A stretch of 64,000 bases of DNA. Origin: Niveibacterium microcysteis (GTDB taxonomy: Bacteria > Pseudomonadota > Gammaproteobacteria > Burkholderiales > Rhodocyclaceae). Positions 1 to 64,000 of this stretch are shown here, piece after piece. Numbering within the stretch: position 1 is the first letter of the stretch; each line of letters begins with the position of its first letter. The stretch is taken from contig NZ_CP071060.1 of assembly GCF_017161445.1 (NCBI RefSeq), positions 186,001 to 250,000 on the forward strand, in the 5' to 3' direction. Made by a program: the position numbers and the translations under genes. The notes below the pieces were generated by a model that was not told where the DNA came from, did not search any database, and worked only from the letters and a program-made list of their open reading frames with translations.

Positions 1-783
1 GGCGACCTGACCAAGAGCTGGGATTCCTTCCTTGAAAGCGGCAAGAAGCTCAAGGCCGCATCCGGTACCTACCTGCTCTCCAACGCGGTGGACCTGAAGG
101 ACATCTACATCCGCACCGGCCTCAAGGACGGCGAGGGCATCTACTTCGACAGCAAGGGCAAGGTGCTGGTGAATTCGCCGCGCTTTGCGAAGGCCTTCGA
201 GCTTGCCAAGGCGGCGCGGACCGCGGGCCTCGATGCCAAGATCGCCGCGTGGTCGCCGGAATGGTCGGAAGGCTTCAAGCGCAACCAGGTCGCAACCCAG
301 ATGATGGGTGCCTGGCTCGCCGGTCACTTCGCGCAGTGGCTGGCCCCGAACACCAAGGGCAACTGGCGTTCGGCCCAGCTGCCGAACGGCGGCTTCGCGT
401 CCTGGGGCGGTTCGTTCTACGCGATCCCGAAGGCCGCCGCGAACAAGAAGGAAGCCTGGGAGTTCATCAAGTTCATGACGCTCAACAAGGACATGCAGAT
501 CGAGGCTTTCCGCAAGCTCGACGCATTCCCGGCCTTGATCGAAGCGCAGAACGACCCCTTCCTCGACCAGCCGATCGAGTTCCTCGGCGGCCAGAAGGCA
601 CGCCAGCTGTGGAAGGTTGCGGCGGACAAGATCCCGGCCGTGGCGGTCGACAAGTTCGACGGCACCGCGCAGGACATCGTGAACGCCGAACTGGACAAGG
701 TGCTTGAGCAGAACAAGGACATCAAGACCGCCCTTGCCGATGCGCAGACCCAGATCGAGAAGCGCGTTCGTCGCAAGAAGTAA
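1..783 (+). CDS. Sugar ABC transporter substrate-binding protein, C-terminal part (5' end outside window)
   Basis: The reading frame is open from the first base and ends at a TAA at 781-783, so the signal peptide and N-terminal lobe lie upstream of the window. The visible part (about 260 residues) looks like the C-terminal lobe of a MalE/UgpB-type periplasmic sugar-binding protein, with the aromatic-rich stretch around GAWLAGHFAQW and the helix AWEFIKFMT that are common in this family. It would capture a sugar in the periplasm and deliver it to the two permeases directly downstream. The substrate cannot be read from the sequence; the GH1 beta-glucosidase in the same operon suggests a beta-linked disaccharide or oligosaccharide such as cellobiose. 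Confidence 0.9.
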   Translation, partial: GDLTKSWDSFLESGKKLKAASGTYLLSNAVDLKDIYIRTGLKDGEGIYFDSKGKVLVNSPRFAKAFELAKAARTAGLDAKIAAWSPEWSEGFKRNQVATQMMGAWLAGHFAQWLAPNTKGNWRSAQLPNGGFASWGGSFYAIPKAAANKKEAWEFIKFMTLNKDMQIEAFRKLDAFPALIEAQNDPFLDQPIEFLGGQKARQLWKVAADKIPAVAVDKFDGTAQDIVNAELDKVLEQNKDIKTALADAQTQIEKRVRRKK

Positions 784-793
784 GCACTAGCCC

Positions 794-835
794 GCCGGAA
801 CAGGCACCCCCCGAACCCCCACCGCCTGTTCCGGC
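794..835 (+). promoter_or_regulatory. Intercistronic hairpin between binding protein and permease genes
   Basis: GCCGGAACAGGC (794-805) pairs perfectly with GCCTGTTCCGGC (824-835), an 18-base loop between them. There is no T-run, so it is unlikely to be a full terminator. Hairpins at this place in sugar ABC operons commonly protect the 3' end of the binding-protein message and let it be made in excess over the permeases. That role is inferred here. Confidence 0.55.
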
Positions 836-856
836 CCCCCGAAACACTGGAGTTGC

Positions 857-1849
857 ATGATGTCCGTCACGAGTTCCGACAGCCCTGCCGCCAGCGAACT
901 GGCTGCCTCGCCGCCGCGGCGCCGCCGCAAGTTGCAGGCATGGGAATGGGCGCCGTATGTCTTCATTTCGCCCTTCTTCATCCTGTTCCTGGTCTTTGGC
1001 CTGTTCCCGCTGCTGTTTTCAATGTGGCTCGCGTTCCAGACCTGGGACCCGTCCACCGGCCTGCAGGGCATGGAATGGGTGGGCATCGAGAACTTCAAGT
1101 TCGTGCTCGAAGACGACTGGTTCCAGAAGTCGCTCTACAACACCTTCTGGATCGCGATCGTCTCGGGTCTGCCGCAGCACCTGGTCGCGATACCGCTGGC
1201 CTACTTTGCCCACACCTACCTGCGCAAGCATCGCAACGCGGTGGTCGGCGTGTACTTCCTGCCCTTCATCACCTCGACGGTCGCGATCGCGCTGGTGTGG
1301 AACTCGCTGTTCTCACGCGACTTCGGCGTCATCAACATGGCGCTCACCAGCATCGGCAATTTCAGCATTGCCGGCCTGCACCCGCTCGCCTGGCTGTTCC
1401 CCACGACCAATGTGGACTGGGCCCAGCCGCAATACACGAAATGGATGATTTCATCGCTGGTGTTCTGGCGCTACGTGGGCTGGAACACGGTGCTCTACCT
1501 CTCGGCCCTGCAGACGATTCCGCGTGATCTGTATGAAGCTGCAACGATCGATGGCGCATCGTCACGCCAGCAGTTCTGGCACATCACGGTGCCGCTGCTG
1601 CGCCCGATGATGTTCTTCGCCGTGACGCTGACGATCATCGGCAACCTGCAGCTCTTCGAAGAGCCTTTCATCATCACCGGTGGCACGGGCGGCATCAATC
1701 AGGCTGGCAAGACCGCCGCGATGCACATGTACAACACCGCCTTCGTCGATAGCGATTTCGGCACCGCGAGCGCGGTCGCATGGATCCTGTTCGTGATCAT
1801 TGGCCTGATGACCTGGGCCAACAACAAATTCTTTGCTCAGAAGGACTGA
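857..1849 (+). CDS. Sugar ABC transporter permease, MalF/UgpA type
   Basis: A 330-residue inner-membrane protein of the carbohydrate uptake-1 permease family, forming one half of the channel. A cytoplasmic N-terminus rich in Arg (RRRRK) precedes the first membrane segment (about residues 32-55), and further hydrophobic segments follow. The ATPase-contacting EAA loop is visible as YEAATIDGASSRQQFWHIT near residues 225-245. ATG at 857 follows a TGGAG-like ribosome site; a second ATG follows immediately at 860. The stop at 1849 is 4 bases before the next permease start, so the two are translationally linked. Substrate specificity is not evident from the permease itself. Confidence 0.93.
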   Translation: MMSVTSSDSPAASELAASPPRRRRKLQAWEWAPYVFISPFFILFLVFGLFPLLFSMWLAFQTWDPSTGLQGMEWVGIENFKFVLEDDWFQKSLYNTFWIAIVSGLPQHLVAIPLAYFAHTYLRKHRNAVVGVYFLPFITSTVAIALVWNSLFSRDFGVINMALTSIGNFSIAGLHPLAWLFPTTNVDWAQPQYTKWMISSLVFWRYVGWNTVLYLSALQTIPRDLYEAATIDGASSRQQFWHITVPLLRPMMFFAVTLTIIGNLQLFEEPFIITGGTGGINQAGKTAAMHMYNTAFVDSDFGTASAVAWILFVIIGLMTWANNKFFAQKD

Positions 1850-1853
1850 GGCC

Positions 1854-2696
1854 ATGGCTGCCGTCAGAAAGCGCGTGAGCCCCAGCCGCTGGCTCGCCTA
1901 TGTGATCGTTGCCCTTGGTGGCGTGATCATGCTCGCCCCGTTCTGGTTCATGTTCGTCTTCGCGACGCACACGAACACCGAGATCCTGTCGGTACCGCCG
2001 CCGCTGTGGTTCGGCACCGCGTTCATCGAGAACGTGCGCCTGCTGATCGAAAAGCTGCCCTTCTTCTGGCGCAACCTGGGCTTGAGCTTCTTCATCGCGT
2101 TCTCGGTCACCGTGCTGAACCTGTTCTTCTGTTCGCTCGCCGGCTACGCCTTCGCGATGTACCACTTCAAGTTCCGCGAATCGCTGTTCGCCGTGATCAT
2201 GGCGACGATGATGCTGCCGGCCTTCATCTTCATGATCCCGACCGTGCTGATCATGAGCGCGATCGGTTGGATGAACGAGGCCAAGGCGCTGATCGTGCCC
2301 GGTGCCTGCGGCGCCTTCGGCATCTTCATGATGCGCCAGTTCATCGGCACCGCGATCCCGAAGGAACTCGTCGAGGCGGCGCGCATCGACGGCTGCAGCG
2401 AGTTCGGCATCTTCTGGCGCATCGTGCTGCCGCTGGTGACCCCTGCGCTCGGCTCGCTCGGCCTGATCACCTTCATCGGAACCTGGAACAACTTCGCAGG
2501 CCCGCTGGTGATCATGCGCGACATGGACATGTTCACCGTGCCGCTGGCGCTGCGTGCGCTGCAAGGCACCGGCCAAGTGCCGTGGGGTGCGATTTCGGCG
2601 GGCTCGGCGATTGCCGTGCTGCCACTGATGGTGCTGTTCGTCATCGCCTCGCGGCGCTTGATCGAAGGGCTGACATCAGGTGCGGTCAAGGGCTGA
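1854..2696 (+). CDS. Sugar ABC transporter permease, MalG/UgpE type
   Basis: A 280-residue partner permease. The start is placed at ATG 1854, seven codons inside the longest frame, because that avoids overlap with the upstream gene and GAGG lies just upstream in the preceding stop region. Hydrophobic segments begin at about residue 15. The EAA motif reads VEAARIDGCSEFGIFWRIV in the C-terminal half, the usual place for MalG-type subunits. It should pair with the upstream permease to form the translocation pore for the sugar bound by the first gene product. Confidence 0.93.
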   Translation: MAAVRKRVSPSRWLAYVIVALGGVIMLAPFWFMFVFATHTNTEILSVPPPLWFGTAFIENVRLLIEKLPFFWRNLGLSFFIAFSVTVLNLFFCSLAGYAFAMYHFKFRESLFAVIMATMMLPAFIFMIPTVLIMSAIGWMNEAKALIVPGACGAFGIFMMRQFIGTAIPKELVEAARIDGCSEFGIFWRIVLPLVTPALGSLGLITFIGTWNNFAGPLVIMRDMDMFTVPLALRALQGTGQVPWGAISAGSAIAVLPLMVLFVIASRRLIEGLTSGAVKG

Positions 2697-2755
2697 ATGA
2701 AAACAACGAACTGCGCGTAATGAAGACCACAAAAGACATCATTCCGGAGTCCAAG

Positions 2756-4084
2756 ATGAAGCACCTGTTTCCGGCCGACTTCGCCTGGGGGGTTGCCACA
2801 AGCGCCTACCAGATCGAAGGCGCCACCCAGGTTGACGGTCGCGGACCGTCGATCTGGGACACCTTCTCCCACACCGCCGGCAAGACTGACGGCGGTGACA
2901 CCGGCGACATCGCCTGTGAGCACTACCAACGCTATCGCGAAGACATCGCGCTGATGCGCGAGATGGGCGTGACTGACTACCGCTTCTCGTGTGCCTGGCC
3001 GCGCGTGCAACCCACCGGCAGCGGTGCATGGAATGAAAAGGGCTGGGACTTCTACGCCCGCGTGCTCGATGCGCTGGACGAAGCCGGCATCGCCGCCCAC
3101 GCCACGCTGTACCACTGGGATCTGCCGCAACCGCTTGAAGACGCCGGCGGCTGGCGCAACCGTGCGACCTGTGCGCTTTTTGCGGAGTACGCCGCGGAAT
3201 TCGCGCGGCGTTTCGGATCTCGCGTGAAAACGATTGCAACGCACAACGAACCCTGGTGTACCGCCACCCTCGGGCATGAGACCGGGCAGTTCGCGCCGGG
3301 GCTGCGCGATCGCGCGGCGGCTTTCCTGGTGTCGCACCACCTGCTGCTGTCGCATGGCATGGCGCTGCAGGCGATGCGTGCCGCCGGCTGCAAGGCACAA
3401 CTGGGCATCGTGTTGAACCAGAGCCCGGCCTACCCGGCCAACCCGGACAGCGAGGCCGATCGTCGCGCCGCGCGCCTTGCCGATGGCCTTTCCACCCGCT
3501 GGTACATGGACCCGCTGTTCCGCGGTGCCTATCCGGCAGATGTCGTCGCCCACCTCGGCAGCGATGCGCCGCAAGTGGAGCAGGGCGACATGGCGATCAT
3601 CGGCCAGCCGATGGATTTCCTAGGCCTCAACTACTACATGCGCAGCTACTGCAGCGGCGAAGGCCGCGTGCAGCCGCCGGGCGAGCGTGGCTTCACCGAC
3701 ATGGGCTGGGAGGTCTACCCGGAAGGGCTGACCGAACACCTGGTGCGCCTCGCCCGCGGCTACAACCCGCCGCCGATCTACATCACCGAGAACGGCGCCG
3801 CCACGCCCGACACGCTGGAAGGCGATGCGGTGCACGACGCCGACCGCGTGAACTACCTGCGCTGGCACCTCGAAGCCGCGGCGGCGGCGCTGCAGCAGGG
3901 CGTTGATCTGCGCGGTTACTTCGCCTGGAGCCTGCTCGACAACTTCGAGTGGGATTCCGGCTACGCCAAGCGCTTCGGGCTCATCTACGTCGACTACGCG
4001 ACCCAGCGCCGGGTGCTCAAGGACAGCGCCCACTGGTATCGCGGCTACATCACGGCGCAGCGCGCCGCTACCGGATTGGAGTAA
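2756..4084 (+). CDS. Beta-glucosidase, glycoside hydrolase family 1
   Basis: A 442-residue GH1 enzyme, a normal length for the family. The N-terminal signature FAWGVATSAYQIEG is at residues 9-22. The acid/base sits in THNEPW (Glu165) and the nucleophile in YITENG (Glu345). No signal peptide is present, so it should act in the cytoplasm, cleaving the imported beta-glucoside to monosaccharides. ATG 2756 is preferred over an upstream in-frame ATG at 2720 because CCGGAG lies 6-10 bases ahead of it and homology starts at once. It sits inside the ABC operon, between permease and ATPase, which links transport directly to hydrolysis. Beta-galactosidase or beta-xylosidase activity cannot be excluded. 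Confidence 0.93.
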   Translation: MKHLFPADFAWGVATSAYQIEGATQVDGRGPSIWDTFSHTAGKTDGGDTGDIACEHYQRYREDIALMREMGVTDYRFSCAWPRVQPTGSGAWNEKGWDFYARVLDALDEAGIAAHATLYHWDLPQPLEDAGGWRNRATCALFAEYAAEFARRFGSRVKTIATHNEPWCTATLGHETGQFAPGLRDRAAAFLVSHHLLLSHGMALQAMRAAGCKAQLGIVLNQSPAYPANPDSEADRRAARLADGLSTRWYMDPLFRGAYPADVVAHLGSDAPQVEQGDMAIIGQPMDFLGLNYYMRSYCSGEGRVQPPGERGFTDMGWEVYPEGLTEHLVRLARGYNPPPIYITENGAATPDTLEGDAVHDADRVNYLRWHLEAAAAALQQGVDLRGYFAWSLLDNFEWDSGYAKRFGLIYVDYATQRRVLKDSAHWYRGYITAQRAATGLE

Positions 4085-4088
4085 GCAC

Positions 4089-5183
<1,095 letters not shown>

Positions 5184-5263
5184 GCGCAGGGCCGCGCTCA
5201 GCGCGATCGGCGTCACGGCCGGCGCAACACCAGGTTCACCTCCCGCCACTTTCAGTGGCTTCG

Positions 5264-5304
5264 GTTGGGAGGTGGTCCTCAGGCCGCCTCCCAACGCCCT
5301 TTTT
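5264..5304 (+). terminator. Rho-independent terminator after the sugar ABC operon
   Basis: GTTGGGAGG (5264-5272) pairs with CCTCCCAAC (5287-5295), inner bases extend the stem, and a CTTTTTC run follows at 5299-5304. It separates the transporter operon from the operator-controlled porin gene downstream. Confidence 0.75.
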
Positions 5305-5352
5305 CGGGTGGAGGGCTGGTCCTGTTCATGGCGTACATGCACAGGGCAGCAA

Positions 5353-5366
5353 TGAAAACGTTTTCA
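5353..5366 (+). promoter_or_regulatory. LacI-family-type operator upstream of the porin gene
   Basis: TGAAAACGTTTTCA is a perfect 14-base palindrome with the central CG typical of LacI/GalR operators. A possible -10 hexamer TATAAC lies at 5377-5382, so the operator covers the -35 region and fits repression. Near-identical sites occur at 13101 and 16497 and a 12-base core at 16215, which argues for one regulon. The cognate repressor is not encoded in the window. Confidence 0.8.
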
Positions 5367-5438
5367 CAAAAGGGGCTATAACGCCCCGCACGACGACCAG
5401 GGCGCAGTAAGCGGCGCTCAACCAAGGAGGAGTAGGAG

Positions 5439-6665
5439 ATGAAGCACATCGTTGTAGGCAGCACGTTTGCGCTGGCGCTGGCCGGCTTCAGCAGCGTGGC
5501 CTTCTGCGCCGAGGCGCTGGAGTTCCACGGTTACATGCGCGCCGGCATGGGGATCAACGCCGATGGCGGCAAGGGCGCCTGCTACGGCCTCGGGTCGATC
5601 AATCCGTTCCGTCTCGGCAACGAATGCGACACGGTGATCGAACCCACCTTCACCGGCCGCATCGCATCGCCGACCGACAAGTCGGCCTGGGGTGTCACGG
5701 TGATGCCCAAGACGTATCAGCGCTGGGGCGAAGTTGGCGGCAGCAGCACGCTGAAAACCGAGTTCGGCCAGATCTACCTGTTCGGCGAGAACGTGCCGCA
5801 ACTGCTCAACGGCCGCATCTGGGGCGGCAAGCGCTACTACCAGCGCCTGCAGACCGGGATCAACGATGAGTTCCTGGAAAACCTGGACGGCGACGGTGTC
5901 GGTATCGAAGACATGGACTTCGGGGTCGGCAAGTTCTCGGTGGCCTGGCATGGCGACATCTACGGCAACGCCTCGACCGACCGCTTCGCAACGCTGTCCG
6001 GCAACACCATCTCGGCCCGCTTTGCTGGCGTGAAGACGATGCCGGAAGGCACGCTGTCGTTCTACGGCCACTATCGCAAGGATTCGAACCGCGACGACCA
6101 TTCCACCACGCCGGTCACCACGGCGCCGGAAGCCAACGCCACCACCCACATCGCCGCGTATCACAACCTCAACGGCGTGCTCGGTGGTTCGAACCTCATC
6201 GGTATCGGCTACACCAGCTACGAGAACGACAAGGACGTGTTCGACATCACGATCCAGCAATCGGGCTTCGTAACGGGCGCCAAGATGGGTTGGGACGCGA
6301 TCGCGCGGTACCGCAAGAACTCGGCCAAGAACAACGGCATCGACAGCACCGAATATGCAATCGGCGCCCGCCTCGATGGCCAGATCTCCGGCCCGTTCCG
6401 TTGGTTGGTTGAGGGTGGCTACAACCATGTCTCGCCGTCGCAGGGCGAAAGCCAGTCGATGTGGAAGATCACGCCGACCCTCGCGCTGAGCGCCGGCAAC
6501 GACCCGTGGTCGCGCCCGACCTTCCGCCTCTACTGGAACTACACCTCGTGGAGCGACAGCGTTACCAACCCGTACCGCTGGAGCTCCGAAGCGCAGAGCG
6601 TGGGTCGTGACGTGACGCAGACCAGCGGCAGCACGATCGGCGTTCAAGCTGAAGCCTGGTGGTGA
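5439..6665 (+). CDS. LamB/ScrY-type carbohydrate outer-membrane porin
   Basis: A 408-residue protein with a classic signal peptide (cleavage expected after AFCA, before EALEFHGYMRAG). The mature start EFHGYMRAG and the segment FGQIYLFGENVPQLL with later alternating beta strands match the maltoporin family, and the protein ends in an aromatic residue (AEAWW) as outer-membrane barrels do. Length is near E. coli LamB. It starts at ATG 5439 after AAGGAGGAG. Lying behind the ABC operon and a LacI-type operator, it most likely admits the same oligosaccharide into the periplasm. The exact sugar is unknown. Confidence 0.92.
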   Translation: MKHIVVGSTFALALAGFSSVAFCAEALEFHGYMRAGMGINADGGKGACYGLGSINPFRLGNECDTVIEPTFTGRIASPTDKSAWGVTVMPKTYQRWGEVGGSSTLKTEFGQIYLFGENVPQLLNGRIWGGKRYYQRLQTGINDEFLENLDGDGVGIEDMDFGVGKFSVAWHGDIYGNASTDRFATLSGNTISARFAGVKTMPEGTLSFYGHYRKDSNRDDHSTTPVTTAPEANATTHIAAYHNLNGVLGGSNLIGIGYTSYENDKDVFDITIQQSGFVTGAKMGWDAIARYRKNSAKNNGIDSTEYAIGARLDGQISGPFRWLVEGGYNHVSPSQGESQSMWKITPTLALSAGNDPWSRPTFRLYWNYTSWSDSVTNPYRWSSEAQSVGRDVTQTSGSTIGVQAEAWW

Positions 6666-6674
6666 TCACCCGTC

Positions 6675-6705
6675 GGTCACATCCGCCCAAAAGGTGGGTG
6701 TGACC
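6675..6705 (+). terminator. Strong hairpin after the porin gene
   Basis: GGTCACA (6675-6681) pairs with TGTGACC (6699-6705) and the intervening bases extend the stem with a small CAAAA loop. There is no T-run afterwards, so it may stabilise the message or attenuate rather than fully terminate. Confidence 0.5.
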
Positions 6706-6860
6706 GGTCGCGAAATACCCGCGGGGGCGCCTCATCGGCGTGCCCCGCTTTTGGCGTTTGGCCGACAGGCGTGGTTTGATTGCCATGGTGATCACGGTGC
6801 GCATCAGCGCGCTGCATATTGGCCGGCTTGGCCCGGCCGCTGACTGAAAGGATGTCAGGT

Positions 6861-7718
6861 ATGTCCCCAAGATTCCGTACCCTCGTGAGCGTGTCTGCCC
6901 TGGCCCTCGGTTTGCTCGCCGGGCCGGCGCACGCCGACGCATTGACCAGCCTGTTCGATCTCACGCCGGCCAAGGTCAAAGCCTGGCGCGCCGCGCCGCA
7001 AGGTGCGCTGTACTGGAACCAGATCGACCGCGTCGAACTCAGCCAGCGCGGCGGCCCGCCCGACAACGCCCCCAACCAGCAGCCTGCCGAAATTGGCGAA
7101 GCCGAACTCGCCGCTGCGCTCGCGAAGCTGCAGTACCGCTCCGCGCGCGGCGAGGTGCTGCCGCTCTTCTCGGCGGAAGAGATCAAGCGCGTGCAGATGG
7201 CGCTCGCGGCCGCACTGGGTGTCGCGAACGGCACGCAAGACGTGCTCTTCGTCTCGACCGGCCCGAAGAAGGAGCGCGGCTACACCCGCACCCTCACCGC
7301 AGCCGGCCGCGCCTTCTATGCAGACGGCGCGCTGAACGTGTTGGTCGGCGAAGCCGGCCGCGACGTCATGCATGAAGTCCGCACCGAACAGGGCAGCCAG
7401 CTCACCGTGAACTTCAACCACGGCTCACGCGCTGAAGCCGAAAAGACCGTCGCCCTCGTCGCTGCCCCGCAGGCCGGCGTCACCCTAGTACGCAGCGACT
7501 GGCTGCGTGTGCCGCTCGCCGCCCAGGCCAAGCCGGCCGCTACCAGTGCGGCACCCGCAGCCGGTGCCGCCGCGGCCGTTGCGCAACCCGCCGGCGCGAG
7601 CCCCGCGATCAAGGCGCAGGAAGAGCGCTTCGAGCTGCTCAAGCGCCTGCATGACAAGGGGCTGATCTCGGATGCGGAGTACGAGAAGAAGCGCGAGGAG
7701 TTGCTCAAGAGCATTTGA
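6861..7718 (+). CDS. Exported protein with C-terminal SHOCT domain, function unknown
   Basis: A 285-residue protein. A signal peptide (Arg/Lys, then LVSVSALALGLLAG, cleavage near AHA) is followed by a soluble region with no family I recognise, an Ala/Pro-rich linker around residues 215-250, and a C-terminal stretch FELLKRLHDKGLISDAEYE that fits the SHOCT oligomerisation domain. ATG 6861 is chosen because AAAGGA sits 8 bases ahead. It is the next gene after the porin on the same strand, so it could be a periplasmic accessory in the same transcription unit, although the hairpin between them may reduce read-through. It is not clearly related to MalM. Confidence 0.75.
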   Translation: MSPRFRTLVSVSALALGLLAGPAHADALTSLFDLTPAKVKAWRAAPQGALYWNQIDRVELSQRGGPPDNAPNQQPAEIGEAELAAALAKLQYRSARGEVLPLFSAEEIKRVQMALAAALGVANGTQDVLFVSTGPKKERGYTRTLTAAGRAFYADGALNVLVGEAGRDVMHEVRTEQGSQLTVNFNHGSRAEAEKTVALVAAPQAGVTLVRSDWLRVPLAAQAKPAATSAAPAAGAAAAVAQPAGASPAIKAQEERFELLKRLHDKGLISDAEYEKKREELLKSI

Positions 7719-7737
7719 GTGCGCTGCGCGGGTGCCG

Positions 7738-7762
7738 CGGCCGACGCAGAATGCGTTGGCCG
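7738..7762 (+). terminator. Hairpin after the SHOCT gene
   Basis: CGGCCGACGCA (7738-7748) pairs with TGCGTTGGCCG (7752-7762) with one wobble and a three-base loop. No T-run follows, so termination is uncertain. Confidence 0.4.
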
Positions 7763-7839
7763 ACGGCGCAACCGGTGCGGTGGCGCGACGTGCGATGTGC
7801 CATGATCGCCAGGCATTCATGCGCTGAGCAATCGCACCG

Positions 7840-8643
7840 ATGACGCAACAACAATTCTGGCGTGACGCCGCACTGCCGTTCGTTGAAAGCCGCCGTGCGT
7901 GGCAGAGCCGCGCCTGCTATCGACCGCACACCCACCCGACGCTATCCATCGGCGCTGTTGATGCCGGGCGTTCGTTGCTGCAGGTGGATGGCTGGGACGA
8001 CCTACCCCTGCACGCAGGCGATGTTGTGCTGATCCCCGCCAACTGTGTGCACGCGTGCAACCCGATACCTGAGGCCGCGTGGAGCTACCAAATGCTGTAT
8101 CTCGACGTGGGGTGGGTCAGTACCCTGCATGACGAGATTGCTCAACACGCTAACGCAATGCCCGCGGCGCGGCCAAAGCGCTTTCGAGAGCCGGACTCGT
8201 ACCGACGCTTTTGCCAGCTGAACGACCTACTGTTCAGCCCAGCGTCCGCCGCAGCCAAAGAAGAAGCACTGATTGATTTTGTCGGCGGCCTCGCGTTTGA
8301 TGCCGTCGCACCTGAGGCATCGCCTCCGCGTTGGGTCGCCGATCTAACGACCTACCTCGATCGCCATTGTGATCAGAATCTGTCGATACTCGAACTTGCA
8401 AAGCTATTCGGCGTCAGCCGATACCACCTGATTCGCGTCTTCAAACTGAATACCGGGCTTGCGCCTCATGCCTTCCAGATTGATTGCCGAGTGAATAAGG
8501 CGCGAGGACTGCTGCGCGATGGCGAAGCGATCGCCGATGTTACTTTGCAACTCGGCTTCAGCGACCAAAGCCACTTTCAGCGGGCATTTCGCCAGCGTGT
8601 CTCCGTTACGCCGGGCGACTATCAGCGTCGGATTGGCCGCTGA
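7840..8643 (+). CDS. AraC-family transcriptional regulator (cupin N-terminus)
   Basis: A 267-residue regulator. The N-terminal cupin-like domain includes YRPHTHPTLSIGAVDAG and LHAGDVVLIPANCVHACNP (about residues 27-75). Two helix-turn-helix motifs follow at the C-terminus (LAKLFGVSRYHLIRVFK and VTLQLGFSDQSHFQRAFR). A LysE-family exporter follows 70 bases downstream on the same strand, a frequent pairing in which the AraC protein controls the amino-acid exporter. The effector is unknown. Confidence 0.9.
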   Translation: MTQQQFWRDAALPFVESRRAWQSRACYRPHTHPTLSIGAVDAGRSLLQVDGWDDLPLHAGDVVLIPANCVHACNPIPEAAWSYQMLYLDVGWVSTLHDEIAQHANAMPAARPKRFREPDSYRRFCQLNDLLFSPASAAAKEEALIDFVGGLAFDAVAPEASPPRWVADLTTYLDRHCDQNLSILELAKLFGVSRYHLIRVFKLNTGLAPHAFQIDCRVNKARGLLRDGEAIADVTLQLGFSDQSHFQRAFRQRVSVTPGDYQRRIGR

Positions 8644-8713
8644 GCAATATCCTTCTATACCCGATCACCAATCGTGAATCACCTTTGCGGCTCTGTATCT
8701 GACGGAGTTCCGC

Positions 8714-9331
8714 ATGTCCTGGCAACAATTCGTGGTGCTCGCTGGCGCCCATTTTCTCGCGCTGCTAAGCCCCGGTCCCGACTTCTTCCTGCTCATCAAT
8801 CATTCGCTGGGCTACGGCCGGCGCGCGGGCTACCAGACCGCCCTGGGCATCGCGTGCGCCAATGGTGTCTTCATCATCGCGGCGTTGTGCGGCGTGACCT
8901 GGCTTCAACGCAGCCCGCTTACCTACGCCCTCATGTACTGGAGCGGCTGTGCCTATCTGGCCTGGCTGGGGATGCAGTTCTGGAGGGGGGCGGCCTCGTC
9001 GGGGTCCGTGTCCGTAGCTCCAGCTGAGCGGTCCGATTTTCCGGCCTTCTTTGGGCGTGGATTTGCGTCCGGCATTCTGAATCCGAAGAACGCGATGTTC
9101 TACCTGACACTATTCACCGTGCTGGCGGGCAAGGACACGACGATGTTGGGCAGGGGTGTCGCCGCGGCCTGGATGGTCGCCGTTGTGCTGTTCTGGGACT
9201 GCTCGGTGAGCTGGTTGTTCACGCAGCCTCGCACACTGGCTGCGTTCAGCAGATACCACGGGCTGCTGCACCACGCCGGCGCAGTCGTGCTCGTCGGCAT
9301 CGCCGCGGGCCTTGTTGTGTCTTGGCGATGA
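8714..9331 (+). CDS. LysE/RhtB family amino-acid exporter
   Basis: A 205-residue inner-membrane protein. It shows the family signature around residues 12-40 (HFLALLSPGPDFFLL, then SLGYGRRAGYQTALG), the central segment GFASGILNPKNAMFYLTLF, and about six hydrophobic segments. It starts at ATG 8714 after CGGAG. Members export amino acids or homoserine lactones; the substrate here is not known. It probably responds to the AraC regulator just upstream. Confidence 0.9.
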   Translation: MSWQQFVVLAGAHFLALLSPGPDFFLLINHSLGYGRRAGYQTALGIACANGVFIIAALCGVTWLQRSPLTYALMYWSGCAYLAWLGMQFWRGAASSGSVSVAPAERSDFPAFFGRGFASGILNPKNAMFYLTLFTVLAGKDTTMLGRGVAAAWMVAVVLFWDCSVSWLFTQPRTLAAFSRYHGLLHHAGAVVLVGIAAGLVVSWR

Positions 9332-9416
9332 GAACGAATTCTCCGGTTTGCGCCAACGTGTTGCAGCCCGAACCGCCGCCCGACCACCGGACGTTCGCAA
9401 TCGCGGCGCTGAGCAC

Positions 9417-10175
9417 TCAAAGCCTTCCCACCCTCATGTTGATCGGCCAGCGCACTTCCCTTCGCAACGCTGGCTCGCCCCATAGCTGCGCCAGGTCTGC
9501 GGCAAAGTGCTGCAGGATGCTCTCACGCCCTGCCTCCCGCACGTTGCGAACAGCCGACCAGGTCGAGATGTAGCCCAGCAACTCTTCCAACGTCCACGCC
9601 TTGCAGATCTCCAGCACCGGCGCCGCCAGTTCATCGAACGGAAACGGTAGATCGGCGTAGCCGTTGTCGACGAGCTTCCGTTCCGGGGGCCAGTAGGGGC
9701 CGATCTCCTGCCAATAGAAGTGTCGGAAACGGGTGTCCAACCCTTCATCCAGTCGCAACACACCGTAGCTGACCAGCGCCACAACGGCGTGCGGCACGGC
9801 GATGCGCCGCACTTCTTCGTAGAAGCGCGGTAAGTCGAACCAGTGCGCGGCCTGCGCGGCGGTGATGAGATCCGCGCTGTGGTCCACGACCGGCAAGCGC
9901 TCTGCAGCGGCGCATCCATACTCGACGCGCGGATGCGGCGTAGCGTGCGTGATCTGGTCAGCGCTCGGGTCCAGCCCCAGCACCTTGTCGAAGTGCTGCG
10001 CCAAATGCCCGGTCAGCTGGCCATTGCCGCAGCCGACATCAACTGCCAGTGCTCTTCCGGGTGAAACGGAGGCGAGAAACTGCGTCACTTCGGCCGGGTA
10101 TTCGGGGCGAAAGCGCGCATAGGCTTCGCCGCCCTGGTCGAACCAGTTGCGGGGTGGCGTGGTGTCGTCGGCCAT
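9417..10175 (-). CDS. Class I SAM-dependent methyltransferase
   Basis: A 252-residue cytosolic enzyme. SAM-binding motif I reads ALAVDVGCGNGQLTGHL (about residues 39-55), followed by the acidic loop VLGLDPS and the motif AQAAHWFDLPRFYEEVRR typical of the methyltransferase-11 fold. The start at 10175 (MADDTTPPRNWF) is chosen because homology begins there and a longer upstream frame is low-complexity and runs into the repeat element. The methyl acceptor is unknown; the fold resembles the yeast TMT1/trans-aconitate-type group. It is not in an obvious operon. Confidence 0.88.
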   Translation of the reverse strand: MADDTTPPRNWFDQGGEAYARFRPEYPAEVTQFLASVSPGRALAVDVGCGNGQLTGHLAQHFDKVLGLDPSADQITHATPHPRVEYGCAAAERLPVVDHSADLITAAQAAHWFDLPRFYEEVRRIAVPHAVVALVSYGVLRLDEGLDTRFRHFYWQEIGPYWPPERKLVDNGYADLPFPFDELAAPVLEICKAWTLEELLGYISTWSAVRNVREAGRESILQHFAADLAQLWGEPALRREVRWPINMRVGRL

Positions 10176-10356
10176 TGGCGTTGCCCTCGCTGTGGAAGGG
10201 GCAAGCGTAGCGCCACCGGCGTGGGCTGCGAAGCTGCTCGCGCCAGAGGGATGTTGGCGCGTCGCAATTTTGGTTGAGCGATGTGATGGCCCTGGCTTGA
10301 TCAACCGTGTGTTGTTGTTCAACAGTGCGTTGGCCGGGGGTCCGTCCCGGCGGCCG

Positions 10357-10914
10357 GGTTCCTTTCTCTTGCTTGCCCAAGAGAAAGGAACCAAAGAGAA
10401 GGGCACCCGGCGTTCGCGGCCAGGTGCTACGCACCTGACTTCCCTGCGTTGCTCGCACGACCGGGGGCCTGCGGAACTCGCCCTCGCTGCGCTCGGAGCT
10501 CAAACAGTCCTCGGCCTGTTTCCCGGCCGCGCTCCGCTACTCGGCGCTCTCGACGGGACGCGAAAGTCAAAACCATCCACGACACAACGCCTGTGCGTTG
10601 TGCGTAGCCCGGATGGCGGGCAGCGGAGTCCGGGGCTGCGCCGACAGAAATTCTCCTGCGTCAAAACCCGACGATAACCGTCGCACGTCGACGCTTCTCG
10701 ATCCCCTCTGAAACGCCGAGCAGCGCAGAAGCATCGGGTTCCGACGCGCGTAGCGCGGCGGTGGCGAGCACTGTCCGAGCTCCGAGCGTAGCGAGGGCGA
10801 GTTGCGCAGACACCCGATGCTTTGAGCAGCGGAGGGGACCGTGCGCGAAGCGCGCGGCGTTGAAGCGGGGCGGCACTCTTTGCTTACTTTCTGGTGCTGT
10901 TGCCAGAAAGTAAG
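10357..10914. repeat. Hairpin-bounded interspersed repeat element in a 940-base gene-free stretch
   Basis: The stretch 10176-11115 holds no credible gene. Its core starts with a perfect 14-base stem (10357-10370 with 10379-10392, 8-base loop) and ends with a perfect 12-base stem (10883-10894 with 10903-10914, again an 8-base loop). Inside, a 27-base segment at 10475-10501 recurs inverted at 10777-10803 with one mismatch, and AAGCATCGGGT (10729-10739) is inverted at 10812-10822. Further small hairpins lie at 10421-10437 and near 10587. This is the architecture of the REP/palindromic elements scattered in betaproteobacterial genomes. A weaker inverted repeat lies at 11028-11036 and 11094-11103. 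Confidence 0.7.
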
Positions 10915-11115
10915 ACGCCCGCCGGGGGCGGGACCCCGGTCGACGAGCGGTCGCAAATCAACGTGGGTATTCGCCAGCCAGCGGTAGAGCTAAATCGAGA
11001 ATGGTGCGGGCATGGAGTGCTAACTCTGCAGGGACCACTTGAGTGTGAAGCGTGTAGGGGGGCCGCACGCGTCGCTTGCGGGCGGTCCCCTGCAACGGAC
11101 GGTCGGCCGTTTGTC

Positions 11116-11790
11116 TCACTTCACGAGCTTCAGATGCGACGGCCTTTTCTTCTTTTCGTGGGGTGGAGACAACCCCAAAAAATGCTCACGTGCGCCTATC
11201 ACGAGAGAGGCGAGACGTTCAATATACCGTTGTGATAAGTATTCGATCGTGGCGCCCTTCAACTCAGGCGCGATTGCCTCTGGAAGATTTGAGAAGTGCT
11301 GTTTGACTTCGCCGATGGACGTCGGAAGTTCAACATAGTATTTCTCTATTGATCCATCGGCGAGTTCAACTTCCCATCCGCAGCCACCTAATTGGTCGCC
11401 AATAAAAAACGTTGTTGCTCCTGCTGGTGGACGACCAAATTTCGTAATATCGCCTGGTGAGAACGAGCTAATGTGAGCGCTAGTTGAAACGCTCAACTTG
11501 CCCTGCTTTTCCAATTCGTTCCGCGCCTCAACGAAGTAACGCATGAGAGGGTCGTCTTTCATCGACTGTTGGTGTGGCTCGTACCACGCGTCGAAATCTC
11601 GACCAACAACGGATCTTAGGTTCTGCAAGACGAAGGTAACTGAGCGACCGAATGCAATGAGGTTTCGTAACCCACTCATGCGCCGACTTCTGCTTGTATC
11701 AAGCAAGTCGGACAGGCCGAGCTGCGCAGTTTCCAGTGTTTCATCGACACGCTGTAGTACGGCTTCTATATTCGCGCGTCGATCGCTCAT
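11116..11790 (-). CDS. Hypothetical protein of lower GC content
   Basis: A 224-residue soluble protein with no signal peptide or membrane segment and no family I recognise. The N-terminal half is helical (VLQRVDETLETAQLG, ARNELEKQGKL) and the middle carries a beta-rich stretch (TTFFIGDQLGGCGWEVEL). The C-terminus is basic (PPHEKKKRPSHLKLVK). Third codon positions are visibly less GC-rich than in all neighbours, and the gene lies next to the palindromic repeat element, both of which suggest recent acquisition. Confidence 0.7.
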   Translation of the reverse strand: MSDRRANIEAVLQRVDETLETAQLGLSDLLDTSRSRRMSGLRNLIAFGRSVTFVLQNLRSVVGRDFDAWYEPHQQSMKDDPLMRYFVEARNELEKQGKLSVSTSAHISSFSPGDITKFGRPPAGATTFFIGDQLGGCGWEVELADGSIEKYYVELPTSIGEVKQHFSNLPEAIAPELKGATIEYLSQRYIERLASLVIGAREHFLGLSPPHEKKKRPSHLKLVK

Positions 11791-12072
11791 AGTGGCCCCA
11801 AGGTGGCTAACCCTAACTAGATGTCAGATGACAAATTAACCTGAGGTGACGTCCTGATACGCCGATTCGCCGCCGGGCGAAGAACACCGGCTCGACCCCG
11901 CGCTGTAACGAAGACCGCGCGAACGTCGCAAATACACGCTCTGTATTGCCCCGCTTCATAGAGATCATATCGCCAAGCGGAATGACGTGGTTCAGTTCGG
12001 CTGCAAGGGATAGTAGTCACCGTGACCGACCGACGCAGACCGGCCGCACTGGCGGCTGAGAGTGAATTCCGA

Positions 12073-12366
12073 CTACTGCTTCCCCGGCGCATCGCGCCAT
12101 CCACCAAACAACGCATCCATCAACACCGACAACGCGAACTCCGTGAAGCTGACTTCGTCGCGATCCACACGCTGCTGCAGTTGGTGGGCGCGGGCGTTGG
12201 CGTCGGCGGCGCGCTCGGGCACGCCGATCTTCTGCCATTCGATCGAATCGCGTTGTGCTTGTTCAATCGCGCGTTGGTTGTAAGGGCCGGCGAGGTGGAC
12301 GTTGGCGCAAGCACTGAGCAGGCAGGCGACCAGGGCGAGCGTCGTCAGGTGTGCGAGGCGCGGCAT
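12073..12366 (-). CDS. Small predicted lipoprotein
   Basis: A 97-residue protein. The N-terminus is a lipoprotein signal peptide with lipobox LLSAC, giving a lipidated Cys near residue 20, then NVHLAGPYNQRAIEQAQRD and a charged helical region. No known domain is recognised. No strong ribosome site is visible. The 282 bases between it and the upstream-coordinate gene at 11790 contain no further gene I can support. Confidence 0.7.
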   Translation of the reverse strand: MPRLAHLTTLALVACLLSACANVHLAGPYNQRAIEQAQRDSIEWQKIGVPERAADANARAHQLQQRVDRDEVSFTEFALSVLMDALFGGWRDAPGKQ

Positions 12367-12540
12367 GGGTGGTGGGCGGGTGCGTTTGCGTTGCAGGGCA
12401 GGGCCTGCATTCTAGTGCGCGGATACGCTGCACGGTGTGGTGCGCGCATAGCGTGTGCGCTGTGTGGCCGCGTTGCGCGGCCAGCGTGAGGCAAGAGCAC
12501 CGCGCCCGTACGCGAGGCGCTCTTGCGGAGTGCTAGGCGT

Positions 12541-12975
12541 TCAGCGTTTCTCGCATTCGGCGACGAAGCTGCTGCGGTCTGCACCCTTGAGCTTGCGCTG
12601 GTTGGCTTCGGCGTCGCAGGCGGCCTTGAGTTCGGCGGGCACCGCGGCGGAGGAATCGCCGGTGGTGACGCCTGATTCGAAGCACTGCTTCATGAAGGCT
12701 TCGCGCTCAGCGCCTTTGAGCTTCTTGGCATTGGCGGCGGCACCGCACTTCTGCTTCTTCTCTTGCGGCACGGCGGCCGGGGTGACGGCCGGGTTGGCCG
12801 GGCGGGCTTTCGCGATGCAGTCGCCAACCGCTTTGTTGAACGCCTCGCCTTTGAGTTTCTTGGCGTTGGCGGCGGTCTGGCATGCGTTCAGGGTTTCGGT
12901 CGGGACTTCGTCGGCCGCGGCGGGCAGGGCGGTGCTACCCAGCAGCAGAGCCAGAATGGCGAGCTGACTTCTCAT
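12541..12975 (-). CDS. PsiF-repeat protein with three repeats, exported
   Basis: A 144-residue protein with a signal peptide (MRSQLAILALLLGSTALPAAA) and three copies of the PsiF repeat, each of the form C-x3-AN-x-KKLKG...C: residues about 31-56, 74-99 and 119-144. Most PsiF proteins carry two. The family is named from a phosphate-starvation-inducible E. coli gene; its molecular role is unknown. The start is at 12975, preceded by AAGGAGA. A LacI-type operator at 13101-13114 lies 126 bases upstream, so this gene may be under sugar control here. No Pho box was recognised. Confidence 0.82.
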   Translation of the reverse strand: MRSQLAILALLLGSTALPAAADEVPTETLNACQTAANAKKLKGEAFNKAVGDCIAKARPANPAVTPAAVPQEKKQKCGAAANAKKLKGAEREAFMKQCFESGVTTGDSSAAVPAELKAACDAEANQRKLKGADRSSFVAECEKR

Positions 12976-13100
12976 GAAACGTCTCCTTGCTTTGGTTTCT
13001 GGATGGCCTTGAGCGTGGGGGCGGGCGCGCCGGCTGATGCCGGGTTCACCTTCCGCCAACTTTGTTATCCGCGTCCCGCCGCACCTTGATGCCCAGGCTA

Positions 13101-13114
13101 TGAAAACGTTATCA
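13101..13114 (-). promoter_or_regulatory. LacI-type operator between xylanase stop and psiF-like gene
   Basis: TGAAAACGTTATCA is identical over 14 bases to the site at 16497-16510 and differs by one base from the site at 5353. It lies downstream of the GH10 stop codon and upstream of the PsiF-repeat gene, whose expression it could control. No convincing -10/-35 pair was identified next to it. Confidence 0.65.
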
Positions 13115-13182
13115 CGTTGCTGATTCGAGAGCCAGCGTGGCATCGCGAGTTCTTGCGTTGGCTGGGTCACGACGTCACGCGC

Positions 13183-14265
13183 TCAGCGTGGGCTGGCCTT
13201 GCCGAGCTTGATCAGTGCGTCGAAGGCAGGCTTGGGTTCCATGTCGTCGTCGAACAGCAGCGGTGCGTCGAAGCGCGCTTGTGGCCACTGGCGCAACCAT
13301 GAGCCGGCGTCCGAGATGCCCCAGGTGAGCACTGCCGAGACCTTGTCGCGCTGGCGTGCGCACATCGCGAACAGATCGCTGTAGCGCTGCGCCTGCAACG
13401 CGAGTAGTTCGGGCGTGGCATCGTCGGCGCTGCTGACTTTGATATCGCGATGCAGGCTGATGTCCAGCTCGGTGATGTGGTTGGTCAGGCCGAGCTTGCC
13501 GATGTCCACGATGTGCTGTTCGAGCACCTTGAAGTCCGCCGGCTGCGCGATCGTGTAGTGCGATTGATGGCCGATGCCGTGGATCGGAATGCCCTTGGCC
13601 TGCAGGTCGCGAATCAGCGCAAGGATCATCTGGTGCTTGGCCGGGTGCTCGGTGCTGTAGTCGTTGTAGAACAACAGCGCCTGCGGGTCGGCTTCATGCG
13701 CGAACTGGAAGGCGAGTGCGATGAACTCCGGGCCGATCACCTGGTAGAACGCGCTGCTGCGCCAGCCCTTGACCTGCTCGGTGCCGGGTTCGTCGGGCAC
13801 GAAGGCTTCGTTCACCACGTCCCACGCGAACACGCGGCCGCGAAAGTGGCCCACCACATCGTGGATGTACTTGCGCAGTCGTGCGACGACGACTTCCCGC
13901 TTGGCGGTGCCGCCGTGGCCATCGTCGAACATCCAGTCGACCGACTGGTTGTGCCACACCAGCGTGTGGCCGCGCACGGCGACCTTGTGTGCCAGGGCCC
14001 AGTCGACCATCGCGTCGGCAGTGGTGAAGTCGTACTGGCCTTCACCGGCGCGCGCGAGGCTGCCCGCCTTCATCGCGTTTTCGGCCACGATGATGTTGAA
14101 CTGCTGTTCGATCAGCGTGCCGCCGTACATCACCTGGCCGGGCGAGATCGCTGCGCCGACCTTGAAGATGCCCTGCCAGGCCTGGGCGAGTGACTCGGGT
14201 TGCGTTTGCGCGGCGGCGCTGAACGCGCCAAGGCAAAGCGGAATCGCGGCAAGCCAGCGTTTCAT
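13183..14265 (-). CDS. Endo-1,4-beta-xylanase, glycoside hydrolase family 10
   Basis: A 360-residue GH10 enzyme with a signal peptide (MKRWLAAIPLCLGAFSAAAQ), so it is exported. The acid/base lies in WDVVNEAF (Glu153) and the nucleophile in ITELDIS (Glu266); the substrate-binding His/Trp motif HTLVWHNQ is at about 100-107. Length equals a single catalytic domain with no carbohydrate-binding module. The start at 14265 gives an ATGA overlap with the GH52 stop, so the two genes are one translationally coupled operon. It should cut xylan or longer xylo-oligosaccharides, supplying substrate for GH52. Confidence 0.94.
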   Translation of the reverse strand: MKRWLAAIPLCLGAFSAAAQTQPESLAQAWQGIFKVGAAISPGQVMYGGTLIEQQFNIIVAENAMKAGSLARAGEGQYDFTTADAMVDWALAHKVAVRGHTLVWHNQSVDWMFDDGHGGTAKREVVVARLRKYIHDVVGHFRGRVFAWDVVNEAFVPDEPGTEQVKGWRSSAFYQVIGPEFIALAFQFAHEADPQALLFYNDYSTEHPAKHQMILALIRDLQAKGIPIHGIGHQSHYTIAQPADFKVLEQHIVDIGKLGLTNHITELDISLHRDIKVSSADDATPELLALQAQRYSDLFAMCARQRDKVSAVLTWGISDAGSWLRQWPQARFDAPLLFDDDMEPKPAFDALIKLGKASPR

Positions 14266-16381
14266 GATGTGCGCTCTCCGAGCCATAGCGTGGCAGTCAC
14301 GCCGCGCGGGTAGTACTTGCTGCCGATTGCGACACCGGCTTCGATCTGGTCAGACCAGCTCCAGAACGCGTTGCGCGGGTCGCTCAGCCAGGCGGCGTGT
14401 GCTTCGTCGGCTTGTGCGGTGGCACTGGCCGGCAGCGCGAGGATTTCGCGCGCGACGAACTGGCACAGGTAGATCTTCGAGAGCCAGGAATTGTCGCTGC
14501 TCGACGAGAGCTTCCAGCTGCCATCCGGGAACAGGCAGATGCCCGGCTTCAGCACGGCATCGAGGTGGCGGGCGAGCGCACGCACATAGTCGCCGTAGGG
14601 GCCGTCAGCCTGGCAGGCGTCGCGGCGGCCGGCGAACCACGGGTAGGCGAGGCCCTCGATCGCCGGGATGATGCGCGAGTGGAAGCCGGCACTGTCCGGC
14701 TCCAGCAGGGCGGGCAGGCTGCCGTCTGGCGCTACGGCCGCGACCAGCGTATCGGCGCAGCGGCGCGCCTGGGTGGCCGATTGCTCGGCGCGCGCGGCAT
14801 CGCCGAGGCGGGCGAACAGGCGTTCGAGGATCAGGTAAGCGGCCCAGCATTTGCCGGCAAGGTAGGTGTTGGCGCGCGATTGCCCGAGCGAGGTATCGAG
14901 GCTGTCGTAGGTGGTGATTTCGGCGCCACCGAGGCAGCGGCTGCTGTCTGCGTGCATCACGCCGTCGCGCTGGGCGGCGTCCGGGTGATCGCGCTGCAGC
15001 AGGCTGTCGAGGCAGGCCGCCAACGTGCCCGCCTGGGCGGCGAGCCAGGCCTCGTCGCCCTGCGCTTCGATATACACCCCGGCGCACAGCAACCAGTTGC
15101 ACAGCTGTTCCTGCGTCATGTACGAGAAGCAGCCGGCGAGCCCGCCGCGCTCGTATGACGAATGCCCGATCGGCGAGAAGGCGTTGGCGACGCCCATGTC
15201 ATGCGTGAAGGACAGCCCGCCCGGCACGGGTGCTTGCCCCGGCAGCGCGACCTGATCGACATAGCTGTAGCGCGCGAGGTACAGATCCAGCACGTTGCGC
15301 ACCGCCCAGGGGTGCAGCGCGAGTTCGTGGAACAGGTGATCCACCGTCAGATCGAAGGTGTTCATCATGCGGTACTCGCCTTCGTTGACCACCCACAGCG
15401 GGCGGCCCTCGTGTTCGAGCAGCTGCGTGCAGCCGACGTAGGCGCGTGTTGCGTGGGCCAGCATCAGCCGCTGCGCTTGCGACAAGCGGCTTTGCGCAAG
15501 GCGCGCTTCGTGCGCCGCCGCTTCCGCCTGTGCCGCGTCGAAGCGCGACAGCGCGAACGCGCCGGCCGATTCCACGCTGTTGAACCAGCGGTTGTAGAGG
15601 TATTGCGTATCGAGCCCGGTGGTCACGATGCCGGCGCGGTGGAACGCGATCGCATAGCGGATTCGCGTGATCTGACCGGCCGGGGCTTCGGCGACCAGCA
15701 GCCCGCATTGCCCGAGCGCCCAGACGCGGTTCTCCGGGTGCGCTTCGCCGAGGATCAAGGCCGGGTGAAAGCCGATGCCGCTCCATGCGCCGGGTGCGTC
15801 GGTCATCAGCGCAACTTCGCGCCCCTGGCCAACACCGACGAAGCCTTCGCCCGCGATATGGCGCATGCCGCGGTACGGATCGTTGCCGATATAGCCGAAG
15901 GCCACGCGTCGTGCGCGCCGCCCGGCGCGGTTATCGACCTCGATTTCGGCATAGATCGCCGGCACCAGCGCGGCTTTCAGGCTGGCCTCGTCTGCGGTAT
16001 CCGGATCTGGTGCCGACAGCGCCGGCGAAATCAGCGAAAAGCGCAAGTCGCCGGCATGCCAGGTATCGGTGGCAATGCCGAACTCGCGCCGGATCTGCCC
16101 GGCGGCGAAGGTTTCCAGGCGCACTCGGTCGCCGATTTCCTGGATCTCGCTGTGCGCAGAGGAAAAGCGCGCCGATTCGTCCTTGCGGGTATCGCGGGTG
16201 AAGGGCAACGCGCAGAAAACGTTTTCCTGCTCGGCGCTCTCGAGGCCGACAAAAACCTCTTCACAAGGCGGCTGGGCGCGCTCCAGATCGAAGCCTCCGT
16301 TCGGGCCGGGGAAGCCCAAGGTAAAGCTGGCAAAGGCCCCGAGGGGGAATGGTGTGCGTTGATGAAACTGAAATCAGACAT
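14262..16381 (-). pseudogene. GH52 beta-xylosidase, frameshifted near its N-terminus
   Basis: Reading from ATG 16381 (behind AAGGAG) gives MSDFSFINAHHSPSG, the conserved GH52 N-terminus. The frame then breaks at the CCCC run 16337-16340 (plus-strand view), and the remainder (FTLGFPGPNGGFDLE to 14262) continues in another frame. Adding one G on the coding strand restores SGAFASFTLGFPG and a 706-residue protein, the usual GH52 length. Family catalytic segments are intact: WVVNEGEYRMMNTFD (nucleophile Glu) and GGAEITTYDSLD (acid/base Asp). No signal peptide is present, so it should hydrolyse xylobiose in the cytoplasm. If the missing base is a sequencing error the gene is functional; if real, only an N-terminally truncated product could form. 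Confidence 0.9.
16215..16226. promoter_or_regulatory. Intragenic LacI-type operator core inside GH52 gene
   Basis: GAAAACGTTTTC is a perfect palindrome equal to the core of the operator at 5353. It lies about 155 bases inside the GH52 coding sequence and about 280 bases from the operator at 16497, a spacing compatible with a looping auxiliary operator as in lac. This role is inferred. Confidence 0.5.
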
Positions 16382-16496
16382 GGCTTTGCTGCTCCTTTGC
16401 CCGGCAGGTTAATCCCCGATCGGCGCAGGGCCGATGCCCCGTGGCGGGGGGCGCTTGCCCTTTTTCCGGATTCTGGCCACCATTGGAGCATAAATC

Positions 16497-16510
16497 TGAA
16501 AACGTTATCA
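16497..16510. promoter_or_regulatory. LacI-type operator between GH52 and divergent AraC gene
   Basis: TGAAAACGTTATCA lies in the 136-base gap between two divergent genes, 116 bases from the GH52 start and 8 bases before the AraC start. It can therefore affect both promoters. Confidence 0.75.
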
Positions 16511-16517
16511 TGCGGTC

Positions 16518-17422
16518 ATGAACATGATCCGGTTCGAAAACAGCAATCGCGACACGGCGCATCCGCTCAGCGCAGCGTGCGAGAGCGCCTATCTGCCCGA
16601 CATGAACGGCAGCTTTGCCGTCAGTGGTGCGCACTTCCGCCGCGTGCGCGGCCGCTGGCACTACCCGAGCATGAGCACCGTCAGTTCGAGCTGAACTATC
16701 TGGTGAGCGGTCGCCAGCGCATTGAGACCGCGACTGCAGCGATGAGCCAGGCGCCGGGCGACCTGCTGCTGATCACGCCCGGCGAGGCACACGAGAGCCG
16801 CAACGAAGGGCTGGGCGAGATGGCCTACTGGTGCCTGCATTTCGATGTGGACGACCCCGGGCTGCGGCAACTGCTGTGCTTGGCCGGCACCACGGTGCTG
16901 AGGGCCGGCAGCCAGGTCTGCAACGCGGTGGCGCCGGTGATCGAGCGCTTGATTGCCTGCACCCGCGATGGCTTGCTCGATGGCCCCGGCGCGCGCTTGA
17001 GCACCATGGCTTTGCTCTGCGAATTGCTGGCCGCGCTCGCGAGCGGCTTGCAAGTGCACGGCGCTGGCAGCAGCACGCCACCGCCGGCGCATCTGCAGGC
17101 GGTGGGGCGACTCGCGCGCTGGATCGAGGCGCAGGTTGCCGCACCGCACAGCGAAGAGTCGATCGAAACCCTGATCCGCCGAACCGGCTACAGCGCGGCG
17201 CACGGCCAGGCGCTGTTTTCACGCGTGTACGGCGTGGCGCCGCGGCAGTACCGTTCGCGCATCAAGCTGCAGCGGGCATGCGAGCTGCTGCGTGATTCGC
17301 GCTATGCAATTGCCGCGGTCGGCGAGGCCTTGGGCTATACCGATGCGGCGCACTTCTCGCGCCAGTTCAAACGTTGGTGCGGGGTTTCGCCGCTGCAGTA
17401 CCGCCGCTCGCAAGGCCTCTGA
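16518..17422 (+). pseudogene. AraC-family regulator of the xylan cluster, frameshifted
   Basis: From ATG 16518 the frame gives an N-terminus with SGAHFRRVRGRWHYP and then shifts and stops. From base 16667 the second frame continues exactly where a cupin domain should (EHEHRQFELNYLVSG, then PGDLLLITPGEAHESRN), with the helix-turn-helix half at the C-terminus (RRTGYSAAHGQALFSRV and VGEALGYTDAAHFSRQFK). One missing base in the CCCG run at 16664-16667 explains the break; restored, the protein is 301 residues, normal for AraC. The start has no clear ribosome site. Divergent from GH52-GH10, it is the likely local xylan-responsive activator. Real loss and sequence error cannot be told apart here. 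Confidence 0.85.
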
Positions 17423-17467
17423 CGCGGCACGGGCGCGGCGGCGTTACCGGTGCCGCCGCGTTGCAGA

Positions 17468-18136
17468 TCAGTAGCGCCCGACGAGAATCGGCGTCTCGTT
17501 CTCGATGTTGCGCAAACGCGTCGCCCAATCTGCGAGCCAGGCCTCACGCTGCGCGGGCTCGACGCGCACCGGTTGGTAATGCACCTGCGGCGCGAGTACC
17601 GAGAAGCCGGTGAAATCGAGGATGCCGCGTTGCACCGGCCGCAGGATCGCGTCGAGATCACCGTTGAAGCCGTCTGCCGTGTAGGCCTCTTGCGGCCCGC
17701 CTGTGGTCAGCGACAGCAGCGCGCGTTTGCCGCGGAACACGCCGGTGTCGTAGATGTGGCCATAGCGGTAGGCGCGTCCCATCGCGAACACGCGGTCGAC
17801 CCACCCCTTCAGGATCCCCGGCAGGCCAAACCACCATAGCGGGAACTGCCAGATCATCAGGTCCGCCGCTTCCACCTTGGCGATTTCGGCTTCCAGTTGC
17901 GGCGCGAAGCCGTGGGTCTCGGCCGCATGCAGCTCCTCCAGTTGCAGTTTCAGGAAGGCCGGGTCGTTCACCGTGTTGAAGTTGTGGCGGTCCGATACCG
18001 GGTTGAAGCCCATGCGGTAGAGGTCGCTGGTCGCCACGGTGTGGCCGGCGGCGCGCAGGGTCTCCACCGCGGTGTCGAACAGCGCGCCGTTGAAGCTCTT
18101 CGGCTCCGGGTGGGCGAACACGATCAGGATGTTCAT
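17468..18136 (-). CDS. NAD(P)H dehydrogenase (quinone), flavodoxin-like fold
   Basis: A 222-residue cytosolic flavoprotein. The N-terminal flavodoxin-like motif reads ILIVFAHPEPKSFNGALFD, and the conserved segment FPLWWFGLPGILKGWVDRVF (about residues 101-120) and LSLTTGGP are as in the NQO1/MdaB-type family. It would carry out two-electron reduction of quinones or other electrophiles. It starts 11 bases after the SDR gene stop, so the two form one operon, divergent from a LysR regulator at 18975 that probably controls them. Confidence 0.88.
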   Translation of the reverse strand: MNILIVFAHPEPKSFNGALFDTAVETLRAAGHTVATSDLYRMGFNPVSDRHNFNTVNDPAFLKLQLEELHAAETHGFAPQLEAEIAKVEAADLMIWQFPLWWFGLPGILKGWVDRVFAMGRAYRYGHIYDTGVFRGKRALLSLTTGGPQEAYTADGFNGDLDAILRPVQRGILDFTGFSVLAPQVHYQPVRVEPAQREAWLADWATRLRNIENETPILVGRY

Positions 18137-18147
18137 TGCGTGCGTCC

Positions 18148-18870
18148 TCACAGGCTCATGCGAGCGCCGCCGTCGACATCGAGCAGCGCGCCAGTGGTGA
18201 AGCCGTTGTCGAGCAGGAATTCGATCGCGGCCGCGATGTCCTCGCTGGTGCCGGTGCGGCCGGCTGGCAGGCTCTTCGCGGCGCCGGCAAACATGCCCTG
18301 CTTGGCTTCCGCGGGCAGGCCGTCGTAGGCGGGGGTGTCGACCAGGCCGGGCGACACCACGTTCACCCGAAGCGGTGCGAGTTCCTTCGCCAGCGTCTGC
18401 GCCATCTGCGTGATGCCACCGTTCACCGCGGCAAGGCCGGCCGTGCCTGGCATTGCGGTACGCGACGCGGCGCCGCTGAGCATCACCACCGAACCATCAC
18501 GGCGCAGGATGGGCAGCATTGCCTGCAGGCTCTGCCAGTAGCCGATCAGCTTGCCCTCCATCGCCTGGCGCAGCGCATCGGCGCTGGTGTGCGCAAAGGG
18601 GCCCCAGGCGGCGTTGCTCGACGCAGCCAGCACCAGGTGATCGAGGCGGCCGATGCGTCCCGCGGCGGCGGCGAGCGATGCTGCATCGGTGAAGTCCGCC
18701 ACCACGCCGGTCGCGCGGCCTTCGATCTGGCCCAGTGCGGCGTCGAGCTTGGCTTGCGAGCGGCCTGCGATGAACACCTCGGCGCCGGCGCAGCCAAGGC
18801 GTTGTGCGGCGGCCAGGCCCATGCCGTTGCTGCCACCGATGATGAGAATGCGTTGCTGTGCGAGAGACAT
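18148..18870 (-). CDS. Short-chain dehydrogenase/reductase-like protein lacking the catalytic Tyr/Lys motif
   Basis: A 240-residue Rossmann protein with the nucleotide-binding motif GGSNGMGLAAA near residues 12-22 and the later segment RVNVVSPGLVDTP. Where SDRs carry Tyr-x3-Lys this protein reads PGTAGLAAVNGG, with neither residue; the Ser region (MLSGAASRTAM) is kept. The start at 18870 is chosen because homology begins there. The gene leads the operon with the quinone reductase. It may be a non-canonical reductase or a binding protein; the reaction is unknown. Confidence 0.85.
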   Translation of the reverse strand: MSLAQQRILIIGGSNGMGLAAAQRLGCAGAEVFIAGRSQAKLDAALGQIEGRATGVVADFTDAASLAAAAGRIGRLDHLVLAASSNAAWGPFAHTSADALRQAMEGKLIGYWQSLQAMLPILRRDGSVVMLSGAASRTAMPGTAGLAAVNGGITQMAQTLAKELAPLRVNVVSPGLVDTPAYDGLPAEAKQGMFAGAAKSLPAGRTGTSEDIAAAIEFLLDNGFTTGALLDVDGGARMSL

Positions 18871-18974
18871 CGTGGAACTCCGAGTGCGTGTGGTCGATGT
18901 ACCCACTGTAGGGTTGCGCAAGTCATCGGAGAAATGGATTATCGTGATACGAGCCATCCGAAAATTGGATACCT

Positions 18975-19877
18975 ATGATTCCGCCCCGGCTCGATCTGAA
19001 TCTGCTCGTTTCCCTCGACGTACTGCTTGCCGAGTGCAACGTCACCCGCGCCGCCAACCGTCTCGGCCTCTCGCAGCCGGCGCTGTCTGCGCAGTTACGG
19101 CAGTTGCGTGATGCTTTCGGCGATCCGCTTCTGATCCCCGCCGCGCGTGGCATGACGCCCACCGAGCGCGCCGAGGCCCTGCGCGAACCCTTGCGCAACC
19201 TGCTCGGCGAGCTGCAAGGCCTGGTCGCAGCCGGCCGTGGCTTTGACCCCGCCAGCGCGCAGCACACCTTCCGCATCGTCGCGAGCGATGCGATCCACAG
19301 CGTTGCCACGGCGCGGCTCGCCGCCCGCCTGCCGCAAATCGCGCCGGGCTGCCGCCTCGCGCTGATCGGCTTCGATGCGCGCAACACCGTCGAGTTGATG
19401 GCCGCCGGCGAGATCGACCTGATGCTCGCCGCACGCCCGTCCATGCCGGCCACACTGCGCGCGCGGCCGCTCTACGACGAAGGCTTCCTGTGCGTGATGC
19501 GCCGCGATCACCCCGCCGCCGCCGCACCGCTCGATCTCGACCGCTTCTGTGCGCTCGACCATGTTCTGGTCTCGCCGACCGGTGGCGGCTTTCACGGCAC
19601 CGTGGACGACACGCTCGCCACCCTCGGGCGCAGCCGCCGCGTCGCGATCTCGCTCAACAGCTTCCTCCTGGTGCCCGGCGTGCTGGCCGGCGCCGACCTC
19701 GTCGCCACGGTCCCCGCACGCCTCGCACGCGCATGGTCCGACCGCCTCGCAGTGCTCGCCCCGCCCTGCGAGGTCGCCGGCTTCTCGGTGCTGATGGGCT
19801 GGCACGCCCGCGCCCATGCCGACCCGGCGCAGATCTGGCTGCGCGATGCGCTGGCGACTGCAATGACAGATGACTGA
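18975..19877 (+). CDS. LysR-family transcriptional regulator
   Basis: A 300-residue regulator. The N-terminal winged helix-turn-helix includes VTRAANRLGLSQPALSAQLRQLRD (about residues 24-47), followed by the substrate-binding-like domain. It is divergent from the SDR-quinone reductase operon with a 104-base shared region, the usual LysR layout, so it most likely regulates that operon and itself. A short inverted repeat ATCC-N7-GGAT lies just before the start codon. Sequence resembles the NodD/PcpR branch; the inducer is unknown. Confidence 0.92.
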   Translation: MIPPRLDLNLLVSLDVLLAECNVTRAANRLGLSQPALSAQLRQLRDAFGDPLLIPAARGMTPTERAEALREPLRNLLGELQGLVAAGRGFDPASAQHTFRIVASDAIHSVATARLAARLPQIAPGCRLALIGFDARNTVELMAAGEIDLMLAARPSMPATLRARPLYDEGFLCVMRRDHPAAAAPLDLDRFCALDHVLVSPTGGGFHGTVDDTLATLGRSRRVAISLNSFLLVPGVLAGADLVATVPARLARAWSDRLAVLAPPCEVAGFSVLMGWHARAHADPAQIWLRDALATAMTDD

Positions 19878-19989
19878 CGAACGTCATATCGCATGGTTTG
19901 CATCAAGTCGCGAGATCTTCATGCCGTTACCCTAGCCTGGTTCGAAAGCCGTGTTGGGCGACCGGCGGGCTCAGAGGGAGAGAACGGCA

Positions 19990-21588
19990 GTGCAGGCCAA
20001 GGTGTATTGGGTGACGCCCGACGGCGTCGAACATCCGGATGCGATCAGGGCGGATCTGCTGCGGCTGGCGGGGCATGAGGTCAAGTGCATCGCGCCGGGC
20101 TTGCAGACACAGCACCCGGATGCGGTGTATGTGATCCGCGCCGACCTGATGGACGGCGTCGAGGGTCTCAAGCGCACGCTGCATGCGGGTAGCCGGCCGG
20201 CGCTGATCGTCATGCGCGATGCGGCCCATGCTGCGCTGGTGCAACGTTTTCTCGACGAGCGGGGCGATTCCGGCAGCCTGCACGACGTGATGGCCGCCAG
20301 CGCGGCGCCGGTCGAACTTGCGTGGCGTGTGAAGCGTCTGCTGCGGCTGGAGCGGCGCGAATCCGAACAATTGGCGCAGGTGTACTACGACCGCCTCACC
20401 GCGCTGCTCAACCGCCGTACCTGGCAGGAACGCGCGGAGAAGCTGGCACGGAACCAGGTCGATGGCGAGGGCGCGATCGGCGTGCTGCTGCTCGATGTCG
20501 ATCACCTCAAGCAGGTCAATGACAGCTATGGCCATGAGGCCGGCGACGAGATCCTGGTCTTCCTCGCGGATTGCCTGCGCGAGTGGTTTGCGCCGGACGA
20601 CCTGATCGCGCGCTTTGGCGGCGGCGAGTTTGTCGTGATGCTCAAGCGGCAGGACGAAAAGGCGGTCACCCGCGATGCGCGCCGCTTCATCGAACACTTC
20701 TGCACGATCCGCTTCCCGATCCTGACCGGCGGCCCGCAGGATGCGCACGCGTCGCGCCTGCGCCATCGCGAGTTCTGGCGTGCCGCGGTGCCGACGGCGC
20801 CGGCGCAGCGCGATGTGACGCCGCTGTCGATCAGCGGCGGGCTGGCGCTGGCGCACGCATCGCTCGGGCTGGAGGATCTGCTCGAAGCCGCGGATCAGGC
20901 GCTCTACCGCGCCAAGGGCGACGGCCGCGGTCGGCTGGTGGTGGCCGACGAGCTGGCCGAAAGCCTTGCGCGCGAGGGCAAGGATCTGCGCATCGACCAC
21001 TTCGAGAACGTCACCCGCGTGGTCACCGAGCGGGTGACCAGCCTGATCACGCTGATGGGGCGCAGGCTGATGAGCGAAGCCACGCGCGACGCCTATCACG
21101 ACGCGCTGACCGGCCTGCACAACCGCCGCTACCTCGACGAGCATGTCGAGCGCGAACTCGAAGCCGCGCGGCGCAATCATCGTGCCTTGTCGCTGGTGTT
21201 CCTCGACCTGGACCACTTCCACGACATCAACATGACCTACGGCTGGCCGACTGGCGATGCCGTGCTGCGCGCCTTTGCCGGCATCCTCGAACGCAGCGTG
21301 CGTACGATCGACTGGTCGGCGCGCTACGGTGGCGAGGAGTTCTGCCTGGTGCTGCCCGACACCGAGTTGCAGGAGGCGGTCGAAGTCGCGGAGCGCATCC
21401 GCCAGCACACCGAACAACTCGAGATCGTCGCCAGCGATGGCCGGCTGGTGCGCGTCACGACCAGCGTCGGGGTGGTGCAGCGCGGCTCGGAAACCACCGC
21501 CGTGCGCCTCTTCGATCGCGTCAGCGCGCTCGCGCGGGCGGCAAAGCAGCGCCGCAACTGCGTGGTCGCTGCGCCGGAAGAGGCTTAG
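19990..21588 (+). CDS. Diguanylate cyclase with two GGDEF domains
   Basis: A 532-residue soluble protein. Residues about 1-120 resemble a degenerate receiver domain. The first GGDEF domain (about 125-320) has GGGEF in place of GG(D/E)EF and is probably inactive as a cyclase. The second (about 365-530) has an intact GGEEF (RYGGEEFCLVL) and an RTID five residues before it, matching the RxxD inhibitory site for product feedback. It would make cyclic di-GMP. GTG 19990 is chosen because AGGGAG precedes it; an upstream TTG in frame lacks support. A c-di-GMP riboswitch lies elsewhere in the window at 29462. Confidence 0.9.
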   Translation: MQAKVYWVTPDGVEHPDAIRADLLRLAGHEVKCIAPGLQTQHPDAVYVIRADLMDGVEGLKRTLHAGSRPALIVMRDAAHAALVQRFLDERGDSGSLHDVMAASAAPVELAWRVKRLLRLERRESEQLAQVYYDRLTALLNRRTWQERAEKLARNQVDGEGAIGVLLLDVDHLKQVNDSYGHEAGDEILVFLADCLREWFAPDDLIARFGGGEFVVMLKRQDEKAVTRDARRFIEHFCTIRFPILTGGPQDAHASRLRHREFWRAAVPTAPAQRDVTPLSISGGLALAHASLGLEDLLEAADQALYRAKGDGRGRLVVADELAESLAREGKDLRIDHFENVTRVVTERVTSLITLMGRRLMSEATRDAYHDALTGLHNRRYLDEHVERELEAARRNHRALSLVFLDLDHFHDINMTYGWPTGDAVLRAFAGILERSVRTIDWSARYGGEEFCLVLPDTELQEAVEVAERIRQHTEQLEIVASDGRLVRVTTSVGVVQRGSETTAVRLFDRVSALARAAKQRRNCVVAAPEEA

Positions 21589-21693
21589 CGTCGCCGCACA
21601 AAGCTGCCGGGGCTTTGATTGCGGGCTGCGTTAGCATGCGCATCGTGACACCGTGAGCGGTGCCGCGTCCCCCCACAATCCCGGAGTGTCCGT

Positions 21694-22421
21694 TTGAGCC
21701 TGCACAGGAATCTGCGCGCCCTGCTGCTGTGCTGCGCGTTGGCCTCGCCAGCGTGCGCGGCGGACCGAATCGTGTTCGCCGTCACCGCCGAAAACCACCT
21801 TCCGATTGCCGAGATCCAGGGCGATACGCTCAAGAGCGGCTTGCTCAAGGACATCGGCGATGCGCTCGCGGCGCGCATCGGGCGTACGCCCGAGTATCGG
21901 GTGCTGCCGAGCAAGCGGCTCGACGCCGCGCTGACGACCGGTGAGGTCGATGTAGCCTGCAACCAGACGCCGGCGTGGCGCAGCGCGGTGCTGATCTGGA
22001 CGGTGCCGCTGTTTCAGGACCGTGGCTGGCTGGTGGTGCGCAACAGCCAGCCGCCGGTGCGGCGGATGGAGGAGCTCGCCGGCAGGCGTGTCGGCATGGT
22101 GCAGGGCTATGTCTACGTGGACCCGCCGCCCGCGGTGCAGGCGCGGCTGGAGCGTGACGATGCGCCCTCGATGCGTGCCAACATCGAGAAGTTTCTCCGT
22201 GGTTACAACGACTACGCACTGGTGAAGAACTGAGCTTTCGTTACTACCTGAAACAGAGCGGCAGCAGCGTCGCGATCCATCCACCGCTGATGCAACCGGT
22301 GTTCGAACCGGCCTGCGGCATCTCGCCCCGCTCGCGCATCAACGCCGCAAAGATCCAGCGTGCGGCGGCGGATCTGGTGCGCGAACACGCCATCGCACGC
22401 CTGCTGGACCGGTATCGCTGA
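21694..22421 (+). pseudogene. Family 3 periplasmic solute-binding protein, frameshifted
   Basis: A signal peptide (LLLCCALASPACA) is followed by a polar amino-acid-binding-like domain (FAVTAENHLPIAEIQG, LAGRRVGMVQGYVY). Translation stops at the TGA 22231-22233 after NDYALVKN. Restoring one C before it gives VKNLSFRYYLKQSG and the frame continues to TGA 22419-22421, for a 242-residue protein of normal family length. No permease or ATPase is adjacent, so it may be a stand-alone sensor-like binding protein. Start codon TTG 21694 follows CGGAG and is tentative. Confidence 0.75.
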
Positions 22422-22524
22422 AGCCCGCAAGGCACGCTGCGGCGAAAGGTGAATTGTTCGCTTGGCAGCCTGTCCGCCCGCCGCTATACCAACAGGTGGC
22501 GAAATCCTTTCTGGGGGCGAAGCG

Positions 22525-24255
22525 GTGAGCTATCAGGTGATCGGCCGAAACAAAGACGCAGCATTCACGCTGAAGATCCATCGCGGCGAAGGCATGGCCC
22601 TGCTTGCGATGAACTGGCGAAATGGTCCGCCACCTGCCGACTTCGTCGGCTTCGCGGTGGAGTACCGGGAGCCGGGCAGGGATCGCTACTTTGCGCTGCA
22701 TAACCGCATTGGATTCCCGCGACCGGATGGCAAGGTCAGGGCCAGCAGCCTGAGCAGCCGGCTGTCGCCGCTGCAGATGTTCCGCTGGGTGCATGTGCCG
22801 CGCAACGCCGATCTGCCGGGCGCGTTCGCCTACCGGGTCACGCCGGTTTTCATGAACGCGCAGGACGAGCTCAGCTACGGCATTCCGCAGGAGGCCGAGA
22901 TTGCGCTCCGCCGCGAAACCTACCCTGGCCAGCTCAATGTCGCCTTCACCCGCGGTTTCGTGTCCTCGCAGGCGTTTGTCGATCGTTACTGCAAGGGCGC
23001 GGAGGGCCTCGATACGCTGATCCCGCCATCGAGCGAGGGCGGGCTGGGCTTCGTGCCGTCGCATCCGAAAGCGGCGGAGGCGCTCGCGTGGATGGGCTTC
23101 GAAGCGCGCAGCACGGTCATCGAACTGCTCGACGAAGCGTTGCGTGACCCGACGGCCAAGGTGTGTGTCGTCGCCTACGACATCTGCGAGCCGGAAATCG
23201 TGCGAAGGCTTGAAGCGCTTGGCCCGCGCCTGCGCATCGTGATCGACGACAGTGCTTCGCATGCGAAAGCGGAGTCCGCCGAATCGCAGGTTGCTGCACG
23301 CTTGCGCCTTTCTGCCGGCGCGGCCAACGTGAAGCGGCACCACCTTGGCGGGCTGCAACACAACAAGACGATCGTGGTCGATGGCGAACAGGTGAAGGCG
23401 GCCGTGTGTGGCTCGACCAACTTCAGCTGGCGCGGGTTGTACGTGCAATCCAACAACGCGATCCTGGTGCGCGGCGCCGCGGCAATCACGCCCTTCCAAG
23501 CCGCGTTCGAGGCCTACTGGGCGAGCGACAAGGCGGCGGATTTTGCCGCGATGCCGCCTGCGGGCTGGCAGAGCCTGGGGCTCGACGGTGTTGATGCACG
23601 TGTCACCTTCTCGCCGCACGCGACCAGTGCGGGCTGCCTCGACGCAATCGCGGCCGATATCGCGAAGGCCCGTTCCTGCCTGTTCTACTCACTCGCCTTC
23701 CTGTACCAGACGCCAGGCCCGATTCAGGACGCGATCACGCAGCTCACCGGCCGGCCCGACCGTTTTGTGTATGGGATCTCGGATCGCGCGGTGAAGGGGC
23801 GTCTTGCGGGCATCGACCTGCAACGCCCGGGCGGCAACATCGCGCCGGTGCACGCGGCAGCGCTGAGTGGCAAGGTGCCGGAGCCGTTCAAATCGGAACC
23901 GACGGGGCTTGCCGGCAACTGGGGCACGCGCATGCATCACAAGTTCGTCGTGATCGATTTCGACAAGCCCTCGGCGCGCGTCTACATGGGCTCGTACAAC
24001 TTCTCGGTCGCTGCCGACAGCGCCAACGGCGAGAACCTGCTGTGCATCCGCGATCGGCGCATCGCAACGAGCTACATGATCGAAGCGTTGCGCATCTTCG
24101 ATCACTACCACTTCCGCGTGGTCGAGCAGCGCGCCCGGGCCGCACGGCGTGCGCTGCAACTCACCAAACCGCCGCGCGCCCCCGGTGAGGAAGCGTGGTG
24201 GGCGCGGTACTACAGCGATCCGCTCAAGCGCCGCGATCGCGAGCTGTTTGCGTAG
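22525..24255 (+). CDS. Phospholipase D-like domain protein
   Basis: About 576 residues with two HxKx4D motifs: QHNKTIVVDG with following GSTNFSWRG in the middle and MHHKFVVIDF with following GSYNFSVAAD near residue 475. Two such motifs in one chain form one PLD active site. The residues before the first motif (about 1-200) are of unrecognised type. No signal peptide is evident. Members include phospholipases, nucleases and lipid synthases, so the substrate is open; the GSxNFS pattern is common in nuclease-like members. GTG 22525 behind GGGGG is preferred as start, but an in-frame codon at 22462 is possible. Confidence 0.78.
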   Translation: MSYQVIGRNKDAAFTLKIHRGEGMALLAMNWRNGPPPADFVGFAVEYREPGRDRYFALHNRIGFPRPDGKVRASSLSSRLSPLQMFRWVHVPRNADLPGAFAYRVTPVFMNAQDELSYGIPQEAEIALRRETYPGQLNVAFTRGFVSSQAFVDRYCKGAEGLDTLIPPSSEGGLGFVPSHPKAAEALAWMGFEARSTVIELLDEALRDPTAKVCVVAYDICEPEIVRRLEALGPRLRIVIDDSASHAKAESAESQVAARLRLSAGAANVKRHHLGGLQHNKTIVVDGEQVKAAVCGSTNFSWRGLYVQSNNAILVRGAAAITPFQAAFEAYWASDKAADFAAMPPAGWQSLGLDGVDARVTFSPHATSAGCLDAIAADIAKARSCLFYSLAFLYQTPGPIQDAITQLTGRPDRFVYGISDRAVKGRLAGIDLQRPGGNIAPVHAAALSGKVPEPFKSEPTGLAGNWGTRMHHKFVVIDFDKPSARVYMGSYNFSVAADSANGENLLCIRDRRIATSYMIEALRIFDHYHFRVVEQRARAARRALQLTKPPRAPGEEAWWARYYSDPLKRRDRELFA

Positions 24256-24269
24256 GCCCGCGGCAGAAC

Positions 24270-24300
24270 AAAAAAGGCCACCGCGAACGGTGGCCAAAGG
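24270..24300 (-). terminator. Rho-independent terminator for groES-groEL
   Basis: GGCCACC (24276-24282) pairs with GGTGGCC (24289-24295), and read on the minus strand the stem is followed by a run of T. It lies just beyond the groEL stop. Confidence 0.8.
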
Positions 24301-24338
24301 GCGAATGACGGGCCGCCGGGCGGCGGCCGCATCATGGA

Positions 24339-26316
<1,978 letters not shown>

Positions 26317-26367
26317 GTCCTTTCTCCTTTTACGATTCAGATCACCAGGAAGGGATACGGGTGCGCC

Positions 26368-26387
26368 CGCCGCGTTCGAACGCGGCG
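26368..26387. promoter_or_regulatory. Perfect 20-base palindrome upstream of groES
   Basis: Two 10-base arms, CGCCGCGTTC and GAACGCGGCG, meet without a spacer 52 bases upstream of the groES start. It could be a regulator-binding site or a transcript hairpin; nothing identifies the binding protein. Confidence 0.45.
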
Positions 26388-26419
26388 ACCAACCCGGCCG
26401 GGTGTGCCGGCAAAAGCCG

Positions 26420-26447
26420 ATGTAGGAGCGAAATTCCGGCTTTCAAG
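26420..26447 (-). promoter_or_regulatory. Candidate sigma-32 promoter for groES-groEL
   Basis: On the minus strand CTTGAA (26447-26442) is followed after 15 bases by CCTACAT (26426-26420). The -35 matches the heat-shock consensus; the -10 is weaker than the CCCCAT consensus. It lies about 100 bases before groES. Confidence 0.45.
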
Positions 26448-26490
26448 AGGGTAGCGCAACATCGCGCGCAGCCCTTGCGCGACAGGGCCT

Positions 26491-27114
26491 TCAGCGCAAG
26501 ATCAGGCGTGCCGTGCGGCCCAGGCGATAGCTCATGTGGCGGTTGCCGTCGCCGCGCGGGGGCTGGGGCGTTACCGGGCAGGGCGGCTCGCGGCGGCCAT
26601 CGGCGCGCAGCGTGTCGTCGCCGTCCGCACTCGGCCAGATGCCGCCCGATACCGGTCGGAACTGCCACTGCACATAGCCCACGTCACCGGCCCGATGCAT
26701 CAGCGCTTCACGATCGGGGGCGGATTCCACTGGCAGATCGTCGTCGCGTTCGGCCCACAACACCGGGTCGGCAAACGCGCGTCGGCAGGCCAGCGCCTCG
26801 GCGCCGGGCGCGCCCACGGTGTTGCAGGCGCGGTGCTCGTCGCGGTCGAGCGACCAGGCGCCCAATTGCCACGCGGCATCGAGCACTTCGTGTTCAAGCT
26901 CGGCGAGTGCGCGCCAGCGTGGATTGAGTTGCAGCAGTGACAGCGGCACCGCACGCAGCGGCGCGTCGCGCTGCCCGGCATCGCGCCGGAAGGCATGCCA
27001 GTGCAGGCCGAGCAGGACGGGGGTGTTGGCGTGGGGCAGTGCGGTTAGGCTCACCGCGAAGAGCGGCATGCGCAGCGGTTGCGCCTGCCCGAGGATGCTA
27101 TCGAGGATCGACAC
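26491..27114 (-). CDS. Hypothetical protein in chaperone island
   Basis: A 207-residue soluble protein, no signal peptide or membrane segments, and no family I recognise. It is rich in Arg, Asp and Trp (VQWQFRPVSGGIWPS, RLGRTARLILR). The frame has GC-rich third positions as expected for a real gene. It sits between the Hsp20 pair and groES-groEL on the same strand, but a terminator separates it from Hsp20. A stress-related role is only suggested by position. Confidence 0.55.
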   Translation of the reverse strand: MSILDSILGQAQPLRMPLFAVSLTALPHANTPVLLGLHWHAFRRDAGQRDAPLRAVPLSLLQLNPRWRALAELEHEVLDAAWQLGAWSLDRDEHRACNTVGAPGAEALACRRAFADPVLWAERDDDLPVESAPDREALMHRAGDVGYVQWQFRPVSGGIWPSADGDDTLRADGRREPPCPVTPQPPRGDGNRHMSYRLGRTARLILR

Positions 27115-27159
27115 AAGACCTCCCTGATTGCAGAAGTCAGGCCGATAACGCTAGCAAAA

Positions 27160-27190
27160 CCGGCCCGCGCCGTGAAGCGGGGCGGGCCGG
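27160..27190 (-). terminator. Terminator after the Hsp20 pair
   Basis: CCGGCCCGC (27160-27168) pairs with GCGGGCCGG (27182-27190), and on the minus strand a TTTT run follows. It lies just past the stop of the downstream Hsp20 gene. Confidence 0.65.
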
Positions 27191-27198
27191 GTGCCGGA

Positions 27199-27567
27199 TC
27201 AGTCGATACGGACCTCGACGCGGCGCGGCTGCGCATGCGCCTTCTTCGGAATCCGCAGCCGCAGCACGCCGTGGCGCAGCTCCGCCTCAACCCGCTCGGC
27301 ATCGAGTTCGCGCGACAGCGTGAAGGCGCGGCGGAAGCGCGGCGCCTCGACTTCCGCATGGATCGACGTGATGCCCTGCGGTGCCGGCAGCGCGATCGCG
27401 CCTTCCAGCGTCAGCAGGTCGCCATCGACCTGGATGTTGAGGTGCTCCTTCGGCACGCCGGGGAGGTCGGCGATCAGCAGGATGCCCTGCGGGTCTTCGA
27501 TCACGTCGACAGCCGGGATCAGCACATCGTCTTCACGTGCGGCGCTGTTGGGGGTGGCCTGGGTCAT
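27199..27567 (-). CDS. Small heat shock protein, Hsp20 family (second of pair)
   Basis: A 122-residue Hsp20 protein. The alpha-crystallin domain spans about residues 18-120, with the DLPGVPKEHLNIQVDGDLLTLEG strand region and the C-terminal GVLRLRIPK segment containing the LxIP-like I-x-I anchor area. It is an ATP-independent holdase that binds unfolding proteins. ATG 27567 is chosen over an in-frame GTG at 27582 because GAGGAG lies just ahead of it. The upstream hsp20 gene stops at 27579, 12 bases earlier, so both are co-transcribed. Confidence 0.92.
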   Translation of the reverse strand: MTQATPNSAAREDDVLIPAVDVIEDPQGILLIADLPGVPKEHLNIQVDGDLLTLEGAIALPAPQGITSIHAEVEAPRFRRAFTLSRELDAERVEAELRHGVLRLRIPKKAHAQPRRVEVRID

Positions 27568-27578
27568 GGCGGGGCTCC

Positions 27579-28016
27579 TCACAGGATTTCGATCTTGCGC
27601 GGTTGTTCGGCAACGCGGCGCGGCACGCTGACATGCAGCAGCCCGTCGCGGTAACGGGCGCTCACGGCGCCGGCGTCGATGTCGTCCGGCAGCGTGACCA
27701 CGCGGCGGAAGCGGCCGCTGAAGCGCTCGCCGATGTGCACCGTGGCCTTCTGATCCGCTGACGGCAGATCGGACTTGCGTTCGCCCGACAGCGTCAGCAC
27801 GCCGCGTTCGATCTGCACATCCAGCGTGGCGGGGTCGATGCCCGGCGCGAATGCGTACAGCTCAACGGCGGTGGCGGTGCTGCCGATGTTGATCGGCGGA
27901 AAGCTGCCCTGCGTGGCACCGCGGATGCTCGACGAACGCTCGGTGGGCTGGAGTTCGCGCTGCAGCCGGTCCAGCTGGGCAAGCACTTCGCGGGGGATGA
28001 AACTCCGGTAGATCAT
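27579..28016 (-). CDS. Small heat shock protein, Hsp20 family (first of pair)
   Basis: A 145-residue Hsp20. The alpha-crystallin domain is in the C-terminal two thirds (VELYAFAPGIDPATLDVQI, GVLTLSGER, RDGLLHVSVPRR). The N-terminal part (MIYRSFIPREVLAQLDRLQ) is the usual flexible arm. ATG 28016 follows AAGGAG. A near-consensus sigma-32 promoter lies about 55-80 bases upstream, so heat induction is well supported. Two different Hsp20 proteins may form mixed oligomers. Confidence 0.93.
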   Translation of the reverse strand: MIYRSFIPREVLAQLDRLQRELQPTERSSSIRGATQGSFPPINIGSTATAVELYAFAPGIDPATLDVQIERGVLTLSGERKSDLPSADQKATVHIGERFSGRFRRVVTLPDDIDAGAVSARYRDGLLHVSVPRRVAEQPRKIEIL

Positions 28017-28069
28017 GGATGTCTCCTTGTCGTCCTCACGGCGCGCCGGCATGGCGGCCCATGGACCAA

Positions 28070-28098
28070 AAATGGGGGTTGGGCCGCTACGATTCAAG
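28070..28098 (-). promoter_or_regulatory. Sigma-32 (RpoH) promoter of the Hsp20 pair
   Basis: On the minus strand CTTGAA (28098-28093) is followed after 15 bases by CCCCATTT (28077-28070). This agrees with the heat-shock consensus CTTGAA N13-15 CCCCATNT at every defined position. Confidence 0.85.
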
Positions 28099-28100
28099 CA

Positions 28101-28129
28101 CTTGAAGTTCGCACGGTGCGCCGCCACAT
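28101..28129 (+). promoter_or_regulatory. Possible divergent sigma-32 promoter for the DegP-like gene
   Basis: CTTGAA at 28101-28106 is followed after 15 bases by CGCCACAT (28122-28129), a five-of-seven match to the heat-shock -10. The two -35 boxes form TTCAAG-CA-CTTGAA (28093-28106), back to back. Confidence 0.45.
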
Positions 28130-28179
28130 CACACGCGATCAGGCGCGCGCAGGGGCGCAGCCCGAACGGGAGAACGCAC

Positions 28180-29304
28180 ATGGCAGGGCAGCGAAACCAG
28201 GGATTGCAGCGTTGGGGCTGGCTGCTTGCAGGCGCCGTGCTCGCTTCGGCAGCGACGATGGTCGCGCCCGATCTGCTGGCGCGCGTGGCCGGCAACGCGG
28301 CCACGCCACGAGCCGTCACCCCCCGCGGCGAACTGCAGCCGGACGAAAAGGCCACGATCGCCCTGTTCGAGCGCAGCCGCGACGCGGTGGTGTTCATCAC
28401 CACGCGCGAACGGGTACGCGACCTGTGGACCCGCAACGTGATGACCGTGCCGAAGGGCAGTGGCTCGGGCTTCCTGTGGGACGAATCCGGTTACGTCGTT
28501 ACCAACTACCACGTCATCGAGGGCGCGAGCGAAGCGACGGTGCGGCTGGCCGACGGCACGGACTACCGCTCCACGCTGGTCGGCGCCAGCCCCGAGCACG
28601 ACATCGCGGTGCTGCGCATCAAGCTCGGTGACAAGCGGCTCGCGCCGATTCCGCTCGGCAGCAGTGGCGACTTGCGCGTCGGGCAGAAGGTGTTCGCGAT
28701 CGGCAACCCATTCGGCCTGGACTGGACGCTCACCAGCGGCATCGTCTCGGCGCTGGATCGTTCCTTGGGTGAAGACGATGGGCGCGCGATCCACCATCTG
28801 ATCCAGACCGATGCCGCGATCAACCCCGGCAACTCCGGTGGCCCGCTGCTCGATTCGGCCGGCCGGCTGATCGGCATCAACACGATGATCTACAGCCCCA
28901 GCGGGGCGAGCGCCGGCATCGGTTTCGCGGTGCCCGCCGATACCGTCAACCGCGTGGTGCCGGAGCTGATCCGCAGCGGCCGTTACGAGCGCCCCAACCT
29001 CGGCCTGGAGCTGGATGAGCGCATCAACGCGCGGCTCGCCCGCATGTTCGACATGCGCGGCGTGTTCGTCGTCAAGGTCGAACGCGGCTCCGCCGCCGAG
29101 GTGGCCGGCCTGCGTGGCGTGGGCTTCACCGCGAACGGTTCGGTGATCATCGGCGACGTGATCACCGCGGTGGATGGCAAGCCGATCGAATCGGTCGACA
29201 AGCTGCTTGCCCTGCTCGACGACCGCCGCGGCGCGGCGCAGGTGCAGCTCACCGTGACACGGCAGGGTAAATCGGTCGTGGTGCCGGTGCGCACTCCGCG
29301 CTGA
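28180..29304 (+). CDS. DegP/HtrA-family serine protease with one PDZ domain
   Basis: A 374-residue trypsin-like protease with an N-terminal membrane/signal segment (WGWLLAGAVLASAATM). The catalytic triad is His111 in VVTNYHVIEG, Asp141 in EHDIAVLRI and Ser219 in NPGNSGGPLLD. One PDZ domain covers about residues 275-370, so the size is closer to DegS or short DegQ-like proteins than to two-PDZ DegP. It should degrade or chaperone misfolded envelope proteins. ATG 28180 follows ACGGGAGA. It is divergent from the Hsp20 pair with a shared control region. Confidence 0.93.
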   Translation: MAGQRNQGLQRWGWLLAGAVLASAATMVAPDLLARVAGNAATPRAVTPRGELQPDEKATIALFERSRDAVVFITTRERVRDLWTRNVMTVPKGSGSGFLWDESGYVVTNYHVIEGASEATVRLADGTDYRSTLVGASPEHDIAVLRIKLGDKRLAPIPLGSSGDLRVGQKVFAIGNPFGLDWTLTSGIVSALDRSLGEDDGRAIHHLIQTDAAINPGNSGGPLLDSAGRLIGINTMIYSPSGASAGIGFAVPADTVNRVVPELIRSGRYERPNLGLELDERINARLARMFDMRGVFVVKVERGSAAEVAGLRGVGFTANGSVIIGDVITAVDGKPIESVDKLLALLDDRRGAAQVQLTVTRQGKSVVVPVRTPR

Positions 29305-29461
29305 GCCGCATACGGCGCCGTGATGCGCTTGTTGCTCAGGCATGTATCGCCGCGGAAAGCCGCATCACGGCTCGGTGACACACAAGTCCACACAGCCGAC
29401 CTTCCTATTCGCGCCGCGATTTCTTACGCTCAATACGTGACATGAGCTGCCAGCATTGCTT

Positions 29462-29571
29462 GGCGGCGTCGCACACACATCAGTGAGGGCAAACCCGTCG
29501 AAAGGCGGGGACGCAAAGCCTCCGGCCTACGGCGCACAAGCGCTACGGTAGCGGGGTTGCCAACGCCCGCC
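29462..29571 (+). promoter_or_regulatory. Cyclic di-GMP-I (GEMM-I) riboswitch
   Basis: The conserved core is present in order: GGGCAAACC, a GAAA tetraloop, GGGACGCAAAGCCTCCGGCC, a variable stem, and GTAGCGGGGTTGCC. This matches the GEMM-I aptamer of the class that senses cyclic di-GMP. A possible P1 closing helix pairs GGCGGCGT (29462-29469) with bases 29563-29571. It lies in the 348-base leader of the S53 peptidase gene, which it should control. Confidence 0.88.
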
Positions 29572-29618
29572 GGTGATCACCGGCGACACTGCGCAAAGCG
29601 CGCATCGGCGTTGTCGCC
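29561..29618 (+). promoter_or_regulatory. Putative riboswitch expression platform
   Basis: CAACGCC (29561-29567), which also takes part in the aptamer P1 helix, can pair with GGCGTTG (29607-29613). A rival stem pairs GGCGACA (29582-29588) with TGTCGCC (29612-29618). The pairings are mutually exclusive, as expected for a switch. Direction (on or off) cannot be told by eye. Confidence 0.45.
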
Positions 29619-29652
29619 AATCGGCCCTCCGTGACTTGAACCTGGAGTGGCC

Positions 29653-32283
29653 ATGAAGAGAAATTCCCGACTTAAGGCGTCGCAACGCGGCATGCTGCTG
29701 GCGGCATTCGCATCGCTGCTGCTTGCCGCATGCGGCGGCGCTGGCGACGGCGCAAACAGCGCGCCGGCAGCCCAGCCGGTCGTGCTGACCGAAACGACGA
29801 TCGAGGTGCCCGCCGAAACGGTGCCGGCGACCGCCGCGGACCAGCTAGCGCAGCCGGCGTTTCACGTCGCCCCGGTGCTGCTCGACGAGCCGGACGACCG
29901 TGATGCGATCGACAACAGCGCATCGGCGCTGATCCGCCCCCGTGCCCAGTACGTGCCTGCGACGCAGGCAGCCATGAGCAGCCGCCGCCTCACGGTGGAA
30001 TCCCTGCTCACCGCGCGCCGGATGCAGGCGCGCAGCGTGCAGCCGCTCAATGCCGATGGGTCGGTCACGCCGATGGCATCGAGCACCGCGGTGTCCACCT
30101 ACACGCCGGCACAGATCCGCGCCGCCTATGGTTTGCCCGCGCTGCCCGCTTCGGGCACCGCACTGACCTCCGCGCAGGCCGCCCAGTTGGGTGCCGGCCA
30201 GACGATCTACATCGTCGATGCGTATCACGATCCGAATGTCGCCGCGGAGCTCAATGCGTTCAACCAGAAGTTCGGCCTGCCGAGCTGCACCAGCCGTACG
30301 CTCACGACAAGCACCGCACTGCCCTTGCCCGCCCCGGCCGCCACCGACGGCTGCGCGCTGGTGGTGGCCTACAGCAACGCCAGCGGCGCGCTGACAAATG
30401 CCGCGCCGGCCTTCGATTCCGGCTGGGCAACCGAGATCACGCTGGATGTTCAATGGGCGCACGCTACGGCGCCCTTGGCGCGCATCGTGCTGATCGAAGC
30501 GCCCGACCCGTCGCTCAACAGCCTGGTCGGCGCGGTTCGCCTTGCCAACACGATGGGCCCCGGCGTGGTGTCGATGAGCTTCGGTGCCACCGAGGGCAAC
30601 TGGACGAGTTCGGTCGACTCGGCATTCACCGGCACCGGCATGACCTACCTCGCCGCCACCGGCGATTCCGGCGCCGCGGTGTCGTGGCCAGCGGTTTCGA
30701 CCAACGTGGTGGCCGTCGGCGGCACCTCGCTCACCTACACCGGTTCGGGCACGCGAACCGAGATCGCCTGGTCCGGCACCGGCGGTGGTGTCAGCGCCTA
30801 TGTGCCGACGCCGTCCTACCAGGCGAGCGCTGTGCCGGGGGTTGGCAGCCTGCCGCGCCGCGGGGTTGCCGACGTGGCCTTCAATGCTGATCCTTCGACG
30901 GGCCAGTTCGTGGCGGTGATTCCGCCGGGTAGCTCGACGGTCAACTGGATCAGCGCGGGCGGCACCAGCCTGTCGACACCGCAGTGGGCCGGCGTGCTGG
31001 CGGTGGCCAATGCCATGCGGCTGCAAAATGGCAAGACCCTGGTCGGCGCGCCGCATGTGTCGCTGTACGGGCAGATCGGCGCAATTCCCGGGACCTATGC
31101 ATCGGTGTTCGCCGATGTTGCTCAAGGCTCGCACGGAACCTGCGCAAGCTGCTTCGCGCGGACCGGGTATGACCAGCTCACCGGCTTGGGTACGCCGAAT
31201 GTATCGAGCCTGCTGAGCACGCTCGCGGGCAGCAGCGCGGTCGCGAAGGCGCCTGTGGTGTCGCCGGCGTCGATCAGCGGCAAGGTCGGTACGCCTCTCA
31301 GTTTCAGCGTTACGGTGAGCGCGACCAATCCGGTGACGTACACGCTCAGCGGCGCGCCGGCTGGCATGACGATCAGCACTGCGGGTGTGGTGAGCTGGGC
31401 GACGCCGGTGCTCGGCAGCTATGCGGTGACGGTGATCGCCAAGGACAGCAAGACAGCGCTCAGCGGCCAAGGCGTTTACACCGTCAAGATCGAGGCGCCG
31501 CTACCGCCGGCGGTGACCGCCGCGACCGTCAACGGCATGGCGGGTACGCCGCTCTCGTACAGCGTTGCTGTAACGGCCAGCAACCCGGTGACCTACGCGC
31601 TTACAGGCGCCCCGGCCGGAATGGCGATCAGCAGCACAGGTGTCGTCACCTGGGCGAGCCCGGCGTTGGGCACTTACACGGTGACGGTGACCGCGAAAGA
31701 CAGCAAGACCGGCCTGACCGGCCAAGGCGTGCTGAGTGTGAAGATCGCGGCACAGCCGGCGCCGGCCGTGCCATCGGGCGCCATCAGCGGCAAGGTCGGC
31801 ACGCCGCTGTCGTTCAGCGCGGCCGCGGTTGCCAGCAACCCGGTTGTCTACGCGCTGTCCGGTGCACCGGCCGGCATGGCGATCAGCGCGAGCGGCGTGG
31901 TGAGCTGGGCCAGTCCGCTTGCGGGCACCTACACCGTCACCGTGACCGCGAAGGACAGCAAGACTGGTCTGAGTGGCAAGGGGGTCTTCATGGTCACGAT
32001 TGCCAGCGCACCGGCGGGCCCGACGATTACCGCCCCGGCCCTGACCGGGGTGGCCGGCAAGCCATTGAGCGGCACCATCGGCATCTCGAATGTGTCTGGC
32101 GGTGCCATGTCGGTGACCATCACCGGTGTGCCGCTGGGGGTGGCATTCTCGCTCAGCGGTCAGTCGATCGTGCTGAACTGGGCCGCGCCCGTGACGGGCA
32201 GCTACCTGCTGAACATCACAGTCAGGGACGCCGCGGGCCGCACCTCGCAGGCGAGCATGCCGATCACGATCAACGCGAAGTAG
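29653..32283 (+). CDS. Secreted S53 (sedolisin) family serine peptidase lipoprotein with Ig-like repeats
   Basis: An 876-residue protein. The signal peptide carries a lipobox (LLLAAC), so it is predicted to be lipid-anchored. Residues about 150-520 form the S53 domain: Glu261 and Asp265 in TEITLDVQWAHA, the Asp in ATGDSG, Ser439 in GGTSLSTPQ, and the calcium-site end GYDQLTGLGTPN. Three tandem Ig-like repeats of about 84 residues (roughly 533-616, 617-700, 701-786) and a divergent fourth follow. The repeats may reach through or bind a surface. ATG 29653 lies 5 bases after CTGGAG. The GEMM-I riboswitch upstream ties it to cyclic di-GMP, so a biofilm or surface role is likely. Substrate is unknown. 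Confidence 0.9.
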   Translation: MKRNSRLKASQRGMLLAAFASLLLAACGGAGDGANSAPAAQPVVLTETTIEVPAETVPATAADQLAQPAFHVAPVLLDEPDDRDAIDNSASALIRPRAQYVPATQAAMSSRRLTVESLLTARRMQARSVQPLNADGSVTPMASSTAVSTYTPAQIRAAYGLPALPASGTALTSAQAAQLGAGQTIYIVDAYHDPNVAAELNAFNQKFGLPSCTSRTLTTSTALPLPAPAATDGCALVVAYSNASGALTNAAPAFDSGWATEITLDVQWAHATAPLARIVLIEAPDPSLNSLVGAVRLANTMGPGVVSMSFGATEGNWTSSVDSAFTGTGMTYLAATGDSGAAVSWPAVSTNVVAVGGTSLTYTGSGTRTEIAWSGTGGGVSAYVPTPSYQASAVPGVGSLPRRGVADVAFNADPSTGQFVAVIPPGSSTVNWISAGGTSLSTPQWAGVLAVANAMRLQNGKTLVGAPHVSLYGQIGAIPGTYASVFADVAQGSHGTCASCFARTGYDQLTGLGTPNVSSLLSTLAGSSAVAKAPVVSPASISGKVGTPLSFSVTVSATNPVTYTLSGAPAGMTISTAGVVSWATPVLGSYAVTVIAKDSKTALSGQGVYTVKIEAPLPPAVTAATVNGMAGTPLSYSVAVTASNPVTYALTGAPAGMAISSTGVVTWASPALGTYTVTVTAKDSKTGLTGQGVLSVKIAAQPAPAVPSGAISGKVGTPLSFSAAAVASNPVVYALSGAPAGMAISASGVVSWASPLAGTYTVTVTAKDSKTGLSGKGVFMVTIASAPAGPTITAPALTGVAGKPLSGTIGISNVSGGAMSVTITGVPLGVAFSLSGQSIVLNWAAPVTGSYLLNITVRDAAGRTSQASMPITINAK

Positions 32284-32638
32284 CCGCAGCGGCGGCCGCG
32301 CTGGCAAAGCGCTGGCCGCCGTCCGCGAATTGGCGCGCGCGCAACACGCGCCCTCGTGGCGGGCGCACTTCGGTCAGAATGACGCCTCAGCCCTAATTCC
32401 CGACGCCATGCACCTGCGTTTCCCGAATCGTCTTCAGGCAAGCCCCGCGACTGCGGCGGCGTGCGTGTGCGCGCTCGGGCTGAAATCCAAAAAACGACTT
32501 CTCCGCTGACGGGGATGTCGCGTCCCGTCGGGCGGAATGCCGGACGGGGTCGCTCACGCATTGCATCTGTATCTTCTGCCCCGCTCCGGAACCCCTCCGG
32601 CGGAACGGCTCTTCAATCCGTTCTGAATGAGGCAATTC
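32284..32638. other. Intergenic stretch, 355 bases
   Basis: It holds the hairpin at 32291-32320 and otherwise no gene, RNA or operator I can support. It spans the end of the S53 gene and the leader of the DapA-like gene. Confidence 0.6.
32291..32320 (+). terminator. Strong hairpin after the S53 peptidase gene
   Basis: GGCGGCC-GCGCT (32291-32302) pairs with AGCGC-T-GGCCGCC (32308-32320), with a GGCAA loop and one bulge. There is no T-run, so it may stop transcription only in part. Confidence 0.5.
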
Positions 32639-33529
32639 ATGCAATCACGTTTCGAAGGTATCTGGGTCCCCATCATCACGCCGTTCAGCGGCGAGTCCGT
32701 CGACCATGCGGCGCTCGCGCGTCTGGCGCGGCACCTGGCCGCACAAGGCATCGCCGGCTTGGTCGCGGGAGCGACGACGGGTGAGGGCGCGCTGCTCGGC
32801 CTTGACGAGCAGGCCGCGGTGTTCGCGACGCTGCGTGGCGCAGCGCCATCGTTGCCGATCGTACTCGGCGTGTCGCAGGCCGCCACGCAGGCAGCCGTCG
32901 CCCAGGCGCGCCATCTCGCTGCGCTGCGGCCCGAGGGTTTGTTGGCCACACCGCCAACCTATGTGCGCCCGACACAGGACGGCGTGCAGCGGCATTTCGA
33001 AGCGATCGTCGAAGCGGCGGATCTGCCGGTGCTGGTCTACAACATCCCCTATCGCACGGCGGTGAATGTGGAGCTGGAGACCTTGCAGGCGCTTGCGCGC
33101 GATCCGCGCGTCGTCGGTATCAAGGAATGCGGCGGCAGCGTCGAGCGCCTGTTGCGGCTGGTGCACGAGACACCGCTGCGGGTTCTTTCCGGCGACGACT
33201 CGCAGAACTTCGCCGCACTGTGTGCCGGCGCGCACGGCACCATCGCGGCGTCGGCGCATATCGAGGCGGCGCTGCATGTGCGCATGCATGCACGCTTGCG
33301 TGACGGCCTGCTCGTCGAAGCACGGCGCATTGCAGTGGCGCTGCTGCCGCTGACCCGCGCGCTCTTCGCCGAACCCAACCCCGCGCCCTTGAAGGCCTTG
33401 CTGGCCGAGCTCGGGTGGTGCGAGGCCGATGTCAGGCTGCCTTTCGTGCCGGCGACCGAGGCGCTGCGCGGGCGGCTGCGGGAAGAGCACGCAACGCTTC
33501 AGCGCTGTGTTGCCAGCCTTGGCGGCTGA
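32639..33529 (+). CDS. Dihydrodipicolinate synthase family aldolase
   Basis: A 296-residue class I aldolase of the DapA/NAL family. GATTGEG (about residues 44-50), the Tyr in YNIPYRT and the Schiff-base Lys in VGIKECGG are present. It may make 4-hydroxy-tetrahydrodipicolinate for lysine and cell wall synthesis, or act on another 2-keto acid. ATG 32639 is preceded by TGAGG at suitable spacing; an ATG 12 bases earlier has no ribosome site. It does not sit with other lysine genes, so a paralogue is possible. Confidence 0.88.
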   Translation: MQSRFEGIWVPIITPFSGESVDHAALARLARHLAAQGIAGLVAGATTGEGALLGLDEQAAVFATLRGAAPSLPIVLGVSQAATQAAVAQARHLAALRPEGLLATPPTYVRPTQDGVQRHFEAIVEAADLPVLVYNIPYRTAVNVELETLQALARDPRVVGIKECGGSVERLLRLVHETPLRVLSGDDSQNFAALCAGAHGTIAASAHIEAALHVRMHARLRDGLLVEARRIAVALLPLTRALFAEPNPAPLKALLAELGWCEADVRLPFVPATEALRGRLREEHATLQRCVASLGG

Positions 33530-33583
33530 AGCAAATCGGCATCGTGCTGCGCGGCTGGCGGGGCACGATGTCGCAACTGCGCT

Positions 33584-34831
33584 TCAGTCGCCGAGCGCCT
33601 GCTTGAAGTCGCCCAGGATGTCCTGCTGGTCTTCGATGCCGACCGATACGCGGATCAGCGATTCGGCGATGCCCATCTCGGCGCGCTTCTCGGCACCCAT
33701 CTCCCAGAAGATCGTGTGGGCGACCGGGATGATCAGCGTGCGGGTGTCACCAAGGCCGGTGGCGATGATCGGTAGGGTCAGGCGGTCGATGAAGGGCAGG
33801 CAGTCGGCGTCGTCCTTCAACTCGAAGGCGAGCAGCCAGCTATTGCCGCAGAACAGTTCCTGCGCGCGAGCATGCTGCGCATGTGACGCGAGACCGGGGT
33901 AATACACGCGACGCACGGCGGGGTGGGCTTCCAGCATTTCGGCCAGGGCTTGTGCATTGGCGCTGGTCGCATTCATGCGCAGGCCGAGCGTTTCGGCGCC
34001 CACAGCCAAGTGATGCGAGGCCTCGGACGACAGCGCCGCGCCCTGGTCGCGCAGCCCCTTCTTCTTGATCTGCCCAAGCCCCCAGGTGGCCGGGTTGCCC
34101 TTGCGGTAACCCTCGAAGATGTTCGGATAGTTCGACCAGTCGAACAGCCCGGTGTCGGTGACTGCGCCGCCCAGCGCGTTGCCGTGGCCGCCGATCGACT
34201 TGGTCAGCGAATTGATGATCAGCGACGCGCCCACCGCCTTGGGCTTGAACAGCCAGGGCGAGGTGACGGTGTTGTCGACCACGTAGATCAGGCCATGTGC
34301 CTTGCACACCGCACCGATGCCGGCGAGGTCGGCGACCTGGGTGCGCGGGTTGGCAATCGTCTCGACGAAGACCATGCGGGTCTGCGGGGTTACAGCGGTT
34401 GCCACCTCGGCTGCGTCAGTCGCGTCGACCATGCTTACGCGGATGCCGAGGCCCTGCAGGGTGCCGAGCACGCTGTTGGTGTTGCCGAACACGAACTTGC
34501 TGGCGATCAGGTGATCGCCCGCCTTCAGCAGTGTGGTGAACACCGCAACGATGGCGGCCATGCCGGTGGCAAAGCAGATCGTGCCGCGGCCGTCTTCCAT
34601 GCGATTGACGCAGGCTTCCAGCGCGGCCACCGTGGGCGTGCCCTGGCGTGCGTAATTGAAGCCGGCAATCTCGCCCTTGAAGACGCCGATCAGTTCGGCC
34701 GCGTTGGCGTAGCCGTACTGCACCGAGGTGTGCATCGGCTTGTGGATGCCACCGTGTTCGACACCGCCGAGACGGTCTCCGTGAACGGTACGGGTGGTGA
34801 AGCCCCAGCGGGCGGGGTCGGGTTTGCTCAT
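33584..34831 (-). CDS. Cys/Met metabolism PLP-dependent enzyme
   Basis: A 415-residue PLP enzyme of the cystathionine gamma-synthase/gamma-lyase family. The Schiff-base lysine lies in NSLTKSIGGHGNALGG and the substrate-site region in MHTSVQYGYAN and FNYARQGTPTVAALE is conserved. It probably acts in transsulfuration or sulfhydrylation of O-acyl-homoserine. The precise reaction cannot be fixed from sequence. Start 34831 (MSKPDPARWGF) is where homology begins; an upstream extension is low-complexity. Confidence 0.9.
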   Translation of the reverse strand: MSKPDPARWGFTTRTVHGDRLGGVEHGGIHKPMHTSVQYGYANAAELIGVFKGEIAGFNYARQGTPTVAALEACVNRMEDGRGTICFATGMAAIVAVFTTLLKAGDHLIASKFVFGNTNSVLGTLQGLGIRVSMVDATDAAEVATAVTPQTRMVFVETIANPRTQVADLAGIGAVCKAHGLIYVVDNTVTSPWLFKPKAVGASLIINSLTKSIGGHGNALGGAVTDTGLFDWSNYPNIFEGYRKGNPATWGLGQIKKKGLRDQGAALSSEASHHLAVGAETLGLRMNATSANAQALAEMLEAHPAVRRVYYPGLASHAQHARAQELFCGNSWLLAFELKDDADCLPFIDRLTLPIIATGLGDTRTLIIPVAHTIFWEMGAEKRAEMGIAESLIRVSVGIEDQQDILGDFKQALGD

Positions 34832-34868
34832 GATCGTCGGGGGTCTGGATGCGGGCGGAAGCGGGATT

Positions 34869-36032
34869 TTACGCTGTCGGCACGAAGCCTTCGGCGATCC
34901 ATGTGTGGACTTGTTGCCAGACGCGGGCCTCATGCAGCATCGCCATGTGGCCGAGGCCACCGAGCTGAGCGCGGGCGATGTTTGCGCGAGGCCGCTCAGC
35001 CAGCGCGCTGTCCGGGGTCACGAGTCCGTCGCCAACCAGCTTGCCGAGCGCGCTGTCGCTGTCTTCGGCAATCGTTGCACCAAGGAAGCGCAGCTCGACC
35101 TCGGGCGGGTCCTGGCCCGCATCGGCGCCGATGCCGTCGTGCAGGTCGCGGATGCCGGCACTGCGGCGGCGCGCGATGGCGCCGATCGGGGCGGTCACGT
35201 CGAAGCTATCCAGCAAGCGGTTGGTGACCATGCCCAGCCGTTCGAGCGGCGAGCCGAGTTGCGGTGAGCCCAGGCAGATCAGCATGCGGGTACGCGCCAG
35301 CCACGGGCTGCCGGCGCCCTGCCACAGCGCGCAACGCGCAATCAGGCCGCCCATGCTGTGGCCGATCAGCAGGATCTCTTGCAGGCTGGGCTGCGCCGCG
35401 CACAGCGTTTGGAGCAGTTCGGCGAAGGCGCTGGCGTTGTCTGCAATCGGCAGGCCGCTGTTGTAGCGCAGGTAGAGCACGGTATAGCCGAAATCCGCAT
35501 GGACCTGTGCGCCGTAATCCGGCTCGCCACTGTCGGCATCCGGCACCCAGCAATGCTCGTCGCACGCGAGCCCGTGCAGGAAGATGCAGACCCGACGCTG
35601 CGGGATATGCAGGTGATCGAGCACCGCAGCGCTGTGTCGGCCACGTTCGAATAGTTGCATTGGCGTCGCCAGCGCTTCGCCGTGTGCAGCGAGATGGTCG
35701 CCGAAGACGCCGTTGATCGCGGCGCGTAGCCCGCTCTCGCGCGGCCCGGGCGGCGCGTCGCTGGCGAGCGCGCGCTCCGCCTCGCCGGCGAGGCTGAAGA
35801 GGCCGCGGTTGCCCAGCCGCACCGCGGCGTGAACCCCCGCGCTCACCGCATCGTGGATGCTCTCGATCAACGCGGCGGGTTGCGCCACCACCGGAACCTG
35901 CTTGAGGGCGCCGAAGGTTTTCCCGGCAATCGCGCGGTGCATGGCTTCGACCTGATGGCTGACCTCATGCAAGCCGCGTTGCAGCGCGGGCGCATAGCTC
36001 GGCTTGGGCTTGGGTTTGTCGTGCTTGCTCAT
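34869..36032 (-). CDS. Alpha/beta hydrolase (lipase-like)
   Basis: A 387-residue hydrolase. The core includes VCIFLHGLACDEHCW and the nucleophile elbow GHSMGG, with an oxyanion-hole HG. The N-terminal 110 residues are helical and of unknown role, with a lysine/proline-rich start (MSKHDKPKPKPS). There is no signal peptide. The likely activity is esterase or lipase. It ends 37 bases before the PLP enzyme start and both are on the minus strand, so they may be co-transcribed, though no functional link is apparent. Confidence 0.85.
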   Translation of the reverse strand: MSKHDKPKPKPSYAPALQRGLHEVSHQVEAMHRAIAGKTFGALKQVPVVAQPAALIESIHDAVSAGVHAAVRLGNRGLFSLAGEAERALASDAPPGPRESGLRAAINGVFGDHLAAHGEALATPMQLFERGRHSAAVLDHLHIPQRRVCIFLHGLACDEHCWVPDADSGEPDYGAQVHADFGYTVLYLRYNSGLPIADNASAFAELLQTLCAAQPSLQEILLIGHSMGGLIARCALWQGAGSPWLARTRMLICLGSPQLGSPLERLGMVTNRLLDSFDVTAPIGAIARRRSAGIRDLHDGIGADAGQDPPEVELRFLGATIAEDSDSALGKLVGDGLVTPDSALAERPRANIARAQLGGLGHMAMLHEARVWQQVHTWIAEGFVPTA

Positions 36033-36391
36033 GGCGTACCCCTGACGCATCGGCGAAGCCTGATTGTGCGCCTGCAATGCCTGCCCCGACCGCTCAAGTC
36101 GGGCGAAAAGGCGCCAGCCCTAGAAACTGCTGGTCTTCAGCCTGTTCTGCGGTGCGCGGGTGCCAATCCGCTTTTGAGCCAGCGCAAATGCCAACGAACT
36201 TGGCCAAAAGGCACCCTTAATGTTTCGGAAACGCGGCCGTTGGATGCACGTGGCATGTGGATGCGACGAGCGCTTCGTTCCTGTCCGACATGTACACACC
36301 AGCACCGATTCCTCGGGCGCGCAGTAGTTCAAGGCCTCCCGATCGATCGCTTGCGCAAGCGGACTCGTTCCGCGCTTCGAGGCAGGGAAAC
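36033..36391. other. Leader of the chemotaxis operon with a palindrome
   Basis: No gene is supported in these 359 bases. A perfect 14-base palindrome CGCTTGCGCAAGCG lies at 36348-36361, 30 bases before the STAS start. It may be a binding site; no flagellar sigma-28 consensus was recognised. Confidence 0.45.
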
Positions 36392-36691
36392 ATGACTCAG
36401 AAGACGACCGCCGTTGTCATCGAGGGCGAAATGACCATCGTCAACGCCGGTCTGACCCGCGAACAGTTGCTTGAGGCGTTGAATTCGGGACGCCAGGTTG
36501 AAGTCGACCTCTCGCGCGTCAACGAACTCGACAGTGCGGGGCTGCAGTTGATGATCGCGGCCCGGCGCGAAGCGACGGCGCGTGAGGTTCCGCTGCACTT
36601 CGTTGGCCATAGCGGTGCGGTGCTCGAGGTGCTTCACCTGTGCAACCTCTCTGATCAATTCGACGCCGTGGCAGTAACGGCGGCGCAGTAA
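36392..36691 (+). CDS. STAS-domain protein (anti-sigma-factor antagonist type)
   Basis: A 99-residue single STAS domain. The conserved loop EVDLSRVNELDSAGLQLMIAA contains the Ser that kinases of the SpoIIAB type phosphorylate. It begins at ATG 36392 after CAGGGAAA. It stands 17 bases before cheA and is probably co-transcribed with it. Such proteins at the head of chemotaxis operons are known in other proteobacteria, but the partner is unknown. Confidence 0.88.
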   Translation: MTQKTTAVVIEGEMTIVNAGLTREQLLEALNSGRQVEVDLSRVNELDSAGLQLMIAARREATAREVPLHFVGHSGAVLEVLHLCNLSDQFDAVAVTAAQ

Positions 36692-36708
36692 CGAGCGGGA
36701 CGCCTGAC

Positions 36709-39045
36709 ATGAATCTGGATGACGCTCTCCAAATCTTCATCATCGAAGCGCGGGAACTGCTGGAGGAGATGGAAGAGGCCTTGCTCCGGGTGGAGCAGGC
36801 GCCGGACGACGCCGAAACCATCAATGCGATCTTTCGCGCGGCGCATACCATCAAGGGCTCCGCCGGGCTGTTCGGCCTCGACCACATCGTCGCGTTCACG
36901 CACATCGCAGAAAGCGTGTTGGTCCGGGTGCGCAATGGCGAGTTGAAGATCGACTCGCCGCTGGTTGCCACCTTCCTGGCTGTTCGCGATCACATCGGGT
37001 CGCTGATCAACCTGGTGGCGCAGGGCGGCGAACCGGACGAAAACACCCGGCACACTGCGGAGCTGCTCACCGAGCGACTGCGGGCCTATGTTGGAACGTC
37101 GCTGCCGGCAACGATTCAAGCCGCGGCACCGTCGCCTGCGGTGCGGACCGCCGAAACGCCGCAGGAAGGCGGCGTCGGGACGGATCACTGGCACCTCTCG
37201 CTGCGCTTCAATGCCACGGTGCTGCAAAGCGGGCTCGACCCGCTGGCGATGATCCGCTACCTCACGAGCTTTGGGGAAATCGCACACATCATCACGCTGG
37301 CCGATCTCGTACCGCCGCTATCGGCGCTCGATCCGGAGGCCAGCTATCTCGGCTACGAGATCCGTTTCAGGACGGATGCCGACAAGGCGAAGATCGAATC
37401 GGCGTTCGAGTTCGTACGCGACGAGGCGCAGATTTCGATCCTGCCACCGCATAGCAAGGTTGCCGATTACCTGCGGTTGATCGAAGAGATGCCGGACGAG
37501 GATCTCAAGCTCGGCGAGATCCTTGTGAAGTGTGGAACCCTGACCGAATCGGAGCTGGCCGCCGCCCTCAATCGGCAGGCGGGGAACGATACTGCCCAGG
37601 CGCCGCGAATCGGCGAGGTGCTGGTGGACCAGAAGGTCGTCCAGCCGAAGGTGGTGGAGGCGGCGCTCGACAAGCAGAAGCAGGCCAAGGAACGCTCCGG
37701 CGGCGAGGCCGGCCTGATCCGGGTGAACGCCGACAAACTCGACGAGCACATCAACCTGATCGGCGAGTTGATCATTGCGAGCGCCGGCGCCAGCCTGCTG
37801 GCACAGCAACACGGGCTGCCGAATCTGCTCGAAGCGGCCGCACGGTTATCGCGTCTGGTCGAAGAGGTGCGCGACTCGGCGCTCACCCTGCGCATGGTGC
37901 AGATCGGTGCCACCTTCAATCGTTTCAATCGCGTCGTGCGCGATGTGAGCGCGGATCTCGGCAAAGACATCAGGCTGGAGATCAGCGGTGCCGAAACCGA
38001 ACTCGACAAGACCGTGGTGGAAAAGATCGGCGATCCGCTCACGCATCTGGTACGCAACTCGATGGACCACGGCATCGAGCACGCCGAGCTTCGAATTGCG
38101 CGCGGAAAGCCGGCCTACGGCACGCTGCGGCTCAACGCCTACCACGATTCCGGCAGCATCGTGATCGAAGTGTCGGACGACGGTGGCGGCCTGAATCGGG
38201 AGCGGATACTTGCCAAGGCGCGCGAACGCGGCCTGGTCAAGAGCGACCAGCACCTGTCGGATCAGGACATCTACAGTCTGATTTTCGAGCCCGGCTTCTC
38301 GACCGCCGATCAGGTCAGCAACCTGTCCGGGCGCGGTGTCGGCATGGATGTCGTACGCAAGAACATCAACGCCTTGCGCGGCGCGGTCGAGATCGAAAGC
38401 AGCGAAGGCCAGGGCACCACGACGCGGATCCGCCTGCCGCTGACGCTGGCGATCATCGATGGCTTCCTGGTCGGGGTCGGTCGCTCCACCTATGTGGTGC
38501 CGCTCGACATGGTCGTCGAGTGTGTCGAGCTGACCGCCGACGAATCACAGGCCGCGCACGGAAGCGACTACCTCAACCTGCGCGGCGAGGTGCTGCCTTT
38601 CATCCGCCTCAGACAGCTATTCAATGTCAAGGACAGCGAGGCCGAGATGCTTGAGGCCGACGACGATGCCGACGAACTGGAGGCGTCCGACAGCCCGGTT
38701 TCGTCAGGCACTGCGCTGCTGACGCGCGAAGGCGCCGCCGCGCTGGCGAGCGACCCGGAACTGGCCTTCCTGCTGCATCCGGTGAAGCGCGAGAACGTGG
38801 TGGTCGTGCAGTACGCCGGCCACCGGGCGGGCCTGGTTGTAGACCGCCTGATGGGTGAATTCCAGACCGTGATCCGTCCGCTTGGCGCCGTGTTCGGCGG
38901 CCTCGACGGCATCAGTGGTTTCACGATCCTCGGTGACGGCAACGTCGCGATGATTCTCGATGTGCCGGGCTTGGTCAGACGACTCGCCCGCCATGAACCG
39001 AACCGAAAGTTGCAAATCACTGCCGCCGCTGCGGCGTCCGAATGA
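36709..39045 (+). CDS. cheA: Chemotaxis histidine kinase CheA
   Basis: A 778-residue kinase. The Hpt domain at residues 1-105 has the phosphorylated His46 in FRAAHTIKGSAG. A linker follows, then the dimerisation helices, the ATPase domain with NSMDHGIE (N box), DDGGGLNRE and GRGVGMDVV (G boxes), and a C-terminal CheW-like domain. A VDQKVVQPKVVEAALDKQKQ segment around 310-330 sits between. It phosphorylates CheY/CheB-type partners, none of which is in this operon segment. Confidence 0.95.
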   Translation: MNLDDALQIFIIEARELLEEMEEALLRVEQAPDDAETINAIFRAAHTIKGSAGLFGLDHIVAFTHIAESVLVRVRNGELKIDSPLVATFLAVRDHIGSLINLVAQGGEPDENTRHTAELLTERLRAYVGTSLPATIQAAAPSPAVRTAETPQEGGVGTDHWHLSLRFNATVLQSGLDPLAMIRYLTSFGEIAHIITLADLVPPLSALDPEASYLGYEIRFRTDADKAKIESAFEFVRDEAQISILPPHSKVADYLRLIEEMPDEDLKLGEILVKCGTLTESELAAALNRQAGNDTAQAPRIGEVLVDQKVVQPKVVEAALDKQKQAKERSGGEAGLIRVNADKLDEHINLIGELIIASAGASLLAQQHGLPNLLEAAARLSRLVEEVRDSALTLRMVQIGATFNRFNRVVRDVSADLGKDIRLEISGAETELDKTVVEKIGDPLTHLVRNSMDHGIEHAELRIARGKPAYGTLRLNAYHDSGSIVIEVSDDGGGLNRERILAKARERGLVKSDQHLSDQDIYSLIFEPGFSTADQVSNLSGRGVGMDVVRKNINALRGAVEIESSEGQGTTTRIRLPLTLAIIDGFLVGVGRSTYVVPLDMVVECVELTADESQAAHGSDYLNLRGEVLPFIRLRQLFNVKDSEAEMLEADDDADELEASDSPVSSGTALLTREGAAALASDPELAFLLHPVKRENVVVVQYAGHRAGLVVDRLMGEFQTVIRPLGAVFGGLDGISGFTILGDGNVAMILDVPGLVRRLARHEPNRKLQITAAAAASE

Positions 39046-39081
39046 ACAAGTCAGCCCGCTGAATGACCGAAGGAGCAAAGC

Positions 39082-41613
39082 ATGCTTAACAACCTGAAAA
39101 TCGGAGCCCGGCTCGGGTTCGGGTTTGTTTCTGTCCTCGTTCTTCTGATCGTGGTTTCCGTGCTCTCGGTCAGCCGAATCAACGTGCTGAGCGCCGAAGT
39201 CAGCAACATGGCCAACGACAAGTTCAAGAAGACCGTGCTCGTCAATGACGTGATGGATGCGGTCAACGTCATCGCGCGTGCGATGCGCAACGCGCTGCTG
39301 TTGCCGCCGGCCGCAGCCACCAAGGAACTCGACCGGCTCGAAGAGGCACGCAAGACCATCAGCGATGCGCTTGGCAAGCTCGAACAGCTGATCCAGTCGG
39401 AAGAAGGCAAGCGCCTGCTGGCAAACGTCGTCGATGCGCGCAAGGAGTATCTGGTGACGCAAGGCGCATTCGTCGATCTGGTGAAGGCCGGAAAGCGTGA
39501 CGAGGCGATCGCCTATATGTTGGGCGATGTCCGCAAGGCTCAGGCGACCTACCTCGATACGCTGCACAAGCTGAACGACTTCCAGACCAAGCTGATGGAA
39601 GACGCGGGCAAGCAGGCCGAGCAGACCGCGGCCGAATCCAACCGTATCGTGATTGGCTTGGCGGTTGCGGCGGCGTTGCTAGCGAGCGTATTCGGCTTCT
39701 TCATCACCCGCAGCATCACCCGCCCGGTTTCCGCTGCGCTGGATGCGGCCAGCAAGATTGCGGAAGGCGATCTGAACGTGAAGATCGATGCGTCCGGCAA
39801 GGACGAAGTGGCGATGCTGCTCGCGGCGCTGGACAAAGCCGTCGCGGCCCTGAAGAACATGAGCGCCGAGGCAGGCCGGCTGTCGCAAGCCGCGGTCGCG
39901 GGGCAGTTGTCGACCCGCGCCGATGCCTCGCAGTACAAGGGCGAGTATCGGGCCATCGTTCAAGGCGTGAACGACACGCTCGACGCGGTGATCGGTCCGC
40001 TCAATGTAACGGCCGACTATGTCGACAAGATCTCGAAGGGCGTCATCCCGCCCACCATCACCGACCACTACAACGGTGAATTCGACGTCATCAAGACCAA
40101 CCTCAACGCTGCAGTGAAGATGATGAACGACCTGCTGGCGCAGACGGACATCATCATCAAGGCGGCCGCAGCGGGCGAACTCGACAAACGTGCCAATGCC
40201 GATCTGTTCGTAGGTGGCTGGAATCAGCTGGTGAAGGGCGTCAACGAAACCGTATCGAACATCGTCAATCCGGTTGCCGAGGGCAACCGGGTACTGCGGC
40301 GCATCGCTGGGGGTGATCTGTCGGAGTCGGTGACGATTACCTGCTACGGCGACCACCAGCGCATGAAGGATGCCGTCAATGCGGTGCATGCATGGCTGAC
40401 CGAACTGGTGGCCTATGTAACGAAGATCGCCAACGGCGACATGAGCGCCACGATGGGCAAGGCATCGGAGCGCGACCAGATCCACCAGTGGCTGATGATG
40501 ATGAAGAACAACATCAACGCGCTGATCAAGGACGCGGTCACGGTGTCCAACGCGGCCGCGGAAGGCCGGCTCGATGTGCGCGCCGATGCCAGCCAGCATC
40601 AGGGCGGCTATCGCGAAATCATCGAAGGCCTGAATTCGACGATGGATGGCGTGGTCGGCCCGGTCAACGAGGTCAAGCAAGTCATGGCGGCGGTGTCGAC
40701 GGGTGACCTGACGATGAGCATCACCACGGAATATCGCGGCCAGATCAAGGAACTCAGCGATGCAGTGAATGCCACCGTGACGCGGCTTTCCGAAACCATT
40801 GCGGCGGTCAACAACACCTCCGAGGCGCTGGTGTCGGCCACCGAGCAGGTCACCGAGACTGCGCAGGCACTGTCGCAAGCGTCGTCCGAACAGGCTGCGA
40901 GTGTCGAGCAGACCTCAGCGTCGGTTGAAGAGATGTCGGCCTCGATCAAGCAGAACACCGAGAGCGCAAAGGTTGCCGACACGATGACCGGTGACGGCAG
41001 CAAGAAGGCGGCTGAAGGCGGGCAGGCCGTAACCGAGACGGTTGCTGCGATGAAGCAGATCGCCAAGAAGATCGGCATCATCGACGACATTGCCTACCAG
41101 ACCAATCTGCTCGCACTCAACGCAGCCATCGAAGCCGCCCGCGCCGGCGAACACGGAAAAGGGTTCGCAGTGGTCGCTGCCGAGGTGCGCAAGCTGGCGG
41201 AACGCAGTCAGGTGGCGGCGCAGGAGATCGGGCAACTGGCCGGCAATAGCGTGGGCTTGGCAGAGCGGGCCGGCAAGCTGCTCGACGAGATCGTCCCTGC
41301 GACGCGCAAGACTGCCGATCTGGTGCAGGAAATCACCGCTTCGTCCCGCGAGCAGAGCGTCGGCGTTGAGCAGATCAATTCGGCGATGGATCAGCTCAAT
41401 ACGATCACCCAGCAGAACGCGGCAGCGTCCGAAGAGCTGGCCGCAACCGCGGGCGAAATGAGCACGCAGGCGAATGAGCTTCAGCAGCTGATGTCCTTCT
41501 TCGCGATTGGCGCGCGCGACGATGGCGCACGCCAGGGGGCTGCGAAATCGCGGAGTGCGCGGTCACCATCTGCCCGATCGGCGCAAAGCGCGGCAACGGT
41601 AGTGCGGCGATGA
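39082..41613 (+). CDS. Methyl-accepting chemotaxis protein with repeated HAMP-like domains
   Basis: An 843-residue receptor. TM1 is at about residues 10-30, a four-helix-bundle-type periplasmic domain follows, and TM2 lies near 190-210. Several HAMP-like units lie between about 213 and 570, seen as repeats of the form [30 protein letters not shown] and [15 protein letters not shown]. The signalling tip [19 protein letters not shown] is intact. There is no C-terminal pentapeptide for CheR. It feeds CheA through CheW in the adjacent genes; the ligand is unknown. Confidence 0.94.
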
Positions 41614-41648
41614 GCGACACCGGCTTTTCGCGGTTCTAGGGGGCGGCG

Positions 41649-42212
41649 ATGGTGAGCACAGGAATGGAACTGGCCAAGCCGCCCGTCAAGGGTCGCGCGC
41701 CGGACGGCGCTGGGCCGGCTGTCGAGCCGAGCGATCTGCAATACCTGACGTTCCAGCTCGGCAACGAGACCTTCGCAATCGGCATCCTTTCGATCCGCGA
41801 GATCATCGAATACGGCGCGCTGACTGAAGTGCCCATGACGCCTTCGTTTGTTCGCGGTGTCATCAATCTGCGTGGCGCAGTGGTGCCGGTGTTCGACCTG
41901 GCGGTGCGATTCGGTCGCGAGCCTCAGAAGAACACGCGCCGCACGTGCATCGTCATTGTCGACGTCACCACGGAGAACGGTGTTCAGGAGATGGGGATCG
42001 TCGTCGACGCAGTGAATGAAGTGATCGAAATTCCGCCGACCGAGATCGAACCGCCACCCGAGTTCGGCGCGCGGGTTCGCAGTGATTTCATCAAGGGCAT
42101 GGGAAAGATCGCCGGGAAGTTCGTCGTACTGTTGGACGTCAACCGTGTGCTGTCGGTGAAGGAGGTCGCGGTGGTGGCGGCACTCGGCCAGTCGGCGGAC
42201 GCCGGTGTTTGA
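41649..42212 (+). CDS. cheW: Chemotaxis coupling protein CheW
   Basis: A 187-residue CheW. The core motifs include LTFQLGNETFAIGILSIREIIEY, SFVRGVINLRGAVVPVFDL and IGMGIVVDAVNEV-like beta strands, all typical of the SH3-like fold. It bridges the receptor upstream and CheA. The 40 or so residues before the core are a flexible extension. Start ATG 41649 follows a GGGGG-rich ribosome site. Confidence 0.94.
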   Translation: MVSTGMELAKPPVKGRAPDGAGPAVEPSDLQYLTFQLGNETFAIGILSIREIIEYGALTEVPMTPSFVRGVINLRGAVVPVFDLAVRFGREPQKNTRRTCIVIVDVTTENGVQEMGIVVDAVNEVIEIPPTEIEPPPEFGARVRSDFIKGMGKIAGKFVVLLDVNRVLSVKEVAVVAALGQSADAGV

Positions 42213-42274
42213 GCGCCGTGGTTGCTTGCGATGGACGCCTTTCTCGGAGCGCTTTCTGCAGGTCGGGATACGAC

Positions 42275-42670
42275 ATGACACGATTTGAATGGAACGACGC
42301 CTATCGTGTAGGCGAGACGAAGATCGACGCTCAGCACGAATATCTCTTCACGCTAGCAAACAAGCTCGTCGAAGCGACCGAGAAGCAGGATCTGGTCGGC
42401 TGTGCAATGGAGCTCTTCCGCTACGTTCGCGCCCACTTCCGGCACGAAGAATCGGTGATGCGGGAGGTCGGCTATCCCGGCTACGCGGCGCACTACGCCA
42501 TGCACGAGCAACAACTCGCGCGCCTGTCCGAAATCAGTGCCGACATCCACAACGATCGCTGGACAACTGAGAGCGTTGCGGACTTCATGGAGAACTGGCT
42601 ACAGGTCCACATCGTCAAGGAAGACACGCGGCTTGCCGGCTACTTGAAGGACCACCCGGGCGCGGGCTGA
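42275..42670 (+). CDS. Bacteriohemerythrin
   Basis: A 131-residue hemerythrin domain protein. The diiron ligands fit the family: His21 in DAQHEY, HFRHEE, HYAMHEQ, and HIVKED with the carboxylate. It binds oxygen at a diiron site. It is the last gene of the chemotaxis operon, 62 bases after cheW, which suggests a role in oxygen-linked behaviour. ATG 42275 is chosen as the start because the homology begins with FEWNDAYRVG; an in-frame TTG at 42209 is unlikely. Confidence 0.93.
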   Translation: MTRFEWNDAYRVGETKIDAQHEYLFTLANKLVEATEKQDLVGCAMELFRYVRAHFRHEESVMREVGYPGYAAHYAMHEQQLARLSEISADIHNDRWTTESVADFMENWLQVHIVKEDTRLAGYLKDHPGAG

Positions 42671-42866
42671 GCGTGCCGATCGGGGGGCTGGCGCCAAGCC
42701 GATAATCGATGCCCGGCGCGCGTGATCCCCGGCGCCTGACGCTGAGTGGACATGCGCTTCGTCCGGCATCGCCCGTCGCATAGAGGGCGTCTGTTTGGCT
42801 CGGGGCACCGTCAGCGCGTCATCGCTGGACGGCTGCTTGCGGCTTCGGCCTTTGGCTGCCGTGCGT

Positions 42867-43541
42867 TCAGGCGTGACAGTGGCGTAGCAGATCCGCCAGG
42901 CGCCGGCCTTCCATATCGGGGAACTGGTCGCCGGCGAGCGCGAGTTGCAGCAAGCGATCGAGCCGGAAGCTGCGGAAGTCGTTGCGCAGTTCGCACCACG
43001 CACCGAGCGTCCACACCTGCCCCCAGAAGAACAGTCCGAGCGGCCAGACGAAGCGGGTGCTGCGCGCACCCTTCTCGTCGACATAGTCGAAGGCGATGCG
43101 CAGGCGCTGATCAACCGCACGGCGCAGTGCTTCGATATGTTGTGTTCCAGGCGTGACGCCAAAGTCAGGCACCAGGAGTGCGGTGGTTTCCAAGCGGGCG
43201 CGCAGCGCCGGACCGACCGCCGCGCTGATCTTTTCCAATGCGCTGGCGGCATGCAGCGCGAGCTCGCTGCCGCCCTTGGCACCGACCACGCGGGCGCCAA
43301 GGGCGAGTGCCGCCAACTCGTCCGCGCTGAACATCAGCGGTGGCAGATCGAAGCCGGGCCGTAAGCGATAGCCGACGCCAGCCTCGCCTTCCACCGGCAC
43401 GCCGGAGGTGGATAGATCAGCGATGTCGCGATAGATCGTGCGCTCTGACACCGCGAGCCGCTCCGCCAACTGCGCGGCCGTGGTGAGTCGGCGGCCGCGC
43501 AGGATCTGGGTGATCTGGAATAGTCGGTCGGCGCGGCGCAT
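42867..43541 (-). CDS. WYL-domain (YafY-type) transcriptional regulator
   Basis: A 224-residue regulator. The N-terminal winged helix (LTTAAQLAERLAVSERTIYRDIADL) is of the HTH_11 type and the C-terminal half is a WYL-like ligand-sensing domain (LRIAFDYVDEKGARSTR, FWGQVWTLGAWCELRNDFR). It is the last gene of an operon with two VOC genes, separated by 7 bases. An inverted repeat at 44389-44412 before the operon is a plausible operator. It probably senses the compound handled by the VOC proteins. Confidence 0.9.
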   Translation of the reverse strand: MRRADRLFQITQILRGRRLTTAAQLAERLAVSERTIYRDIADLSTSGVPVEGEAGVGYRLRPGFDLPPLMFSADELAALALGARVVGAKGGSELALHAASALEKISAAVGPALRARLETTALLVPDFGVTPGTQHIEALRRAVDQRLRIAFDYVDEKGARSTRFVWPLGLFFWGQVWTLGAWCELRNDFRSFRLDRLLQLALAGDQFPDMEGRRLADLLRHCHA

Positions 43542-43548
43542 CTGGGGT

Positions 43549-43938
43549 TCAGCCCATCGGGGTGCACAACTCGATCAGCGTGCCTTCCGGCGCTCGCAGG
43601 TAGGCCACCGTCTGCCCCCACGGCTTTATGGACGGTGCCGTAAGGGCGGTTGCCCCGGCGTTGACTGCCTTCTCGAACGCGGCCGGTACGTCGTGGGTCG
43701 TGAAGCCCACCTCGATGCCGGCGGGCACCGCGTCGGCATTCAGCGGCCGATACTCGCCGCCCAATGAGGCGGCCGCGACGTCGTGTCGTGCGAACGCCAG
43801 CGCCGTCGCACCGGTGTCGAGTTGACCGAACTGCGCGTCGTCGGTGACGAAGGCCGTCGCAAAGCCGAAGGCGCGCTGGTAGAAATCGAGCGCCGCGCGC
43901 ACGTCAGCGACATAGACGATGGTGTAACCGAACTTCAT
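43549..43938 (-). CDS. VOC-superfamily (glyoxalase/dioxygenase-like) protein, first
   Basis: A 129-residue single VOC module. The N-terminal beta-alpha unit reads YTIVYVADVRAALDFYQRAFGF, and the C-terminus has YLRAPEGTLIELCTP with the metal-ligand Glu. ATG 43938 is used as it follows AAAGGA, though a longer in-frame start at 43956 exists. Members include glyoxalase I, dioxygenases and antibiotic-binding proteins; the substrate is unknown. Confidence 0.87.
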   Translation of the reverse strand: MKFGYTIVYVADVRAALDFYQRAFGFATAFVTDDAQFGQLDTGATALAFARHDVAAASLGGEYRPLNADAVPAGIEVGFTTHDVPAAFEKAVNAGATALTAPSIKPWGQTVAYLRAPEGTLIELCTPMG

Positions 43939-43955
43939 GGCAGGGTCCTTTCGCA

Positions 43956-44342
43956 TCAGGCTTCGTGCAGGCCGACGAGGTTGCCCTCGGTGTCGATCAT
44001 ATGCGCGAAGCGGCCCATGTCGCCCGGCAGCATGACTGGCGGGAGTGCCACTTTACCGCCGGCGGCCTCCACTCGCGCGAGCAAGGCATCCAGCCCGCAA
44101 TCAGCGTTCAGATAGACCTTCGTGCCGGTACTCGCGGGCACCACGCCGGGCGCGCGTTGCAAGCAGCCGGACACGCCGGTTCCGTCATACGGGAACACCG
44201 CGATCGTGACCTCCGGCCCCATTTGTTCGCGCTGCAGCGGCGCACCGAAAAGCTGCTCGTAGAAAGCGCAGGCGCGATCGAGGTCGAGTACCGGCAGTTC
44301 GAACCAGACGACGCGCTGCTGTTGGCGGAGTGCTTTGTCCAT
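43956..44342 (-). CDS. VOC-superfamily protein, second
   Basis: A 128-residue VOC module. WFELPVLDLDRACAFYEQLFG opens the fold and the C-terminal TEGNLVGLHE supplies the usual metal-site Glu and surrounding residues. It is first in the operon of two VOC genes and the WYL regulator, so it is nearest to the promoter. Function beyond the fold is not known. Confidence 0.87.
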   Translation of the reverse strand: MDKALRQQQRVVWFELPVLDLDRACAFYEQLFGAPLQREQMGPEVTIAVFPYDGTGVSGCLQRAPGVVPASTGTKVYLNADCGLDALLARVEAAGGKVALPPVMLPGDMGRFAHMIDTEGNLVGLHEA

Positions 44343-44668
44343 GATGTTGCTCCTGTTGCGGTTGAGGTGCAGACAGGATGCAGGGGGGCTCCTGACAGCG
44401 TGGTGTCAGGAGGGTGACGGAGGCTCGCCACAAAGCGATTCCGCCGATCCGCTCTGCATACCAACGGGCAAGCCAGGCGTGTGGCGCCGTAACTTGATTG
44501 ATCGGTTGCGCGGCGTGGCAGTGCCGAGCGGGCGCTCGGACTGCGCTACGTGGCCGAGGCCGTGCGCCGGCGTTGGTGTGCGGCCCCTGGGCTATCGCGA
44601 TCGCCAGCCGTAGTCGCCGACACGGATGCGCATCGGCGAGGATTTGCAGTGTGACGCGCCTGCCGCGT
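44343..44668. other. Intergenic region with operon control site
   Basis: These 326 bases hold the promoter region of the VOC-WYL operon and the inverted repeat at 44389-44412. No other gene is supported between it and the MAPEG stop. Confidence 0.6.
44389..44412. promoter_or_regulatory. Inverted repeat, likely operator of the VOC-WYL operon
   Basis: CTCCTGACA (44389-44397) and TGTCAGGAG (44404-44412) form perfect 9-base arms around GCGTGG, 47 bases before the first VOC start. Regulators of this kind usually bind their own operon promoter. Confidence 0.6.
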
Positions 44669-45067
44669 TCAGAAGCCAACCAGGGTACGCAGCACGGCGA
44701 AGCCTGCCCACAGGCCGATGATGCCGAAAGCGATCATTCCGATCATGAAGCCGGTACCGCGTGTGGCAGGGTCGCGCTGGTAGCTGACGGCGTAAAGCAC
44801 ACGGCCGGCGAGGCCGATCAGCCCGGCGAGCATCGCGTAGCGATCGTTCACATAGGCGGCGAACAGCCACAGGGTGGGCAAGAACACCATCGCCCATTCC
44901 ATCGTGTTGAGCTGGATCCGGTAAGCGCGCTCGAAGTACTCGTTGCCTGTGGTGGCTGGGGCTTTCACGCCGTACTTCTCGCGTGCACGCCCTACATTCC
45001 ACGCGGTGCCGAACATCAGCAACACGATCAGAAGGGTGGTGCCGGCGGTGAGTGGGTAGTCATGCAT
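44669..45067 (-). CDS. MAPEG family membrane protein
   Basis: A 132-residue protein with four hydrophobic segments. The motif GNEYFERAYRIQLNTMEW (about residues 42-59) is the MAPEG hallmark, seen in glutathione transferase- and leukotriene-synthase-like microsomal proteins. The bacterial members are of unclear function and may detoxify lipophilic electrophiles. No partner gene is evident. Confidence 0.87.
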   Translation of the reverse strand: MHDYPLTAGTTLLIVLLMFGTAWNVGRAREKYGVKAPATTGNEYFERAYRIQLNTMEWAMVFLPTLWLFAAYVNDRYAMLAGLIGLAGRVLYAVSYQRDPATRGTGFMIGMIAFGIIGLWAGFAVLRTLVGF

Positions 45068-45108
45068 GAGGGTTCGGCCCGCGGTTAGAGGGAATGGAGA
45101 CCTGGTGT

Positions 45109-46989
45109 TCAGGGGCGCTGGCGCAGCTGTGCAACCGCGGCACGCAAAGCGTCGGGCGTTGCCTCGGCCGGCGACAGCGGCTTGCCGATACTCAGCTCGA
45201 TCCGGCTGAACAATCCACGCCTGAACGGCTTAGTCATGGCGGGGCCGTCCTTGCGTGAGAAGAAGCTGCCCCATAGCCCGGAGAGCGCCATGGGCACGAC
45301 GGGGACCGGCGTGCGCTCGACAATCCGGGTAACACCTGCCTTGAAGGGCGACAGGTCGCCACTGTCGGTGATCCGGCCTTCCGGAAAGATGCCGACGATT
45401 TCGCCGGCTTCCAGCGTCTTGGCGACTTCGTCGTAGGCGGCTTCGAGCATGGCGGCGTCTTCCTTCGCCGGCGCAATCGGAATCGCCCGCCCTTCCTTGA
45501 AGACGAAGTTGATGATCGGCATCTTGAAGATGCGGTGGTCCATCACGAAGCGGATCGGGCGCCGGCTCTCCGCCATCAGGATCAGCGGATCGACGAAGCT
45601 GACATGGTTGCACACCACCACGGCAGGCCCCTCGGCGGGGATGTTCTCGTAGCCCTTCGCGCGCACCCGGTAGAAGGTATGCACCAGCAGCCACACCAGC
45701 AGCCGCTGCATGAACTCCGGCACCAGGCTGTAGATGAACGCAGCCACCGCGATGTTCATCAGTGCCGCATACAGGAACATCTGCGGGATGCTCGCACCCT
45801 GGTTCAGCGCGAAGAACGCATAACCGGCCGAGGCCACCATGAAACCGGCATTCAGGATGTTGTTCGCCGCGACGATGCGCGAGCGGTAGGCAGGCTCGCA
45901 ACGCGTCTGGATCAAAGCGTAGAGCGGAATCGTATAAAGCCCGCCGAACACGCCGATCAGCGCGAGGTCTGCCATCAAGCGCCACGAGCCCGGCATTGCC
46001 ACGAAGCCCGCAACATCAATGCCTTGATGCGGCGTTGCGGGGCTCGCGAAATAAAGGTCTACGCCGAACACGGTCATGCCGAGCGATGCGAGCGGCACCA
46101 GCCCCAATTCAACCTTGCCGCCCGACGCGCGCTCCGCAAGCAGCGAGCCCAGCGCGATACCGACAATGAAGGTCGACAGCAGAAAGGTTGAAAGATGTTC
46201 GCTGCCGCCGATCGTATCCTTCACGAACGGCCCGAATTGCGAGAGCAGCATCGCACCGTAAAACCAGAACCACGAAATCCCCATCATGCCCATCAGCACG
46301 GTGCGGTTGCGCGCCGCGATACGCATGTTCTGCGCGATCTCGCTGAACGGATTCCAGTTGAGCTTGACCTGACCCAGCGGCGGTGCCGCCGGGATCGACA
46401 GGCTTGCCAGCCAGCCGCTGGCGGCCAGCACGACACATGCGCAGCCCGCCCACATCGGGCCGGTTCCAGGTACTGCGATCAGGAGGCCGCCGATGATCGA
46501 GCCGAGCAGAATGGCGACAAAGGTGCCGCTTTCCACCCATGCGTTTCCGCCGACCACTTCGTCGTTGTGGAGATGCTGCGGCAGGATCGAGTACTTCAGC
46601 GGACCGAATACCGTGGAGTGCAGCCCCATCAGGAACAGCGCAGTCAGCAGCAGCGGCACGAGTTTGAAGAAGAATCCCGCCGCGGCTATCAGCGCAATGC
46701 CGATCTCGGCCAGCTTCACCCAGCGGATCAGCGTTGCCTTGTCGAATGCGTCGGCGATCTGGCCGGCGGAGGCCGAAAACAGGAACATCGGCAGTACGAA
46801 GAGGCCCGATGCCACCTGGACCATCAAGGCCGGCGAGAGCCCCATCACCTCGCCACCCTGGAAGGTGATCAGCAGCAGCAGTGCCTGCTTGAGCACGTTG
46901 TCGTTGAATGCGCCCAGGAACTGGGTCGTGAAGAGCGGCAGGAAGCGCCGCGTCTTCAGGAGCATCATCGGGTTATGTTCGATTGTCAT
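45109..46989 (-). CDS. Lysophospholipid transporter fused to acyltransferase (LplT-PlsC type)
   Basis: A 626-residue fusion. Residues about 1-420 are an MFS transporter with FTTQFLGAFNDNVLKQ near the start. Residues about 430-620 are a PlsC-type acyltransferase with the catalytic HVSFVD (HxxxxD) and FPEGRIT motifs. It would move lysophospholipid across the inner membrane and reacylate it. Larger relatives add an AMP-binding acyl-ligase domain, which is absent here. The gene has its own promoter region of about 160 bases before the atp operon promoter. Confidence 0.9.
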   Translation of the reverse strand: MTIEHNPMMLLKTRRFLPLFTTQFLGAFNDNVLKQALLLLITFQGGEVMGLSPALMVQVASGLFVLPMFLFSASAGQIADAFDKATLIRWVKLAEIGIALIAAAGFFFKLVPLLLTALFLMGLHSTVFGPLKYSILPQHLHNDEVVGGNAWVESGTFVAILLGSIIGGLLIAVPGTGPMWAGCACVVLAASGWLASLSIPAAPPLGQVKLNWNPFSEIAQNMRIAARNRTVLMGMMGISWFWFYGAMLLSQFGPFVKDTIGGSEHLSTFLLSTFIVGIALGSLLAERASGGKVELGLVPLASLGMTVFGVDLYFASPATPHQGIDVAGFVAMPGSWRLMADLALIGVFGGLYTIPLYALIQTRCEPAYRSRIVAANNILNAGFMVASAGYAFFALNQGASIPQMFLYAALMNIAVAAFIYSLVPEFMQRLLVWLLVHTFYRVRAKGYENIPAEGPAVVVCNHVSFVDPLILMAESRRPIRFVMDHRIFKMPIINFVFKEGRAIPIAPAKEDAAMLEAAYDEVAKTLEAGEIVGIFPEGRITDSGDLSPFKAGVTRIVERTPVPVVPMALSGLWGSFFSRKDGPAMTKPFRRGLFSRIELSIGKPLSPAEATPDALRAAVAQLRQRP

Positions 46990-47151
46990 GTTCTCTTGGG
47001 GGCGGGCGCCGGGGGGCTTCCCGGCGCGCCAATTATGCAGTGTCCGGTTGGGAATTCGATCCTTGCGTCACGTCATCCGCGAGGTGACTGATGCACCAAT
47101 GCGGTGCGTTGTGCAATGCACCAGATCGCCCGCCTAGGGCAAGTACTAAGT

Positions 47152-47180
47152 TTGACTTCAATCAGCTAAATACCTAAGAT
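47152..47180 (+). promoter_or_regulatory. Sigma-70 promoter of the atp operon
   Basis: TTGACT (47152-47157) and TAAGAT (47175-47180) are separated by an ideal 17 bases, 24 bases before the atpI start. Confidence 0.75.
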
Positions 47181-47204
47181 TGCGTGGTTTTTCGAGGCGC
47201 GCAG

Positions 47205-47567
47205 ATGTTCGCGGCAGTGCAGGGAATGTATAAAGTTATCGTCCTGCAGCTTATGGCCGCACTGATTGGCACCGTTTTAGGAATGGTGGCCTTCGGTACT
47301 CGCGGCGCGCTCTCGGCGGCGTTGGGGGGCGTCGCCTGTGTCCTCCCTGCTTGGCTGTTCGCCATCCGGCTCCATGCTGCTTCGAAGCGCCCAGGCGCTT
47401 CTTATGCGCTGGCCTTTTTTTTGGGCGAACTGATCAAGATTGCCTTGAGTATCGGATTACTGGCTGCGGCCCGCCTGATTTATCCCGACGTCCATTGGGG
47501 CGCGGTGGTCATCGGTTTGGTCGTGACGCTTCAAGCTAACGTTTTCGCTTTTTTGGTTAAAACCTGA
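47205..47567 (+). CDS. atpI: ATP synthase subunit I
   Basis: A 120-residue membrane protein with four hydrophobic segments, placed first in the operon. The motif GALSAALGGVACVLPAWLFA and later FFLGELIKIALSIG are typical of AtpI. It assists Fo c-ring assembly. ATG 47205 follows CGAGG; an in-frame ATG at 47226 is a less likely start. Confidence 0.87.
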   Translation: MFAAVQGMYKVIVLQLMAALIGTVLGMVAFGTRGALSAALGGVACVLPAWLFAIRLHAASKRPGASYALAFFLGELIKIALSIGLLAAARLIYPDVHWGAVVIGLVVTLQANVFAFLVKT

Positions 47568-47568
47568 C

Positions 47569-48429
47569 ATGGCCACCGGACACGAAGCAAGCGCGCCTAC
47601 CGCGGGCGAGTACATCGTTCACCACCTTACCCATAACAACACCACCGGCCACGCACAGCAGAACATCGTCGACTGGAGCGTTCTCAACGTCGACACGCTG
47701 ATCTTCTCGGTCGGCCTGGGTCTGCTGACTGTTTTCCTGTTGTGGCGCGCGGCGTCCAAGGCGACCTCCGGCGTTCCGGGGCGTTTCCAGGCCGCCGTCG
47801 AAATTCTGGTCGAGATGGTTAATGACCAGGCCAAGGGCATCATCCACAGCGCTGAATCGCGCAAATTCGTCGCACCGCTTGCGCTGACCGTGTTCGTCTG
47901 GGTGTTCCTGATGAACTCGATGGACTTCCTTCCGCTCGACCTGCTGCCGATGATCTGGCAGAAGATCAGCGGCAACGAGCACGCCTACCTGCGCGTTGTC
48001 CCCACCGCCGACCTGAACGCGACGCTCGGGATGTCGGCCGGCGTGCTGCTCGTCTGCCTTTACTACAACATCAAGATCAAAGGTCTTGGCGGCTGGGTGC
48101 ATGAACTGTTCGCAGCGCCGTTCGGCGACAAGTGGTTCCTGTACCCGATCAACTTCCTGATGCAGATGATCGAGTTCGCCGCGAAGACGATTTCGCACGG
48201 CATGCGACTGTTCGGCAACATGTACGCAGGCGAGCTGCTGTTCATGCTGATCGCGCTGATGGGCGCCGCCTGGGGTACGTCGGGTGTCGCGGGTCCGCTG
48301 CTTTGGGCGGGCCATGTGCTGGCGGGCTCCGCCTGGGCGATCTTCCACATTCTGATCGTTGCACTGCAGGCCTTCATTTTCATGATGCTGACGCTTGTTT
48401 ACGTCGGTCAGGCTCACGAAAGCCACTGA
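47569..48429 (+). CDS. atpB: ATP synthase Fo subunit a
   Basis: A 286-residue Fo subunit a. The conserved stator arginine lies in the helix AKTISHGMRLFGNMYAGELLFML, in the expected C-terminal half. It forms the proton half-channels with subunit c. It begins one base after atpI. Confidence 0.96.
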   Translation: MATGHEASAPTAGEYIVHHLTHNNTTGHAQQNIVDWSVLNVDTLIFSVGLGLLTVFLLWRAASKATSGVPGRFQAAVEILVEMVNDQAKGIIHSAESRKFVAPLALTVFVWVFLMNSMDFLPLDLLPMIWQKISGNEHAYLRVVPTADLNATLGMSAGVLLVCLYYNIKIKGLGGWVHELFAAPFGDKWFLYPINFLMQMIEFAAKTISHGMRLFGNMYAGELLFMLIALMGAAWGTSGVAGPLLWAGHVLAGSAWAIFHILIVALQAFIFMMLTLVYVGQAHESH

Positions 48430-48484
48430 CACTAGCGTTGCACCGAAAGCAGTAAGTTTTTTGATTCAACCCCACTTTTTCTGA

Positions 48485-48745
<261 letters not shown>

Positions 48746-48782
48746 TCCGGTTCATTCCTTCCACTGATTCGGGAGTGATGCC

Positions 48783-49253
48783 GTGAATCTGAACGCAACG
48801 CTGTTTGCCCAGCTCGTTGTGTTCTTCGTGCTGGCGCTGGTCACGATGAAATTCGTGTGGCCGCCGATCGCGAAGGCACTCGACGAGCGTGCGAAGAAAA
48901 TCGCCGACGGGCTCGCCGCTGCGGACAAGGCCAAGACCGATCTCGCTCTGGCCGAGAAAAAGGTTGTCGACGAACTGCGCAAGGCGCGCGAGTCCGCAAC
49001 CGATGTCCGTGCCGGAGCCGAGAAGCAGGCTGCCGCTCTGATCGATGAAGCCCGTAGCGAAGCGACACGTATTGTCGCTGCCGCCCGCGAGGCCGCCGAG
49101 AAGGAAGCTGGCGCCGCCATGCAGAAAGCCAAGGAAGGGTTGCGCGAGCAAGTCGCCCAACTCGCCGTGGCCGGTGCAGAGCGGATCCTGCGCAAGGAAA
49201 TCAACGCCCAAGTCCACGCCGACCTGCTGGCCAACCTGAAACAGGAACTGTAA
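48783..49253 (+). CDS. atpF: ATP synthase Fo subunit b
   Basis: A 156-residue peripheral stalk subunit. One N-terminal membrane helix ([20 protein letters not shown]) leads into a long Ala/Glu/Lys-rich coiled coil. GTG is used as start, at 48783, after GGGAGTG. Confidence 0.95.
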
Positions 49254-49259
49254 GACGCC

Positions 49260-49793
49260 ATGGCCGAAAACGTCACCGTCGCGCGCCCTTACGCCGAAGC
49301 GGCGTTCAAGCTGGCACGTGAAGCCAACGCTCTCGAAGCGTGGGCTCAGGCGCTAGCGCGCCTGGCGGCGGTCGCAGGCGAACCGCGTATCCGGGAAAAC
49401 CTCGGCGATCCGCGCGTCACGGCTGCTGAAGCCGCACGCGTATTCGTCGAGGTCGCAGGCGACCTCACCGCCGACCAGAAGAACTTCGTCAATGTGCTTG
49501 CTGAAAACGAGCGCCTGATTGTTCTTCCGGAGATCCTTTCGCTTTTCGTCGCGCAGAAAGATGCGCACGAAGGCGTCAAGGATGCCTTGGTGAGTTCCGC
49601 TTTCCCGATTGATGCCGCAACGCTTGCGCGCCTGGTTGCCGACCTTGAAAACCGCTTCAAGGCAAAGGTCAAGGCTACCGTGCAGATCGACCCTGAACTG
49701 ATCGGCGGAGTGAAGATCGCCGTCGGCGACGAAGTGATCGATGCCTCGGTCCGCGGCAAGCTGGCCGCGATGGCCGCCGCGCTACAGAATTAG
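49260..49793 (+). CDS. atpH: ATP synthase F1 subunit delta
   Basis: A 177-residue delta subunit. [14 protein letters not shown] at the start and the C-terminal [25 protein letters not shown] are characteristic. It joins the F1 head to the peripheral stalk. It starts six bases after atpF. Confidence 0.95.
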
Positions 49794-49804
49794 GAGCTCT
49801 AGGT

Positions 49805-51343
<1,539 letters not shown>

Positions 51344-51358
51344 GAGGCGGAGAGCGAC

Positions 51359-53657
<2,299 letters not shown>

Positions 53658-53716
53658 GGCGCAGGTTTGCGCGCTCCGTGTAAGCGGGGCGCGCGACCTA
53701 GAGCGGAGAAAAGCAA

Positions 53717-54142
53717 ATGGCAATGACGGTTCATGTCGACGTGGTCAGCACCGAAGAGCAGATCTTTTCGGGTCTGGCTGAAGCTGTCGCGCTGCCGGGT
53801 GAAGCGGGCGAGCTGGGCATCCTGCCTGGCCACACGCCGCTGCTGACCCGGATCCGTCCTGGCGCGGTGCGTCTGAAGCTGCCGAACCAGGAGCACGACG
53901 AGCTGATCTTCGTCGCTGGCGGCGTCCTTGAGGTGCAGCCGGGTTTGGTGACGGTGCTTGCGGACACGGCAATCCGTGGTCGCGATCTGGACGAAGCCAA
54001 GGCGATGGAAGCCAAGCGTCAGGCCGAAGAGGCGCTGTCGAACCAGGAGTCGAAGCTCGACTACGCACGTGCCCAGGCCGAACTGGCCGAAGCCGCTGCG
54101 CAGCTGGCGATGATCGAGCGGATGAAGAAGCGCGGTCACTGA
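53717..54142 (+). CDS. atpC: ATP synthase F1 subunit epsilon
   Basis: A 141-residue epsilon subunit with beta-sandwich N-terminus ([15 protein letters not shown]) and two C-terminal helices. It inhibits ATP hydrolysis. It closes the operon, followed directly by a terminator. Confidence 0.95.
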
Positions 54143-54165
54143 TTCGCGGACAAACGCAAAATCCC

Positions 54166-54193
54166 AACAAGGGCAGCGAAAGCTGCCCTTGTT
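54166..54193 (+). terminator. Hairpin terminator of the atp operon
   Basis: AACAAGGGCAGC (54166-54177) pairs perfectly with GCTGCCCTTGTT (54182-54193) across a GAAA tetraloop. Confidence 0.75.
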
Positions 54194-54334
54194 CATTTCC
54201 GCTTACACCCGGTGACGATCAACCCCCGAAAATCCACCCGGTCGGCGCGCGCCGCGACAGGCATACTTAGTTCGCCGCGTAACCAAACAGAAGCGCACAG
54301 CTCGAACGCGGCATGAACAACGGACCTGCTGCGA

Positions 54335-55732
54335 ATGACACGACATCCTGCGCCCCCACGCCCCCGGCTCTTTGCCATCACCTGGCCGATCTTCTCCGAA
54401 CACCTGCTTCATGCCTCGGTTGGCCTCCTGTTCGTATGGCTGACCGCGCGGATCTCTGACGACACCGCTGCCGCATTCGGTCTGTCGAACCAGATCATGG
54501 CGTTCTTCATCATCCTGTTCCGGCTTATCGGCGTTGGTGCGAGTGTGGTGATTACGCAGTATCTGGGCGCGGGTGATCGCAAGGGGGCGGAACGCATCGC
54601 GCGTGCGAGCCTTGCGGCCGCGGTGTGGCTTGGCCTGCTATCGGCCGCGATCGTCGGCTTTGGCGCCGGCCCGCTGCTGAGTCTGATGAAGCTGCCGCCG
54701 GCGTTGCGGCCAGAAGCCCAGCCCTACCTCGTGATCCTCGGTGTGGTACTCGCGGTCGATGCAATCATCGCGACCATGTCCTCAGTGCTGCGGGCCTACA
54801 CCTTCACCCGCGATACGCTGCGTTTGATGCTGGCGATGTACGCCCTCTCGCTGCTCGCGGGCCTACCGTTGATGTTCGGCTGGGGGCCGGTGCCGCGCCT
54901 GGGTTTGGTCGGGATCGGACTTGGCTTCCTGCTTGCACGGGTGGCATCGCTTGCGATGCACATCTGGCTGTGGCGGCAGCGTCTGGCCGTTACGCCCAGC
55001 AGAACGGACTGGCTCATCGTGCGGCGGGCCGAACTTGGAGAAATGGCGCATATCGGTCTGCCGGGCGCCGGCGAGAACGTCGCCTATCGCATCGCGTTTA
55101 CCTGGGTACTGGCCTTCGTCGCTGCCATGGGGTCGGGCGAACTGGCGACTCATACCTACCTGCTGCAAGTCAGCTATTTCATCCTGCTGACTGGCCTGGC
55201 GATCGGCTTTGGCACCGAGATCGTGGTCGGGCATCAGATTGGCGCCGGCCACCTGCATGACGCGAACCGCGTAGTACGTAAAGCCTTGCTATGGGGCTTT
55301 GCCGCGTCGACAACGCTGGCGCTGCTCGCTGCGCTTTCGGGGAAAGCGATCTTTACGTTCTTTACTGACGATCCGCGAATCATTGCCGCAGGGAGTCAGT
55401 TGCTGTGGGTGGTGGTGTTGCTGGAACCGGGGCGGACATTCAATCTGGTCGTGATCAATGCACTGCGCGCCACCGGCGACGCGCGTTTCCCGGTGGGCTT
55501 CGGCGTCTTCTCGATGTTCGGCGTGGCGGTGGGCGTAGCGTGGCTGCTGGGTGTGCATGCCGGTTGGGGCCTGCTTGGCGTATGGCTCGCGATGGCGGCA
55601 GATGAGTGGGTGCGCGGCATTGCGATGTTCATCCGCTGGCGACTGCTGGCATGGGTGCCCCATGCTCGCGCGACACGCCGCCGAATTCAGGCGCAGCAGC
55701 CGTGCTACCCGGAGCCGGTTCAGGCGACCTGA
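54335..55732 (+). CDS. MATE family multidrug/organic cation efflux transporter
   Basis: A 465-residue inner-membrane protein with about 12 hydrophobic segments in two homologous halves (FSEHLLHASVGLLFVWLTA; AGENVAYRIAFTWVLAFVA). The MATE fold exports cationic drugs or metabolites in exchange for protons or sodium ions. Substrate is not readable. It is not clearly co-transcribed with neighbours. Confidence 0.9.
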   Translation: MTRHPAPPRPRLFAITWPIFSEHLLHASVGLLFVWLTARISDDTAAAFGLSNQIMAFFIILFRLIGVGASVVITQYLGAGDRKGAERIARASLAAAVWLGLLSAAIVGFGAGPLLSLMKLPPALRPEAQPYLVILGVVLAVDAIIATMSSVLRAYTFTRDTLRLMLAMYALSLLAGLPLMFGWGPVPRLGLVGIGLGFLLARVASLAMHIWLWRQRLAVTPSRTDWLIVRRAELGEMAHIGLPGAGENVAYRIAFTWVLAFVAAMGSGELATHTYLLQVSYFILLTGLAIGFGTEIVVGHQIGAGHLHDANRVVRKALLWGFAASTTLALLAALSGKAIFTFFTDDPRIIAAGSQLLWVVVLLEPGRTFNLVVINALRATGDARFPVGFGVFSMFGVAVGVAWLLGVHAGWGLLGVWLAMAADEWVRGIAMFIRWRLLAWVPHARATRRRIQAQQPCYPEPVQAT

Positions 55733-55738
55733 TGTGCG

Positions 55739-56203
55739 TCAATCGGTTGGCAGGAAGAGGGTCTCTTTGACCTCTTCCATGACCACATAGCTGCGCGACT
55801 CGGCCGCCGCGGGCAGGCGGTTCAGAACGTGACCCAGCAGGCGCCGGTAGTCCGCCATCTCGGTAATGCGCGCCTTGATCAAGTAGTCGTAGTCGCCGGA
55901 TACGAGGTGGCATTCCATCACCTCGGGCAGCCAGGCCAATGCGCGCTTGACCTCGTCGAACAGCTCGCCGGATTTCGACGCGAGCCGGATCTCTACGAAC
56001 ACGAGAAGGTTGAGCCCGAGCGCGCGCGGATCGACCCTCGCATGGTACCCGGTAATGACCTTCTCGCGCTCCATCCGCTTCACCCGTTCGGCGACGGGGG
56101 TGGTCGACAGCCCGACACGTTCAGCGAGTTCCGTCATCGTGACGCGGCCGTCCTGCTGCAGCACATCGAGGATCTTCCGGTCGATCTTATCGAGTTGGCG
56201 CAT
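55739..56203 (-). CDS. Lrp/AsnC-family transcriptional regulator
   Basis: A 154-residue regulator with N-terminal helix-turn-helix (MTELAERVGLSTTPVAERVKR) and a C-terminal ACT-like RAM domain (SGDYDYLIKARITEMADYR). Start 56203 is where homology begins (MRQLDKIDRKIL). It is divergent from dadA with a 132-base shared region, the usual arrangement for the alanine-responsive regulator of D-amino-acid dehydrogenase. Confidence 0.92.
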   Translation of the reverse strand: MRQLDKIDRKILDVLQQDGRVTMTELAERVGLSTTPVAERVKRMEREKVITGYHARVDPRALGLNLLVFVEIRLASKSGELFDEVKRALAWLPEVMECHLVSGDYDYLIKARITEMADYRRLLGHVLNRLPAAAESRSYVVMEEVKETLFLPTD

Positions 56204-56335
56204 ATTTCCCTGTTCATGTCGCGCATGCCCGAAGATTGGGCGCAAAGACCACTTTAATGCACCTAAACGTTAGTGAATAGCACTGCCTTGGCGTCAATAG
56301 ACTAGCAACATCAAAGTCTGGCTAAGGGATTGGCG

Positions 56336-57634
56336 ATGAAAGTCTTGGTTCTTGGTGGTGGCGTGATCGGTGTCAGCACCGCCTACTACCTCGCTCGTGG
56401 TGGCGCCGAGGTTACGGTGATCGATCGGCAAGCTGGCGTGGCTCTTGAAACAAGCTTTGCCAATGCGGGTCAGGTGTCGCCAGGCTACTCGACGCCCTGG
56501 GCGGCGCCCGGGATTCCGCTCAAGGCCATGAAGTGGCTCTTCCAGAAACACGCCCCGCTGGCGATCCGCCCGGACGGCAGTCTGTTCCAGCTGCGCTGGA
56601 TGTTGCAGATGCTGGCCAACTGCAACACCCGCAGCTACAGCGAAAACAAGGCGCGAATGTTGCGACTGGCGGAGTACTCGCGCGACTGCTTGCGCGAGCT
56701 GCGCAGAGAGACGGGCATCACCTACGAGGAGCGCAGCCGCGGCACCCTGCAGCTATTCCGCTCGGAAGCCCAGGTGGACGCGGCGCAGCGCGATGTGCAG
56801 GTGCTACGCGAGCTAGGCGTTGAGCATGAGCTGCTCGATCGCGCTGGTCTGGCGACCGCGGAACCCGCACTGGTCCGCGTATCGGATCGTCTGGTCGGCG
56901 GGCTGCGCCTGCCTAACGACGAGACCGGCGATTGCCAACTCTTTACTGCGCGCCTCGCTGCACTGGCGGCGGGGCTGGGTGTCCGCTTCCAAATGACTGC
57001 CACGATCGATGGTTTCGACGTGGAAGCCGGGCGCATCAGCGCGGTGCGCGTGGGGGGCGAACGCCTCACCGCAGATCGCGTCGTGCTCGCCGCAGGCAGC
57101 TACTCGCGAGGCCTGTTGAAATCGATAGGTGTGAGCATTCCGGTCTATCCGGTGAAGGGCTATTCGCTCACGGTGCCCTTGATCGACGCCGAGCGCGCAC
57201 CGGTTTCGACCGTGCTCGATGAGACCTACAAGATCGCGATCACCCGTTTCGACGACCGCATCCGCGTTGGCGGGATGGCGGAGCTGGCGGGCTTCGACCT
57301 GGGTCTCAATCCGAAGCGCCGCGCCACGTTGGAGATGGTCACCCATGACCTCTTCCCGGGCGGCGGCGATCTACCTCGCGCGGAGTTCTGGACCGGCTTG
57401 CGCCCGATGACGCCAGACGGCACGCCGATTGTTGGGGCCACACCGATTCAGAACCTCTACCTTAACACTGGGCACGGCACCCTCGGCTGGACGATGGCGA
57501 CTGGCTCCGGCCAGCTGATGGCGGACCTGGTGCTCGGGCGGCGTCCGGCGATTCGCGCCGACGACCTCTCACTTGCACGCTACGCCTCGCCGCGTGACGT
57601 TGCCGCTGTCACGCCGGGCACCGTAACGGCCTGA
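56336..57634 (+). CDS. dadA: D-amino-acid dehydrogenase small subunit
   Basis: A 432-residue FAD-dependent oxidase. The FAD motif [19 protein letters not shown] is at residues 5-23, and [20 protein letters not shown] closes the FAD site. It oxidises D-alanine and other D-amino acids to keto acids, passing electrons to the respiratory chain. ATG 56336 follows AAGGGA. Regulated most probably by the divergent AsnC-type gene. Confidence 0.93.
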
Positions 57635-57685
57635 ACTCACAGGCCCGGCGCCTGCACCAACGCGGCGCATCGCAGACCTGACAGG

Positions 57686-57711
57686 ACGCCCCACCCACGT
57701 GGGGCGTTTTC
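57686..57711 (+). terminator. Rho-independent terminator after dadA
   Basis: ACGCCCCAC (57686-57694) pairs with GTGGGGCGT (57699-57707), followed by TTTTC. Confidence 0.85.
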
Positions 57712-58118
57712 ATTTGGGCGGCCGGATCGCCGGCAGGCGGGTATCGCCACGCGGTGTACGGCCCGGAACTCGGCGGTCGCGCTGCGCTGCAACCCGGGTC
57801 AGCTCAAACCGGCCTCACTTTTCCCTGCTGCCCCGCCTTGCCTGGCACGCCCCTTGCGACACTGCCTGTGCAGGTGTCCGGATACGTACATTCCGCGCTT
57901 TTCGGTGCCCCGCGCTGGGGCATAATGCCCGACGCCTTGCCGCATTGGGTAACATGGCGCGGCCGTTGGGCGATCCGGATGCCCGCTTGGGTGGATCGTC
58001 GTTGACCCCCGCTCGTATCGTTATTCAACGCGACGCGGCCGCACCGGCTTGCCGGACGGCGCGTGCGCATTTCGATCAGCCTTGCACCAGTTCGTTTTCT
58101 CAACAGGAGGAACAGCTC
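57712..58118. other. Leader of the liv operon
   Basis: No gene is supported between the dadA terminator and livK. A possible -10 CATAAT lies at 57921-57926 but no good -35 was found. A long frame through this stretch is an upstream extension of livK with no protein character. The Shine-Dalgarno AGGAGG is at 58105-58110. Confidence 0.55.
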
Positions 58119-59234
58119 ATGAAGAAGACCGTTATTGCCCTCGCCGTATTGGGGCTCGGAATTTCCGCCGCCCAGGCCCAGGAAGTCATCAAGATCGGCC
58201 ACGTCGGTCCGCTGACCGGCAACATCGCGCACCTCGGCAAGGACAATGAGAACGGCGCCAAACTGGCCGTTGAGGAATACAACGCCAAGGGCATCAAGAT
58301 CGGCGGTAAGGCAGTCAAGTTCGAACTCATCGGTGAAGACGATGCGGCCGACCCGAAGACGGGCACCACGGTTGCGCAGCGCCTGGTCGATGCCGGCGTG
58401 AAGGGCGTTGTCGGCCACCTGAACTCGGGCACCACGATCCCGGCTTCGCGTATCTATGATCAGGCTGGCATCCCGGTCATCACGCCGTCGGCGACCAACC
58501 CGAAGCTGACCCAACAGGGTTACAAGGGCGTCTTCCGTACCATCGCCAACGACGTGCAGCAAGGCGCTGTGATCGGCAAGTACTCGGCGCAAAAGCTGGG
58601 CAAGAAGGTCGCCATCATCGATGACCGTACGGCCTATGGTCAGGGCCTCGCGGACGAGGTGGACAAGGGTGTGAAGGCTGGCGGCGGCACCGTGGTTGCA
58701 CGTGAGTTCACGAACAACCAGGCCACCGATTTCATGGCGATTCTCACCAAGATCAAGGCCACCAACCCGGATGTGATCGTCTACTCGGGCATGGACGCGC
58801 AAGGCGGCCCGATGCTCAAGCAGTTGAAGCAACTGGGCATCACCGCAAAGTGGATCACCGGCGACGGCGGTTGCACCGGCGAGATCATCAAGCTGGCGGG
58901 CGATGCGATCGGCCCGAACGACTATTGCACCCAGGCTGGCCTGCCGCTCGAGCAGATGCCGGGCGGCAAGGACTTCAAGGAGCGCTTCAAGAAGAAGTTC
59001 GGCGCCGATGTTCAGATCTACGCGCCGTATGCGTACGACGCTGCTGCCGCGATCATCGAGGCAATGAAGAAGGCAAACTCTTCCGATCCGGCGAAGTACC
59101 TGCCGGCGCTGAAGGCCAGCAACTTCAAGAGCGTAACCGGCACGATCGCGTTTGACGACAAGGGCGACATCAAGAACGGTGCTGTCACCGTCTATCAGTT
59201 TGAAAACGGTGCCTGGAAGGCGCTGAAGAACTGA
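58119..59234 (+). CDS. livK: Branched-chain amino acid ABC transporter substrate-binding protein
   Basis: A 371-residue periplasmic binding protein of the LIV type. A signal peptide (MKKTVIALAVLGLGISAAQA) precedes the mature IKIGHVGPLTGNIAHLG. The typical segment NSGTTIPASRIYDQAGIP and YGQGLADEV are present. It binds leucine, isoleucine, valine or related compounds. ATG 58119 lies 8 bases after AGGAGG. It heads the liv operon; the tandem hairpins after it may allow higher expression than the permeases. Confidence 0.92.
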   Translation: MKKTVIALAVLGLGISAAQAQEVIKIGHVGPLTGNIAHLGKDNENGAKLAVEEYNAKGIKIGGKAVKFELIGEDDAADPKTGTTVAQRLVDAGVKGVVGHLNSGTTIPASRIYDQAGIPVITPSATNPKLTQQGYKGVFRTIANDVQQGAVIGKYSAQKLGKKVAIIDDRTAYGQGLADEVDKGVKAGGGTVVAREFTNNQATDFMAILTKIKATNPDVIVYSGMDAQGGPMLKQLKQLGITAKWITGDGGCTGEIIKLAGDAIGPNDYCTQAGLPLEQMPGGKDFKERFKKKFGADVQIYAPYAYDAAAAIIEAMKKANSSDPAKYLPALKASNFKSVTGTIAFDDKGDIKNGAVTVYQFENGAWKALKN

Positions 59235-59243
59235 TGTGCCGAG

Positions 59244-59321
59244 GTGCGCACCGTCCGGTGCGCACTAACGCGGCTTGACCCAGCGACGGGTTAGGGGGCT
59301 GCGCCCTGCGGTGCGCAGCCC
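59244..59321 (+). promoter_or_regulatory. Two tandem hairpins between livK and livH
   Basis: GTGCGCACCG (59244-59253) pairs with CGGTGCGCAC (59256-59265), and GGGCTGCGC (59296-59304) pairs with GCGCAGCCC (59313-59321), the latter followed by TTTCC. They lie between the binding-protein gene and the permease genes. Their likely role is partial termination or message stabilisation so that LivK exceeds its partners. Confidence 0.6.
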
Positions 59322-59367
59322 TTTCCAGATCGGGGCCGTGTGTTTTTCCGCGAGGATTCCTCCCGTG

Positions 59368-60300
59368 ATGCAAACCCTGCTTCAACAGATCATCAACGGC
59401 CTTGTGGTCGGCAGCGTCTATGCTGTCGTCGCGCTGGGCTACACGATGGTGTACGGCATTCTTGGCCTGATCAACTTCGCCCACGGCGATGTCTTGATGG
59501 TCGGCGCCCTCGTCGCTTACACGGCCATCACTTTCTTTCAGGCGGCCATTCCGGGCCTCAGCCCGATCGTCTATTTCGCGCTCGGCTTGATGGTGGCGAT
59601 GCCGGCCTGCATGGCGATCGGCTACACGATCGAACGCACCGCATACCGACGTCTGCGCAATGCGCCGCGTCTGGCGCCGCTGATCACTGCGATCGGCGTT
59701 TCGTTTCTGTTGCAGACCCTCGCGATGATCATCTGGGGCCGCAACTATCACAGCTTCCCGCAACTGATTCAGACCGCGCCGATCGAGGTCGTGACCGGCG
59801 TGTTCATGACGCCGGTGCAGATGACCACCGTGGGCCTTTCGGCCGCGATGATGGTCGGCCTCGTGCTGCTGGTGACGCGCACCAACATGGGCCGCGCGAT
59901 GCGCGCGACCGCCGAGAACCATCGCGTCGCGAGCCTGATGGGGGTGGACACCAACGGCATCATCGCGCTGACCTTCATCATCGGCTCGGCACTGGCTGCA
60001 GTGGCCGGTGTGATGATCGCCTCGAACTACGGCGTCGCACACTATTCGATGGGCTTCATGCCGGGGCTCAAGGCCTTTACGGCAGCGGTGCTCGGTGGCA
60101 TCGGCAACCTTGCCGGGGCCATGGTCGGCGGCATCGTGCTCGGTCTGGTCGAGGCGATCGGCGCGGGCTACATCGAGACATGGAGCGGTGGCTGGCTCAA
60201 CTCCAGCTACCAGGACATCTTCGCCTTCATCATCCTCGGCATCGTGCTGATCTTCCGCCCCACTGGCCTGCTCGGCGAGCGTGTGGCCGACCGTGCGTAA
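59368..60300 (+). CDS. livH: Branched-chain amino acid ABC transporter permease LivH
   Basis: A 310-residue inner-membrane permease. The N-terminus QQIINGLVVGSVYAVVALG and the segment AVLGGIGNLAGAMVGGIVLG are typical of LivH. ATG 59368 is the start; the GTG directly before is also in frame. It forms the translocation pore with LivM. Confidence 0.93.
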   Translation: MQTLLQQIINGLVVGSVYAVVALGYTMVYGILGLINFAHGDVLMVGALVAYTAITFFQAAIPGLSPIVYFALGLMVAMPACMAIGYTIERTAYRRLRNAPRLAPLITAIGVSFLLQTLAMIIWGRNYHSFPQLIQTAPIEVVTGVFMTPVQMTTVGLSAAMMVGLVLLVTRTNMGRAMRATAENHRVASLMGVDTNGIIALTFIIGSALAAVAGVMIASNYGVAHYSMGFMPGLKAFTAAVLGGIGNLAGAMVGGIVLGLVEAIGAGYIETWSGGWLNSSYQDIFAFIILGIVLIFRPTGLLGERVADRA

Positions 60301-60315
60301 CGCGGGGACGCAGAC

Positions 60316-61416
60316 ATGAACGATATTTCGCAAGCCATTCCGTTTCTGGGTAAGCGCAACCCGAAGGCAGCGCTGGTCGCGCTGGTTGTGATCGCGCTCG
60401 TCTCACCGGTTGTTGCCGCGATGTTCGGCAATACCTGGGTGCGCATCCTGAACTTCGCGATGCTCTACATCCTGCTGTCGATCGGCCTCAACCTGGTGGT
60501 CGGCTTCGCGGGGCTACTCGATTTGGGGTACATCGCGTTCTACGCCGTCGGCGCCTACACCTGGGCTTTCCTCGCGTCGCCCCACTTCGGGCTGCATTTG
60601 CCCTTCTGGATCGTGTTGCCGCTCGGCGCCGGGTTTGCCGCGCTCGCCGGCATCGCCTTGGGCTTCCCGACCTTGAGGCTGCGCGGCGACTATCTCGCGA
60701 TCGTGACCTTGGGTTTCGGCGAGATCGTCCGGATCTTCATGAACAACCTGACGCACCCGGTCAACATCACCAACGGCCCGCAAGGCATCGATCAGATCGA
60801 CGGCATGTCCTTGTTCGGGCTCGACCTGAACCGCGGCCTGCAGATCACCGAAGGCTTCCAGATCAAGTCGCTGTTCCTCTACTACTACGTGTTCCTCGCC
60901 TTCGTCGTGCTCGCGGTGATCCTGGTCAAACGCATTCAGGTTTCGCGAATCGGGCGTGCGTGGGCTGCGATCCGCGATGACGAACTCGCCGCTAAGGCGA
61001 TCGGCATCAACACGCGCAACCTCAAGCTGCTGGCCTTTGCGATGGGCGCGACCTTTGGTGGCGTGTCCGGTGGCCTGTTCGGCGCGTTTCAGGGCTTCGT
61101 CAGTCCCGAGAGCTTCACGCTGATGGAGTCGATCGCGATCCTGACGATGATCGTGTTCGGTGGCATGGGCAACCTTGCCGGCGTCATCGTTGGCGCGCTG
61201 GCGCTCTCCTTCCTGCCGGAAGTGCTGCGTTACATCGCCTTGCCGGTGCAGATGGCGATCTTCGGCAAGGTCTTCCTCGATCCTGAAGTGCTGCGCATGC
61301 TGCTGCTCTCGCTTGCCATGATCCTGATGATGCTGCTCAAGCCTGCGGGCCTCGTGCCCGCCCAGTCGCGCTACTCCAAGGCCGATCTGCTCGGCGACAA
61401 GGAGATTGCGCAATGA
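60316..61416 (+). CDS. livM: Branched-chain amino acid ABC transporter permease LivM
   Basis: A 366-residue permease. SIGLNLVVGFAGLLDLGYIA and the EAA-like IFGGMGNLAGVIVG region are recognisable. It starts 15 bases after livH, and its stop overlaps the livG start by an ATGA. Confidence 0.93.
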   Translation: MNDISQAIPFLGKRNPKAALVALVVIALVSPVVAAMFGNTWVRILNFAMLYILLSIGLNLVVGFAGLLDLGYIAFYAVGAYTWAFLASPHFGLHLPFWIVLPLGAGFAALAGIALGFPTLRLRGDYLAIVTLGFGEIVRIFMNNLTHPVNITNGPQGIDQIDGMSLFGLDLNRGLQITEGFQIKSLFLYYYVFLAFVVLAVILVKRIQVSRIGRAWAAIRDDELAAKAIGINTRNLKLLAFAMGATFGGVSGGLFGAFQGFVSPESFTLMESIAILTMIVFGGMGNLAGVIVGALALSFLPEVLRYIALPVQMAIFGKVFLDPEVLRMLLLSLAMILMMLLKPAGLVPAQSRYSKADLLGDKEIAQ

Positions 61417-62186
61417 TCACCCTGCTCGAAGCTCGCGCCGTGAGCAAACGCTTCGGTGGCCTGAAGGCGCTCACCGAGGTCTCGCTCACGATCAACAAGG
61501 GTGAGGTGTACGGCCTGATCGGCCCGAACGGCGCCGGCAAGACGACCTTCTTCAACGTGCTGACTGGCGCCTATACACCCGAGGAAGGCGAGTTCGTCTT
61601 CAACGGCTCCGAACTGCCTCTCGGCAAGCCGGATCGCATCGTCAATCGCGGCATCGCGCGGACCTTCCAGAATATCCGCCTGTTCCGCGAGATGACCGCG
61701 CTCGAGAACGTGATGGCGGGCCATCACATCCGCACCAAGACCGGCCTGCTCGGTGTGTTGCTTCAGACGCGGCATACACGCGAGGAGGAAAAGCTGACGA
61801 CCGAGCGCGCGTACGAACTGCTCAAGTACGTGGGCATCGAAAAGCATGCACGTACGCTCTCGCGCAATCTCTCGTATGGCGATCAGCGTCGGCTTGAAAT
61901 TGCGCGCGGCCTTGCAACCGAACCGCGCTTGCTGGCGCTCGACGAACCGGCTGCCGGCATGAACGCGACCGAAACCGCGCAACTGCGCAACCTGATAGAA
62001 ACTATCCGCGGCGACGGCACAACGGTGCTGTTGATCGAACACGATGTGAAGTTGGTGATGGGCCTCTGCGATCGTGTCGCGGTGCTCGACTTCGGCAAGA
62101 AGATCGCTGAGGACGTACCCGCTGAAGTGCAGCGCAACCCCGCGGTGATCGAGGCTTATCTGGGAGGCGCACACCATGCCGCATGA
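61413..62186 (+). CDS. livG: Branched-chain amino acid ABC transporter ATPase LivG
   Basis: A 257-residue ATPase. Walker A GPNGAGKTT, signature LSYGDQRRLEIARGLA, Walker B LLALDEPAAGM and His switch EHDVKLVMG are present. It powers transport with LivF. Confidence 0.95.
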   Translation: MITLLEARAVSKRFGGLKALTEVSLTINKGEVYGLIGPNGAGKTTFFNVLTGAYTPEEGEFVFNGSELPLGKPDRIVNRGIARTFQNIRLFREMTALENVMAGHHIRTKTGLLGVLLQTRHTREEEKLTTERAYELLKYVGIEKHARTLSRNLSYGDQRRLEIARGLATEPRLLALDEPAAGMNATETAQLRNLIETIRGDGTTVLLIEHDVKLVMGLCDRVAVLDFGKKIAEDVPAEVQRNPAVIEAYLGGAHHAA

Positions 62187-62913
62187 CAATCCGGCTGCAC
62201 CGCTGCTGCAGCTGCGCGACGCGCGGATCGCGTACGGCCAGATCCAGGCCGTCAAGGGTATCGATCTTGAACTGTTCTCGGGTGAGCTGGTTTCCCTGAT
62301 CGGGGCCAACGGAGCCGGCAAGACAACGACCCTCAACGCGATCGCCGGCACCCTGCAATTGTCCGGTGGAGACTTGAGCTATGCCGGTAGCGCGATCGCC
62401 GGCATGCCCGCACACAAGCGCTTGCGCGCCGGTATCGCGCTGGTGCCGGAAGGGCGTGGCATCTTTACCCGCCTCACGGTCGAAGAGAACCTGCGCATGG
62501 GCGCCTACACCCGCAGCGACAAGGCCGAGATCGAGGCCGACCTGCAGCGGGTGTACGAAATGCTGCCGCGCGTGAAGGAACGGTTGCCGCAGGTGGCCGG
62601 CACCCTTTCCGGCGGTGAGCAGCAGATGGTCGCGATCGGCCGTGCGCTGTTGTCACGCCCGAAGCTGTTGCTGCTGGACGAACCGTCGATGGGCCTCGCG
62701 CCGCTGATCGTCGAGAAGATCTTCGAGGTGATTCACACCGTTATGAAGCAGGGCGTCACGGTCTTGTTGGTGGAGCAGAACGCCAACCTCGCGCTGGGCT
62801 TTTCGAACCGCGCCTATGTGATGGAAAGCGGCAAGATCACCTTGTCGGGTAGCGGGCAGGATCTGCTGCACGACCCGAAGGTGCGTTCCGCCTACCTCGG
62901 CGAAGCGGCCTGA
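62176..62913 (+). CDS. livF: Branched-chain amino acid ABC transporter ATPase LivF
   Basis: A 245-residue ATPase with Walker A GANGAGKTT, signature LSGGEQQMVAIGRALL and Walker B LLLLDEPSMGLAP. It overlaps livG by 11 bases, so translation is coupled. It ends the operon. Confidence 0.95.
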   Translation: MPHDNPAAPLLQLRDARIAYGQIQAVKGIDLELFSGELVSLIGANGAGKTTTLNAIAGTLQLSGGDLSYAGSAIAGMPAHKRLRAGIALVPEGRGIFTRLTVEENLRMGAYTRSDKAEIEADLQRVYEMLPRVKERLPQVAGTLSGGEQQMVAIGRALLSRPKLLLLDEPSMGLAPLIVEKIFEVIHTVMKQGVTVLLVEQNANLALGFSNRAYVMESGKITLSGSGQDLLHDPKVRSAYLGEAA

Positions 62914-62934
62914 TCGAAGCGCGCCCTTGAAAGC

Positions 62935-62965
62935 AAGAAGCCGCCCTCGGGCGGCTTCTTTTTTT
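62935..62965 (+). terminator. Rho-independent terminator of the liv operon
   Basis: AAGAAGCCGCC (62935-62945) pairs with GGCGGCTTCTT (62950-62960) across a CTCG loop, followed by a T-run. The reverse strand also carries A/T tails, so it may also serve the convergent regulator. Confidence 0.9.
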
Positions 62966-62979
62966 GAGTCTCGGGAGAT

Positions 62980-64000
62980 TCAGCCGTCGTTGCGGCGACC
63001 GAGCGGGATGCCTAGCTGTTTGAGCTTGCGGTACAGGTGCGTGCGCTCCAGCCCCGTCTTTTCAGCCAGTCGGGTGATGTTGCCGCTCTCAAGCTGCAGG
63101 TGGTATTCGAAGTACATCCGCTCGAAGCTCTCGCGCGCCTCACGCAGCGGCAGATCGAGTGGCAGGGCCGACGCAGCGGCGCTTGGCGTACGGCCGAGCA
63201 GGCGCTGCACATCTTCGGCGCCAATCTCGTCTTCCAGTGTGCCTAGGGCGAGCGAACGCACTGCAGCGCGCAGCTCGTTGAAGCCGCCGGGCCAGGCCTT
63301 GTTGCGCAGCACGTTCAATGCGGCTGTCGCGAAGCGCCGCGGCGGCACCTCGCCGGATTCCGACAGCTGCACCAGCGCCTGATTGGCCATCTCCGGTACT
63401 TCGTCCTTCAGTTCGGTCAGTGAGGGAGGGGCAAGCGTGACCTCAAACAGGCGCTTGAGTGTCAGCGGATCCCAGCCGTCGTTCGCGAGTTCTTCGGTGC
63501 TCCGGCTGCAGCCGAATACCGCACGCAGGTCGTACTTCTCGAGGCGCTCCAGTGCGAAGCTGAGGTTCTTTTGCTGCGCGCGCGAGAGGTTTGCGAGGTC
63601 TTCCACGAACAGCACACCGCCGCGCGCGTTTTCGAGCGCCGATAGATCAATCGGCTGCGTCAACGCTGCCAGATCGAACCACGGTGCACCGCCCGTCTGC
63701 AGGCAGCGCGCGCACAGTTCGACGATGCTGCCGCCGCTGACGCGCAAGGTCAGAACACGGGATTTTTCCGCGATCTGTTCGAGTCGGCGCCGCAACTCCT
63801 TGAGCGGACCCGAGCGAGGGAAGGACGCCAGCGAAAGCGCCGCACGCGGGCGCACCGCCGGTTGCCGCTGCAGGCCACGCCGCACCGCTGCGAGCAGCTT
63901 CTGCAGTGCAATCGGCTTCTCGAGGAAATCCATTGCGCCGAGGCGCACCGCTTCGACAGCCGTGTCGATGGTGCCGTGTCCGGACATCATGATCACGGGC
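62980..64000 (-). CDS. NtrX-like response regulator with degenerate AAA+ domain (5' end outside window)
   Basis: About 340 residues of a response regulator whose start lies beyond the window edge. The visible N-terminus VIMMSGHGTIDTAVEAVRLGAMDFLEKP is the C-terminal half of a receiver domain, containing the Lys of the active site. The central region resembles a sigma-54 activator but lacks the Walker A motif and the GAFTGA loop; only GGVLFVEDLANLSRAQQ resembles Walker B. The C-terminus is a Fis-type helix-turn-helix (RLAEKTGLERTHLYRKLKQL). Such NtrX-type proteins act without sigma-54 activation. A sensor kinase (NtrY-type) is expected outside the window. Confidence 0.85.
   Translation of the reverse strand, partial: PVIMMSGHGTIDTAVEAVRLGAMDFLEKPIALQKLLAAVRRGLQRQPAVRPRAALSLASFPRSGPLKELRRRLEQIAEKSRVLTLRVSGGSIVELCARCLQTGGAPWFDLAALTQPIDLSALENARGGVLFVEDLANLSRAQQKNLSFALERLEKYDLRAVFGCSRSTEELANDGWDPLTLKRLFEVTLAPPSLTELKDEVPEMANQALVQLSESGEVPPRRFATAALNVLRNKAWPGGFNELRAAVRSLALGTLEDEIGAEDVQRLLGRTPSAAASALPLDLPLREARESFERMYFEYHLQLESGNITRLAEKTGLERTHLYRKLKQLGIPLGRRNDG

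What the first reader, a model, noticed from the sequence alone, without database searches (positions are those of the whole stretch)
29462..32283. Cyclic-di-GMP riboswitch controlling an S53 peptidase lipoprotein
A GEMM-I aptamer with all core motifs precedes a large surface-anchored serine peptidase bearing Ig-like repeats. GEMM switches often control surface structures, but a sedolisin-type peptidase as target is notable. It could process adhesins or other surface proteins when cyclic di-GMP changes.
Basis: partly seen in the sequence, partly recalled or inferred. Interest (0 to 1): 0.7.

Follow-up and report, generated by a model that had tools for sequence, protein, structure and literature searches.

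The report
c-di-GMP switch before lipoprotein protease gene
A well-known type of RNA sensor for the bacterial signal cyclic di-GMP sits directly in front of a lipid-anchored protease gene, the pair has stayed together in many related bacteria, and the sequence suggests, without proving it, that the protease is shut down when the signal is high.

Summary
Confirmed: a full-length c-di-GMP-I (GEMM-I) aptamer (29478-29564 +, 85.7 bits, E 1.7e-15) lies 88 nt before the ATG (29653) of an 876-aa S53 (sedolisin/kumamolisin) peptidase lipoprotein with Ig-like repeats. E261, D265, D338 and S439 align with kumamolisin's catalytic residues; no S53 prodomain was recognised. The pairing is conserved: 52 of 54 distinct close loci with upstream DNA carry the aptamer; two sister loci lack it. 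Of 17 distant S53 loci, 1 has one. Neighbouring genes differ.
The shared leader is unusual. A classical P1 is mostly absent; the aptamer's 3' tail pairs downstream (covariation). A GCCCUC element can pair with the ligand-binding strand GAGGGC (96% of cells) and, in the window, also with the Shine-Dalgarno strand. Best model: c-di-GMP frees GCCCUC to hide the ribosome site (OFF). The direction is inferred; folding supports it only weakly. C. difficile's riboswitch-repressed, adhesin-cleaving protease ZmpI/PPEP-1 is a precedent (PMC6366702), so the circuit idea is not new; I found no report of the S53 target or this leader.

The parts
29478..29564 (+). c-di-GMP-I (GEMM-I) aptamer, RF01051
   Evidence: cmscan 85.7 bits, E 1.7e-15, positions 1-87 of 87
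29488..29488 (+). G equivalent to Vc2 G20 (ligand contact; A here would mean the 3',3'-cGAMP type)
   Evidence: Position mapped by me from the Rfam alignment and statements on G20, A14, A47, C92 in PMC6274999 and PMC4744006 (passages); A47 = 29515 and C92 = 29560 by the same mapping
29485..29490 (+). GAGGGC, strand of the aptamer core complementary to the platform
29561..29565 (+). Aptamer 3' tail CAACG, 5' arm of the downstream 'X helix'
   Evidence: 92.6% of cells paired, 5 of 5 pairs with two-sided changes
29609..29613 (+). CGUUG, 3' arm of the X helix
29624..29629 (+). GCCCUC platform element: pairs with 29485-29490 (switch helix) or with the Shine-Dalgarno strand
29623..29652 (+). Shine-Dalgarno hairpin GGCCCUCC...UGGAGUGGCC (SD GGAG 29644-29647)
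   Evidence: MFE structure; SD pairing probability 1.00 against 0.73 in shuffles
29653..32283 (+). S53 peptidase lipoprotein, 876 aa
29731..29733 (+). Lipobox cysteine Cys27
   Evidence: Sequence; conserved in 90% or more of 24 aligned homologues
30433..30447 (+). E261 and D265, S53 catalytic Glu/Asp (spacing 4)
   Evidence: Aligned with kumamolisin E78/D82; invariant in 24 homologues
30664..30666 (+). D338, S53 oxyanion Asp
30967..30969 (+). S439 in GGTS, nucleophile
31255..32280 (+). C-terminal He_PIG / Ig-like repeats (residues 535-876)
   Evidence: Pfam PF05345 E 5e-22, 3 stretches

Best explanation
The 29478-29652 leader is a c-di-GMP-I riboswitch that controls translation of a lipid-anchored, exported S53 endopeptidase. 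SHOWN here: the aptamer, its c-di-GMP-type core, its pairing with this gene in 52 of 54 close loci, and two extra conserved pairings in the leader. INFERRED: without c-di-GMP, the aptamer strand GAGGGC (containing the G20-equivalent) pairs with GCCCUC just upstream of the ribosome site. With c-di-GMP that strand is locked in the binding pocket, GCCCUC is released, its CUC(C) pairs with the Shine-Dalgarno GGAG, and translation falls (OFF switch). The protease would then be made when c-di-GMP is low. More speculative still: its substrates are surface or matrix proteins.
For: Aptamer. Conservation: 23 of 23 relatives in named genomes; 6 of 6 close homologues in the family sample, own included; 29 of 31 further close loci with upstream DNA, four of them the same loci as; 52 distinct close leaders after removing duplicates. 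In the order sample the 5 genomes with a full-length homologue of 58% or more have the aptamer directly upstream. Platform: 43 of 52 leaders have 6 paired bases between core and platform (17.8 expected from shuffles), 40 of them 25-38 nt before the start. Switch helix: 96.3% of cells paired against 34-62% when slid; L015 changes both sides to A-U, and L137 looks like U-A in place of A-U by eye. RNAalifold picks four of these pairs unprompted. X helix: 35 two-sided cells, reached by 0 of 500 shuffles. SD hairpin in the window. Where holding the core shifted SD pairing by more than 0.1 it rose (6 of 50; 0 opposite). The genome has 67 GGDEF matches.
Against: Direction is weak: in 44 of 50 leaders the equilibrium fold keeps the SD about equally paired with or without the core held. 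SD pairing over shuffles is marginal across 50 leaders (0.74 against 0.67, 30 of 50 above, p 0.057); in the eight similar leaders L117-L124 of one genus it is below shuffles in six, equal in one and above in one. Two Curvibacter leaders (L016, L017) have a different, longer platform; folding showed no antiterminator. Three pairs of the switch helix use invariant aptamer letters, so only four cells change on both sides, and the +1 slid version has more (8) though far fewer cells paired. V. cholerae's two class I switches respond in opposite directions (PMC6366702), so direction cannot be borrowed. No binding or expression data exist.
Confidence: 0.58

Rival explanations
1. Same riboswitch, opposite sign: c-di-GMP turns translation ON. 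The ligand-bound aptamer would keep only the outer part of the pairing (GAG/CUC) as a P1-like helix, pulling CUC away from the Shine-Dalgarno strand, or the full switch helix of the free state would itself block the ribosome standby site.
For: The switch helix lies 24-29 nt before the ATG, near the ribosome footprint (footprint recalled); GEMM-I switches of both signs are known (PMC6366702, PMC4744006, passages); equilibrium folds are nearly indifferent.
Against: The best conserved platform letters (GCCC) pair with core bases that ligand binding needs (my mapping); of 8 leaders lacking the outer GCC-type arm, 7 still keep the G and 8 keep a C or U next to it. The six leaders with a clear folding difference point to OFF.
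Confidence: 0.3
2. The peptidase is a general exoprotease for feeding, and c-di-GMP control merely matches it to planktonic or attached life; adhesin release is not its job.
For: Known S53 enzymes are mostly digestive or lysosomal (recalled); Ig-like repeats could bind particles; no shared neighbour points to a substrate in the loci examined.
Against: A lipobox conserved in the aligned homologues and c-di-GMP control in nearly all close loci fit a role at the cell envelope, but do not exclude feeding.
Confidence: 0.5
3. The aptamer senses 3',3'-cGAMP instead of c-di-GMP.
For: GEMM-I variants with A at position 20 do so (PMC6274999, passages).
Against: The G20-equivalent is G in all 50 aligned leaders.
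Confidence: 0.03
4. The pairing is an accident of shared synteny, with no regulatory link.
For: Related genomes could simply keep a block.
Against: Flanking genes recognised by Pfam differ between the window and L004, L006, L014, L015 and L023, while leader and gene stay together and the leader pairings co-vary.
Confidence: 0.02

Closest known systems
c-di-GMP-I (GEMM-I) riboswitches such as Vc2/Vc1 of Vibrio cholerae (RF01051)
   Same: Complete aptamer with ligand-contact G, A, C; 5' leader of an exported protein gene (as Vc1/gbpA); no terminator found in the window, as V. cholerae's are reported not to act by termination (PMC6366702).
   Different: Classical P1 run of 4 bp or more in 3 of 46 parsed S53 leaders against 11 of 28 other GEMM-I loci of the order; the 3' tail instead pairs downstream; target is an S53 peptidase.
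C. difficile zmpI/PPEP-1 (CD2830) class I c-di-GMP riboswitch circuit
   Same: Class I c-di-GMP riboswitch before an exported protease, repressed at high c-di-GMP (predicted here; reported there, PMC6366702, passages).
   Different: There a zinc metalloprotease, termination-type OFF switch, and adhesin substrates under opposite riboswitch control; here a serine-carboxyl S53 lipoprotein, a platform that looks translational, substrates unknown.
Kumamolisin / kumamolisin-As / sedolisin / TPP1 (peptidase family S53)
   Same: Catalytic domain and Glu-Asp-Asp-Ser residues align.
   Different: Lipobox, C-terminal Ig-like repeats, no recognised S53 prodomain; residues 28-144 hold a shorter conserved N-terminal region.
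LapD/LapG periplasmic proteolysis control (recalled)
   Same: c-di-GMP restrains a protease acting on surface proteins.
   Different: Control there is by protein-protein contact, not by RNA.

Membership tests
c-di-GMP-I riboswitch (RF01051) | Covariance-model score above the curated cut-off over the whole aptamer | tested here: met
   85.7 bits against 35, 1-87 of 87
c-di-GMP-I riboswitch (RF01051) | G20, A47, C92 ligand contacts | tested here: met
   G 29488, A 29515, C 29560 by my mapping; these columns are invariant in 50 leaders
c-di-GMP-I riboswitch (RF01051) | P1 helix closing the three-way junction | tested here: not met
   Canonical register 44% of cells paired; 3 of 46 parsed leaders with a run of 4 bp or more. 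P1 is not in the Rfam consensus structure, so membership by the family model stands; a downstream helix starts at the C93-equivalent
c-di-GMP-I riboswitch (RF01051) | Binds c-di-GMP and changes expression of the gene | not testable with these tools
   Needs in-line probing and reporter fusions
Peptidase family S53 | Catalytic-domain homology to solved S53 enzymes | tested here: met
   Profile of 24 homologues: kumamolisin-As E 5.1e-28, TPP1 6e-17, sedolisin 7e-16
Peptidase family S53 | Glu, Asp, oxyanion Asp, Ser | tested here: met
   E261, D265, D338, S439 align with kumamolisin positions 78, 82, 164, 278 counted from the printed alignment; E, D, D, S in 70 of 71 loci, one covered only in part
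Peptidase family S53 | N-terminal prodomain (Pro-kumamolisin type) | tested here: not met
The profile match to the catalytic domain is why I still call it S53
Bacterial lipoprotein | Signal peptide with lipobox | tested here: met
   LLAAC at 23-27, conserved; which membrane and whether surface-exposed is not testable here
zmpI/PPEP-1-like adhesin-release circuit | Protease repressed by c-di-GMP | tested here: inconclusive
   Leader anatomy favours OFF, folding weakly
zmpI/PPEP-1-like adhesin-release circuit | Cleaves own adhesins | not tested
   No substrate search made

The most novel reading that the evidence does not exclude
A mostly P1-less lineage of GEMM-I riboswitches, dedicated to one family of lipid-anchored S53 proteases in Burkholderiales and Rhodocyclales relatives, in which a downstream helix stands in for P1 and one six-base element is claimed either by the c-di-GMP pocket strand or by the Shine-Dalgarno site. 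It would be a Gram-negative, translational counterpart of the C. difficile circuit in which c-di-GMP silences a protease that would shed the cell's own surface proteins.
Probability: 0.22. Interest if true: 0.72.

Novelty: new variant of a known kind. Interest (0 to 1): 0.52.

Why it matters
If the OFF reading is right, c-di-GMP controls an exported protease directly through RNA in a group of betaproteobacteria, besides protein-level systems such as LapD/LapG (recalled). Together with C. difficile zmpI it would suggest that riboswitch-silenced exported proteases arose more than once. The leader with a covarying downstream helix in place of P1 makes a compact, testable question about how GEMM-I aptamers can switch. 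The lineage also offers S53 enzymes without a recognised prodomain.

Tried and rejected
Sigma-70 promoter and terminator scans of 29250-29800 found nothing. A plain fold of the whole leader is only mildly better than shuffles (z -1.58, 16 of 200 as good). Pfam and NCBIfam do not name the catalytic domain. Constrained equilibrium folding to read the switch direction was mostly uninformative; an SD-hairpin shuffle test was marginal. The Curvibacter leaders fold into a stable hairpin with a U run in L017 in both states and show no clear switch in L016; the terminator scan listed hits on the minus strand only, so they were not used for direction. A first script comparing P1 in other GEMM-I loci parsed 8 of 28 and was replaced by one using match coordinates for all 28; the S53 figures (46 of 47 parsed, 47 of the 53 leaders given) come, so the two counts rest on slightly different position finding.

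Papers: GEMM or c-di-GMP riboswitch with sedolisin or S53 gave 0 papers; sedolisin with c-di-GMP gave 1, unrelated by its listing. Broader searches showed nothing on this pairing in the rows listed, which are a part of what matched (30 of 89; 53: 15 of 36,080; 73: 10 of 259; 80: 10 of 24,169; 81: 10 of 397). The paper that named the GEMM motif (Weinberg 2007, recalled) is not held, so its gene table could not be checked.

Rows dropped before counts: A2 holds 50 of 53 distinct leaders (L016, L017 and L106 left out). One search used 52 of 53 (L106 out; the L018 core was not recognised and counts as a miss). Close loci without usable upstream DNA (L104, L134) and a fragment (L139) are not in the 54. 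S53 paralogues listed without a locus (for example the second one of G659) were not examined. Of the 17 distant loci, L107's contig begins about where its gene should start, so it has little or no upstream DNA. L097 (53% coverage) was left out of the tree. The 54 includes eight similar leaders of one genus.
Full report
What is there. The window carries one Rfam match, a complete c-di-GMP-I aptamer at 29478-29564 on the + strand (85.7 bits, cut-off 35, E 1.7e-15). One more was found in the genome (4.85 Mb; 150 of 306 candidates scored), upstream of a DUF4189 protein. Downstream of the first lies an 876-aa ORF from ATG 29653 with a lipobox at Cys27 and Ig-like He_PIG repeats. A single-sequence search of solved structures hits TPP1 (E 3e-13). 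A profile of 24 homologues hits kumamolisin-As (5e-28), kumamolisin, TPP1 and sedolisin, with E261, D265, D338 and S439 on the catalytic positions of kumamolisin. No prodomain was recognised. The nearest named relative (93% over the part held) is an uncultured Uliginosibacterium.

Is the pairing real? A scan of named genomes, which reaches close relatives only, gave 23 loci (54-93% identity; Rhodoferax, Undibacterium, Rugamonas, Curvibacter, Sterolibacterium, Uliginosibacterium and less defined ones). All 23 have an RF01051 match upstream on the same strand. In the window's family, 12 of 150 genomes had any match; the 6 with close homologues, own included, have the aptamer, and 2 distant S53 loci (42-43%) do not. 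In a 399-genome sample of the order, 149 have a GEMM-I match, and the 5 with a full-length homologue of 58% or more have one directly upstream. Two further family searches gave more loci (74 and 195 genomes). Among 51 loci searched with a model built from 27 of these aptamers, 29 close ones and one distant one (L106) match. Close loci without it are L135 and L136; L104 and L134 lack upstream DNA and L139 is a fragment. A search without filters finds nothing credible in L135 and L136. After removing duplicates there are 52 close leaders plus L106, so 52 of 54. Of 17 distant S53 loci only L106 has one; one of these, L107, has little or no upstream DNA.

History. In a tree of the catalytic domain the distant loci, L106 among them, separate from the close homologues. 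L135 and L136 sit together inside the close group (near L015 and L130; exact place weakly supported), so their lack of an aptamer looks like a loss. L135 still has a CCCTCC...GAGAG stretch before the ATG; L136 keeps only the GAGAG part. L106 lies among loci without aptamers, so it may be a second acquisition or a relic (its neighbours' support is 0.36). Flanking genes recognised by Pfam differ between the window (trypsin/PDZ upstream, DHDPS downstream) and L004, L006, L014, L015, L023, so the unit is leader plus gene, not a larger block.

Leader anatomy. Alignment A2 of 50 leaders shows, beyond the aptamer, a nearly invariant GCCCU element, in most leaders 25-38 nt before the start codon, and a CRUUG-type element a few bases upstream of it. 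(i) GCCCUC is complementary to GAGGGC of the aptamer core. Six paired bases occur in 43 of 52 leaders, 17.8 expected. In fixed register 96.3% of cells pair, against 34-62% when slid; three of six pairs have two-sided changes, but in four cells only, and the +1 slide has eight such cells. The consensus fold finds four of the pairs unprompted. (ii) The aptamer's 3' tail, from the C93-equivalent on, pairs with the CRUUG element: 92.6% of cells (slides 23-72%), five of five pairs with two-sided changes, 35 such cells, reached by none of 500 shuffles. The tool warns that such shuffles ignore relatedness. A classical P1 is not supported (44% of cells); a run of 4 bp or more exists in 3 of 46 parsed leaders, against 11 of 28 other GEMM-I loci of the order. 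In those 28 a downstream helix of 5 bp or more is no commoner than chance (15 seen, 15.2 expected); in the S53 set it is (38 of 46, 18.9 expected). (iii) Bases of GCCCUC also pair with the Shine-Dalgarno strand; in the window GGCCCUCC...UGGAGUGGCC. Some lineages have their own strong versions, for example CUCGCUC/GAGCGAG in L125-L128, CUCUC/GAGAG in L130 and CUCCA/UGGAG in L131; others, such as L117-L124, have weak ones (structures).

How it probably works. G20, A47 and C92 are named as the Vc2 contacts in PMC4744006 (passages). PMC6274999 (passages) gives the junction layout of the related cGAMP aptamer and uses the G20A mutant. By my mapping G20 is 29488, inside GAGGGC. Pairing of that strand with GCCCUC and ligand binding should therefore exclude each other. 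Freed GCCCUC can close the Shine-Dalgarno hairpin, which predicts repression by c-di-GMP. Supporting this, 7 of 8 leaders without an outer GCC-type arm still keep the G that pairs with the pocket strand. Against it, thermodynamic folding leaves the Shine-Dalgarno site paired in most leaders whatever the state: 6 of 50 shift by more than 0.1, towards OFF, none opposite, 44 do not. The hairpin exceeds shuffles only marginally over all leaders (p 0.057). I put OFF at about 0.6 and ON at about 0.3.

What it resembles. In C. [quoted passage not shown] ZmpI/PPEP-1 cleaves two surface proteins that are themselves induced through class II riboswitches (PMC6366702, passages). So the idea of a riboswitch-silenced exported protease is already in print. 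What I did not find, in the searches and 81 of the held library (of the larger result sets only the listed rows were seen), is an S53 target or this leader architecture; the original GEMM paper is not held. The 29 best GEMM-I loci outside the window precede, as far as read, DUF1631 proteins (two checked by Pfam, nine more by similar N-termini), two S53 and two S8 peptidases, a type IV pilin and others.

Limits. No binding, expression or cleavage data exist. The role in adhesion is a suggestion by analogy.

Noticed in passing
L003:5763-5853 (-), second GEMM-I found in the same genome (G000:C1:1685762-1685852): Second c-di-GMP-I aptamer (77.1 bits) upstream of a DUF4189 protein (E 8.5e-12).
   Followed up: partly
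L047 and L052 (GEMM-I at 1501 in each): c-di-GMP-I aptamers upstream of S8 subtilases with fervidolysin-type prodomains in other genomes of the order: another secreted-peptidase target.
   Followed up: partly
L064, L066 (L068 has a similar aptamer region): GEMM-I aptamer before a small exported-looking protein with a HELGH motif (possible metallopeptidase; the L064 protein has no Pfam match).
   Followed up: no
L045, L049, L053, L058, L060-L062, L069-L072: DUF1631 proteins look like the commonest GEMM-I target among the 29 best loci of the order (L045 and L062 confirmed by Pfam; the rest by similar N-termini).
   Followed up: partly
L135, L136 upstream of the S53 gene: No aptamer; the region differs, and L135 keeps what looks like a platform remnant (CCCTCC...GAGAG) before the ATG.
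   Followed up: partly
L016, L017 (Curvibacter): Longer leaders with a hairpin plus U run soon after the aptamer, perhaps a transcription-termination platform in this genus.
   Followed up: partly
window 29734-30084 (residues 28-144 of the S53 protein): Conserved N-terminal region in place of the usual S53 prodomain; no family match.
   Followed up: no
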